Below are positions 1-42,611 of a stretch of DNA of 42,611 nt, piece after piece (positions within the stretch are counted from its first letter, which is position 1; each line of letters begins with the position of its first letter). The position numbers were made by a program, and so were the translations under genes. The stretch lies in assembly GCA_017302655.1 (NCBI GenBank), contig JAFLDE010000027.1, forward strand, positions 1-42,611, given 5' to 3'. This stretch comes from Burkholderiales bacterium (lineage in GTDB: Bacteria > Pseudomonadota > Gammaproteobacteria > Burkholderiales > Burkholderiaceae_C). The notes under the pieces were generated by a model. It searched no databases, was not told the DNA's origin, and was given only the letters and a program-made list of their open reading frames with translations.

Positions 1-144
1 CCTTCTTTGCCGCTGGCGCAGCAGCCTTCTTTGCCGCTGGCGCAGCAGCCTTCTTTGCCGCTGGCGCAGCAGCCTTCTTTGCCGCTGGCGCAGCAGCCTT
101 CTTTGCCGCTGGCGCAGCAGCCTTCTTTGCCGCTGGCGCAGCAG
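1..144. repeat. Six perfect tandem copies of a 24-bp coding repeat
   Basis: The unit CCTTCTTTGCCGCTGGCGCA plus GCAG is repeated without any base change at 1, 25, 49, 73, 97 and 121, and may continue left of the window. A seventh, diverged unit starts at 145. Each copy encodes one AAAPAAKK octad of the histone-like protein on the minus strand. Identity at synonymous positions means recent expansion by slippage or unequal recombination rather than protein-level selection alone. Confidence 0.95.
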
Positions 145-229
145 CCTTCTTCACGGCCGGCTTGGCAGTGGCCGCCTTCTTGGCAGCGGCAGGCTTCTTG
201 GCGGCAACGGTCTTCTTGGCAATGGCCAT
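1..229 (-). CDS. Histone H1-like Lys/Ala-rich DNA-binding protein (3' part outside window)
   Basis: The ATG is at 229 and reading runs leftward off the window edge, so only about the first 76 codons are seen. The product begins MAIAKKTVAAKKPAAAKKAA, continues with TAKPAVKK, and then becomes a perfect series of AAAPAAKK octads. This low-complexity Lys/Ala/Pro composition is that of bacterial histone H1-like (Hc1/BpH1-type) nucleoid proteins, common in Burkholderiales; the role is inferred from composition only. Such proteins bind DNA through their basic charge and vary in length between strains because the coding repeat expands and contracts. The C-terminus is not visible, so total length is unknown. 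An AGGACACCCC stretch lies just upstream of the start and could supply a weak ribosome binding site. Confidence 0.8.
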   Translation of the reverse strand, partial: MAIAKKTVAAKKPAAAKKAATAKPAVKKAAAPAAKKAAAPAAKKAAAPAAKKAAAPAAKKAAAPAAKKAAAPAAKK

Positions 230-320
230 GGGGTGTCCTTTGAAGTGGGGCGCACAGGCTAGGGCATGAAACGCCCGCGAGCAATGAGGGCTGCGCCCGA
301 TGGGGGCTCAGCGCTGGAGC

Positions 321-3161
321 TCAGCGCTTGAACAGGGTGAAGGGCAACAGGTCGCCGTACATGCGCAGCACCGGCGCCTGCGGCGTCGTGCCGGCCTGCC
401 GCATGACCTGTGGCATCAGTTCCTGCGCGCGGTCCATCCAGGCCAGCATGCGCACGCCCTTGCGGCCTGCGGCTTCCGTCTCGGCATCGAGGGCCTGCAA
501 GAGCGCGGCGGTGAACACGCCTTGCGCGTGCACATGGCTGTCCTGCGCACGCTCCTCGCTGCGCGCGGCGCTCATCACGTACATGCCACGCTCGCTGACC
601 GCCTGCACACGGCGCGCCAGTTCCTCCGGGCTGAAGGCACGCAGCATGTTGTTGCCGGCCATGGCCGAGTGGCAGGTGTCGATGACCAGCACCACCTCGG
701 CCGGCACATGACTCAGACGCTCGCCCAGTTCGACCATCGACAGACCGGTTTCATCCATTCGCTCGGGCACCATGTCATGGGTCCAGAAAAACAACTCAGG
801 ATCGTTCGGAAAGCGTACGCCGTGTCCGGCCAGGAAGACGAAGAGCACATCACGCTCGGCCCCGGGTGCCTCGGCGCGCGCGAGCATCCGGTCGCACAGG
901 TGGTCGAGCTCTCGCAGCACGGCAGCCTTGCTCGCCTCCTCGTTGACGAGCAGCGCGGCCTCCACGCCGTCGAACGCGCGGTTGACCAAGACCGGCCGTG
1001 TCGAGCGCACAGCGCGCCGCGGCCCGCGCTTGGACGCTGCCAAGGCATTGAAGATGGAAATGGCGTCCCGGTGCGGATACGGCAGGTTCTGGTAGCCCTG
1101 CGCAAGCGGCGTGCCGGCCACCGCGAACTCCGACACCCCAACCGCGAGCAGGAAAAGGCGTCCCGAAGCCGCCTCCTGCTGATGAGCGACCTGCAGCGGC
1201 GCCGGGCCTGGCACGCTGAGCCGCAGGGGCAGCGAACGCGAGCGCTTGTTCTCGGCCAGCAGGGTCAACTGGTTGTCGCCGGGCAGCAGGCGCAGTTTGA
1301 AACGGTACTCGTGTCTTGCTTCCTCAAAAGAGGCCACGAAGCGCCCGTTTCGCAGCAGCCAGACCTTGCTCGGTGCGTTGGCCTCACCCGCCCAGCTGGC
1401 CGCCACGCTCAGCTCGAGCAGCTGACCGGTGCGACGCTGATGCAGCAGCTCGAGATGGGGCGGCAGCAGAGCCGTCAAATCCACCGCTGGCAGCGCCACC
1501 CCGGCGGCGGCGGCGCGTGCCTCGCTGCCGTGGCGCACCACGGCACGCACCAGGTCGGGCCGATAGAAGTCCTTGAAGCGGTCGGCAGGCAGGAACAGCG
1601 CCTCCTGTTTGGGGCCGCGATTCAGGTGGTAGCCCATGAGCCTCTCGCCACCCGGGCTGGCCGCGTAGAAGCCGCTACGCGTCCAGATGACCCACTCGTC
1701 ATTGCGGGCCACGAACAGGCTGAGGTCGGGCGGCTTGTCCAGTTCGTCGCCCCAGGCGTCGGGGCTGTGGCGCAAGCCGATGAGCTGCGCGCCGCTGTCA
1801 TAGATGAACCACTTCGCCGACTCGAAGTCGCTGACCGACAGCTCGCTGCTGCGCGTGGTGCGCAGTTGCAGACGCCGCAGGTCGAAGGCCTGCTGGCGTG
1901 CAGCCTGGCGCGGCGGCAGCAACCGCTCCGGCACCGTGCCGAACAGCACCTGCTCGCGGGCGTTGATGCCTGGCGCGAAGAACCCTTGGCCCAGGCCGCG
2001 AATGGCCGCTGTCAGTTGGCCGATGCGATGGCTGGCATCCCAGAAGTGGATGGCGTGATGGTCGCCGCCGGCACTGATGGCCTGCATGCCGTCCAGGCAC
2101 AGCGCCATCACCTCGCCGTCATGCCCGAAGTAGCTGCAGCGCAGCGCCAGCCCATCCGTCGTCACGGCGTAGGCGTGGACAGCCGCCATCTCGCGGCCAT
2201 CCTGCGCCCCCCCTGCTGTCCATGGCGACAACCCCAGCAAGAGCTGCCCACCGCTGACTGAGAACACCGCCGAGGCGGGCACGGTATCCGTGCGCAATCG
2301 ACCCTGAGGGGCGTGGGCGTCGTGCCCCATCCAAAGCAACATGCCGGCCCTGCTGCGCCCTTGGCGCGGCGTGTCGGCGCGGGCCACCACCGCCAGGGCG
2401 CTGCTGACCGCCAGCGTGCGAGTATTCAACGGCCCGAGCCCCAGGACCTCGCGCCGCAGGCTCATGCCCTGCTTGAGATCGAAGTCCAGCCAGTGCAGGC
2501 TGCCGTCCTGCTCCCCGCCCAGCGCCACCAGCAATTGGCAGGGCTGGCCGCGCAACACGCGGCCGGGCAGGAAACGCAGGGCCAACTCGAACAGGCTATC
2601 GCTGGCCGCCTGGCCCAGACGGAAGCTGGCGCGCGGCTGCGGCGACCGTTCCGGAAAGCCCGCGCGCAGCACGGCGGCCGTGGTGTAGACGTCCACCCGG
2701 CCCCTTCGCAGCGAACCCACCCTTTCCAGCCCCCCAAGCACCAGCCAACGTCCATCCGGGCTGACCTCCACTTCGTCCACCAGACCCGGCAAGGCAAATC
2801 GAGACCGCAGATTGCCGTTGGCCAACTCAAAAACCTGCAGCTCGGTGCTTCGTCCTTCGTCGGCGCCCGGCAACGCCGGGTCGTACCAGGCCTTCAGCGC
2901 AATCAGGTGGCGACCATCCGGGCAGATGGCGAAGCGCTGCACATTGCCGTTGCCCCACAACTCCTCGGATCGCTCCCCGGCCTGACCCAGCAGCTGCAGA
3001 CGCTGGCGCTTCGTGGAACGGTCCCAGACACGGATCGTGCATTCACCCGCGCTCACCAAGGATTCCCCGTCCGGCGTGAGCGCCAGCTGGTGGATGCAGG
3101 CGGTGTGCGTGCCGGTGTCCAGCTTCAGGAAGGCAGACAGCGGAGGCGTTTGCGCCTTCAT
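321..3161 (-). CDS. WD40-repeat protein with C-terminal caspase-like (peptidase C14) domain
   Basis: A 946-aa protein. I chose ATG 3161 because it overlaps the stop of the upstream cyclase gene as ATGA; the open frame extends further up but only inside the cyclase gene. The N-terminal half has WD-like repeats, the first with an SAGECTIRVWD stretch near residue 35. A motif of the EWVIWTRSGFYAASPGGERL type, seen in other caspase-WD40 proteins, and an Ig-like beta segment follow. The caspase-like domain spans about 668-946, with catalytic His780 in AGHG and Cys830 in DTCHSA, so the dyad is intact. There is no signal peptide, so it is probably cytoplasmic. Family knowledge predicts a cysteine endopeptidase (metacaspase/orthocaspase group). 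Its substrate and trigger are unknown; coupling to the cyclase suggests control by a nucleotide signal or by its AAA/TPR partner. Confidence 0.87.
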   Translation of the reverse strand: MKAQTPPLSAFLKLDTGTHTACIHQLALTPDGESLVSAGECTIRVWDRSTKRQRLQLLGQAGERSEELWGNGNVQRFAICPDGRHLIALKAWYDPALPGADEGRSTELQVFELANGNLRSRFALPGLVDEVEVSPDGRWLVLGGLERVGSLRRGRVDVYTTAAVLRAGFPERSPQPRASFRLGQAASDSLFELALRFLPGRVLRGQPCQLLVALGGEQDGSLHWLDFDLKQGMSLRREVLGLGPLNTRTLAVSSALAVVARADTPRQGRSRAGMLLWMGHDAHAPQGRLRTDTVPASAVFSVSGGQLLLGLSPWTAGGAQDGREMAAVHAYAVTTDGLALRCSYFGHDGEVMALCLDGMQAISAGGDHHAIHFWDASHRIGQLTAAIRGLGQGFFAPGINAREQVLFGTVPERLLPPRQAARQQAFDLRRLQLRTTRSSELSVSDFESAKWFIYDSGAQLIGLRHSPDAWGDELDKPPDLSLFVARNDEWVIWTRSGFYAASPGGERLMGYHLNRGPKQEALFLPADRFKDFYRPDLVRAVVRHGSEARAAAAGVALPAVDLTALLPPHLELLHQRRTGQLLELSVAASWAGEANAPSKVWLLRNGRFVASFEEARHEYRFKLRLLPGDNQLTLLAENKRSRSLPLRLSVPGPAPLQVAHQQEAASGRLFLLAVGVSEFAVAGTPLAQGYQNLPYPHRDAISIFNALAASKRGPRRAVRSTRPVLVNRAFDGVEAALLVNEEASKAAVLRELDHLCDRMLARAEAPGAERDVLFVFLAGHGVRFPNDPELFFWTHDMVPERMDETGLSMVELGERLSHVPAEVVLVIDTCHSAMAGNNMLRAFSPEELARRVQAVSERGMYVMSAARSEERAQDSHVHAQGVFTAALLQALDAETEAAGRKGVRMLAWMDRAQELMPQVMRQAGTTPQAPVLRMYGDLLPFTLFKR

Positions 3162-6100
3162 GCCAAGCCCTTTTGCAGCCAGCGATGGGCAGGGAGTTCC
3201 AGGAAGGACTGACGCAGATCCGCCTGCCCCATGCGCTCGCAGCGTGCCTGCAGTTCGGCCCTCGCCAGGTCGAGCAGGCGCTGCATCGCCGCCCGGTCCG
3301 CCGTGGGCACCTGCTGCAACACCTGCAGTGCACTCGCGTACAGGCTCAAGGGCAGGGCCTGAGGCGAGGCTGCCAGCAAACCGGCCATCAGCTCGTCGAC
3401 GTGGGCGGGCTGCTGTGCGCGCGCCAAGTCCAGACGGCACTGCACCACCCGGCGCATGAGGTCCTGCACGGGCGCTTCGGCAGGCGCGGTGAGCGACGCC
3501 AGCAGCGAAGCCGCGTCATTGAGGCGACCGGCGTCAATCAGGGTGTCCGCCCAATGCAGCGTCACGCTGACCTTCAAAGCAGGCAGCCCGACCTCCTCCG
3601 CCATGGCCAGGCTGTCACGAAAATGGTGCAACGCGGCGTCCAACTCGCCCAGCGAGCGGGCCAGCAACCCGAGGTTCTCGCACACGCAGGCCTCCCCCCG
3701 CTTGTGGCCGCAGCTGCGCAGGCCTGCCAGCGCCTGCTCGGCCAGTGGCCGTGCGGCGGCGACCTGGCCCAACTCACGCAGCGCCTCCGCCCAATTCAGC
3801 AATGCCATCCCATGCGCTGCAGGCTCATCGAGACGCTCGAACAGGCCGGCTGCAGCTTTGGACTCTCGCAAGGCACGCTCGAACTCGCCCGCAGCCAGGC
3901 AGGCGCTGCCGATGTTGTTGACGAGCAATGCCTCGCCCGCGCGGTCTCCGATGCGGCGTGCCTGCTGCCCGGCCTGTTCGTAATAGGCGATGGCCTGCGC
4001 GAAGTCGCCGCGCGACTTGGCCACCACGCCCAGGTTGTTCAACAGGTCCAGCTCGCGCCGGGCGTCGCCCGCGCCTCGGGTGCGGGCCAAGGCGTCCGTC
4101 AGCAGTGCCTCGGCTTGGGCGTGCTCGCCCTGCTGCCAGTGCAGCAGACCCAACAGAGCCAGGATGTTGTATTCCCCCCGCGAATGGCCATGCTGGCGCG
4201 CGAGGGCCAAAGCCTTGTCCAGCGGTGCCCGGGCCGCTGCGGTGGCGCCTGCATGGAAGCGCGCACGCGCCAGCAGCAGCAAGCCATCGGCTTGCTGGCG
4301 CTCCGCGCCCACTGCAGCTGCGGCGCCCGCAATGGCCTTTGCGCTGGCTGCTTCGGCGGCGGGGTAGTGCCCCAGGTCGATCTCGAGCTTGGCCAGCCTC
4401 ACGTGCACCTCGGCCTGGCGCGGTGCGTCGTTCAGTTCGCTGGCCAGGGCGGCCAACTCGGTCAGGGTGTCACGCTGGCGGGCGTGTTCGCCGAGCAAAT
4501 CGAACACCTCTTCCTGCTTCAGCAGCAGCTCGAAGCGGGCAAGGCGTTCGCCGGACGGCATGGCGGCCAGGGCGCGTGCAAACAGGGCCAAGGCCTCGTC
4601 GTTGGCGAAGCGTGCGGCCGCTTGCTTGCCGGCCTGCAACAGATGAGGCCAGGCCTTGTCGGGTTGCTCAGCCCGCGAGAAGTGATGGGCCAGAGCGGCC
4701 GCCTGCGTGCGCAGGGCGTCCTGCCCGTCTGATTGAGCGCAGCACCGGGCCTCCAGGTGCTGCGCATACAGCCCATGGAGATAGACCCGCGTGGCGTAGG
4801 GCATGGACTCGTAGCCCACCTCCAGCGTCACGCGGTGGCGGAACAGGTAGGTCAGCTGCTCAGCCTCGAGCTCCTGGGGGGTGAATCCCAGTCGATCGAG
4901 CACCTGCAACTCACCACGCACGGCTTCTGTGCTGCCCAGCAGCGGGTAAAAAGCGGGCAACTCGTCGGCCAGGAACACGCGGCCCACGATGCTGGCCACC
5001 TTCAGCACCTGCTGCTGCGTCCGGGGCAGTTGGTCGATGCGGCTGAGCACCAGGGCGTGCAAGCTGGTGGGCCACTCGAGCGGTGCCTCGGCACCGAGCC
5101 GTCGCAGATCCAGACCCCGGTCGTGCAGGTAACCGAGCAATTCCTCGATGTAAAAGGGATTGCCTTGAGCCCGCTGGGCCACCTGCTCGATGAGGCCAGC
5201 GGCCACGCCCCCGACACGCTCGGGATACAGATGCGCCAGCGTGGCGCGGATGACTTGTTCGGCTTGCGCCGCATCCAGCGGCGCCAGCGCGAGCGTCTGG
5301 AGGTGAGGCACGGGCTCCAGCCGGTCGGAGCCGCTCTCGGGTCTTTGGCTCAGCAGCATCAGCATCGGCAGATCGACCGCCGCAGCGCAGAGCTGGCGCA
5401 GCAGATCGAGCGACGAGGCGTCGATGGCATGCAGGTCCTCCAGCACCAGCAGCAAGCCGCCGCCCTCCACGGCCGCCTCGCGGGCCTCACCCGCCAGGCA
5501 ACGCAGCAGCATCGACTCCAGCAGCGCCTTGCGGTCCTTGGCTTGCAAACCCTCGGTGAACTCGTTTTCCGGCAGCGTCATGCCCAGCCCCGCACCGAGC
5601 AAGGGCCAGGCCTCCTCGTGCTCGGGTGCATGCTCGGCCAGCTCCAGCCGGAGCTGACGAATGCAGCGGCGTCGCGGCAGTTGGGGGTCGATGTCGAACA
5701 GGGCTTGGAGCAAGCCATGCCACAGGTGGTAGGGCTCGTTCAAGCCGTCCCCCACGCAGGAGCCGCCATAGCCCTGGAAGCCGGCACGCCGCGCCTGCCG
5801 GATGCCCTCGGCCAGCAAGCGCGACTTGCCCATGCCGGCTTCGGCCTCGACCACGATCACCTGGCCACGCCCTGCTGCGGCCTCCCGCAGCGCATGCTCG
5901 ATGCAGGCCTGTTGCGGCTCGCGCCCGACCATCGGCAGACCGTAGGCCGGTTCCTGCAGGCGAATGGCGCGTTGGCGCAGCTTGCCCATCACCGCAAACA
6001 CCAGCATGGGCTCGCCCTTGCCCTTGAGCGGGAGCGGCGGCCGCGCTTCCAGCTGGAAGCCTTGTGCCAGCTGCGTGCGCAGGCGCGCCGAGATGAGAAT

Positions 6101-7300
6101 TTCGCCAGGCTGGGCGATCTGCATCAAGCGTGCCGCTGCATTGGTGTCGTCACCCATGGCGCCGAAGGAGCGTCTTGTGCTGCTGCCATAGGCACCGACG
6201 CGCAGCAGGCCATGGCTCAGGCCGAACTGCATCGGCAGCTCAAAGCCGGCATCGCGCAGGGCCAGCGCGGCGCACACCGCGCGGAATGCATCGTCTTCGC
6301 GAACCCGATCGGCCCCAAAGCTGGCCAGGAAGTAGCTGCCCTTGTCGCCCACGGTGAGCTCCAGGAGTTGGCCCTCGTAGGCATGCAGCAAATGCTGGGC
6401 GCGGGTGATGAGCGCATCGAGCTGCGCCGCCGCCGTCTCGTCGCCGTCGTAATCCAAGCCGCCAAAGCGCACGAACAACACGGCGGCGGGCCGCAGGTCG
6501 GTGGCGAAGAGGCCGCCATCGGCCTCGCGCTCCTGAACAAAGGGCAGCACCCAAGGCAACACCCGCTCGATGGGCGGGGGAGCCGCTGACGGGGCCAAGG
6601 CCTGTTCGCCTGTGCCCTTCGACAATGCGGAGCCCGCGTCGGGCCAGGTGTGCGAAGTCAGGCGCAGCGTCGGCTCGCCCTCGCCAACACTGGCGACCGC
6701 CCCCAGGCCCAGCAGAGCTGCCGTCGCAGCGTCGAGTACCACCTCGCCGGGCTGCGCCTGCTGTTCGAGCCTTGCCATGCGCGCCAGGGTGGCGCCGGCC
6801 AGCACGTCCAGGCGCTGCAAGGCGGCGTCGCCCACGGCGAAGCGCCGCGCCGGACCGCTGGCCAGCGCCAACTTGACCGAGAGCTCTCCCCCCTGCCGCA
6901 TGGCTGCCTGCATGGCCATCGCGGCACGGGCGGCACGCCGGGCGCTGTTCGCAAGGTCTGCAGCATCGGCATTCGCCCCGGCATCAAACCAGCAGGTGAT
7001 GGAGTCCCCGGCGAAACCGATGACGCTGCCGCCGTGGCGCTCCACCTCCTGAATCAGGGCCTCGTAGGCCGCCCCGACGCGTTGGGAGAGCGCCTCGATG
7101 CCGCGCCGCGCGCCCAGCCGGTGGGTCAATTCCTCCGTGAGCCGCGTGAAGCCGGTGATGTCGGCGAAGAGTGCGCTGCCCTGCGTGCGCTCGGGGAGGC
7201 TTGCGCCTTGCGCCAGTGCGCGCAAGCGATCCTGCGGCAGGTAGGTGTGCAGGGCCATGGGGTACCGAGAAGGGGTGATCGGAACGGTAGCACGGGCCAT
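3158..7300 (-). CDS. Tandem class III nucleotide cyclase, AAA ATPase and TPR protein (soluble adenylyl cyclase layout)
   Basis: A 1380-aa protein; an in-frame ATG at 7258 (MALHTYLPQ) is an equally possible start. Cyclase domain 1 (about 40-200) carries both metal-binding aspartates, Asp47 in FADITGFT and Asp99 in FAGDS. Domain 2 (about 270-435) lacks the first aspartate (FVRFGG) but has Lys320 in GDKG and the Asn387/Arg391 pair in TNAAARL. The two domains therefore complement each other for one catalytic site, as in mammalian soluble adenylyl cyclase. A GREPQ motif and Walker A EAEAGMGKS (485-493) open an AAA/STAND-type ATPase, with a Walker B-like VLEDLHAID. TPR-like helical repeats fill the last third. 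The predicted reaction is ATP to cAMP under control of the ATPase/TPR part. The lysine that usually precedes the domain-1 GD motif is Gly95. It is co-transcribed with the caspase-like gene. Confidence 0.88.
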   Translation of the reverse strand: MARATVPITPSRYPMALHTYLPQDRLRALAQGASLPERTQGSALFADITGFTRLTEELTHRLGARRGIEALSQRVGAAYEALIQEVERHGGSVIGFAGDSITCWFDAGANADAADLANSARRAARAAMAMQAAMRQGGELSVKLALASGPARRFAVGDAALQRLDVLAGATLARMARLEQQAQPGEVVLDAATAALLGLGAVASVGEGEPTLRLTSHTWPDAGSALSKGTGEQALAPSAAPPPIERVLPWVLPFVQEREADGGLFATDLRPAAVLFVRFGGLDYDGDETAAAQLDALITRAQHLLHAYEGQLLELTVGDKGSYFLASFGADRVREDDAFRAVCAALALRDAGFELPMQFGLSHGLLRVGAYGSSTRRSFGAMGDDTNAAARLMQIAQPGEILISARLRTQLAQGFQLEARPPLPLKGKGEPMLVFAVMGKLRQRAIRLQEPAYGLPMVGREPQQACIEHALREAAAGRGQVIVVEAEAGMGKSRLLAEGIRQARRAGFQGYGGSCVGDGLNEPYHLWHGLLQALFDIDPQLPRRRCIRQLRLELAEHAPEHEEAWPLLGAGLGMTLPENEFTEGLQAKDRKALLESMLLRCLAGEAREAAVEGGGLLLVLEDLHAIDASSLDLLRQLCAAAVDLPMLMLLSQRPESGSDRLEPVPHLQTLALAPLDAAQAEQVIRATLAHLYPERVGGVAAGLIEQVAQRAQGNPFYIEELLGYLHDRGLDLRRLGAEAPLEWPTSLHALVLSRIDQLPRTQQQVLKVASIVGRVFLADELPAFYPLLGSTEAVRGELQVLDRLGFTPQELEAEQLTYLFRHRVTLEVGYESMPYATRVYLHGLYAQHLEARCCAQSDGQDALRTQAAALAHHFSRAEQPDKAWPHLLQAGKQAAARFANDEALALFARALAAMPSGERLARFELLLKQEEVFDLLGEHARQRDTLTELAALASELNDAPRQAEVHVRLAKLEIDLGHYPAAEAASAKAIAGAAAAVGAERQQADGLLLLARARFHAGATAAARAPLDKALALARQHGHSRGEYNILALLGLLHWQQGEHAQAEALLTDALARTRGAGDARRELDLLNNLGVVAKSRGDFAQAIAYYEQAGQQARRIGDRAGEALLVNNIGSACLAAGEFERALRESKAAAGLFERLDEPAAHGMALLNWAEALRELGQVAAARPLAEQALAGLRSCGHKRGEACVCENLGLLARSLGELDAALHHFRDSLAMAEEVGLPALKVSVTLHWADTLIDAGRLNDAASLLASLTAPAEAPVQDLMRRVVQCRLDLARAQQPAHVDELMAGLLAASPQALPLSLYASALQVLQQVPTADRAAMQRLLDLARAELQARCERMGQADLRQSFLELPAHRWLQKGLA

Positions 7301-7371
7301 GCGTGCATAGGTTCTCTGGCCTGTCTGCTGCCGCCACCTCGCCCTCGAAGCACATCATCGACACTTCGACC

Positions 7372-8253
7372 ATGAACCCCCCTCGCACCCCTTGCGCTTC
7401 CTCGGTGAAGCGCCGCTGTGCCCGCGAGTGGCTGGTGCCCGCTGTGCGGGTCGGGCCCATCTTGCTCGCCCTGTGGACAGGTGGCGCGCGAGCCGACACG
7501 ACGGTGCACGCCTGCTTCGATGAGCGTTCCGACAGCCCGGACCTGCGCCGCAGCGCCAAGGGTGAATGGACCGGTGCCATGCACGAGCTGGTGCACCAGG
7601 CGTTCAGCCGTGCGGGGCTCAAGCTGACTGCACATCCCTTGCCCTGGGGCCGGTGCCAGAAGCAGGTGGAGGAGTTCTCCGGCAAAGCTGGCCAGGCCGA
7701 GCTGTTCTTTCCGGCCAGCCTGAGCGACGAGCGCAAGCGCTTGTTCCTGGCGAGCGTTCCGCTGCAGGTCAAGCAGAACGGCGTCTGGTACTTGCGCATC
7801 CGCTTGGGCGAGTTGCCTGCCATGTCGCGCATCACCGACCTGAACCGCTACCAGCTCTGTGGACGGCTCAACCACAACCACCAATGGCTGCGCCAGCACG
7901 GGCTGAACGTGCGCGACCTGGGGGCGCCCAGCCTCGCATCGGCGCTTGCCAAGCTGGAGCTGGGGCGATGCGACATGGCGCTGGCATCCCGCGAGGAGGT
8001 CGTGGACGCCGAGACCGCAGGCTTGCTGCCTGCCAACGAAGACCGACGCTTCATGCCCTACCCCCAGCATGGCTTGGTGGCGCACTACCTGCTGTGGTCG
8101 CGAGGCGCAGCGCGGGCCGAGGCGAAGCTGGCGCGGGTGAACGCGGCACTGGCTGCCCTGCGCGCGGATGGCACGGCGGCGGCCATCTTTCGCCGCCATG
8201 GGGTGAGCGCCCACCCCCTGCCCGTCAAGCTGCCGGCCGAAGCCGTGCGTTGA
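7372..8253 (+). CDS. Periplasmic solute-binding-like protein (SBP family 3 type), no transporter nearby
   Basis: A 293-aa protein, divergent from the cyclase gene with about 70 bp between starts. ATG 7372 gives a basic N-terminus and a hydrophobic segment at roughly 25-42 ending GGARAD, a plausible signal peptide. The mature part resembles amino-acid-type solute-binding proteins: KGEWTGAMHELVHQAF early, GRCQKQVEEF, then an alternating hydrophobic pattern and an ALRADGTAAAIFRRHGV terminus of the kind that closes these domains. No permease or ATPase gene is adjacent, so it is more likely a stand-alone sensory or enzyme-like binding protein than part of an ABC importer. The ligand is unknown. 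A second protein of the same general kind is encoded at 27509-28300. Confidence 0.65.
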   Translation: MNPPRTPCASSVKRRCAREWLVPAVRVGPILLALWTGGARADTTVHACFDERSDSPDLRRSAKGEWTGAMHELVHQAFSRAGLKLTAHPLPWGRCQKQVEEFSGKAGQAELFFPASLSDERKRLFLASVPLQVKQNGVWYLRIRLGELPAMSRITDLNRYQLCGRLNHNHQWLRQHGLNVRDLGAPSLASALAKLELGRCDMALASREEVVDAETAGLLPANEDRRFMPYPQHGLVAHYLLWSRGAARAEAKLARVNAALAALRADGTAAAIFRRHGVSAHPLPVKLPAEAVR

Positions 8254-8310
8254 GATGAGCGAATCCCCCGTTCGCCACATTGAGCGACGGCCCTCGGGCC
8301 CTTCTCGCGA

Positions 8311-9354
8311 ATGAGCATCCCAGACCTTGACGCCCACCTGCTGCAGCTGGGCGCCTTGCCTCAGCACCGCAGCCGCGTGCTGCGCCATTGGCTGCAGGCG
8401 CTCCCCTTGGAACATGGCCGTCGCCCCTTGCAGGGTTTCCTGCCCAAGGCCTTGCACGAAGCATTGCCCGAGCTGCTGGCCCGGTGGAATGGACAGCTCA
8501 GCCTGCATGCCCGCGAGGGCGCCGCCGATGGCTCAGAACGCCTGCTGTGGCTCTTGCAGGATGGGCAGAGCGTCGAGTCGGTGCTGCTGCCGCCGCGTGC
8601 CAAGAGCTGGGGCCTGTGTGTCTCCAGCCAGGTTGGCTGCGCGGTGGGCTGCGGCTTTTGCATGACCGGCCAGGGCGGCCTCATCCGACAGCTCTCCGCG
8701 CTTGAAATCCTCGCCCAGGTGGCCCGCGCACGGAAGATGCGAGCGGTCAACAAGGTGGTCTTCATGGGCATGGGCGAGCCGGCTCACAACTTGGATGCCG
8801 TGCTGGCAGCCATTGAAGCGCTCGGTAGTGAGGGAGGGTTCGCCCACAAGCAACTGGTCTTCAGCACGGTGGGCGACGAGCGCGTCTTCCCGCGCCTGCA
8901 CGCCGCCCGCGTGAAACCGGCGCTGGCGCTGAGCCTGCACACCACGAAGCCGCAGCTGCGGCGCGAGCTGCTCCCCCGTGCACCCGCCTTGGAGCCCGCC
9001 TGGCTGGTGGAGCAAGCCGACGCCTATGCCCGTGCGAGCGGCTACCCGCTGCAGCTGCAGTGGACCCTGCTGGAGGGTGTGAACGACGCCGAAGAAGAAG
9101 CCATCGTGGCCCTGCTCAAGGGCCGCTACGCCCTCCTCAACCTGATCCCCTTCAACACGGTGCCCGGCCTGCCTTACCGCCGCCCCAGTTGGGATGCCGC
9201 TCGCCAGCTGGCCGCCCGGCTGACGCAGCAAGGCGTGCTGACCAAGCTGCGCGACTCGGCGGGACAAGACGTGGAAGGCGGCTGCGGCCAGCTGCGGGCG
9301 CGCATCCAAACAGAGCGCGTGCGGCGCATTCCGATCCAAGCGGTGTCCGCTTGA
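8311..9354 (+). CDS. RlmN/Cfr-family radical SAM RNA methyltransferase-like protein
   Basis: A 347-aa protein. The radical SAM cluster motif is Cys110-Cys114-Cys117 (CAVGCGFC). GMGEP and STVGDERVFPRL follow, as in RlmN and Cfr. The methyl-carrying cysteine near the end is present as Cys325 in EGGCGQL. Family enzymes methylate C2 or C8 of adenosine in 23S rRNA (and some tRNAs) using a [4Fe-4S] cluster and two SAM molecules. The usual betaproteobacterial rlmN lies next to ndk and ispG. That context is missing here, so this is probably a second, divergent copy. Its target base cannot be told from sequence alone. The stop overlaps the TTG start of the next gene. Confidence 0.85.
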   Translation: MSIPDLDAHLLQLGALPQHRSRVLRHWLQALPLEHGRRPLQGFLPKALHEALPELLARWNGQLSLHAREGAADGSERLLWLLQDGQSVESVLLPPRAKSWGLCVSSQVGCAVGCGFCMTGQGGLIRQLSALEILAQVARARKMRAVNKVVFMGMGEPAHNLDAVLAAIEALGSEGGFAHKQLVFSTVGDERVFPRLHAARVKPALALSLHTTKPQLRRELLPRAPALEPAWLVEQADAYARASGYPLQLQWTLLEGVNDAEEEAIVALLKGRYALLNLIPFNTVPGLPYRRPSWDAARQLAARLTQQGVLTKLRDSAGQDVEGGCGQLRARIQTERVRRIPIQAVSA

Positions 9355-10274
9355 AGCAAGCCCTCGCGCTCTTGCTGCTGGGCGGGGTGGCCTGGGCATC
9401 TGCCCAACCCGCCGAAGAAGGGCGCCGCTGGGCGCTGGTGCGTGACCACGGCCAGGTGTCGGACATGCAGAGCTTTTTGGGCCAGTTCCCCGACAGCGCC
9501 CATGCGCCCGAGGTCCGCGCCCGACTGATGGCCAAGCAACTGCAGCCGCTCTCAAAGCTGGCGGCGGGCGGTGCGGCTTGCGTCGCCGTGATTCAAGAGC
9601 GCGGTGAGAGCCTGCTGAAGGGGTACCGCACGAAGCCCGCCTACCAGGGCATGGCGCTGAACATCGACGCCGCGCAGATCGCCACGACCGGCAGCCAGGA
9701 ATTCCTGCCCGCCGGCCAAGCGCGCTTCGCCGACCGCCCCGAGGCGGCGCTGGCGCTGGACCTGGTGGCGCGGCGCCATGGCGCTTGCGTGCTGATGCAG
9801 CGCTTCTCCTCGGGCAGCGGCCTGCCCGAAGCCTGCAGATGCGAGCCGTTAGATGCCGGCTACCGTTTCGAATCGGCGCTGGCCAAGGCGGTGCTCAGCG
9901 AGTATTCGCAGTACCGGGGTGCGCAGGCGGCCTGCAGTGGCGTAGCCCCCGTTCCCGCCGAGCGCAGCGCCCTCATCGAGGGCTTCCTAGACGATTGGAT
10001 CAACGGCTATTCGCGCTGGCTGCAGGCCGTGCAAGCCCGCCAACAGCGCGGTGCCAACCTATTGCCCAGCGAACTTGGGCAGGCCGAAGACGTGGGCTAC
10101 GCCCTGCCCCAGGTGCGCGAACGCACGCTGCTGGCGCCAGAGTTCGAACGTGCGCAAAAGGCGATTGCCGAGCGCCCCACCGAGCAGCGCGAGGCCTACT
10201 GCGCGCAGGACCTGCCCGCGCGGGTGGAGCAGGCGCGCATGCGCATCCTGCTGTCCACCCGGCTGTCACCCTGA
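9351..10274 (+). CDS. Secreted protein of unknown function
   Basis: I do not recognise this protein. The frame is open far upstream, but the likely start is TTG 9351, which overlaps the RlmN-like stop as TTGA and gives a clean signal peptide (KQALALLLLGGVAWASA, cleavage before QPAEE). The product is then 307 aa. A short stretch near residue 35-60, QSFLGQFPDSAHAPEVRARL, looks like the repeat edge seen in TPR/YbgF-like periplasmic proteins. The rest is mixed alpha-helical with scattered cysteines, including CRCEP. Translational coupling suggests co-expression with the methyltransferase but gives no functional clue. The last 9 bp overlap the convergent NRDE gene. Confidence 0.6.
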   Translation: MKQALALLLLGGVAWASAQPAEEGRRWALVRDHGQVSDMQSFLGQFPDSAHAPEVRARLMAKQLQPLSKLAAGGAACVAVIQERGESLLKGYRTKPAYQGMALNIDAAQIATTGSQEFLPAGQARFADRPEAALALDLVARRHGACVLMQRFSSGSGLPEACRCEPLDAGYRFESALAKAVLSEYSQYRGAQAACSGVAPVPAERSALIEGFLDDWINGYSRWLQAVQARQQRGANLLPSELGQAEDVGYALPQVRERTLLAPEFERAQKAIAERPTEQREAYCAQDLPARVEQARMRILLSTRLSP

Positions 10275-11015
10275 CAGCGCGAAGCTGAGTTCCGTCTGGC
10301 CGGCCGCTGCGCCGCCCTCGCCGTAGCGGCGTTCGATGACGCGCACCGTGTCGGCGCTCGCCAGCACTAGGGTTGAGCAACGAGTACCGTAGCCGGACAT
10401 CCGAATGAAGGCGCTGGACAGCGCGCGCTCCCAGGCCAGCGGCACGCCGGTGGCGGGCAGTGCTTCATCCTGGGCAGCTTGGTCGTCGGCCAGGGCGTCG
10501 AACAGGGCCGCTTCCAGGTCCTCGCCCCGCAACGCCAGTTGCAGCTTTGCCTTCAGGCGCAGCAGCTTGGGCCAAGGCGTGTCGAGCTGGGCGTTCGACA
10601 GCCCGTGCACAGCGGCAGCCAGCAACGCCGGCCCGCCGCGATTGCTGAACCAGCGCCCGCTCGCTGCGCGCAGGTCGAGTTGCAGCAGGTTGAAGCCCTG
10701 GCGCGGCCGGTCGTCCGGGCCTTCGTGCCAGCGTCTGTCGTCCAGCAGGGCCTCGGTGACCAGAGCACCGCGCGACACCGCGCCCGGCGGCGCAGGCACA
10801 CCGGGCTCGCGCACATTCGTCACCAGCGCCAGGCGCGCCTGCAAGGGGTGAAGCGCCAGCCAGCTGCCGCCCGCCTGCAGGTCGCGCCCGCCCAGCCAGC
10901 CTTCGCTCTGAAAGGCCAGTGGACTGGCCGGGCGGGCGAAGAACTCATCCCGGTTGGCGGCCAGCACCAGACGCCAGCGCGGGTGTTGATGGAGGGCGAC
11001 GGCGGCCAGGCACAT
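10266..11015 (-). CDS. NRDE family protein (TANGO2-like, DUF833)
   Basis: A 249-aa protein starting MCLAAVALHQHP and carrying the family-defining NRDE motif at residues 21-24 (LVLAANRDEF), followed by GGRDLQAGGSWLAL and LVTNVREPG as in other family members. Length is typical of bacterial NRDE proteins. The fold is related to Ntn-type hydrolases, but the bacterial function is not firmly established; eukaryotic TANGO2 is linked to lipid or haem handling. The gene is convergent with the secreted protein (9-bp tail overlap) and divergent from the antiporter, with 46 bp between their starts that must hold both promoters. Confidence 0.85.
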   Translation of the reverse strand: MCLAAVALHQHPRWRLVLAANRDEFFARPASPLAFQSEGWLGGRDLQAGGSWLALHPLQARLALVTNVREPGVPAPPGAVSRGALVTEALLDDRRWHEGPDDRPRQGFNLLQLDLRAASGRWFSNRGGPALLAAAVHGLSNAQLDTPWPKLLRLKAKLQLALRGEDLEAALFDALADDQAAQDEALPATGVPLAWERALSSAFIRMSGYGTRCSTLVLASADTVRVIERRYGEGGAAAGQTELSFALSG

Positions 11016-11061
11016 GCCCCATCGTAGGCAAGGTTCTGAGCCTTGGTGCTAAGTTCGGGGC

Positions 11062-12738
11062 ATGCACGCCCCCCTGCCCCTCATCGCCACCCTGGCCATC
11101 GGCCTGAGCCTGGCCCTGCTGTTCGGGCTGTTGGCGCAGCGGCTGCGACTGCCGCCATTGGTCGGCTACCTGCTGGCCGGCGTGCTGATCGGCCCACACA
11201 CGCCGGGCTTTGTGGGCGATGCCGCCATCGCCCACCAGTTCGCCGAGATCGGCGTGATGCTGCTGATGTTCGGCGTGGGCCTGCACTTCAGCTGGAAGGA
11301 CTTGCTGGCCGTGCGCGGCACCGCCGTGCCCGGCGCCTTGCTGCAGATGGCAGTGGCCACGGCCCTAGGCGCGCTGCTGGCGCAAGGCTTTGGCGTGGGT
11401 TGGGGTGGCGCGCTGGTGTTCGGCCTCTCGCTCAGCGTGGCCAGCACCGTGGTGCTGCTGCGCGCGCTGGAGGACCGCCACGAACTGCAGACCGCCCCCG
11501 GCCGGCTGGCGGTGGGCTGGCTGGTGGTGGAAGACCTCGCCATGGTCATCGCCCTGGTGCTGCTGCCGGTGCTGGCGCCGTTTCTCGGTGGCAGCGGCCC
11601 GTCGGTGAACGAGGAGGTGGGCTGGGTGTTGCTGCGCACCGTGGGCGCGGTGCTGGGGTTTGCCGTGCTGATGCTGGTGATCGGGCCGCGCGTGCTGCCC
11701 TGGCTGCTCTGGCAGGTGTCGCGCACCGGCTCGCGCGAGCTCTTCACCCTGGCCATCATCGTGGCCGCCATCGGTCTGGCCTTCGGCGCAGCCATGGGCT
11801 TTGGCATCAGCTTCGCGCTGGGTGCCTTCCTGGCCGGCATGGTGCTGCGCGAGTCACCCTTCAGCCTCCGTGCCGCCGAGGAATCGCTGCCGCTGCGCGA
11901 CGCCTTTGCGGTGCTGTTCTTCGTATCGGTGGGCATGCTGTTCGACCCGCGCGTGCTGCTCGCCGACCCCTTGCCTCTGCTGGCCGTGCTGGCGGTGGTG
12001 TTGGGGGCCAAGTCGCTGGCGGCCGCGCTGCTGGTGCTGGCACGTGGCCTGCCCTTGCGAACGGCGCTCTTGGTGGCCGCCAGCCTGGCGCAGATCGGCG
12101 AGTTCAGCTTCATCCTGGTGGCACTGGGCGGCCAACTGAACCTGCTTGACGCGCGCACGCAGAGCTGGGTGGTGGCGGCAGCCTTGGGGTCCATCGCCTT
12201 GAATCCGGCCCTGTTCGCCGCCGTAGAGCCGCTGGAGCGCTGGCTGTGCCGGCGCTTCGCCTGGGCGCGCCAGGCGGCGCTGCGCGAAGACGCGCTGGCC
12301 ACCCTGCCCGACGAAGTCACTGCCCCACAGACGCCCATATTGCTGGTGGGCCTGGGACCCGTGGGCCAGCGTCTCGCGGCCAGCCTGCGCGGCTTGGGCC
12401 ATGCGGTGATCGGCATCGACAGCGAGGCCGAGTGTGTGCAGGCCCTGCGCGACACCGGCGGCCTGGCCGTGTGCGGCGACGCCCGCGACCCCCGCGTGCT
12501 GGTGCAGGCGCACCTGCACCGCGCGCGCTTGCTGGTGTTCACCCTGGACGACCTGCCCCTGGCGCGGCAGGTGGCCGATCTGGCTCGGCATCTGCGCCCC
12601 GATCTGCCCTTGCTGATGCGCGCCGACACCACCGAAGAGGCCGCTCGCATGGCGGATGAGCAGGGCGTGGTCGCCGTGGGACCGGCCGAGGCCTGGGCGG
12701 TGGCGCTGCTGGAGCGGGCACGGCAGAACCTGGATTGA
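11062..12738 (+). CDS. KefB/YbaL-type monovalent cation:proton antiporter (CPA2) with RCK/TrkA-N domain
   Basis: A 558-aa integral membrane protein. About residues 1-375 form a dozen hydrophobic segments of the Na+/H+ exchanger fold, beginning with [16 protein letters not shown] and [17 protein letters not shown]. The cytoplasmic C-terminus (about 415-558) is a Rossmann RCK_N domain with the nucleotide-binding GLGPVG motif and an acidic residue after the second strand (GIDSEAE). The layout matches the YbaL branch of CPA2 K+/H+ antiporters. The predicted role is potassium efflux or pH homeostasis gated by nucleotide or redox state. No KefF/KefG-like ancillary oxidoreductase lies next to it. 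Confidence 0.88.
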
Positions 12739-12787
12739 GGGGTTGTTCCCGCCTTGGCCGCGCCTCGTGGCGCGGCATCATGCGCGG

Positions 12788-13864
12788 ATGACCGCCACCA
12801 AGAAGGCCTTTCTCACCGGCATCACCGGCCAGGACGGCAGCTACCTCGCCGAGTTCCTGCTCGCCCAGGGCTACGAGGTGCACGCCATCCTGCGTCGCAG
12901 CTCGGTGTTCACCAGCACGCGCATCGACCACCTGATCCACCACGAGCGCGTCCACACCTACCACGGCGATCTGACCGACTCGTCGAATCTGCACACCCTG
13001 CTGGCGCGCATCGAGCCGGACGAGATCTACAACCTGGGTGCGCAATCGCATGTGGCGGTGAGCTTCGAGGTGCCCGAGTACACGGCCGAGGTGGACGCGC
13101 TGGGCACCATCCGGCTGCTCAACGCGATCAAGGACTCCGGGCAGAAGCCGCGCTTCTACCAGGCCAGCACCTCCGAACTGTTCGGCGGCCTGCCGGGCAC
13201 GGCACCGCAGAGCGAGACCACGCCCTTCTACCCGAAGAGCCCCTACGGCGCGGCCAAGCTCTACGCGTACTGGATCACCGTCAATTACCGCGAGGCCTAC
13301 GGCCTGTACGCCTGCAACGGCATCCTCTTCAACCACGAATCACCGCGCCGCGGCGAGACCTTCGTGACGAAGAAGATCAGCAAGGCGGCCGCGCGCATCG
13401 CCCAGGGGCGCCAGCAGGTGCTGGCCCTGGGCAATCTGGACGCCAAGCGCGATTGGGGCCATGCACGCGACTACGTGCGCGGCATGTGGCTGATGCTGCA
13501 GCAGCCCGAGGCCCGCGATTACGTGCTGGCCAGCGGCGAGACGCACACCGTGCGTGAGTTCGCCACGCTCGCCTTCCGCGAGGCAGGCATCGAGCTGGTG
13601 TGGCGCGGTGAGGGCGTGAACGAACAGGGCGTCTGCGCCCGGACCGGCGCGGTGCGCGTGCTCATCGACCCGAAATACTTCCGCCCCACCGAGGTGGAGC
13701 TGCTCTGGGGCGACCCGGCCAAGGCGCGCGCCGAGCTGGGCTGGCAACCCGAGGTGAGCTTCGAGCAACTGGTGCGCGAGATGGTTCGCTACGACCTGCA
13801 GTTCGACGACTACGGGCATGACGGCGTGGTGCCGCCTGGCGGCTTTCGGGAGCTCTCCGCGTGA
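12788..13864 (+). CDS. gmd: GDP-mannose 4,6-dehydratase
   Basis: A 358-aa extended SDR enzyme. ATG 12788 ([17 protein letters not shown]) places the NAD(P)-binding GxxGxxG at residues 11-17, although the frame is open further up. The catalytic set is visible: Thr128 and Glu130 in ASTSELFG, and Tyr153 with Lys157 in [24 protein letters not shown] and [15 protein letters not shown] are Gmd signatures. It converts GDP-D-mannose to GDP-4-keto-6-deoxy-D-mannose, the branch point to GDP-fucose, GDP-rhamnose, GDP-perosamine and GDP-colitose. It heads a run of eight tightly spaced plus-strand genes and overlaps the next by 4 bp (GTGA), so it probably leads a sugar-biosynthesis operon. Confidence 0.95.
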
Positions 13865-14787
13865 TCGTCGTCACCGGCGCTACCGGCTTCCTGGGCCAGC
13901 GCGTGTGCGCCCTGCTCGAACGCCAGGGCCGGCCCTTCAAGCGCATCAGCCGCTCCATGGGCGTCGATCTGCGCGACCCCGCCGCCACCCGCGCGGCGCT
14001 GGCTGCCGCGTTCGACGGGCAGGCCGAGCGACAGCTGATCCATTGCGCGGCGCATGTCGGCGGCATCCAGTTTGGCCTGACGCGCGCGGCCGAACTCTTC
14101 CACCACAACCTGGCCATGACGCTCTCGCTCAACGAGGCGGCGGTGGCCACGGGCGTGCAGCGGCTGGTCAACCCCATCAGCAACTGCGCCTACCCCGGCA
14201 GCGCCAGCTTGTTCAAGGAAGCCGAGTTCTGGGACGGCCCGCTGCACGACTCGGTGCTGGCCTACGGCTTCGCGCGCAAGGCCAGCTGGGTGGGGGCCTG
14301 GGCCTACGCGCAGCAGCATGGGCTGGACACCCTGAGCCTCATCCTGTCCAACATGTACGGCCCCGGCGACCACTTCGAGCCCGAGCGCAGCCATGCGCTG
14401 GGTGCGTTGATCCACCGCATCCATGAGGCGAAACAGGCCGGGGCTCAGGAAGTGGTGATCTGGGGGACTGGCACCCCGGTGCGCGAGTGGCTGCACGTGG
14501 ACGATGGGGCGGAAGCCCTGGTGCGCGGGCTCGCGGCGCCGGCCACCCGCGAGCCGGTCAACATCGGCGTCGCCCAGGGCATCAGCATCCTCGACATGGC
14601 CCGGCTGATCGCCGACGAGCTGGGCTACCCCGGCCGACTGGTGACCGACCCCAGCAAGCCGGACGGCGCGCCGTACAAGACCGTGGACGGCAGCCGCGGC
14701 GCCGAGGTGCTGGGCTGGCGCCCAAGCCGCGATTTCCGCGCCGGCGTGCGCGAAACCATCGATTGGTACCTTCAACACCATGCGTGA
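13861..14787 (+). CDS. GDP-L-fucose synthase-like NAD(P)-dependent epimerase/reductase
   Basis: A 308-aa extended SDR protein starting at GTG 13861, which overlaps the gmd stop. The nucleotide-binding motif is TGATGFLG (5-12). AAHVGGIQ (63-70) is typical of GDP-4-keto-6-deoxymannose epimerase/reductases, as is [11 protein letters not shown]. The active-site region reads Tyr135-GFA-Arg139-Lys140, so the position expected to hold the YxxxK lysine is Arg and a lysine follows directly; this may reflect a subfamily or altered chemistry. The likely product is GDP-L-fucose or another GDP-6-deoxyhexose. Coupling to gmd supports a GDP-sugar substrate. The exact end product is an inference. Confidence 0.8.
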
Positions 14788-15184
14788 AATCACCCATGAG
14801 GGCCTGGTGCTGGCCCGCCATGTTCCCGCCAGCGAAGCCTGGGGCGAAGGGCTGCGCTTTTTCAGCCCGGACGCCGACTTCATCCAGGCCGGCACCTGGG
14901 GCTACCCGGCTGGCAAGGAGCTGCTGGCCCACAGCCACAACGAGGCGCACCGCGACGTCGCCTGGACGCAGGAGCTGCTCTACATCCGCAAGGGGCGGCT
15001 GCGCGCCCGCATCTACTCGCCCACCGACGAGCTCCTCGACACCCTCGAAGCCGGCGAGGGCGACCTGCTGATTCTGCTGCGCGGCGGGCATGGCTACGAC
15101 ATCCTCGAGGACGGCACGCAGGTGCTGGAAGTGAAGAACGGCCCTTACCTCGGCCCCGACGCGGACCGCCGGCGCTTGAAGTGA
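14780..15184 (+). CDS. Small cupin-domain protein
   Basis: A 134-aa single-domain protein whose ATG overlaps the preceding gene by 8 bp. A double-stranded beta-helix (cupin) is suggested by HSHNEAH around residues 51-57, ELLYIRKGRLRARIYS and LEAGEGDLLILLRGGHGY. Both histidine-bearing cupin motifs are recognisable, so metal binding is plausible. Small cupins recur in nucleotide-sugar clusters as isomerases, epimerases or accessory proteins, but this one lacks features assigning it to the RmlC or FdtA types. Role in this pathway: unassigned tailoring step, inferred from position only. Confidence 0.75.
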   Translation: MREITHEGLVLARHVPASEAWGEGLRFFSPDADFIQAGTWGYPAGKELLAHSHNEAHRDVAWTQELLYIRKGRLRARIYSPTDELLDTLEAGEGDLLILLRGGHGYDILEDGTQVLEVKNGPYLGPDADRRRLK

Positions 15185-15191
15185 GGACGCC

Positions 15192-15749
15192 ATGAAACTG
15201 CACCTCGGCTGCTGGCACCGCCACATTCCCGGCTTCGTGCACGTGGACCTGTGCGACTACCCGCACATCGACCACAAGGCCGGCATCGACGCCCTGCCCT
15301 TCATCGCCGACGGCACGGCCGAACTCATCTATTGCAGCCATGCCTTCGAGTACTTCGACCGCCAGGAGGCCCCGCGCGTGCTGGCCGAGTGGCACCGCGT
15401 GCTCCAGCCGGGCGGCCTGCTGCGCCTGGCGGTGCCGGACTTCGAGGCCCTGATCGAGGTCTACCGCGAGACCGGCGCCATCGAGCGCGTGCTCGGGCCA
15501 CTCTATGGCCGCATGGAGATCGCCACGCCAGGCGGCCCACGCTGCCTCTACCACCGCACCTGCTACGACGAGAAGTCTCTGGCCGCGCTGCTGCTGGCCC
15601 ACGGTTTCGTAGGCGCCGAGCGCTGGGACTGGCGTACCACCGAGCATGCGCAGATCGACGACCATTCGCAGGCTTACTTCCCCCACATGGACAAGGCCAA
15701 CGGGCGATTGGTGTCGCTGAACCTTCAAGCCCGAAAAGTCGCCCGATGA
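15192..15749 (+). CDS. Class I SAM-dependent methyltransferase-like protein
   Basis: A 185-aa protein with motif I as KLHLGCWHRHIPGFVHVD at the very N-terminus and a motif IV/V region ELIYCSHAFEYFDRQEAPRVLAEWHRVLQPGG, the pattern of type 11 predicted methyltransferases in surface-polysaccharide clusters. The glycine-rich loop is short (LGCW), which is usual for this subgroup. It starts 7 bp after the cupin stop behind a GAGG Shine-Dalgarno-like sequence and overlaps the aminotransferase start by 4 bp. A sugar O- or N-methylation role is likely but unproven; some members of this group are non-catalytic. Confidence 0.75.
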   Translation: MKLHLGCWHRHIPGFVHVDLCDYPHIDHKAGIDALPFIADGTAELIYCSHAFEYFDRQEAPRVLAEWHRVLQPGGLLRLAVPDFEALIEVYRETGAIERVLGPLYGRMEIATPGGPRCLYHRTCYDEKSLAALLLAHGFVGAERWDWRTTEHAQIDDHSQAYFPHMDKANGRLVSLNLQARKVAR

Positions 15750-16843
15750 ACGCCAAGCACGACTTCATCCCCCAGATGCGCCCGCTGTTCGGCGCGCCCG
15801 AGAAGGCCGAGCTGATGGCCTACCTGGACGAGGACGGCTTCTTCACCGAGTTCGAGCGTACGGCAGCCTTTGAAAGGGCCATTGCCGAGTTCACCGGCGC
15901 CAAGCACTGCGTCGTCGTCAACAACGGCACCGTGAGTCTGAGCCTGGCCGCACTGGCCCTGGGCGTGGGCCCGGGCGACGAGGTGATCTGCCCGAACTAC
16001 ACCATGATCGCCACGCCCAACAGCGTGAAGATGCTGGGCGCCACCCCGGTGTTTGTCGATGTGCACGCGAGCGATCTGATCCTCCGTGCCGAAGCCGTGC
16101 GGGCGGCGATCACGCCTCGTACCAAAGCCGTGATGCTGGTCAGCAGCAATGGGCGAGCACCCGATGCGACGGCCTTCGAAGCGCTGTGCCGCGAGACGGG
16201 CATCGCGCTCATCGAGGACGCGGCGCAGAGCCTGGGCAGCTTCTACCCGGACGGCCGTCATATCGGCCGCGCCGGCGCCATCGGGTCCTTCAGCTTCAGC
16301 GCCCCGAAGATCATCTCCACCGGCCAGGGCGGCGCACTCATCACCGACAGCGACGAACTCGCTGACCGCCTGCGCCGCCTCAAGGACTTCGGCCGCGCTC
16401 GGGGCGGCACCGACATCCACGACAGCATCGGCTTCAACTTCAAGTTCACCGAACTGCAGGCCTGCGTGGGCCTGGCGCAGATGCGCCAGCTGCCCGAGCG
16501 CATCGTGCGCAAGAAGCAGATCTGGCAGCGCTATGCCGATCGCTTGCAGGGCGTGCCCGGCGTGCACCTTTTCCAGCACGATCTGCTGCGCTGCACGCCC
16601 TGGTTCATCGACGGCCGCTTCGAGCGCCGCGACGAACTGGCCGCGCACCTGAAAGCACAGGGCATCGGCACGCGAACCATGTACCCGCCCATCCACCAGC
16701 AACAGGCCTATGGCCTCGGCGGCAGCCACCCGGTTAGCGAGGCCATTGGCCGCGAGGGCCTTTGGCTGCCCTCGATGATCCAGCTCTCCGACGCGCAGAT
16801 CGACCGCATCGGCGACGCGATTCGCAGCTTCTACGGCGCCTGA
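15746..16843 (+). CDS. DegT/DnrJ/EryC1 PLP-dependent sugar aminotransferase
   Basis: A 365-aa enzyme with the family layout: NNGTVSLSLAALALGVGPGDEV near residues 59-80, IEDAAQSLGS with the PLP-pyridine Asp158, and the Schiff-base Lys188 in SFSAPKIISTGQGG. It transfers an amino group, usually from glutamate, to a keto-sugar nucleotide. With gmd two genes upstream, a GDP-4-keto-6-deoxymannose substrate (GDP-perosamine formation) is the simplest idea. The fucose-synthase-like gene competes for the same intermediate, though, so a different keto sugar is possible. ATG 15746 overlaps the methyltransferase-like stop, and its own stop overlaps the next start as TGATG. Confidence 0.88.
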   Translation: MNAKHDFIPQMRPLFGAPEKAELMAYLDEDGFFTEFERTAAFERAIAEFTGAKHCVVVNNGTVSLSLAALALGVGPGDEVICPNYTMIATPNSVKMLGATPVFVDVHASDLILRAEAVRAAITPRTKAVMLVSSNGRAPDATAFEALCRETGIALIEDAAQSLGSFYPDGRHIGRAGAIGSFSFSAPKIISTGQGGALITDSDELADRLRRLKDFGRARGGTDIHDSIGFNFKFTELQACVGLAQMRQLPERIVRKKQIWQRYADRLQGVPGVHLFQHDLLRCTPWFIDGRFERRDELAAHLKAQGIGTRTMYPPIHQQQAYGLGGSHPVSEAIGREGLWLPSMIQLSDAQIDRIGDAIRSFYGA

Positions 16844-18801
16844 TGTCTGCCCGACCCGAGCTCATCGACCCCACGGAGCTGCTGCAGCTCCCCACCGAAG
16901 CCTTGGAGCGCGCGCTGCTGGCACGCTTCACCGAAGAGAAGCTGCTGGAGCTGTTCGCGCAAGGCGCGCTGTTCGGCACCGTGCACACCTGCATCGGTCA
17001 GGAGTTCAGCGGCGCACTGCTGGGCCGGCACTTGCGCGCCGGCGACACCTTGTTCTCCAACCACCGCTGCCATGGCCATTTCCTCGGCCTTCATCGAGAC
17101 GCCGAGGCGCTCATCGCCGAACTGATGGGCCGTGCGACGGGCGTGAGCGGCGGCATCGGAGGCAGCCAGCACCTGTGCCGCGAGGGCTTCCACTCCAACG
17201 GCATCCAGGGTGGCATCGTGCCCGTGGCGGCCGGCCAGGCGCTGGCGCACAAGTTGTCCGGTGGCCAAGCCATCGCGGCGGTTTGCATTGGCGATGGCAC
17301 CTTGGGCGAGGGCGCGGTCTACGAAGCATTCAACCTGGCTGCCAAATGGGCCCTGCCGCTGCTGGTGGTGCTGGAGGACAACGGCTACGCGCAGAGCACG
17401 GCGCAGGGCGAAACGCTGGCCGGCAGCATCCCGGCGCGTGCCCAGGCCTTCGGGATCGAAATCGCCGAGGCCGACACCTGGCACCCGCTGCAGCTCGACG
17501 CCACGCTCGAGCAATTGGTCTCGGCCATGCGCCGCGACCGCCGACCGCGCTTCCTGCACCTGCGCACCTTCCGCCTCAAAGCCCACAGCAAGGGGGACGA
17601 CAACCGCCCGCGCGAACTAGTCGCTCCCTTTGAAGCGCTCGACCCGCTCAACCAGTTGCTGGCCAGTGGCGCGGCCAGCGAGGCCGTGGCACGCACGCGC
17701 GCCGAGGTGCAGCAGGCGGCCGACGCGGCCGCACAGGCACCGCTCGCCCAGCCTCTGCCACTGCCCGAAGCGCAGCCGGCCCAGCCCTGGCGGCCGGCCC
17801 ACCTGGGCAGCCCGCGGCGCCTGCTCGGCGCACTCAATGAGACTTTGGGCAAGCTGCTCGACGAGGACCCGCGCCTGCTGCTGATCGGCGAGGACATCGA
17901 ATCGCCCTACGGCGGTGCATTCAAGGTCAGCAAGGACCTGAGCCAGCGGCATCCGGGCCGCGTGCGCAACACGCCGATCTCCGAGGCCGGCATCGTCGGC
18001 CTGGGCGCCGGGCTGGCGCTGCAGGGCTGGAGGCCGGTGGTCGAAATCATGTTCGGCGACTTCCTTGGCCTGGCCTTCGACGCCCTGCTCAACCACGCCG
18101 CCAAGTTCCGCGCCATGTACCACCAACAGGCGCGCTGCCCCCTCATCGTGCGCACGCCCATGGGCGGCGGGCGCGGCTATGGGCCAACGCACAGCCAGAG
18201 CATCGAGAAGCATTTCCTCGGCATGCCGGGCCTGCGCGTGCTGGCTCTCAACCCGCTCACCACACCCGAGCAGCTTTACGGCGCACTGCTGCAGCAGGAC
18301 GACCCGGCGCTGGTCATCGAGAACAAGCTGCTCTATGGCGACATGCTAGGCACCGCGCTGCCCGAGGGTTTCGAGCTGCTGCACGGCGGCGTGCCCTTTC
18401 CTTGCGCCTGGCTGCGCCCCCGCGCCGCGCGGGTGGACATCACCCTGCTGGGCTACGGCGGCGTGACCCCGCTGCTGCTGCAGGCGGCCGAGCGCCTGTT
18501 TGTCGAACACGACCAGATCGCCCAGGTGCTGGTGCCACTGCAGCTCTACCCCTTCGAGCCCGCCCAACTGGTCGCGCCGCTGGCCCAGGCGCCGGCCCTG
18601 CTGGTGGTGGAGGAAGGCCAGGGCTTTGCCGGTTTCGGCGCGGAACTGATCGCCCAACTGGCCCAGAACGGTGCCCTGCCCACCCGCTGCCGCCGCCTGC
18701 ACGCGCCGCCCACCTGCATCCCGGCCAGCGGACCGCTGGAAAAGGCCTTGCTGCCCTCCACCGCCACGGTGCTGGCCGCGGCGCTGGAGCTGTGCGCATG
18801 A
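16843..18801 (+). CDS. 2-oxoacid dehydrogenase E1 component, alpha and beta subunits fused
   Basis: A 652-aa protein starting at ATG 16843. The N-terminal half is an E1-alpha domain with GTVHTCIGQEF, NHRCHGHFL and the thiamine-diphosphate motif GDG (150-152) to Asn180. A Pro/Ala/Gln-rich linker near 300-325 leads into an E1-beta domain with LLIGEDIESPYGGAF, the catalytic-glutamate segment NTPISEAGIVGLG, and RTPMGGGRGYGPTHSQS. It should decarboxylate a 2-oxo acid and pass the acyl group to lipoate. Primary-metabolism versions (acetoin, branched-chain) are usually two genes with an E3 nearby. Here there is no E3, and the gene is embedded among sugar genes, which suggests acyl-donor supply for glycan modification (inference). 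Confidence 0.88.
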   Translation: MSARPELIDPTELLQLPTEALERALLARFTEEKLLELFAQGALFGTVHTCIGQEFSGALLGRHLRAGDTLFSNHRCHGHFLGLHRDAEALIAELMGRATGVSGGIGGSQHLCREGFHSNGIQGGIVPVAAGQALAHKLSGGQAIAAVCIGDGTLGEGAVYEAFNLAAKWALPLLVVLEDNGYAQSTAQGETLAGSIPARAQAFGIEIAEADTWHPLQLDATLEQLVSAMRRDRRPRFLHLRTFRLKAHSKGDDNRPRELVAPFEALDPLNQLLASGAASEAVARTRAEVQQAADAAAQAPLAQPLPLPEAQPAQPWRPAHLGSPRRLLGALNETLGKLLDEDPRLLLIGEDIESPYGGAFKVSKDLSQRHPGRVRNTPISEAGIVGLGAGLALQGWRPVVEIMFGDFLGLAFDALLNHAAKFRAMYHQQARCPLIVRTPMGGGRGYGPTHSQSIEKHFLGMPGLRVLALNPLTTPEQLYGALLQQDDPALVIENKLLYGDMLGTALPEGFELLHGGVPFPCAWLRPRAARVDITLLGYGGVTPLLLQAAERLFVEHDQIAQVLVPLQLYPFEPAQLVAPLAQAPALLVVEEGQGFAGFGAELIAQLAQNGALPTRCRRLHAPPTCIPASGPLEKALLPSTATVLAAALELCA

Positions 18802-20162
18802 CGATTCATCTGCAGCGCACCCCGCGCGTCAACACCAACGACGACAGCGTGCAACTGGTGGCCTGGAACCTGGCACCCGGTGCCTATGTGGAAGCCGGGC
18901 AGGAGATCGCCGACGTCGAGACCTCGAAGGCCACCGTGGGCGTGGAGGCCGAGCGCAGCGGCTACCTGCGCCCCTTGGTGGTCGTGGGCGAGGTGGTGGC
19001 CGTGGGCGCGCCGCTGGCCTTGTTGGCCGACAGCGCGGAAGAGGCCCTTGCCGCCGACTGGCCGAACGCACAGGACACGCCGGCCGTCCCGCCATTCGCC
19101 CAGGCGACACCGCCCGCACCCAACAAGGCCCTGCCTGCAACCGCCGCTTCAACGGCGCCGAACCCTGAGCTCGGCGCCACCCGCTTCTCACCTGCGGCGC
19201 TGCGCCGCCTGAGCGAGATGGGCCTGAGCGCCGACGCGTTCGTCGGGCGCGGACTGGTCACGGTGCGTGACCTGGAGCGCCACCCCGCCCCAGCACTGCA
19301 GGCCGAGCCGGCCCATCCGCCCAGCCTCGTGGGTGGCACCCCGCTCAGCCTGGCCAAGCGCGCCGAGACCGCCGCGCTGCAACTGGGCGCGCAGGGCGGC
19401 GTGGTCAGCCAGCTCACCGTGCAGTTCGACAGCGAGGGCATCCGTCGCCGGCTGCTGCGCGAGGGCCTGTTCGACGGCCAGCCCCTGCCACTCATCCTCT
19501 ACGAGCTGGCGCGCCTGCTGCCGCAGTTCCCGGCCCTCAACGCCTGGTGCGACGGCGAGCGCGTGCACCACCATGCCGAGGTGCTGATCGGCCTGGCGCT
19601 CGACCTCGGCCAGGGCCTGAAGGTCGTGAACCTGCCGGGCCTGGCCGAGCAGTTGCCCGCGCCAATCCACGCCCGGGTGCTGGATGCCGCGCAGCGCTAC
19701 CTCGACAAGACCCTGCGCCCCGAGGAGTTGGACGGCGGCAGCTTCAGCGTCACCGACCTCAGCGGCCTGGACGTGCTGCACTTTCGCCCGCTCATCAACG
19801 GCCGGCAGTCGGCCATCCTGGGCATCGGCGGCGACAGCCAGGCCACCGGCCAGCCGCTCAGCCTGACCCTGGCCTTCGACCACCGCTGCAGCAACGGCCG
19901 CGAAGTGGGCCTGTTCCTGCAACAGCTGCGCGATCGTCTGCTGGCCTATGCCGACCCTGCACCCGCGCCTGCACCTGCCCCGGCAGACGCCGGCCGCAGC
20001 CTCGCCACCGCCCTGCGCGCCCTGCAGACCTGCGATCTGTGCGGCATCGAGCGCGACAGCTACTACCGTAACTTCGGCCGCTACGCCTTCTTCCACGCCT
20101 ATGTGCGTGCGGACGGCAGCCTGGGCGCAGCCTGCCACCGCTGCGTGGGGGGCACCGCATGA
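18798..20162 (+). CDS. Lipoyl E2-like acyltransferase with atypical active site and C-terminal Cys motif
   Basis: A 454-aa protein overlapping the E1 stop as ATGA. The lipoyl domain has its attachment Lys44 in VETSKATVG. A possible E1/E3-binding segment lies at about 128-162 (FSPAALRRLSEMGL). An E2 catalytic domain follows, about 180-385, with FSVTDLSGLDVLHF. The catalytic HxxxDG is His362-RCS-Asn366-Gly, so the conserved Asp is replaced by Asn. After an Ala/Pro linker the last 45 residues hold Cys412-x2-Cys415 and Cys446-x2-Cys449, a possible zinc site not usual in E2 proteins. It probably accepts the acyl group from the fused E1. Whether it still transfers to CoA or to another acceptor is open. 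Confidence 0.82.
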   Translation: MTIHLQRTPRVNTNDDSVQLVAWNLAPGAYVEAGQEIADVETSKATVGVEAERSGYLRPLVVVGEVVAVGAPLALLADSAEEALAADWPNAQDTPAVPPFAQATPPAPNKALPATAASTAPNPELGATRFSPAALRRLSEMGLSADAFVGRGLVTVRDLERHPAPALQAEPAHPPSLVGGTPLSLAKRAETAALQLGAQGGVVSQLTVQFDSEGIRRRLLREGLFDGQPLPLILYELARLLPQFPALNAWCDGERVHHHAEVLIGLALDLGQGLKVVNLPGLAEQLPAPIHARVLDAAQRYLDKTLRPEELDGGSFSVTDLSGLDVLHFRPLINGRQSAILGIGGDSQATGQPLSLTLAFDHRCSNGREVGLFLQQLRDRLLAYADPAPAPAPAPADAGRSLATALRALQTCDLCGIERDSYYRNFGRYAFFHAYVRADGSLGAACHRCVGGTA

Positions 20163-20824
20163 AGCCGGACGACTCCCTGCTCGCCCTGCTGGCGCGTATG
20201 ACCCGCCGCGCGCACATCGCCGAGGACACCAGCCTGTCCGCGTTGGGGCTGAGTCGCTCCTTCGGTCTGTCGGCGCTGCGCGCGCAGCTCGAAGCCACGC
20301 AGGGCCGGCGCCTGGGCGCGCTGACGCCGCAGATGACGGTGGCGCAACTGCGCGCTCTCTTGGCGCAAGGGAACCCGCCGCCTCCGGCTGGCGCTGGCGT
20401 CGAACCTCCGGCGGCTGCATCCGCTGTCGAGGACGAACAGCCAGCGGCCCCGCAAGCCGCCCTGCCACTCGGCTTGGGCATGGACATCCAGGACTGGGCC
20501 AGTTTGCCCACCGCGCCACATGACCTGCGCGCCGATCCGACATACGCGGGCCTCTTCACCCCCGCAGAGTTGGCGGGCTCCGTGCTCAAGCCCGACCCGC
20601 GCCGCCACCTCTGCGGCCTGTTCTGCGCCAAGGAAGCCGCCAAGAAAGCCCACGCGATGCTGCTGAACCTGCACCCGCTGGATCTCGAAGTGCGCCACGA
20701 CGACGCCGGCCGACCCTTGCTCCACCTCGGCGCCGGTGCCCCGGCGGCGGCCCGCAAGCTGCGCTTTTTGCTCGCCATCACCCACGGCAGCGGGTTCTCA
20801 GCGGCGACCTGCGTGGTGTTCTGA
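20159..20824 (+). CDS. Carrier-protein-like domain fused to AcpS-type phosphopantetheinyl transferase
   Basis: A 221-aa protein overlapping the E2 stop as ATGA. The N-terminal 70 residues look like an acyl-carrier four-helix domain (AEDTSLSALGLSRSFGLSALRAQLE), but the canonical DSL motif reads SRSFGL, so a phosphopantetheine serine is uncertain. A Pro/Ala linker follows. The C-terminal half has AcpS-type signatures: GMDI with metal-ligand Asp109, and FCAKEAAKKA with Glu159. It should transfer phosphopantetheine from CoA to a carrier protein, possibly its own N-terminal domain. As last gene of the coupled run it points to an acyl-thioester step shared with the E1/E2 pair. The transcript then meets the convergent acyltransferase gene 20 bp away. 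Confidence 0.72.
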   Translation: MKPDDSLLALLARMTRRAHIAEDTSLSALGLSRSFGLSALRAQLEATQGRRLGALTPQMTVAQLRALLAQGNPPPPAGAGVEPPAAASAVEDEQPAAPQAALPLGLGMDIQDWASLPTAPHDLRADPTYAGLFTPAELAGSVLKPDPRRHLCGLFCAKEAAKKAHAMLLNLHPLDLEVRHDDAGRPLLHLGAGAPAAARKLRFLLAITHGSGFSAATCVVF

Positions 20825-20844
20825 GGCCGTCGACCCCGAGATCA

Positions 20845-21543
20845 TCAAGGCGCCTTGCGCCGCTGCAATTCCTGCACCGCCTCCAGCACGCGGCCCTCGT
20901 CCTCGCTGAGGTCCAGCGCGAAAAACTCGCCGTTCTCGCGCACCCATTCCATCGGCTGGTCCCACCAAGCCAATGCCACCAGCGCCTCGCGCAGGCGTTC
21001 GCCAAAGCGAAAACCCATCAGCCGCGCCGGGTTGCCCTGATAGATGCCATAGGGCTCGGTGTGCAGGCCCGCCGGCAGCAGGCTGCGCGCGCCGATCACG
21101 CAGCCGCTGCTCACGGTCACGCCGCCCAGCAGCATGGCCTCGTCGCCGATCCACAGGTCGTGCTGCAGCACGGTGTCGCCGTGCTGCGGCGTGGGCAGGG
21201 TCCGTAGGGTGCCGCCGAACAGGCTCATGGCGAGGCCGCGTGTCTCGTGCTGACCGTTGAGCAGGAACTTCAGTCGCAGACCGCCGCGCACATGGCGGCC
21301 CACCACGAGGCTCTGACGCGGGCCGTCGTACTTGGCGACGGAGCCGGGGCCGAGGATGGAGTCGCGGCCGATCTGGAAGCGGCCCCAACTCGCCTGCGCA
21401 ATGTCCTCGTCGTGGTTGTTGCGAAAGAGGCCCTTGGGGATGTGGCTGGTCAGGCCGTCGGCGAAGCGAAGCACCATGAAGTGCTGGGCGTCGGGGTGCT
21501 GGTCGTCCACGCCCAGCACGTTTTTCTCGGTCAGGATTTGCAT
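20845..21543 (-). CDS. Left-handed beta-helix (hexapeptide repeat) acyltransferase, XAT/CatB-like
   Basis: A 232-aa protein; ATG 21543 was chosen because upstream sequence in this frame belongs to the methyltransferase gene, whose end it overlaps by 13 bp. Hexapeptide turns are visible in RFQIGRDSILGPGS and in LWIGDEAMLLGGVTVSSGCVIGARS. The catalytic histidine is probably His99 in FLLNGQHETRG, matching the NGxxH segment of xenobiotic acyltransferases. The end of the helix has the family-typical YGIYQGNPARLMGFRF and AWWDQPMEWV. It acylates a hydroxyl or amino group from an acyl-thioester. A sugar amine made by the DegT enzyme is an attractive acceptor (inference). Confidence 0.82.
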   Translation of the reverse strand: MQILTEKNVLGVDDQHPDAQHFMVLRFADGLTSHIPKGLFRNNHDEDIAQASWGRFQIGRDSILGPGSVAKYDGPRQSLVVGRHVRGGLRLKFLLNGQHETRGLAMSLFGGTLRTLPTPQHGDTVLQHDLWIGDEAMLLGGVTVSSGCVIGARSLLPAGLHTEPYGIYQGNPARLMGFRFGERLREALVALAWWDQPMEWVRENGEFFALDLSEDEGRVLEAVQELQRRKAP

Positions 21544-22568
21544 AGCAGGTAACCGTTGACCCATTCGGTGAACGCCGTCTCGGGCAGGCCGGCGAAGCGC
21601 GGATGGCGAGGCCGAGCGGGGTCGAACACGCCGGGCGGAAAGGCGAGTTTCGGTTGCTTGAAGGCTTGGAAGCCGGCGGCCAGGAAGAGCCGCTCCATCT
21701 GCGGTGGGCGTAAGCCGTTGATGGCGTCGAGCACGCCGTCGGCCAGGCATTGCAGCGGGTGCGTTCGGCGGTCGTGGTAATGGCGGTGGTCGGCGAAGTC
21801 CACCGTGTGGCAGGCGAAGCCGCCGCTGCGCAGCAGCGCGTGCTGGCGGCGCAGCGAGTCGGGCAGGTCGTCGATGTGCTCCAGAACCGAGTTGCTGAAG
21901 AGCAGGTCCAGGCTGCCGGACGCCAGGTCGTCCAGCGAGCGCAGCAGGCGCACGCCGCCCAGGTCAACGCGGCCTTCCCCGTCCCGCAGGCGTCGGGCCA
22001 GGTGGCGCAGATCGAGCTGGGCCAGGCGCGGCGCGAGCGTGGCCGGGTCCACGCCGGAGAGCGCGAAGCGCGCGGGGTCGTCCATCACCGCCAGCACCAG
22101 GCTTTGCAGGGCGCTGGCGGCGAACTCGGCGTGGATCGGCCAGGGCTCGAAGGCGGTGGCCTGCTGGGCACCGTTGGCGTAGAGCAGCGCGCTGGCCGAC
22201 AACGGGTAGAACAGGCCGGCGCCGAGGTCCAGCACGCGCGCGCCGGTCAGGCCTGCAAAGCCGCGCGTTTGCGCCCATTGAAGCAGCGGCTGCAACTGCG
22301 CCAGTACGGCCAGGGGCTCGCTGGGGGCCAGCTTGCCGCGACGCGCGGCCTGCGGATCCACGAGCAGCTTGGCCTGGGCGATCAGGTCGCCGTTGTCGCT
22401 GGCGTGAGCCGGTCCGCGCAGCGCGGCCCGCCAGTCGTCCAACTGGCTGGCACCCAGCAGGCCGGCGCGCTGAAGCGCGGCCAGTCCCGCCTCCTGACGA
22501 TCGGGCTCGAACAGCAGCTCCAGCAGCGGCGCAAGGCCGTGCGGCTGCAGCGCCGGGTGCATGGGCAT
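21531..22568 (-). CDS. Class I SAM-dependent methyltransferase
   Basis: A 345-aa protein; start ATG 22568 lies 2 bp after the stop of the large glycosyltransferase gene. An N-terminal helical extension of about 115 residues precedes a Rossmann methyltransferase core with motif I ARVLDLGAGLFYPLSA and a later SNSVLEHIDDLPDSLRRQHALLRSGG segment typical of type 11 methyltransferases. The substrate is probably a carbohydrate on the basis of its neighbours; nothing in the sequence fixes it. The gene sits between a tridomain glycosyltransferase and a hexapeptide acyltransferase, in what looks like one minus-strand transcript from about 25900 to 20845. Confidence 0.8.
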   Translation of the reverse strand: MPMHPALQPHGLAPLLELLFEPDRQEAGLAALQRAGLLGASQLDDWRAALRGPAHASDNGDLIAQAKLLVDPQAARRGKLAPSEPLAVLAQLQPLLQWAQTRGFAGLTGARVLDLGAGLFYPLSASALLYANGAQQATAFEPWPIHAEFAASALQSLVLAVMDDPARFALSGVDPATLAPRLAQLDLRHLARRLRDGEGRVDLGGVRLLRSLDDLASGSLDLLFSNSVLEHIDDLPDSLRRQHALLRSGGFACHTVDFADHRHYHDRRTHPLQCLADGVLDAINGLRPPQMERLFLAAGFQAFKQPKLAFPPGVFDPARPRHPRFAGLPETAFTEWVNGYLLCKS

Positions 22569-22570
22569 GT

Positions 22571-25500
22571 TCAGCCCTGCAGGTAGCGCTGTTGCGAGAA
22601 GCCCTCGCGGCCGAAGCACAGGATGGGCTGGCGGTACTTGCCCAGCGGCAGGCTGCCCAAGGCCTGCAGGGTCCAGCCGGCTCGCAGCGCAGGTTCGGGG
22701 TCGGTCGCCAAATAGGCGGCGTCGGGGTAGACGATGCCGATGTAGCGTAGACCGCTGACCTGTTCCATGGCCTGGATGCGCTGCGGGCCATAGATGCGGT
22801 GGGCGTTGAAGTGCGTCAGATCCTGGCCGGTGGGAACGGCCACGGCGCACATGCCGCTGGGCTTCAGGCAGTCGGCCATCAGCTGGAAGGTGAACAGGTC
22901 ACCCAGGGGCGTAAGCCGGTCGCCATAGCGGCCGAGGCCGCTGTGCTCGATGCTGCTGTAGGTGAGGATGAGGTCGTAGCGCTGCGCGTGCGCGTCCAGG
23001 TCGGCGATGTACCGGTCCCAGGTCAGGGTGTTCAGTGCCGCTTTGGGGGCCTCGCCCTTCCACTCGATGGGCCGGTATTCGACCGTGGTCACCTCGGCCG
23101 CGCCGGCCAGCGCGCACAGCAGCTCGATCCAGTAGCTCTCCGAACCGATCACCAACACCTTGCGGCCGCTGATGTAGCCGCGCAGCGTGGCCATCTGGCT
23201 CCAGGCCTCCGGATACGGGCACAGGCGCTTGAACAGGTCTTGCGGGAACTGTTCGAAAGGAATGGCTGCGAGTTGATTGAAGACCGTGCCGTCCCAATGC
23301 AGCACCGGCTGGCCGGAGTAGCTGTTCATGAACAGACGCTCCATCAACGGCAGGCGGTAGCCCAGGGTCTCCCAGTAGAAGAAGGCCGGCGGCAGTTGCT
23401 CGGGCGTGAGCGGGCCGGCAGGTCCGTTGTCGGTGTCCAGGCCGTAGGCCGCGCCACCCCGAGGCATCAGCGCCTGCACGCTCTTGGCAAAGCGCTGCTT
23501 GGCCCGACCCAGGGCGTTTTCCGGCTTGGCCGGCCAGGGATCCTGCGGCGCCGGCAGGCCCTGCAGCACGCCGTGCAGATGCCGAGCGATCTCGCTGAAG
23601 GTCGAACCGGGGTGGAAGACCGTGAGCCTCACGCTGGCGAGCAGGTAGATGTCCACCAGGGCGTCGATGCCGTGCTCGCGGGTGATGACGTAGCTGTCAG
23701 GGTCGCTCCAGCTCGTCTTGCCCTCCTGCAGTCGCAGGTGCAGGCGGTCGGGGCGGCTCTTCACGCGCTCGCCGTAGCGTGCGCGCAAGCCGGCTTCCAG
23801 CTCGGCGTCTTCGGTGGAGAGGAAGAAGGCTCCGTTGGGGATCTGCGCGTCGATGACGGCGGCGTACTGCGCCAGCGCCTCCTTCATGTTGAAGTCGGTG
23901 CCCCGCGCATGCACGGCGGGGGTGTCGGGCGTGAGTCCCAGCTGCGCCGCCGTGGCCATCACCTTGGCGCGGACGGCCGGGTGCGGGTTCAGGCTGCGCA
24001 AGGCGTCGATGCTCACCTCGCGCGGCAGGCACTGCAGGTAGTTGTTGTCGTAGACGACGACGGTATCGGCGGCTTCATCCAGCGTGAGCGCCTGGGCGTG
24101 GGCCAGCTTCGCCCCGGCGCGGGCCAGGTTCAGCAATTGGGGGCGCTCGTGCCGCGCGGCCTCGCGCTCCACGCCATGGCCGGGACCTTTCTCGGTGAAC
24201 AACGCGGTGGTCTTTGGATCCAGCGCGGCCAGCTCGTCGAGGGTGATCGGTTGGATGGCGGTGGTGAAGAGATCACGCCAGGGCGTCAGGCAACCATTGG
24301 GCGTGACGTCGTCCCAGTAAACCCACAGCTCGCGCCCGGTGGCCTGGCAATAGGCGATGGCCGAGGCCAGCGGGCGCAGGCGGTTGCCCATGCCCGAGGT
24401 GCAGTAGGCGATGTAGCGCTTCTTCGGCGGCGCGCTCTGCGCTGCAGTCACCTCGCCCGGCGCTGCAGCGGCATCGGCGGGCAGTGCCTTCCACGCGATG
24501 GCCAACAGGCTGTTGCGCAGCGGCTGATCCAGGTCGTCGTGCTGGGTGGCCTGCACCGCAGCCTGGGCACGAGGGGCGCGGCCCCGCTGGGCCAGAGCCA
24601 CTTGCAGCGCCTGCTCGGTGGCCAGCACGGCGTCCACCTCGGCGGCTTCGCGCAAGGCCAGCACCAGCATGCCGTCGTCAGGGGCCATCAGAGGCGCAAG
24701 GCCTCTTGCCAGCAGCACCAGGTCGGACTCCGCCGCACCCAGCACCAGCAGCAGAGGAAAGCGTTCGGTGGCCAAGCCCTGCACCTGCAGCGCCCCGGCA
24801 GCCAGCTCTTCGGCTTTCAGGGCCAGTCGCTGTCCGCTCCCGGGCAGGTAATGGGCCAACGCGCTGGCAGCCGCGTCAAGCTCGGCGGCCGCAAAGGCCG
24901 CAGGCCCCTGCCCGCCTTCGATGGTGACGAGCAGGAAGGGCTGGCCTGCGGCACGGCGCGGCGTCAGCCAGGCCTCCAGCTGCAGCGCCAGCGCGCGGCG
25001 CGGCGACACCTGCCGGCCGAGGCTTGCGCCATGCCGGTAGCTCAGCCACTCCAGCAGCTCTGGGGGCTGGCCATGGTCGCGGCCGTCGTGCGCGCCCACC
25101 TCGCGATAGTGCTGGCGAGGGTTGGCCAGCGCGCGCGGGTCGTTGCGGTAGCGCCAGCGGTAGCGGATGGGGTCGAAGCTGGCCAGCACCCGGTGCTTGC
25201 CGATGTTGGCCACGTTGACCAGCCATGGACAGTCGTTCTTCAGCCCAGGCCAGTGCGTGACCTGCGCGCCGGCCTGCTGCACGGCGACGTTGAAGGACAT
25301 CTGGTCGCGCTTGCCGAACAGCAGGAACTGCTCCCACCAGAGTTGGCCCAGGCGCCGGTTCAGCGGGTGGTGGTGGTTGCGCAGCAGCAGGGTGCAGGTG
25401 CTGAGTTCTCGCACGCGCTCGAGCTGGCCGAGCTTGCGGTAGTGGTCCAGTTGGCGCACCAGCGAACCCACTCGCTCGTAGCCCAGCTGCACGATGGCCT

Positions 25501-25894
25501 CGGCCTCGCTGACCAGCTCCTTGCGCGTGGCGTGGCGGAAGGCGAAGAGCTGCTGCGCCGAATCCTCCGCATGCGAGCCCAGCTGCAGGTCGGCCCGCGT
25601 GGGCAGGCGCCTGAAGCGCACGATGTTGTCGATGTACAGCGACCACTCGGCGTCCGGCAGGTACTCGTGCGGCAGCATCTTGGGCCGACGCGACAGGCGT
25701 TCGGGCGGCAGCGGCTCGTCCAGCAGGCGCATCTGCCAGACCTCGCTGCGCAGGTCGGGGTCGTCGGTGAAGCAGACCCACTCGATGTCCAGGTCGCTCG
25801 GCGGCGCCGCCGGATCCAGCTCGGCCAGCGGGCTGCCCAGCGGCTCCTTGGAGCCGGTGAGCACGGTGTAGATCGTCAGTTTGGTTGGGGTCAT
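22571..25894 (-). CDS. Tridomain glycan enzyme: TOD1/DUF616-like, fucosyltransferase-like and DUF268-like parts
   Basis: An 1107-aa protein. Residues about 1-290 match the TOD1/MUCI70 (DUF616) glycosyltransferase pattern: DIEWVCFTDDPD, MLPHEYLPDAEWSLYIDN, AFRHATRKELVSEAEA and FGKRDQMSFN. A less conserved region follows. From about 492 a second transferase starts with YIAYCTSGMGNRLRPLASAI and has VHARGTDF near 661 plus FFLSTEDAE, as in GDP-fucose-using NodZ/POFUT-like folds. From about 850 a DUF268-like, methyltransferase-fold part shows GRKVLVIGSESYW, TVEYRPIEW and TYSSIEHSGLGRYGD. The gmd/fucose-synthase pair on the opposite strand would supply a matching donor. I infer that it builds and modifies an oligosaccharide; acceptor and linkage are unknown. 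Confidence 0.78.
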   Translation of the reverse strand: MTPTKLTIYTVLTGSKEPLGSPLAELDPAAPPSDLDIEWVCFTDDPDLRSEVWQMRLLDEPLPPERLSRRPKMLPHEYLPDAEWSLYIDNIVRFRRLPTRADLQLGSHAEDSAQQLFAFRHATRKELVSEAEAIVQLGYERVGSLVRQLDHYRKLGQLERVRELSTCTLLLRNHHHPLNRRLGQLWWEQFLLFGKRDQMSFNVAVQQAGAQVTHWPGLKNDCPWLVNVANIGKHRVLASFDPIRYRWRYRNDPRALANPRQHYREVGAHDGRDHGQPPELLEWLSYRHGASLGRQVSPRRALALQLEAWLTPRRAAGQPFLLVTIEGGQGPAAFAAAELDAAASALAHYLPGSGQRLALKAEELAAGALQVQGLATERFPLLLVLGAAESDLVLLARGLAPLMAPDDGMLVLALREAAEVDAVLATEQALQVALAQRGRAPRAQAAVQATQHDDLDQPLRNSLLAIAWKALPADAAAAPGEVTAAQSAPPKKRYIAYCTSGMGNRLRPLASAIAYCQATGRELWVYWDDVTPNGCLTPWRDLFTTAIQPITLDELAALDPKTTALFTEKGPGHGVEREAARHERPQLLNLARAGAKLAHAQALTLDEAADTVVVYDNNYLQCLPREVSIDALRSLNPHPAVRAKVMATAAQLGLTPDTPAVHARGTDFNMKEALAQYAAVIDAQIPNGAFFLSTEDAELEAGLRARYGERVKSRPDRLHLRLQEGKTSWSDPDSYVITREHGIDALVDIYLLASVRLTVFHPGSTFSEIARHLHGVLQGLPAPQDPWPAKPENALGRAKQRFAKSVQALMPRGGAAYGLDTDNGPAGPLTPEQLPPAFFYWETLGYRLPLMERLFMNSYSGQPVLHWDGTVFNQLAAIPFEQFPQDLFKRLCPYPEAWSQMATLRGYISGRKVLVIGSESYWIELLCALAGAAEVTTVEYRPIEWKGEAPKAALNTLTWDRYIADLDAHAQRYDLILTYSSIEHSGLGRYGDRLTPLGDLFTFQLMADCLKPSGMCAVAVPTGQDLTHFNAHRIYGPQRIQAMEQVSGLRYIGIVYPDAAYLATDPEPALRAGWTLQALGSLPLGKYRQPILCFGREGFSQQRYLQG

Positions 25895-25903
25895 CAGCGC
25901 GGG

Positions 25904-27283
25904 TCAACGCAGTTGGTTGAGCACGCCCCGCCCCATCGACCCCATCAGCGCCACCGCCTGCTGCGCGTCGTAGATCGCGTTCACATGGGCGACGCGCAAT
26001 GAATAGTAGTCAGCCTCGGCGCCCATCACGTCGAACAGTGAACGACGACCGAGTTGCTGCCATTGCAGCAGGGTGGCCGCGCGCAGTTGCTGGCTGGACT
26101 GCAGCAGCTCGGTGATGCGCCGGGCGCGGTCCAGTGCGTTGGACGCCGCGTCGTGCAGCTCGTTCAGGCGCCAGCTCTTGGCTTCCAGGCTTTCGTCGCG
26201 CTGCGCGTCGGCTGCGGCCGCACGCTTGAGTGCCGCGGCGCGCTGGGGTTCGTGCGTGGCGTTGAAGATCGGGATGCTGACCTGCACGCCGGCGATCCAG
26301 TCCGCCGAGCGCCCGTTGCCGCCGCGCCCATTGACGGCGCCGAGGTACTCCACCTGCGGCTTCTGCCCGGCCGCCACCGCATCGGCCAGACGCCGTGCCG
26401 CCAGCGCTTGGCTGCTGGCCTGGGCAATGTCGGGGGCATCGACGAGGTCTTTTTGCAGCTGGGCGAGGTCAGGCAGACGCACCATCACCGCCGCCAGCGC
26501 CCCCACCGGCGGCAGCGGCTCCCCCACCAAGCGGCGCAGGCGCGTCTCGGCGTTCTTCAGGAAGTCCTGCGTGCTTGCCAGCGCCAGCTCGGCCTGCTGC
26601 TGGCTCTTGCGTGCCTGCACCAGCTCGCTCGCGCGGCCTTGGTCGAATTGGGTGATGGACTGCAGCTGTTCGACCAGACAGGCCATCTTGCGCACGTACT
26701 GGCCATAGACCTGCGCCTGCAGGCTGTAGCGACTGCGGTCCAAGCTCAGCGCCACTGTTTGCAGCGCCACTTGTTCGGCTGCACTGCTGCGACCGGCGGC
26801 CGCGCTCTCGGCCAGCTGGCGGCGCCATTCCACCAGCTGCCGCTGGCGCCCCCAGTCCCACAGGGATCCGTTGATCTGCAGGCCCGCGCGTCCTTCCAAC
26901 CCATGCGGTCCGGCCCGACCCAGGCTGTGCGAGCCGGCGTAGCCGCTGGTCATGTTCAGCTGCATCTGCGGCAGCACCGCCGCTTCGGCCTCACGCACTT
27001 CGTCGCGCGCGGCGGCTTCCAGCAGGCGCGCCACCCCCACGCCGCGGCTGCGTTCCTGCGCCGACTCGGCCAAACGCAGCAGGTAAGCGCGCGGGTCTTC
27101 GTCGGATCGCTGCGCCTCGGCCTGCAGTTCGTCCTCTGCACAACGGCTCTTGGCGGGCGGCACCGCCACGGGTGCGGGTTGCACGGTGCGGGCTTTGGCG
27201 ACTGGCTTGGAGCGCGGCGCCGCCGTGCCGACCGGGGCCAGGGCGATGCACGACAGCAGGGCGAGGATGAGGCGAGTGTTCAC
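25904..27283 (-). CDS. TolC-family outer membrane efflux/secretion protein
   Basis: GTG 27283 is preferred because it gives a signal peptide directly (NTRLILALLSCIALAPVGTAA); an upstream in-frame start at 27370 would bury it. The 459-aa product has the two-fold repeated coiled-coil plan of TolC proteins. Typical stretches are SGYAGSHSLGRAGPHGLEGRAGLQINGSLWDWGR, the ERSRGVG-like N-terminal helix, and VSIPIFNATHEPQRAAALKRA in the second repeat. It should form the outer-membrane channel of a type I secretion system. The matching ABC exporter and HlyD genes are at 28932-32507, separated from it by a plus-strand gene and dps. It starts 10 bp upstream of the glycosyltransferase frame's neighbour boundary, so co-transcription leftward is likely. 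Confidence 0.85.
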   Translation of the reverse strand: MNTRLILALLSCIALAPVGTAAPRSKPVAKARTVQPAPVAVPPAKSRCAEDELQAEAQRSDEDPRAYLLRLAESAQERSRGVGVARLLEAAARDEVREAEAAVLPQMQLNMTSGYAGSHSLGRAGPHGLEGRAGLQINGSLWDWGRQRQLVEWRRQLAESAAAGRSSAAEQVALQTVALSLDRSRYSLQAQVYGQYVRKMACLVEQLQSITQFDQGRASELVQARKSQQQAELALASTQDFLKNAETRLRRLVGEPLPPVGALAAVMVRLPDLAQLQKDLVDAPDIAQASSQALAARRLADAVAAGQKPQVEYLGAVNGRGGNGRSADWIAGVQVSIPIFNATHEPQRAAALKRAAAADAQRDESLEAKSWRLNELHDAASNALDRARRITELLQSSQQLRAATLLQWQQLGRRSLFDVMGAEADYYSLRVAHVNAIYDAQQAVALMGSMGRGVLNQLR

Positions 27284-27508
27284 ACCCGCCACTGCAACAG
27301 ATCCGGCCCCTTGCTTGAGCCGGAAAAGCGGCACTTCCCTTGCCCTGCTCTGGAGACCACCCCGAGTCATCCCCGCGATGGCCCGCTGCGCCCAGCGCGA
27401 GCACCTCGTGCTTCAGAATGAACAACCTCTTCCAAGGACTCTGCAAGACCCAATGCCCACTCCTGTACGCGCCAAGGAACCCGTCCGACGCCGAGTCGAA
27501 AGGGTGTG
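27284..27508. other. Divergent intergenic region between tolC-like and binding-protein genes
   Basis: About 225 bp separate the GTG of the TolC-like gene (minus) and the ATG of the binding-protein gene (plus), so promoters for both should lie here. An AAGGG ribosome-binding-like sequence sits at about 27500-27504, in front of ATG 27509. A small hairpin AGCAC-CTC-GTGCT occurs near 27399-27411. I could not pick convincing -35/-10 boxes. Confidence 0.4.
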
Positions 27509-28300
27509 ATGCGCTCGACCTGGCTGCTCCTGCTGCTGGCCTTGCTGAGCCCGGGGGCGCCTGCGATCGAGTGCCCACAACCCCTGCGCATCGCCTTCCT
27601 GGACAAAGCCATCCCCAGCAAGCTGGAAGGAGACGGCACGAAGTTCGCTTCGCCCCCGGGCCGATTCGTCGATTGGCTCGATGAGACCCTGCGTCGCATG
27701 GGCTGCGCCGCCGAGCGGGTGCGGGTGCCTCAGCGGCGATTGCTGGTGGAGACCGCCAACGACATGACGCAAGTCACCTTCTACTTCGCGCACACCGCCG
27801 AGCGGGCACAGCAACTGGTGTACCCCACCCGCACCGATGGTCAACCGGAGCGCCAGCTGGCGCTGGCGGAGACGCGCCTCGCCCTGTTCGTTCGCGCTGA
27901 CCGCCAGAGCAGCATCCGTTGGGACGGCGCGCAACTCCTGCCGCCTCGGCTCAAGGTCGGCATCGTGGGCGGCGGCGTCGAGGAGCCCTTGGCCCGCGCT
28001 GCGGGCTGGGACCTGGACGTGGCGCTCAGCCATGCCGGGAGCATCGCCAAGCTTCGCCTCGGGCGGGTGGATGCCGCGGTGCTGCCGCAGCTCAGCTTCA
28101 GCGAGCAGGCCTTGCACGAAGAGCCGGCGCTGGTGGCGCTGGAGCCGCCGATGCACCGCATCCATTTCTTCGCACCGGTCAGCCGGGCTCTGCATGCCCG
28201 CCACCCGCAATTCGTGAAGCTCTTCTGGCGCACCCTTTGCGAGGTGGCCCGCTCTGACCTGCCGCATGGCAGCCCGATGCCCACCTGCCGAGCCGAATAG
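27509..28300 (+). CDS. Secreted solute-binding-like protein, second orphan copy
   Basis: A 263-aa protein starting at ATG 27509 (GTG 27506 is also possible) after an AAGGG Shine-Dalgarno-like sequence. RSTWLLLLLALLSPGAPA is a clear signal peptide. The mature part begins with CPQPLRIAFLDKAIP, continues with a GRFVDWLDETLRRMGC helix and closes with SHAGSIAKLRLGRVDAAVLPQ, the alternating pattern of family 3 solute-binding proteins. It recalls the protein at 7372-8253 but the two are distant. There is no transport partner nearby. It lies alone on the plus strand inside a minus-strand secretion/glycan block, and its tail is convergent with dps. Confidence 0.62.
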   Translation: MRSTWLLLLLALLSPGAPAIECPQPLRIAFLDKAIPSKLEGDGTKFASPPGRFVDWLDETLRRMGCAAERVRVPQRRLLVETANDMTQVTFYFAHTAERAQQLVYPTRTDGQPERQLALAETRLALFVRADRQSSIRWDGAQLLPPRLKVGIVGGGVEEPLARAAGWDLDVALSHAGSIAKLRLGRVDAAVLPQLSFSEQALHEEPALVALEPPMHRIHFFAPVSRALHARHPQFVKLFWRTLCEVARSDLPHGSPMPTCRAE

Positions 28301-28353
28301 GTGTCAACGCGTGGTCCCGCGGCCCGCATGCCATCCTGGGCTGAGCGTTGGGC

Positions 28354-28860
28354 TCAGTCCTTCAGCAGGGCCCGCAGCATCCACGCCGTCTTTTCGTGCA
28401 CGTCCAGGCGCTGCGTGAGCAGGTCGGCGCTGGGCTGGTCGTCGGCCTTGTCCACCACCGGGAACAGCGCACGTGCGGTGCGCGCCACGGCCTCGTGCCC
28501 ACGCGCCAGCAGGGCCACCATTTCGAGTGCACGCGGCGGTTCCTGCGGCGCATCGGGCAAGGAGCTCAGCGCCTTGAACTGTGCATAAGAGCCCGGCGCC
28601 ACATGGTCGAGCGCGCGGATGCGCTCGGCGATCGGGTCGACGGCGTTCCACAGTTCGGTGTACTGCGCCATGAACATCGCGTGCAGCGTGTTGAACATCG
28701 GCCCGGTCACATTCCAGTGGAAGTTGTGCGTGGTCAGGTAGAGCGTGTAGGTGTCAGCCAGCAGGCGCGACAGACCTGTAGCGATCGCCGCCCGGTCCTT
28801 GTCGCTGATGCCGATGTCGATGGCGGCCGCTTTGGCCGGCTTACGGGAGGTCTTGGACAT
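28354..28860 (-). CDS. dps: Dps family DNA-protection/ferritin-like protein
   Basis: A 168-aa protein starting MSKTSRKPAKAAAIDIGIS; earlier in-frame starts at 28872 and 28905 are possible but add no conserved residues. The Dps signature HNFHWNVTGP (about 45-54) is followed by ferroxidase-site residues His48, His60, Asp75 and Glu79. The basic, Lys-rich N-terminus would help DNA binding. Dps oxidises ferrous iron with peroxide in a dodecamer and coats DNA in stress or stationary phase. It lies 71 bp downstream of the HlyD gene, so it may have its own promoter. An inverted repeat CTGAGC-5-GCTCAG (28341-28357) overlaps its stop but lacks a T-run, so I do not call it a terminator. Confidence 0.92.
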   Translation of the reverse strand: MSKTSRKPAKAAAIDIGISDKDRAAIATGLSRLLADTYTLYLTTHNFHWNVTGPMFNTLHAMFMAQYTELWNAVDPIAERIRALDHVAPGSYAQFKALSSLPDAPQEPPRALEMVALLARGHEAVARTARALFPVVDKADDQPSADLLTQRLDVHEKTAWMLRALLKD

Positions 28861-28931
28861 GATTGCGATCATGGGAGAGGATGAATGCACTGTGGCCGAT
28901 TCCACCGCGAACGGTCAACCGCAGGCCCTGC

Positions 28932-30125
28932 TCAGCGCTCGCGCAGCGCCTCACGGCTCTTCAGCATCGGCCGCAGCAGGTAGGACAGCACCGAGCGCTG
29001 GCCGGTCTTGATGTCGACCGAGGCCGCCATTCCGGGAATCAGGGGCAGTGGCTGGCCCTGGCGCGGCTTGAGTGTGTTCTTCTCGCTCACCACCAGGGTC
29101 CGGTAGTAGGTGAAGTCGCCGCCCTTCTCGGTGTCGCCGAAGGCATCGGGGCTGATGAACTCGACCCGACCGGTGAGCCCGCCGTAGACGTTGTAGTCGT
29201 AGCCGGCCAGCTTGACTTCAGCCTTCTGGCCCACGACGACGAAGCCCACGTCGCGCGGCTTGACCCGCGCCTCCACGAGCAGTCGCCCGCCCATCGGCGC
29301 GATCTCCATGATGGCCGCCCCGCTGCTGACCACGCCGCCCAGGGTGTTGATCTTGATGCTCTTGACCACGCCGTCCACCGGGCTGGTGAGCACGGTGCGC
29401 TGCAACTGGTCCTCGCGCACCACCAACTGCTCCTGCAGCATCGCCAGGTCGTTCTGCACCTTCACCAGTTCGCTGGCCGCCTCCTGGCGGAAGCGGTTGA
29501 CGCGCTCGGTGCGCTGCTGCTGCAGCTCGCTGACCTGGCGGGTTAATCGCATCACCTCCACGTCGCTCATCAAGCCCTGGGCGGACATGCGCCGCGCCAT
29601 GTCCAGCTCGCGCTGCACCAAGCTTTGCGAGCGTGACAGCCCGGCCAGGCTGTCCTCGAGCAGGCGGCGGCGGCTGTCGAAGGCTTCCGTCTCGGCCGCC
29701 TTCAAGGCCTTGGCGTCCTTCAACTCGTCCGGAAAGCGAAGCGGGCTGCTGTTGGCCTCGGCACGCAGGCGCGCGGCGGTCGCGGTGAGCGAGAGCCGCT
29801 TGAGCTCGCCCTCGTTCTGTGCGGCCTCCATGCGAGTCGGGTCCAGGCGCACCAAGGCCTGGCCTTTCGCCACCTGCTGCCCCTCGCGCACCATCAACTC
29901 CCCCAGCAGTCCCGGCTCCAGGCTGGCGATCACCTGATCGCGCCCGTCGGGCACGATGCGCCCCTCGGCGCGCGTGATCTCGTCCACGTCTGCCCAGGCC
30001 GCCCAGGCCACGAAGCAGACCACAAAGGCCAGCATGAGGTAGAGCGCCCAGGTGGCCTTGGGGAGCTTTTCGTCCACCTGCGCAGCCGCGATGGCCGAAA
30101 GGAACTGGTCGCCGTCCTTGGCCAT
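28932..30125 (-). CDS. Type I secretion membrane fusion protein (HlyD family)
   Basis: A 397-aa protein with an N-terminal cytoplasmic tail, one transmembrane segment at about 24-45 (TWALYLMLAFVVCFVAWAAW), and a periplasmic part. This has the half-lipoyl motifs RAEGRIVPDGRDQVIASLEPG and LTSPVDGVVKSIKINTLGGVV flanking a long coiled coil. The C-terminal LPLIPGMAASVDIKTGQRSVLSYLLRP is diagnostic of HlyD/PrtE/LapC adaptors. It links the inner-membrane ABC exporter to a TolC-type channel. Its start directly follows the exporter's stop with no spacer, so the two are translationally coupled. Confidence 0.93.
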   Translation of the reverse strand: MAKDGDQFLSAIAAAQVDEKLPKATWALYLMLAFVVCFVAWAAWADVDEITRAEGRIVPDGRDQVIASLEPGLLGELMVREGQQVAKGQALVRLDPTRMEAAQNEGELKRLSLTATAARLRAEANSSPLRFPDELKDAKALKAAETEAFDSRRRLLEDSLAGLSRSQSLVQRELDMARRMSAQGLMSDVEVMRLTRQVSELQQQRTERVNRFRQEAASELVKVQNDLAMLQEQLVVREDQLQRTVLTSPVDGVVKSIKINTLGGVVSSGAAIMEIAPMGGRLLVEARVKPRDVGFVVVGQKAEVKLAGYDYNVYGGLTGRVEFISPDAFGDTEKGGDFTYYRTLVVSEKNTLKPRQGQPLPLIPGMAASVDIKTGQRSVLSYLLRPMLKSREALRER

Positions 30126-32507
30126 CTACACGGAGCTTTGGCGCTGCACGGGTTGCGCGCTGGGGTGGTGGCGCAGCTTATCGTCGGCGGGCGCGGGCTT
30201 GGCGCCCGACAGCGCGGCGAGCACGGCATCGCGCGGCCCGTCCATGACGATGCGCCCGCCGTCCACCACCACGATGCGTTGCACCAGTTCCAGCACCGCC
30301 GGCCGGTGGGTGACCACGACCAGCGAGCCATCGCCCTTGGAAATCGCATCCTTGAGCTGACGCAGGAAGGCCAGCTCGCTCTGTGCATCCATGCTGCTGG
30401 TGGGTTCGTCCATGAGCAGGATCTGCGGGCGGTGCACCAGCGCACGCGCCAGCGCTACCAGCTGGCGCTGGCCGCCCGACAGCAGGCCGCCCATTTCACC
30501 CACGCCCAGGTCCCAGCCCTGAGGATGGGCGCTGACCAAGCGGTCGAGGCCCGTGAGCCGCGCCACCTCGGCCAGGTGCGAGGCATCCACATCCGGGCGG
30601 CCCATGGCGACGTTGTCGCGCAGGGTGCCGGCGAACAGGCGCGGCTCCTGACTGACGAAGCCCACGCGGGCGCGGAACTCGGCCGGGTCAACCTGGCGCA
30701 GGTCGATGCCATCCACCTCCACCGCCCCCTCGATGGGCTGGTAGAGCCCGGCGAGCAGACGCAGGATGGTGCTCTTGCCCGAACCGATCCGACCAAGCAC
30801 GGCCACGCGCTCGCCCGGCTCCACCACCAGGCTCACCGCGCGCAGCACCTTGGGCGCGTTGCCGGCCATGCCCTCGGCGGCCGACTTCGGCAACGGATAG
30901 GCGAAGCCGACATCCACCAGGCGCAGGCGGCCGCGGCCCTGCCCCAGCGGCACGTAGGCCCGCGTGGCGTCGCGCTCCTGGGGCTTCTGCATCAGCTCGT
31001 CGATGGACTTCATGGCCGCCCGCGCGCCCTGGTAGCGCGTTGTCAGCGCCATCAGGCTCGAGAGCGGCGCCAGCGCGCGGCTGGCGAACATGACCGCACC
31101 CACCAGTGCGCCGGCGCTGAGCTGCTGGTCCTGGATCAGGTAGACGCCCCAGATCAGCATCACCAGGGTGATGCCCTGCTGGGCCGTCATGGTCAGGTTG
31201 TTGGAAAACGCCATGGCCGCGCGCGTGCGCAGGCTTGAAGTGGCGGCCACCGCCGTGCTCGCCTCGTAGCGGCGGATGAAGCGCCCCTGCGCACCGCTGG
31301 TCTTCAGGTCTTCCAGCCCTTCCACCGCCTCCACCAGGGTGCCCTGCAGGTCGGCGTATTCGTTCAGGTGGGTCTGCACGGAACGCCGCACCCGCGCCTG
31401 CAGCCACACCGAAAGCCCGATCATCAAGGGCACCGCCAGACACAGCACCCAGCCCAGCGGACCGGCGATGACGAAGGTCATCGTGATGAAGAGCAGCACG
31501 AAGGGCAGATCGGTGAGCACGCCAAGCACGGCCGACGAGCAGAAGTCGCGCACCAGCTCGATCTGCCCGAGGTAATGCGCGTAGCTGCCGGCGCTCTCGG
31601 GCTTGTGCTCCATGCGCACGCCCAGGGTCTGGCGGAACAGGCGCGAGCCGATCAGCAGATCGGCCTTGCGGCCCGCTAGGTCGATCAGGTGGCTGCGCAG
31701 CTGGCGGGCGAAAAGATCAAAGGCCAGCGCGATGAAGGCGCCGATGGCCAGGGTCCACAGGGTGGTGGTGGCGGCATGCGGGATCACCTTGTCGAAGATC
31801 ACCGCCGTCACCAGGCCGGTGACGAGCAGCAGCACGTTGGACAGCAGCGCCGCCAGCATGGCGGCCCGGTAGTAGGGCACGAAGCGGCGCATCGTGCCCC
31901 AGAGCCAGTGCTCGCTGCCGGTGGCCAGGAGCTGCTCGGCACCACGGCCGCTGGCGGCTTCCTCGCGCGGCGTGGCCACCAGCACGAAGCCGCTGTAGGA
32001 CGCGGCCAGTTCCTGGGCGGTGGCGGCGGCGGGCTGGCCGTCGCCGTCGGGGAAGACGACTTCGTAACGCGGCTCTGGCCCTCCCGCACCGCCCTCGGGT
32101 TCCAGCCTGCGTGCTAGCACGCAGGCATCGCCCTCACCCAGCAGCAGGATGGCGGGCAGCAGCAGTGGGTTGATGTCGGGGATGGCCTTGGCCAGCAGCC
32201 CGGCGTTGTAGCCGGCCTCGCGCAGCACGCGCAGCGCCTGGTCGGGCATCAGCGGGCCGTCCACCGGCTGGCCGGCGCGCAGCGACTCAGCCGAGCGCGG
32301 CTTGCCATGGTGCTTGGTCAGCCAGACCAGGCACTGCAGCAGCGCGTCGCCCACCGCCGGCGCGGCGGCCTGCTGGGCCACCTGCACCTGCTCGTCCAGC
32401 CGCGGTGGCTCGTAGGTGGGCGCCACCTGCAGGGGCGACTTGCGGGCGCCGCGCGGCTTCGCACCCCCGGGTGGGGTGTCGAAGAAGGCGTCGTCCGAGC
32501 GGCTCAA
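30126..32507 (-). CDS. Type I secretion ABC exporter with degenerate C39-like domain
   Basis: A 793-aa protein. Residues about 40-185 form a C39-like domain (LLQCLVWLTKHHGKPRSAESL), but the normal peptidase cysteine context and the later His are not evident, so it probably binds rather than cleaves substrate, as in HlyB/LapB-type exporters. About 200-510 is the six-helix ABC transmembrane domain. The nucleotide-binding domain has Walker A GRIGSGKST (around 571-579), signature LSGGQ (around 672) and Walker B ILLMDEP (around 696-702). It should export a large protein such as an RTX or LapA-like adhesin in one step. It lies 3 bp downstream of the GT41 gene and directly abuts hlyD. Confidence 0.93.
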   Translation of the reverse strand: MSRSDDAFFDTPPGGAKPRGARKSPLQVAPTYEPPRLDEQVQVAQQAAAPAVGDALLQCLVWLTKHHGKPRSAESLRAGQPVDGPLMPDQALRVLREAGYNAGLLAKAIPDINPLLLPAILLLGEGDACVLARRLEPEGGAGGPEPRYEVVFPDGDGQPAAATAQELAASYSGFVLVATPREEAASGRGAEQLLATGSEHWLWGTMRRFVPYYRAAMLAALLSNVLLLVTGLVTAVIFDKVIPHAATTTLWTLAIGAFIALAFDLFARQLRSHLIDLAGRKADLLIGSRLFRQTLGVRMEHKPESAGSYAHYLGQIELVRDFCSSAVLGVLTDLPFVLLFITMTFVIAGPLGWVLCLAVPLMIGLSVWLQARVRRSVQTHLNEYADLQGTLVEAVEGLEDLKTSGAQGRFIRRYEASTAVAATSSLRTRAAMAFSNNLTMTAQQGITLVMLIWGVYLIQDQQLSAGALVGAVMFASRALAPLSSLMALTTRYQGARAAMKSIDELMQKPQERDATRAYVPLGQGRGRLRLVDVGFAYPLPKSAAEGMAGNAPKVLRAVSLVVEPGERVAVLGRIGSGKSTILRLLAGLYQPIEGAVEVDGIDLRQVDPAEFRARVGFVSQEPRLFAGTLRDNVAMGRPDVDASHLAEVARLTGLDRLVSAHPQGWDLGVGEMGGLLSGGQRQLVALARALVHRPQILLMDEPTSSMDAQSELAFLRQLKDAISKGDGSLVVVTHRPAVLELVQRIVVVDGGRIVMDGPRDAVLAALSGAKPAPADDKLRHHPSAQPVQRQSSV

Positions 32508-32510
32508 GCC

Positions 32511-34403
32511 TTACTCCAGCGGCCGAAGCGCCTCACCCGCCCTGGCCTGCGCGGCCAGGTGGGCGAACTGCCGTTCGATGCTGCGCACGATGGCGGGCAC
32601 GTCGAAGAGCGGGCTGCTGCGCCCCTGCTCGGCCAGGTAGCGGCGGTACGAGGCAGCTCGCGCCGGCTGGCGGCCGATGGCCACTGCCAGGCGTTCGTAG
32701 TCGGTCAGGCTGTGGGTGATGAGGTCCGGCAGGCCCGCCGCGGTGAGCAGGCTGCCGCACATGCGGCTGATGTAGCTGCGTCCACTCAAGGTGAGGATGG
32801 GCGCACCCGCCCACAGGCAGTCGCTGGCCGTGGTGCCGGCGTTGTACGGGAAGGTGTCGAGCACCAGGTCGGCGAGCGCGAAGCGCGCCAGGTAGTCGGC
32901 CGGCGAGACGCGCGGCGCGAACACCAGGCGTTCGGCGGCGATGCCGGCAGCATGCGCGGCGGCGCGCAGATTCGCCTCCGCCCAGCGGTTGTCGGCCAAG
33001 AGCCAGAGCACGCTGCCCGGCACCTGCTGCAGCACGCGCATCCAGCAGCCGTACATCTCGGCGCTGATCTTGTGGTTGTTGTTGAACACCGCGAAGACGA
33101 AGGCCTGCTCGGGAAGGCCGTACTGGGCGCGGCGGGGCGGCTTGCCCATTTCGCGCTGGCGGTCGCTGACCTGGTAGCAGGGCTCGACGTAGATGGGGCG
33201 CTCGCTGCAGTAAGGCAGGTAATCGCTCTGCATCACGAAGCGGTCGGCCAGCATGAAGTCGATGCCCGGCACGCTGGAGGTGGCCGGCAGGCCCAGGTAA
33301 CTTACCTGCACCGGCGCCGGCCGGCGCACCAAGATGCCTGGGCGGGCGCCGCTGGTCAGGCCCTGCAGGTCGATGAGCACATCCACCCCGTCGGCGGCGA
33401 TGCGCCGTGCGGCGCTGTCGTCGTCCAGGCCGTGCAGGCTCACGCGCTCGTCGAAGGCGCGCTTGAGCCGCTCGCGCAGCGGTGTGCCGTCCTCGCGGCT
33501 CCATTCGTAGGCGCGCACCTCGAAGCGGCTGCGGTCGTGCAGTTCGTACAGCTCGGCGCTCAGCAAGCCGACCGCGTGCATGCACAAGTCGCCCGACAGG
33601 TAGCCGAGCCGCACGCGACCTTCCCTCTGCTGCGGGCCATGCTGCCGGTGGTAAGGGCGGCTGGCCGGCTTGTCGACCTTCTCGAACACGAAGCGCTGCG
33701 CGGTGAGCAGTTGCAGCGCCGGGTCGTCGCTGTGGCTGAGCATGGCCAGCAGGCTGGTGTGCACCAGCAACTGGTTGGGCGTCACGGCGCCCAGCGGCTG
33801 GTGCACCGGCCACTCGCACTGCTTCTGGCGGATGTGCACGTAGTGCTGGATGACGTCGCCCTGCGTGGGCTTGAGCAGCAGGCTGCGCTGCATCAGCGCT
33901 TCGGACTCGTCGTAGCGCTTGAGCTGTTCGAGCAGGCGCGCGCTGTTGTTCATGGCATGCAGCTGCAGGTCCTGCGGGTCGGCGCCCACGCAGTCCAGCG
34001 TAGTCACCCCCTCGTACACCTCGCGCCAGCAGGCCAGGGCCTCGTCGTGCCGGCCCAGGTGCTCGCACTGGTGCGCCAGGTTCAGCCGCGCCTGCGCGAA
34101 ATTGGGCTTCAGCGCCAGCGCCTGGCGGTAGGCAGCCTCGGCCGCCTCGTGGCGGCGCAGGCTGCCCAGCACCGTCCCCCAGTTGAACAGCGCCACGGGC
34201 TTGTGGCCGTCCGCCTGGGGCTGGGCCAGCCAGGTCTCGTACAGCTGCGCGGCGGCGTCCAGTTGGCCTTTGGCCTGCAGGGCGTTGGCGGCCGACATCA
34301 ACTCGCCCAGCGGCAACCCGCTGCGGGCGCGCGCCAGCAAAGCCTGCAAGGCGTCGGGCGCAGGCTGTACGGGCGTCGGCAGGGGCAGCACTTGAGCTGG
34401 CAT
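32511..34403 (-). CDS. GT41 (OGT/SPINDLY-like) glycosyltransferase with TPR N-terminus
   Basis: A 630-aa protein from ATG 34403; a TTG two codons earlier is possible. Residues about 15-200 contain TPR units (HEAAEAAYRQALALKPNFAQARLNLAHQ). The GT41 domain follows, with GYLSGDLCMHAVG (the histidine matching the OGT active-site region), GVDVLIDLQGLTSGARPGI, and DTFPYNAGTTASDCLWAGAPILTLSGRSYISRMCGSLL near the end. Family enzymes transfer GlcNAc, or glucose/fucose in relatives, from a nucleotide sugar to Ser/Thr or Asn of proteins in the cytoplasm. As first gene of the exporter operon, it may glycosylate the secreted substrate before export, or a component of the export machine. Confidence 0.9.
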   Translation of the reverse strand: MPAQVLPLPTPVQPAPDALQALLARARSGLPLGELMSAANALQAKGQLDAAAQLYETWLAQPQADGHKPVALFNWGTVLGSLRRHEAAEAAYRQALALKPNFAQARLNLAHQCEHLGRHDEALACWREVYEGVTTLDCVGADPQDLQLHAMNNSARLLEQLKRYDESEALMQRSLLLKPTQGDVIQHYVHIRQKQCEWPVHQPLGAVTPNQLLVHTSLLAMLSHSDDPALQLLTAQRFVFEKVDKPASRPYHRQHGPQQREGRVRLGYLSGDLCMHAVGLLSAELYELHDRSRFEVRAYEWSREDGTPLRERLKRAFDERVSLHGLDDDSAARRIAADGVDVLIDLQGLTSGARPGILVRRPAPVQVSYLGLPATSSVPGIDFMLADRFVMQSDYLPYCSERPIYVEPCYQVSDRQREMGKPPRRAQYGLPEQAFVFAVFNNNHKISAEMYGCWMRVLQQVPGSVLWLLADNRWAEANLRAAAHAAGIAAERLVFAPRVSPADYLARFALADLVLDTFPYNAGTTASDCLWAGAPILTLSGRSYISRMCGSLLTAAGLPDLITHSLTDYERLAVAIGRQPARAASYRRYLAEQGRSSPLFDVPAIVRSIERQFAHLAAQARAGEALRPLE

Positions 34404-34608
34404 GGGCAAGGCTCGGGCAGGGTGTCCGGAATGCCGATGTTAGGTTCGCCCCCAGGTCCATCCGGTCAGAAATGGCAGGTTTCCCCTGCATTCCTCACCT
34501 TCTCGCGCCCTTGAGAATGCGTGCCAAACCATCCATCCCCAGTCTCGCGATCGCTCGCCTCCCCTCAAGGGGGCGCGCAATGGCTTCGGACGGCCAGGCG
34601 CCATTGCA
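34404..34608. other. Divergent intergenic region with two inverted repeats
   Basis: These 205 bp lie between the starts of the GT41 gene (minus) and the dehydrogenase gene (plus), so they should carry promoters in both directions; I see no convincing sigma70 boxes. The right part holds a CCCCTCAAGGGGG palindrome at about 34561-34573. A second inverted repeat has GCAATGGC at 34577-34584 pairing with GCCATTGC at 34600-34607. It ends one base before the dehydrogenase ATG and occupies the place of the ribosome binding site. Confidence 0.55.
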
Positions 34609-35622
34609 ATGAACGTCATCATCCTCGACGACTACCAGGACGCGGTGCGCAAGCTGCGCTGCGCGGCGCTCCTGGACGTGGAGGGCATCCAGGCCAAGGT
34701 GTTCACCAACACGGTGAAGGGCATCGGGCAGCTGTCGGTGCGGCTGCGCGATGCCGATGTGCTCGTCACCGTGCGCGAGCGCACGGCCTTCCCGCGCCAG
34801 CTCCTGGAGAAGCTGCCCAAGCTCAAGCTGATCAGCCAGACCGGCCGGGTAGGCCCCCACATTGATGTGGAGGCCTGTACGCGGCTGGGCGTCGCGGTGG
34901 CCGAGGGAGGCGGCTCGCCGGTGGCGCCGGCTGAATTGACCTGGGCGCTCATCATGGCCGCCATGCGCCGCCTGCCGCAGTACATCGGCAATCTCAAGCA
35001 TGGCGCCTGGCAACAGAGCGGCCTGAAGAGCGCGGCCATGCCGCCAAACTTCGGCATCGGCATGCGTTTGGCCGGCAAGCGCCTGGGCATCTGGGGCTAC
35101 GGCAAGATCGGCCAGCTGGTCGCTGGCTACGGCAAGGCCTTCGGCATGGAGGTCATGGTGTGGGGCAGCGAAGCCTCTCGCTTGCGCGCGATGGCCGACG
35201 GGCACGAGACGGCGGACAGCCGGGAAGCCTTCTTCGCCGCCTGCGACGTACTCAGCCTGCACCTGCGCCTTTGCGACGCCACCCGCGGCCTGATCTCGCT
35301 GGATGACCTGGCGCTGATGAAGCCCACCGCCCTGTTCGTCAACACCTCGCGCGCCGAATTGGTGCAGCCCGACGCCCTGGTGTCGGCGCTGAACCGCGGG
35401 CGCCCCGGCATGGCCGCCATCGACGTGTTCGAGAGCGAGCCCATCCTGCAGGGCCACCCGCTGCTGCGCCTGGAGAACGCGGTGTGCACGCCACACATCG
35501 GCTACGTCGAGCAAGACAGCTACGAGCAGTACTTCGCCGCCGCCTTTCAGAACGTGGTGAACTTTCTGAAGGGCGAGCCGTCCGGCCTGGTCAACCCCGA
35601 CGCCCTGAAGCTGCCCCGTTGA
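34609..35622 (+). CDS. D-isomer-specific 2-hydroxyacid dehydrogenase
   Basis: A 337-aa NAD(P)-dependent dehydrogenase. The Rossmann motif is GYGKIG with LAGKRLGIW before it. The catalytic trio is visible as Arg in NTSRAEL, Glu in DVFESEP and His in CTPHIGY. The QTGRVGPHIDVEACTRLGVAV stretch matches the substrate-binding domain of PGDH/glyoxylate-reductase relatives. It reduces a 2-keto acid to a D-2-hydroxy acid or the reverse; which acid is not clear, and it lacks an ACT domain, so it is not a long-form SerA. No good Shine-Dalgarno sequence precedes ATG 34609 because a hairpin lies there. The stop overlaps the chromate-transporter TTG start. Confidence 0.88.
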   Translation: MNVIILDDYQDAVRKLRCAALLDVEGIQAKVFTNTVKGIGQLSVRLRDADVLVTVRERTAFPRQLLEKLPKLKLISQTGRVGPHIDVEACTRLGVAVAEGGGSPVAPAELTWALIMAAMRRLPQYIGNLKHGAWQQSGLKSAAMPPNFGIGMRLAGKRLGIWGYGKIGQLVAGYGKAFGMEVMVWGSEASRLRAMADGHETADSREAFFAACDVLSLHLRLCDATRGLISLDDLALMKPTALFVNTSRAELVQPDALVSALNRGRPGMAAIDVFESEPILQGHPLLRLENAVCTPHIGYVEQDSYEQYFAAAFQNVVNFLKGEPSGLVNPDALKLPR

Positions 35623-36167
35623 ACCCGCCCCGCTCCCCCTGGCATTTGGCGCTGGCCTGCAACCGCCTGGCCCTGCAAGGCTTCGGCGGCGTGCTGGCCG
35701 TGGCCCAGCACGAACTGGTGGACCGGCGCGGCTGGCTCAACCAGCAGGAGTTCGTGGAGCTTCTGGCGCTGGCTCAGCTGCTGCCTGGCCCCAACGTCAT
35801 CAACGTCTGCATGTTGTTCGGCGAGCGCCATTTCGGCCTGCGCGGCATGCTCGCGGCGCTGCTCGGCATGCTGGCCCTGCCCTTGCTGCTGGCCCTTGGC
35901 GTGGTCAGCCTGGCGCAAGGTTGGCTGCACGAGCCGGTGGTCGCGCGCGCCCTGCAGGGCATGGGCATTGCCGCGGCAGGCCTGCTGGCAGGCACTTGCT
36001 GGAAGTTGGCGCAGCCGCTGCACCACTCCCCGCTGGGCCGGGTGCAGGCGCTGGGGCTGGCTGGCGCGGCCTTTCTGCTGGTGGGGCTGCTGCGTTGGCC
36101 CTTGGCGCCGACCTTGCTTTCGCTGGTGCTGCTGGGCATGGCGCTGGCGCTGCGTGGCAAAGCATGA
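35619..36167 (+). CDS. Chromate transporter (CHR) domain protein, N-terminal half-size unit
   Basis: A 182-aa membrane protein. The likely start is TTG 35619, overlapping the dehydrogenase stop as TTGA; no ATG precedes the conserved region in this frame. The CHR signature FGGVLAVAQHELVDRRGWLNQQEF and LLPGPNVINVCMLFG is clear, and five or so hydrophobic segments follow. Short-chain CHR proteins work as pairs with opposite membrane topology, and the second member follows at once with a 4-bp overlap. The predicted role is efflux of chromate or a related oxyanion by proton antiport. Upstream in-frame sequence belongs to the dehydrogenase gene. Confidence 0.85.
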   Translation: MNPPRSPWHLALACNRLALQGFGGVLAVAQHELVDRRGWLNQQEFVELLALAQLLPGPNVINVCMLFGERHFGLRGMLAALLGMLALPLLLALGVVSLAQGWLHEPVVARALQGMGIAAAGLLAGTCWKLAQPLHHSPLGRVQALGLAGAAFLLVGLLRWPLAPTLLSLVLLGMALALRGKA

Positions 36168-36697
36168 ACGCCACCGAGTTGCTCAGCCTGTTCCTGCAGT
36201 GCTGCCTGCTCTCGCTGCTCACCATCGGCGGCTACGCCACCGTGCTGCCCGATCTGCAGCGCCAGCTGGTGGCCGAGCGCGGCTGGCTCAGCGACGCCGG
36301 CTTCGCCCAAGGTGTCGCACTCGGGCAGGTGGTGCCGGGGCCGAACATCCTGGTCATCGGTGTGCTGGGTTGGATGGCCGCCGGCGCGGCCGGGCTGCTC
36401 GCCACGCTGATCGGCATCCTGCTGCCCAGCAGCCTCTTGGTGTGGCGTGCCGGCAGCTGGGTACGCCAGAACCGGGATCACCGGCTGCTGCTCGCCTTCC
36501 AGGTGGGCAGCATGCCGCTGGTGCTGGGGCTCACCCTGGCCTCGGCTTGGCTGCTGGCCAAGCCCATGCTCTCCCAAGGCGCAGGCGGCTTTGCGCTGCT
36601 GGCCCTGATCAGCCTGGGCAGCGCCTGGCGCGCCAAATGGCCGCCGTTACTCTGGTTGGCGGTGGGTGCGGCGGCGGGCGTGCTGGGTTGGATCTAG
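36164..36697 (+). CDS. Chromate transporter (CHR) domain protein, C-terminal half-size unit
   Basis: A 177-aa membrane protein starting at ATG 36164 inside the stop of its partner. The motif set TIGGYATVLPDLQRQLVAERGWLSDAGFAQGVALGQVVPGPN is the CHR repeat again, followed by several transmembrane segments. Together the two genes equal one full-length ChrA. The stop codon TAG is part of the CTAG at 36694-36697, which is also the left insertion boundary of the inverted-repeat element. The gene therefore ends exactly at that element. Confidence 0.85.
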   Translation: MNATELLSLFLQCCLLSLLTIGGYATVLPDLQRQLVAERGWLSDAGFAQGVALGQVVPGPNILVIGVLGWMAAGAAGLLATLIGILLPSSLLVWRAGSWVRQNRDHRLLLAFQVGSMPLVLGLTLASAWLLAKPMLSQGAGGFALLALISLGSAWRAKWPPLLWLAVGAAAGVLGWI

Positions 36698-36750
36698 TGT
36701 GCTGTCCCGCAAATAGCTGGCATATGGATTCGATCAGATGGCGATGATCG

Positions 36751-36806
36751 CGCGCTCGCGGACCCGGGCCCATACCGAGTGGTATGCGCCCGGGTCCGCG
36801 AGCGTG
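36751..36806. repeat. Large imperfect palindrome, hairpin 1 of the element
   Basis: Two 26-bp arms pair at 24 positions around the 4-base loop at 36777-36780. The arms include the GGACCCGGG core and its complement. As RNA this would be a very stable stem. Read from either side it could act as a barrier or terminator between the two convergent genes, although no U-run follows it. Confidence 0.9.
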
Positions 36807-36869
36807 CGAGGGTGGCATCTGCTCGAACCCCTGTGGGGCGGGCCGAAACGGGGCGATCCGGTCGTTGCC

Positions 36870-36905
36870 TGGCTATGGAGATACCACTGGGTATCTCCAT
36901 AGCCA
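36870..36905. repeat. Perfect 16-bp inverted repeat, hairpin 2 of the element
   Basis: TGGCTATGGAGATACC at 36870-36885 pairs perfectly with its complement at 36890-36905 around the loop ACTG. Weaker pairing extends outward to about 36837 and 36939, giving a long irregular stem. Confidence 0.92.
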
Positions 36906-36967
36906 AGCGCCTACGGCTCATCCCCGTTGCGGCCCGTCCATATGCCAGTTATTTGCGGGACAGCACA

Positions 36968-37645
36968 CTAGGAGCAGGGTTCACCCGATCCGCGCAAACG
37001 GAGTTCGGCGAACTCGGCCAGGGCACTCTCACCGGTGTTGTCGGTGTCGGCAGTCACCGCAATCGCGGTGACGCGGGCGCCAGCCGGCAGCCAGCGGGCC
37101 GCATCGGCGCGGAGGTCTCGGCGCTCCTGCACCCATTCCCCGGCCAGCGCCGCCCCGCTGCGTTGAACCACCATGCGCGTCTGCGCGGCGTAGGCATTGG
37201 GTGCGTGGTGCCCCACGGCATGCTTGTTGTCCCAGACGAAGTTCAGCGCGGCGTCAGGCACGGCATCGCCGAACAGCCGGCGCGCCAAGGACAACTGCAG
37301 GCGCTCGCCCAGGCCGATGGCTTCAGGCGGCAGCGCAAAGGCCACGTACAAGCGCGCGGCGTAGTCGTCTCCGCGCTTGAGTGCCATGTCGGCGCTCTTG
37401 AGCGGCGCCTCGATGCGCCATCGCCAGCACAGCGTGGGCGTGCGTTCGAGGTCGACGGTCAGGGGGCGGGCCCACAGCGACATGCTGGCCTGCGAGCGCA
37501 CGCGCAATTGCGCAGGGCTTGCGCCCTCCTGCGTGGCCTCGAACTGGTTGGGCCGCAGCTTCGCGCCCAAGCGCTGCTCGCGCCAGCCCGCATCCGCGCC
37601 CCAGGCACCCGACAGCTCCATGGCCAGCACAAGACTCAGCAACAT
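36968..37645 (-). CDS. Secreted DUF3047-type protein
   Basis: A 225-aa protein; ATG 37645 has an AGGAG Shine-Dalgarno sequence about 7 bp upstream and gives a signal peptide (LLSLVLAMELSGAWGADA). The mature part shows the DUF3047 pattern: LCWRWRIEAPLKSADMALKRGDDYAARLYVAF, then LNFVWDNKHAVGHHAPNAYAAQTRMVVQ, and near the end TAIAVTADTDNTGESALAEFAELRL. The family is exported, with a jelly-roll-like fold and no settled function. Its TAG stop (36970-36968) is formed by the right CTAG flank of the inverted-repeat element, mirroring the chromate-transporter gene on the other side. Confidence 0.8.
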   Translation of the reverse strand: MLLSLVLAMELSGAWGADAGWREQRLGAKLRPNQFEATQEGASPAQLRVRSQASMSLWARPLTVDLERTPTLCWRWRIEAPLKSADMALKRGDDYAARLYVAFALPPEAIGLGERLQLSLARRLFGDAVPDAALNFVWDNKHAVGHHAPNAYAAQTRMVVQRSGAALAGEWVQERRDLRADAARWLPAGARVTAIAVTADTDNTGESALAEFAELRLRGSGEPCS

Positions 37646-37694
37646 CCACACGCTCCTGGGAAAAACCCGACAGTACGCGCCATTTGGCCATCCC

Positions 37695-37712
37695 GTTACC
37701 AGGCTCTGTAAC
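37695..37712. promoter_or_regulatory. Possible operator palindrome upstream of the arsenosugar operon
   Basis: GTTACCAGGCTCTGTAAC is an imperfect dyad (GTTAC-N8-GTAAC) in the 113-bp divergent space between the DUF3047 gene and arsS, about 46 bp before the arsS ATG. The position suits a repressor site acting on either gene. No regulator gene is in view, so function is a guess. Confidence 0.35.
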
Positions 37713-37758
37713 CTGCGAGCCGCTGGGCGCGTAGTGTCCGGCATCGCCCGGAGCCCCC

Positions 37759-38703
37759 ATGCACCCCACCCTGCCCCTGCTGCAAGCCACCGACTTTCCA
37801 ACCCTGCGTCGCCGCGCGCTCGACACCCTGCAAGTCAACCTGGGCTACAGGTGCAACCAGAGCTGCCTGCACTGCCATGTGGCCGCCAGCCCGCAGCGCA
37901 CCGAGATGATGGATGCGGCCACCGTCGATCTGGTGCTCGAGGTGCTGCGCGTGTGCCAGGTGCGCAGCCTGGACCTGACCGGCGGCGCGCCCGAGCTGAA
38001 TGCCGAATTCCGCCGCCTGGTGCGCGCGGCCCGGGCCCTGGGCGTGCATGTCATCGACCGCTGCAACCTGACCATCCTGTCTGAGCCCGGCCACGAAGAC
38101 CTGGCCGAGTTCCTCGCCGAGCAAGGCGTCGAGGTGACCGCCTCGCTGCCCTGCTACAGCCTGGAGCGCGTGGACGCGCAGCGGGGCGAGGGCGTGTTCG
38201 ACCGCTCGATCGCTGGCCTGCAGCGCCTCAACGCGCTCGGCTACGGCTCCGGCGCCCTGGTGCTGAACCTGGTCTACAACCCGCAGGGTCCCAGCCTGCC
38301 GCCGCCGCAGGACAAGCTGGAGGCCGACTACAAGCGCGAGCTGTTCGCACACTTCGGCATTCGTTTCAACCAGCTGTACGCGCTGGCCAACATGCCCATC
38401 CAGCGCTTCGGCAGCACTTTGATCAGCAAGGGCCAGTTCCAGCCCTACATCAAGCTGCTGAAAGACAACTTCCACGCCGAGAACCTGGACACCGTGATGT
38501 GCCGCAGCCTCATCAGCGTGGACTACCAGGGCGATCTGTACGACTGCGACTTCAACCAGATGCTCAAGCTGCCCGCGCAGCGGCGGCACCTGCGCGAACT
38601 GCTCACCGAGAACGGGGTGGGCGACGCCATCGCCGTGGCCCAGCACTGCTACGGCTGCACGGCCGGCCAGGGATCGAGCTGCGGCGGGGCGCTGGCGGCA
38701 TGA
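37759..38703 (+). CDS. arsS: Arsenosugar biosynthesis radical SAM protein ArsS
   Basis: A 314-aa protein. The radical SAM cluster motif is Cys32-Cys36-Cys39 in GYRCNQSCLHCHVAASP, followed by LDLTGGAPELN. The C-terminal DUF3641-type region is evident in LPPPQDKLEADYKRELFAHFGIRFNQLYALANMPIQRFG, and ends with a cysteine-rich CYGCTAGQGSSCGG. In arsenic metabolism ArsS adds the 5'-deoxyadenosyl group from SAM to dimethylarsenite, the first step to oxo-arsenosugars, downstream of the methylase ArsM. No arsM is in this window. It leads a five-gene operon and overlaps the next gene by 4 bp. Confidence 0.92.
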   Translation: MHPTLPLLQATDFPTLRRRALDTLQVNLGYRCNQSCLHCHVAASPQRTEMMDAATVDLVLEVLRVCQVRSLDLTGGAPELNAEFRRLVRAARALGVHVIDRCNLTILSEPGHEDLAEFLAEQGVEVTASLPCYSLERVDAQRGEGVFDRSIAGLQRLNALGYGSGALVLNLVYNPQGPSLPPPQDKLEADYKRELFAHFGIRFNQLYALANMPIQRFGSTLISKGQFQPYIKLLKDNFHAENLDTVMCRSLISVDYQGDLYDCDFNQMLKLPAQRRHLRELLTENGVGDAIAVAQHCYGCTAGQGSSCGGALAA

Positions 38704-40838
38704 AGCGCGCCGCGCTGATCGCCGCCGCGCTGCTGGCGGTGCTGCTGACCGCGCGGCACTACGGGCTCGCCGAGTGGCTGAGCCTGGACAACCTGAAGGC
38801 GCAGCAAGCGGCACTGCAGGCGCAGGTGGCTGGCGCGCCGCTGCAGGCGGCGCTCAGCTTCTTCGCGCTCTACGTGGCGGTCACGGCGGTCTCGCTGCCT
38901 GGCGCGGCGGTGCTCACCCTGGCCGCCGGCGCGCTGTTCGGTTTCTGGCAAGGCCTGCTGCTGGTCAGCTTCGCGTCCTCGCTGGGCGCGCTGCTGGCCT
39001 TCCTGGCGGCGCGCTACCTACTGCGAGACGCCATCCAGCGCCGCTTCGGCCCCCGCCTGGCACCCCTGAACGAAGGCGTGGCACGCGACGGTGCGCTGTA
39101 CCTGCTGAGCCTGCGCCTGGTGCCGCTGTTTCCGTTCTGGCTGGTCAACCTCCTTATGGCGCTGACGCCGATGCGCGCCCTGCCCTACTACGGCGTGTCG
39201 CAGCTGGGCATGCTGCCCGGCACGGCGGTGTACGTGAACGCCGGCACCCAGCTTGCCGCAGTGGGCGCGCTGTCCGACGTGCTCTCGCCCGCACTGCTCG
39301 GCAGCTTCGTGCTGCTCGGCTTCTTCCCGCTGCTGGCCAAGGCCTTGATGGCCTGGCTGCAGCGGCGCAAGGTGTACGCCGGCTTCACGCGGCCCCAGCG
39401 CTTCGACCGCAACCTGATCGTCATCGGCGCCGGTGCCGGCGGGCTGGTGACGAGCTATATCGCCGCCGCCGTGAAGGCCAAGGTGACGCTGATCGAAAGC
39501 CATCGCATGGGCGGCGACTGCCTGAACTACGGCTGCGTGCCGAGCAAGGCGCTGATCCGCTCGGCCAAGGCCGCGCAGGCGCTGCGCGAGGCGAGTTCGT
39601 TGGGCCTGCAAGGCGTGCAACCGCAGGTGGACTTCGCGGCGGTGATGGCGCGCGTGCAGCGGGTGGTGCGCGACATCGAGCCGCACGACTCGGTGGAGCG
39701 CTACACCGGCCTGGGTGTCGAGGTGCTGCAGGGCCATGCGCGCTTGCTCGACCCCTGGACGGTGCAGATCGACGGCGGCGCGCGCCTGACGGCACGCGAC
39801 ATCGTCATCGCCACCGGCGCGCGGCCCTTCGTGCCGCCCATTCCCGGCTTGAGCGACGTCGGCTACCTGAGCTCGGACAGCCTGTGGGAACTGCGCGCGC
39901 ACCCCGGCCGGCTGCTGGTGCTCGGCGGCGGGCCCATCGGCTGCGAGCTGGCACAGGCCTTCGCTCGGCTCGGCGTGCCCGTCACCCAGGTGGAGATGGC
40001 GCCGCGCCTGATGGGCCGCGAGGACGCCGAGGTGTCCGAGCTGGTGGCGCAGGCACTGGCGCGCGACGGCGTGCGGGTGCTCACCGGCCACCAGGCGCTG
40101 CGCGCCGAGCTGGTCGAGGGCGTCAAGCGGCTCTGGGTGCGCCAGGGCGAGCGAGAGATCGCCATCGAGTTCGACACCCTGCTCGTCGCCGTGGGCCGCG
40201 AAGCGCGCGTCAGCGGCTTCGGGCTCGAGGAACTGGGCGTGCCGCTAACCCCGCGCAAGACCGTGGCGGTGAACGACAAGCTGCAGTCGCTGAAGTTCCC
40301 CAACCTCTACGCGGTGGGCGATGTGGCCGGCCCCTACCAGTTCACCCACACCGCCGCGCACATGGCCTGGTACGCGGCGGTGAACGCGCTGTTCGGCCGC
40401 TTCAAGCGCTTTGCAGTGGACTACCGCTTCGTGCCCTGGGTCACCTTCACCGACCCCGAGGTGGCGCGCGTCGGGCTGTCGGAAAACGAGGCGCAGGCGC
40501 AAGGCATGGCTGTGGAGGTGACGCGCTACGGGCTCGACGACCTCGACCGCGCCATTGCCGACGAAGCCGCGCATGGTTTCGTGAAGGTGCTGACCCAGCC
40601 GGGCAGCGACCGCATCCTCGGCGTCACGATCGTCGGCCATCACGCGGGCGAGTTGCTCGCCGAGTTCGTGCTGGCCATGAAGCATGGCCTCGGGCTGAAC
40701 AAGATCCTCGGCACCATCCACGCTTACCCGACCTGGGTGGAGGCCAACAAGTACGCCGCCGGCGCCTGGAAGCGCGCCCATGCCCCCGAGGGGCTGCTGG
40801 CCTGGGTGCGCCGCTACCACGACTGGCAGCGGGGCTGA
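38700..40838 (+). CDS. TVP38/TMEM64 membrane domain fused to mercuric-reductase-like flavoprotein
   Basis: A 712-aa protein overlapping the arsS stop. Residues about 1-225 form a TVP38/DedA-like membrane domain (SLPGAAVLTLAAGALFGFWQG, FPFWLVNLLMALTPM). From about 238 a pyridine-nucleotide disulfide oxidoreductase follows, with FAD motif IGAGAGGLVTSY, redox-active Cys274/Cys279 in GDCLNYGCVPSK, NAD(P) motif LGGGPIGCELA, and dimer-interface TFTDPEVARVGLSENEA and HAYPTWVEANK. No MerA-type C-terminal Cys pair is present, so mercuric reduction is unlikely. Such fusions are frequent in arsenosugar-type operons. A membrane-linked thiol or quinone redox role is inferred. Confidence 0.88.
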   Translation: MKRAALIAAALLAVLLTARHYGLAEWLSLDNLKAQQAALQAQVAGAPLQAALSFFALYVAVTAVSLPGAAVLTLAAGALFGFWQGLLLVSFASSLGALLAFLAARYLLRDAIQRRFGPRLAPLNEGVARDGALYLLSLRLVPLFPFWLVNLLMALTPMRALPYYGVSQLGMLPGTAVYVNAGTQLAAVGALSDVLSPALLGSFVLLGFFPLLAKALMAWLQRRKVYAGFTRPQRFDRNLIVIGAGAGGLVTSYIAAAVKAKVTLIESHRMGGDCLNYGCVPSKALIRSAKAAQALREASSLGLQGVQPQVDFAAVMARVQRVVRDIEPHDSVERYTGLGVEVLQGHARLLDPWTVQIDGGARLTARDIVIATGARPFVPPIPGLSDVGYLSSDSLWELRAHPGRLLVLGGGPIGCELAQAFARLGVPVTQVEMAPRLMGREDAEVSELVAQALARDGVRVLTGHQALRAELVEGVKRLWVRQGEREIAIEFDTLLVAVGREARVSGFGLEELGVPLTPRKTVAVNDKLQSLKFPNLYAVGDVAGPYQFTHTAAHMAWYAAVNALFGRFKRFAVDYRFVPWVTFTDPEVARVGLSENEAQAQGMAVEVTRYGLDDLDRAIADEAAHGFVKVLTQPGSDRILGVTIVGHHAGELLAEFVLAMKHGLGLNKILGTIHAYPTWVEANKYAAGAWKRAHAPEGLLAWVRRYHDWQRG

Positions 40839-40841
40839 GCG

Positions 40842-41516
40842 GTGCGGATTTCGGTCATCGTGCCGGTGCTCAACGAGGCGGCGAACCTGCCGACGCTGCT
40901 GCAGCATCTGCAGCCGCTGCGCCAGCGCGGGCACGAGCTGCGCCTGGCGGACGGTGGTTCGCAAGACGCCAGCCGCGAGCTGGCGGCGCCCTGGGTCGAT
41001 GCCCTGGTGGATGCCCCGCGTGGCCGTGCCCGGCAGATGAACGCCGGCGCCGCCGCGGCCTCGGGCAACGTGCTGCTCTTCCTGCACGCCGACACGCGCC
41101 TGCCTGAAGGCGCTGACACGCTCATCGCCCAGGCCCTGGCCTCCGGCGCACGCTGGGGGCGCTTCGATGTACGCATCGCCGGTCGCTCGCGCTGGCTGCC
41201 GGTGGTCGCCTGGTTCATGAACCGGCGCTCGCGCTGGAGCGGCATCGCCACCGGCGATCAGGCGCTGTTCATCGAACGCCGGCTGTTCGAGCAGCTCGGC
41301 GGCTTGCCCGACCAGCCGCTGATGGAAGACATCGAACTCTGCAAGCGGCTCAAGCGCCAGGGCGAGCGCCCCGCCTGTATCGCCACCCCAGTGGTCACCT
41401 CCGGCCGGCGCTGGGACGAACGCGGTGCGCTGCGCACCATCTGGCTCATGTGGCAGCTGCGCTGGCGCTACTGGTGCGGCGTGCCCGCCGCTCAGCTGGT
41501 CGAGGCCTACCGATGA
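40842..41516 (+). CDS. Family 2 glycosyltransferase, TIGR04283 type
   Basis: A 224-aa GT-A fold protein starting at GTG 40842, 3 bp after the flavoprotein stop. RISVIVPVLNEAANLPTLLQ opens the nucleotide-sugar-binding region, GRARQMNAGAAAASGNVLLFLHADTRLP carries a DxD-like HADT, and GDQALFIERRLFEQLGGLPDQPLMEDIELCKRLKRQG is the acceptor-side signature of this subfamily. It usually neighbours ArsS and the DUF2064-type protein, as here. It is proposed to attach a sugar in arsenosugar or related lipid formation, by context rather than direct evidence. It overlaps the next gene by 4 bp. Confidence 0.88.
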   Translation: MRISVIVPVLNEAANLPTLLQHLQPLRQRGHELRLADGGSQDASRELAAPWVDALVDAPRGRARQMNAGAAAASGNVLLFLHADTRLPEGADTLIAQALASGARWGRFDVRIAGRSRWLPVVAWFMNRRSRWSGIATGDQALFIERRLFEQLGGLPDQPLMEDIELCKRLKRQGERPACIATPVVTSGRRWDERGALRTIWLMWQLRWRYWCGVPAAQLVEAYR

Positions 41517-42118
41517 ACGCCTGCCTGACCGTGCTGGCCAAGGCACCGCTGCCCGGGCTGGCCAAGACGCGGCTCATCCCCGCGCTGGGCGCCGAAGGGG
41601 CCGCCGCTCTGGCAGAACGCCTGCTGGCGCACACCCTGCAAGAGGCGCGCAGCGCCGGCTTTGCGCGCCTGCGCTTGCTCGGCAGCCCCGACGCCGCGCA
41701 CCCGGCCCTCGCCACCCACGCTGGCCATGCAGAACTGGGTGCGCAGCAAGGCGCCGACCTCGGCGAGCGCATGCACCTGGCCCTCAGCGAAGGCCTGCGC
41801 CTTCACGCCTTGGCGCTGCTCATCGGTACCGACGCGCCCGCGCTCGACGCAGACCGCCTGCGCGAAGCCGCCCGCACCTTGCAGGACGTGGACGCGGTGT
41901 TCGTGCCCGCCCTGGACGGCGGTTACGCCCTGGTGGGCCTGCGCGGCCGGCCGCAGCCCGCGCTGTTCGAAGCCATGCGCTGGAGCACCCCGCAGGTGAT
42001 GGCCGACACCCGCGAGCGCCTGCGCGGTCTGGGCCTGCGCTGGACCGAACTGGCACCGGTGGCCGACGTGGACGAGCCGGCCGACCTCGCCGCGCTGGGC
42101 CCGGAGTGGTTCGCATGA
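41513..42118 (+). CDS. TIGR04282/DUF2064 arsenosugar-cluster glycosyltransferase-like protein
   Basis: A 201-aa nucleotidyl/glycosyltransferase-fold protein from ATG 41513. LTVLAKAPLPGLAKTRLIPALG at the N-terminus, GADLGERMHLAL, LIGTDAPAL, and VPALDGGYALVGLRG are the four blocks of the family. Proteins of this type sit next to TIGR04283 glycosyltransferases in many bacteria. The AKTRL block resembles the nucleotide-binding loop of CofC/MobA-like enzymes, so sugar-nucleotide chemistry is likely. The exact reaction is not established. Confidence 0.88.
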   Translation: MNACLTVLAKAPLPGLAKTRLIPALGAEGAAALAERLLAHTLQEARSAGFARLRLLGSPDAAHPALATHAGHAELGAQQGADLGERMHLALSEGLRLHALALLIGTDAPALDADRLREAARTLQDVDAVFVPALDGGYALVGLRGRPQPALFEAMRWSTPQVMADTRERLRGLGLRWTELAPVADVDEPADLAALGPEWFA

Positions 42119-42611
42119 AGCGTGTCGTGCTGCTCGGCGGAGGACACGCCCATGCCTTGCTTCTGCTGCAATGGGCGCGCCGCCCAACCGCCGGCGTGCA
42201 GCTCTACCTGGTCAGCCCGCAGCCGCACAGCCTGTACTCCGGCAGCGTGCCAGGCTGGCTGGCCGGGCGCTGTGGAGCCGAGGCACTGCAAATTGATCTG
42301 GTCTCGTTGTGTTGCGCGGCAGGCGTGCGCTGGCTGCAGGTCGAAGCCGTGGCGTTGGACGCGCCTGCAAAGCAGCTGCAGCTGGCGCCGGGGGAGCAGT
42401 TGCCCTTCGACCTGCTGTCCATCAACACCGGCTCCACCCTGTCGCCGCCCGCACACCCCGGCCCGCTGCTGACCCTGCGCCCGCTCAATGCGCTGGTGCA
42501 GGCTTGGCCGCGTTGGCTGGCGGATTGGCGGCGCGGCCATGGCGCGGCGAACCTCGACATGGTGGGCGGCGGCGCTGCGGGCGTGGAGGTGCTGCTCGCT
42601 GTGCTGGCGCG
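42115..42611 (+). CDS. FAD-dependent pyridine-nucleotide oxidoreductase (C-terminus outside window)
   Basis: The 5' 165 codons are visible, starting at ATG 42115 within the previous stop. VVLLGGGHAHALLLLQWARRP is an FAD-binding Rossmann motif of the NDH-2-like group that includes the N-terminal domain of selenide dikinase fusions. PHSLYSGSVPGWLAG, LPFDLLSINTGSTL and the second dinucleotide motif VGGGAAGVEVLLA follow. The frame stays open to the right edge, so length is unknown, and a fused SelD domain could follow outside the window. It is the fifth gene of the arsenosugar-type operon. Confidence 0.85.
   Translation, partial: MKRVVLLGGGHAHALLLLQWARRPTAGVQLYLVSPQPHSLYSGSVPGWLAGRCGAEALQIDLVSLCCAAGVRWLQVEAVALDAPAKQLQLAPGEQLPFDLLSINTGSTLSPPAHPGPLLTLRPLNALVQAWPRWLADWRRGHGAANLDMVGGGAAGVEVLLAVLA

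Follow-up and report, generated by a model that had tools for sequence, protein, structure and literature searches.

A cyclase-ATPase-TPR gene, a WD40-caspase gene and a small downstream gene: a probable, rare unit for signalling or cell fate in a Burkholderiales bacterium

Gene content of the locus

We analyzed a 42,611-nt stretch of DNA from a Burkholderiales bacterium (contig JAFLDE010000027.1, referred to here as the window). Three genes on the reverse strand lie at its low-coordinate end (Table 1). The first encodes a cyclase-ATPase-TPR protein, the second encodes a WD40-caspase, and the third, directly downstream of the caspase gene, begins at position 229 and runs into the contig end. 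A preliminary description of this DNA had proposed a two-gene module of cyclase and caspase with an ATGA overlap; both genes are present and the caspase ATG, at 3161, does overlap the cyclase TGA (3160-3158). The extent of that module was drawn too short, as the third gene had been missed.

Table 1. Features of the locus, with window coordinates
Feature	Position	Strand	Basis or remark
Third gene, partial; lysine/alanine-rich MAIAKKTVAAKK...(AAAPAAKK)n	1..229	-	cut by contig end
Promoter-like element of the third gene: TTGCTC (284-279), 17 nt, TAGCCT (261-256)	256..284	-	pattern search
WD40-caspase gene, 946 aa (P0001), without export-like N-terminus	321..3161	-	Pfam, alignment
Caspase (Peptidase_C14) region; H780, D828, C830	324..1166	-	Pfam, NCBIfam, alignment
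ATGA overlap of the cyclase and caspase reading frames	3158..3161	-	read from ORFs
Cyclase-ATPase-TPR gene, 1366 aa (P0006)	3158..7258	-	alternative ATG upstream at 7300
TPR region, aa 886-1366	3161..4603	-	Pfam and identity between orthologs
AAA_16 / STAND-like ATPase region, aa 440-885	4604..5941	-	Pfam
Walker A AEAGMGKS and Walker B LLLVLEDLH of the ATPase region (aa 440-885)		-	by-eye reading of sequence
Cyclase half C2, aa 235-426; K306, N373, R377; G366 at the place of sAC T405	5981..6556	-	Pfam, sAC alignment, fold
Cyclase half C1, aa 1-200; metal aspartates D33, D85	6659..7258	-	Pfam, sAC alignment, ortholog comparison, fold
Extended -10-like element TGCTACCGT before the cyclase gene	7284..7292	-	by-eye reading

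The cyclase gene had been started at 7300. The gene itself stands, and we take 7258 as its likely start, since the equivalent of Met15 in the 7300-start version is the earliest start codon of the frame in two orthologs described below, G233 and G011; the third, G774, has an additional upstream start like the window and leaves the choice undecided. With the start at 7258 all cyclase residue numbers drop by 14. The extended -10-like element falls just within the 7300-start version of the gene. By eye, the same element is found upstream of the cyclase gene in the window, G233 and G011, and G774 has TGTTAGCGT there. The TTG/TA promoter pattern of the third gene (see below) matched none of the four cyclase upstream sequences.

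The cyclase-ATPase-TPR protein

Pfam lists two Guanylate_cyc stretches, AAA_16 and TPR_12 for the first protein. AAA_16, a model that is not specific for STAND proteins, scored 57 bits, above its cut-off; TPR_MalT, at 38.8 bits, fell short of its cut-off (45). By sequence, the best solved match is human soluble adenylyl cyclase (sAC, ADCY10), in two stretches that span both halves; it also ranks first by fold (TM 0.77 of the query, E 6.8e-24), the query being a structure model of moderate confidence (mean pLDDT 68.5) built from four sequences.

The five residues that the preliminary description had put forward as complementary half-sites are present and fall on their sAC equivalents: D47 and D99 (7300-start numbering) align with the sAC metal aspartates, and K320, N387 and R391 with sAC K334, N412 and R416. 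In the 7258-start numbering these are D33, D85, K306, N373 and R377, all unchanged in the four orthologs (window, G233, G011 and G774). The protein thus has the metal Asp pair in C1 and the Lys/Asn/Arg set in C2 of a tandem class III cyclase. Identity between ortholog pairs is highest in the cyclase halves (52-67%) and lowest in the TPR region, the fastest-diverging part (43-55% overall; 43-46% between the window and the three orthologs).

Two features leave room for an inactive cyclase. One is a Gly (G366), found in all four orthologs at the place of sAC T405, the base-recognition residue; it leaves the choice of base open, and it sits in a stretch of the model (residues 354-369) with pLDDT below 50. 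The other is 6yii, a solved cyclase-like tandem protein titled ATP-binding, which the fold search also matched; a literature search found no paper on it. The bicarbonate residues of sAC, K95 and R176, are not kept in the alignment of the window cyclase to sAC. The Gly and 6yii would fit a cyclase part that is a nucleotide sensor without catalysis, the whole protein being purely a STAND-type activator. We regard this as quite improbable, as all five catalytic positions are invariant at an overall identity of 48-58%.

The WD40-caspase

In the second protein Pfam finds one WD40 repeat (residues 18-47) and Peptidase_C14 (758-896; 34 bits, cut-off 21.4), so that the protein has the p20 domain with His-Cys dyad residues of orthocaspases and metacaspases. 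The dyad named in the preliminary description, H780 and C830, is present, and together with D828 it is unvarying in 19 of 19 aligned caspases. These comprise three cyclase-linked caspases and 16 others that were hand-picked among loci with a script-called gene, some such loci being omitted. In metacaspases an Asp two residues before the catalytic Cys goes with cleavage after Lys or Arg. As D828 holds that position in all 19 rows, the enzyme is predicted to cut after Lys or Arg. Among the best 50 rows of a fold search with the whole protein, propellers dominated, which made the search uninformative for the caspase part; the caspase part alone gave a weak fold match to solved metacaspase-9 (E 0.23).

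In a tree of the C-terminal parts (midpoint root, for drawing only), the three cyclase-linked caspases stand apart from the 16 others with support of 100/100, in a data set where L059 and L067 have long branches and the G233 row is of unusual make-up. Fourteen of the 16 others (the exceptions being L041 and L067) carry near the N-terminus a hydrophobic 15-residue stretch (mean at least 1.75), as for export. By this measure, which is crude and not a signal-peptide predictor, the cyclase-linked caspases reach 0.48, 1.08 and 1.51, the last two within the propeller. We take the cyclase-linked caspases to be a single cytoplasmic branch of a family whose members are mostly exported.

The domain content of the caspase bears on how it might be switched on. 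In Pycsar a cyclase is paired with a cNMP-binding effector, and a class III cyclase as a possible alarm is a point of likeness. The locus could likewise be a second-messenger relay, in which a trigger leads to cAMP or cGMP and the nucleotide itself activates the caspase. The catalytic set of C1 and C2 is complete in all four orthologs, and each half is hit by Pycsar-cyclase models of PADLOC, with best values of 1.8e-6 in C1 and 5.8e-12 in C2. Such matches are, however, expected of a class III cyclase in any role, and no cyclic-nucleotide-binding domain is among those listed by Pfam for the WD40-caspase (E up to 0.1) or for 10 flanking proteins from the four loci (E up to 0.001; no vWA or MoxR domain was listed for the latter either). 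We consider such a relay unlikely; as the caspase has no listed cyclic-nucleotide-binding domain, contact through the ATPase/TPR part seems the likelier trigger.

The third gene

Counterparts of the third gene were found at the other three loci: one of 52 residues in G233, one of 90 residues in G774, and one in G011 that follows a lone cyclase gene. All three complete copies end in, or close to, a G-x-D-[VI]-V-R motif. In G774 and G011 it forms the very end of the protein, so that no cut is possible after the motif Arg, which is the last residue; in G233 the motif is followed by six more residues. In G011 a TIR-like protein is encoded head-on to the third gene. A search of the genome with the repeat of the window copy, aimed at the rest of that gene, yielded nothing beyond the repeat's five copies at the contig end.

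The third gene begins 91 nt past the preceding stop in the window, 88 nt past it in G233 and 87 nt past it in G011. The pattern TTGCNN-N17-TANNNT occurs within 120 nt before its ATG at all four loci. The looser TTGNNN-N16..18-TANNNT, picked like the first after inspection of the four sequences, is likewise present at all four (always with N17) versus 0.275% of random 120-mers from the same DNA. In G774 the caspase frame has no stop ahead of the third gene, giving one open frame. We gave this fusion no weight as evidence of linkage: loss of a stop codon would account for it, and the stretch that joins the two frames contains the promoter-like element.

The body of the third protein is lysine/alanine-rich at the three caspase-bearing loci and not in G011 (n = 4). 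The Pfam model HC2 (histone H1-like), scanned against the G774 copy alone, matched the lysine-rich part of that frame with 42 bits (cut-off 40). Lysine-rich H1-like genes are common in bacteria, and a lysine-rich body alone therefore proves little.

The tail was also sought by pattern. A DNA pattern for the motif plus stop gave one match each in 26 of 399 family genomes; a reversed control pattern matched more of them, 76 by hand count. By eye, the G011 match alone among the 26 is a small gene of the third-gene kind. The matches in L203 and L213 are ends of long transporter-looking frames, and the remaining ones show no likeness (Lys at most 8%). The later stop in G233 puts that copy out of the pattern's reach. 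A looser motif scan, run on the window, the 40 caspase loci, L115-L130 and L151-L153, returned four frames: the G233 and G011 copies and chance-looking frames of 22-23 residues in L055 and L069; it missed the G774 copy owing to its limit on frame length. A narrower motif scan of all loci collected added one further, chance-looking frame in L136.

Recurrence and inheritance of the unit

The cyclase was searched for in overlapping, evenly drawn sets of 299 family, 399 order, 67 G774-family, 21 G011-genus, 398 phylum and 6 genus genomes, two candidates per genome being scored in the 299, 399 and 398 sets. Four full-length orthologs were found, the window included. All remaining matches listed covered part of the protein and scored much lower (the next best in the order set had 359 bits versus 1697 for G774), and most of the further bacterial ones span C2-AAA or C2-AAA-TPR, not C1.

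A caspase gene adjoins the cyclase gene in three of the four orthologs: the window, G233 (locus L037, same genus, 12-nt gap) and G774 (locus L151, another family), where the caspase gene follows the cyclase gene after 31 nt and its product is 41% identical by tblastn. The pair is present in two of the six genomes of the genus, and order and strand are the same in two families. ORFs of at least 80 aa outside the unit gave no match between any of the loci (blastp E 1e-8, all six pairs). In G011 the cyclase has no caspase within the 19.9 kb examined, and the cyclase is therefore not in need of one.

Seen from the caspase side the link is sparse. Caspase protein matches were obtained in 46 of 399 family genomes, the source genome included, with two candidates per genome scored. 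Forty loci of up to 20 kb each, several ending at contig ends, were fetched from 38 of the 45 other matching genomes (seven were unfetched), and one of them, G233, has the cyclase. We concluded that caspases of this kind do not, as a rule, have a linked cyclase. The conserved adjacency that the preliminary description had asked for is thus seen among the cyclase orthologs, with unrelated flanks, and fails at the G011 locus and at all but one of the 40 caspase loci fetched.

Further searches added no pair. No caspase was found by tblastn at 15 further cyclase-like loci (L116-L130, E 1e-4) or at the order-set matches G547 and G642 (E 0.01). Among plasmid records, 11 and 273 had a match, none spanning 80% of either protein; viral contigs gave pattern matches, but neither alignment turned up a relative. 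A scan of genome contigs returned one distant caspase. The script's gene lists are rough, as its gene caller missed real genes, including the window and G774 caspases.

These counts bear on one alternative, a chance operon in which the genes are co-transcribed without functional link and the H1-like neighbour is unrelated. In its favour, one of four orthologs lacks the pair, and 39 of the 40 caspase loci fetched lack the cyclase. Against chance, order and strand are the same in two families amid unrelated flanks, the promoter-like element occurs at four of four loci, and the tail is in all three complete copies. We consider chance extremely unlikely.

Although G233 is of the same genus, its cyclase is less similar to the window cyclase (48.5% identity) than the G011 cyclase is (53%), and the G233 caspase groups with the G774 caspase (support 98/96). 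As these relationships cross taxonomy, the unit seems not to be simply inherited with the species.

The preliminary description had suggested a look for enrichment near defence genes. PADLOC gave one weak match among 10 flanking proteins chosen from the four loci, which is little sign of a defence neighbourhood. The scarcity of defence matches would agree with a non-lethal regulator of stress responses or development: by trimming a DNA-binding-like third protein, the caspase would alter nucleoid state or transcription, with no death and no defence. The HC2 match of the lysine-rich part in G774 and the third gene's own promoter-like element would fit as well. However, the third protein of G011 is not lysine-rich, and the patchy spread and unrelated flanks look like those of mobile conflict genes. 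We judge such a regulator to be rather unlikely.

Comparison with known systems

The first protein resembles human sAC and bacterial sAC-like cyclase-AAA-TPR proteins in its tandem halves with one complementary active site, its ATPase and its TPRs. It differs from ADCY10 by the Gly at the base-recognition place, by the lack of the bicarbonate residues, and by the co-encoded caspase. On the caspase side, passages of a census of prokaryotic caspases and operons report WD40 in 10.9% of metacaspase/orthocaspase sequences (Asplund-Samuelsson, 2012; PMC3501461). The WD40 domain and p20 caspase with a His/Cys dyad described there are shared by the window protein, which differs in looking cytoplasmic and in forming, with the two other cyclase-linked caspases, a separate group in the 19-row comparison. 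The word "cyclase" has no occurrence in the main text of that census.

Two sets of predicted systems come closer. In System 4 (EACC1-caspase), a cyclase domain can displace the caspase domain (Kaur, 2020; PMC7159879). System 4 and the VMAP ternary systems, which comprise several genes and are predicted to act in conflict, resemble our locus in drawing on caspase and cNMP-cyclase domains; here, by contrast, cyclase and caspase are both present and the 5' gene is the cyclase, not EACC1. The NCBIfam model caspase_w_EACC1 scores 72.5 bits against the WD40-caspase, about half its cut-off of 140, and there is no 5' EACC1 gene. Operons of caspase and AP-ATPase (STAND) genes with death-like adaptor domains were also predicted, and one Gemmata protein combines cyclase, FGS, TRADD-N and caspase, according to excerpts of a later study (Kaur, 2021; PMC8195603). 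As described in those excerpts, these operons bring caspase and STAND ATPase together in an apoptosome-like logic; at our locus, with its caspase and STAND-like ATPase, the ATPase bears tandem cyclase halves and TPRs and there is an extra, tailed third protein. No adaptor domain is listed for the cyclase or caspase protein by Pfam, a library that may lack such models. The trio is a variant on caspase/STAND/cyclase modules that comparative genomics already predicted. For the cyclase-ATPase-TPR/WD40-caspase pair itself, no paper was found by title or abstract start in the open-access literature, which leaves subscription journals mostly outside.

Proposed mechanism and significance

We concluded that the cyclase, caspase and third gene are probably a single unit, of a rare kind, that serves signalling or cell fate; its coupling, its activity and any defence role are inferences. 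The working of the unit that we favour, tentatively and as a possibility, is a three-gene cytoplasmic switch: the ATPase-TPR protein would activate the caspase, with the tailed protein as bait, adaptor or substrate and the cyclic nucleotide as a parallel output. The cyclase-ATPase-TPR protein would be the sensor; its ATPase/TPR part resembles a STAND-type switch, and the WD40-caspase resembles the executor of such a switch. Upon a trigger it would change its nucleotide state, assemble and activate the caspase by contact (TPR to propeller), as modelled on STAND proteins in apoptosome-type systems. The caspase, a predicted Lys/Arg cutter, would then cleave the lysine-rich third protein and perhaps further targets. 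Since Lys306 is retained, the cyclase might make cAMP, either as an additional output or to report the ATP state.

Within this three-gene switch, the tail of the third protein goes with the cyclase (three of three complete copies, whether a caspase is present or not) and its lysine-rich body with the caspase (three of three, and missing at the caspase-free locus), which from four loci suggests that the tail may be the part the sensor reads or docks, and the body the part the caspase acts on. Several observations weigh against the switch. Coupling is not obligatory, as G011 has the cyclase and third gene without the caspase. The examples number four, the lysine/caspase correlation has n = 4, and the tail of the window's third gene lies beyond the contig end. 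The terminal position of the motif Arg in G774 and G011, the commonness of H1-like genes, the room for an inactive cyclase and the choice of the promoter pattern after inspection of the sequences also count against it.

A more elaborate variant, which we regard as very doubtful, makes the third protein a guarded bait. It would be made constitutively from its own promoter, and the TPR sensor would hold on to its G-x-D-[VI]-V-R end; damage or removal of the bait by an invader would free the ATPase to fire the caspase, with the cyclic nucleotide as a second alarm. In G011 the TIR-like protein may then replace the caspase as effector.

How they are triggered is, to our knowledge, an open question for most prokaryotic caspases. 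The fixed C-terminal motif of the third gene offers a testable handle on that triggering in bacteria, by peptide binding or cleavage, and G011, the relative with the lone cyclase, is a natural control. If the proposed three-gene switch is true, the unit would link sAC-type signalling, STAND-type switching and caspase proteolysis, which are usually treated separately in bacteria.

Other caspases and neighboring genes

Beyond the caspase of the window, four more Peptidase_C14 matches above the Pfam cut-off were found in the same genome. Judged by a hydrophobic N-terminal stretch, a crude measure, most of the other aligned caspases from the bacterial family of the window organism (L038-L067) look exported (14 of the 16 rows), an unusual location for a caspase. 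The genus mate G233, which carries the cyclase-caspase pair, has a second caspase, placed outside the cyclase-linked group in the tree of aligned rows; no cyclase match was detected near it within the 19.9 kb read.

Additional caspases and lysine-rich or putative TIR-like neighbors
Feature	Location	Strand	Remark
Extra Peptidase_C14 matches, window's genome	contigs C1, C154, C158, C169		Pfam cut-off passed
Second caspase, G233	L045:8359-11124	+	exported-looking
Joined caspase and third-gene frame, G774	L151:12808-16068	+	1086 residues, single open frame
Second lysine-rich gene, G774	L151:17058-17510	-	
Protein opposite third gene, G011	L115:8349-9311	+	head-on to third gene

In G774, a genome of another family, no stop separates the caspase frame from the lysine-rich third gene; the C-terminal part of the second lysine-rich product presumably resembles a SWIB domain. 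The G011 locus has the cyclase and third gene and lacks a caspase in the 19.9 kb read. Its head-on neighbor ends in a CFVIMPF...NPNVYYEAGLADA-type part, which we take to be TIR-like; the protein matched the PADLOC TIR-effector model (1.2e-6) and gave zero Pfam matches up to E 1. This candidate may stand in for the absent caspase.
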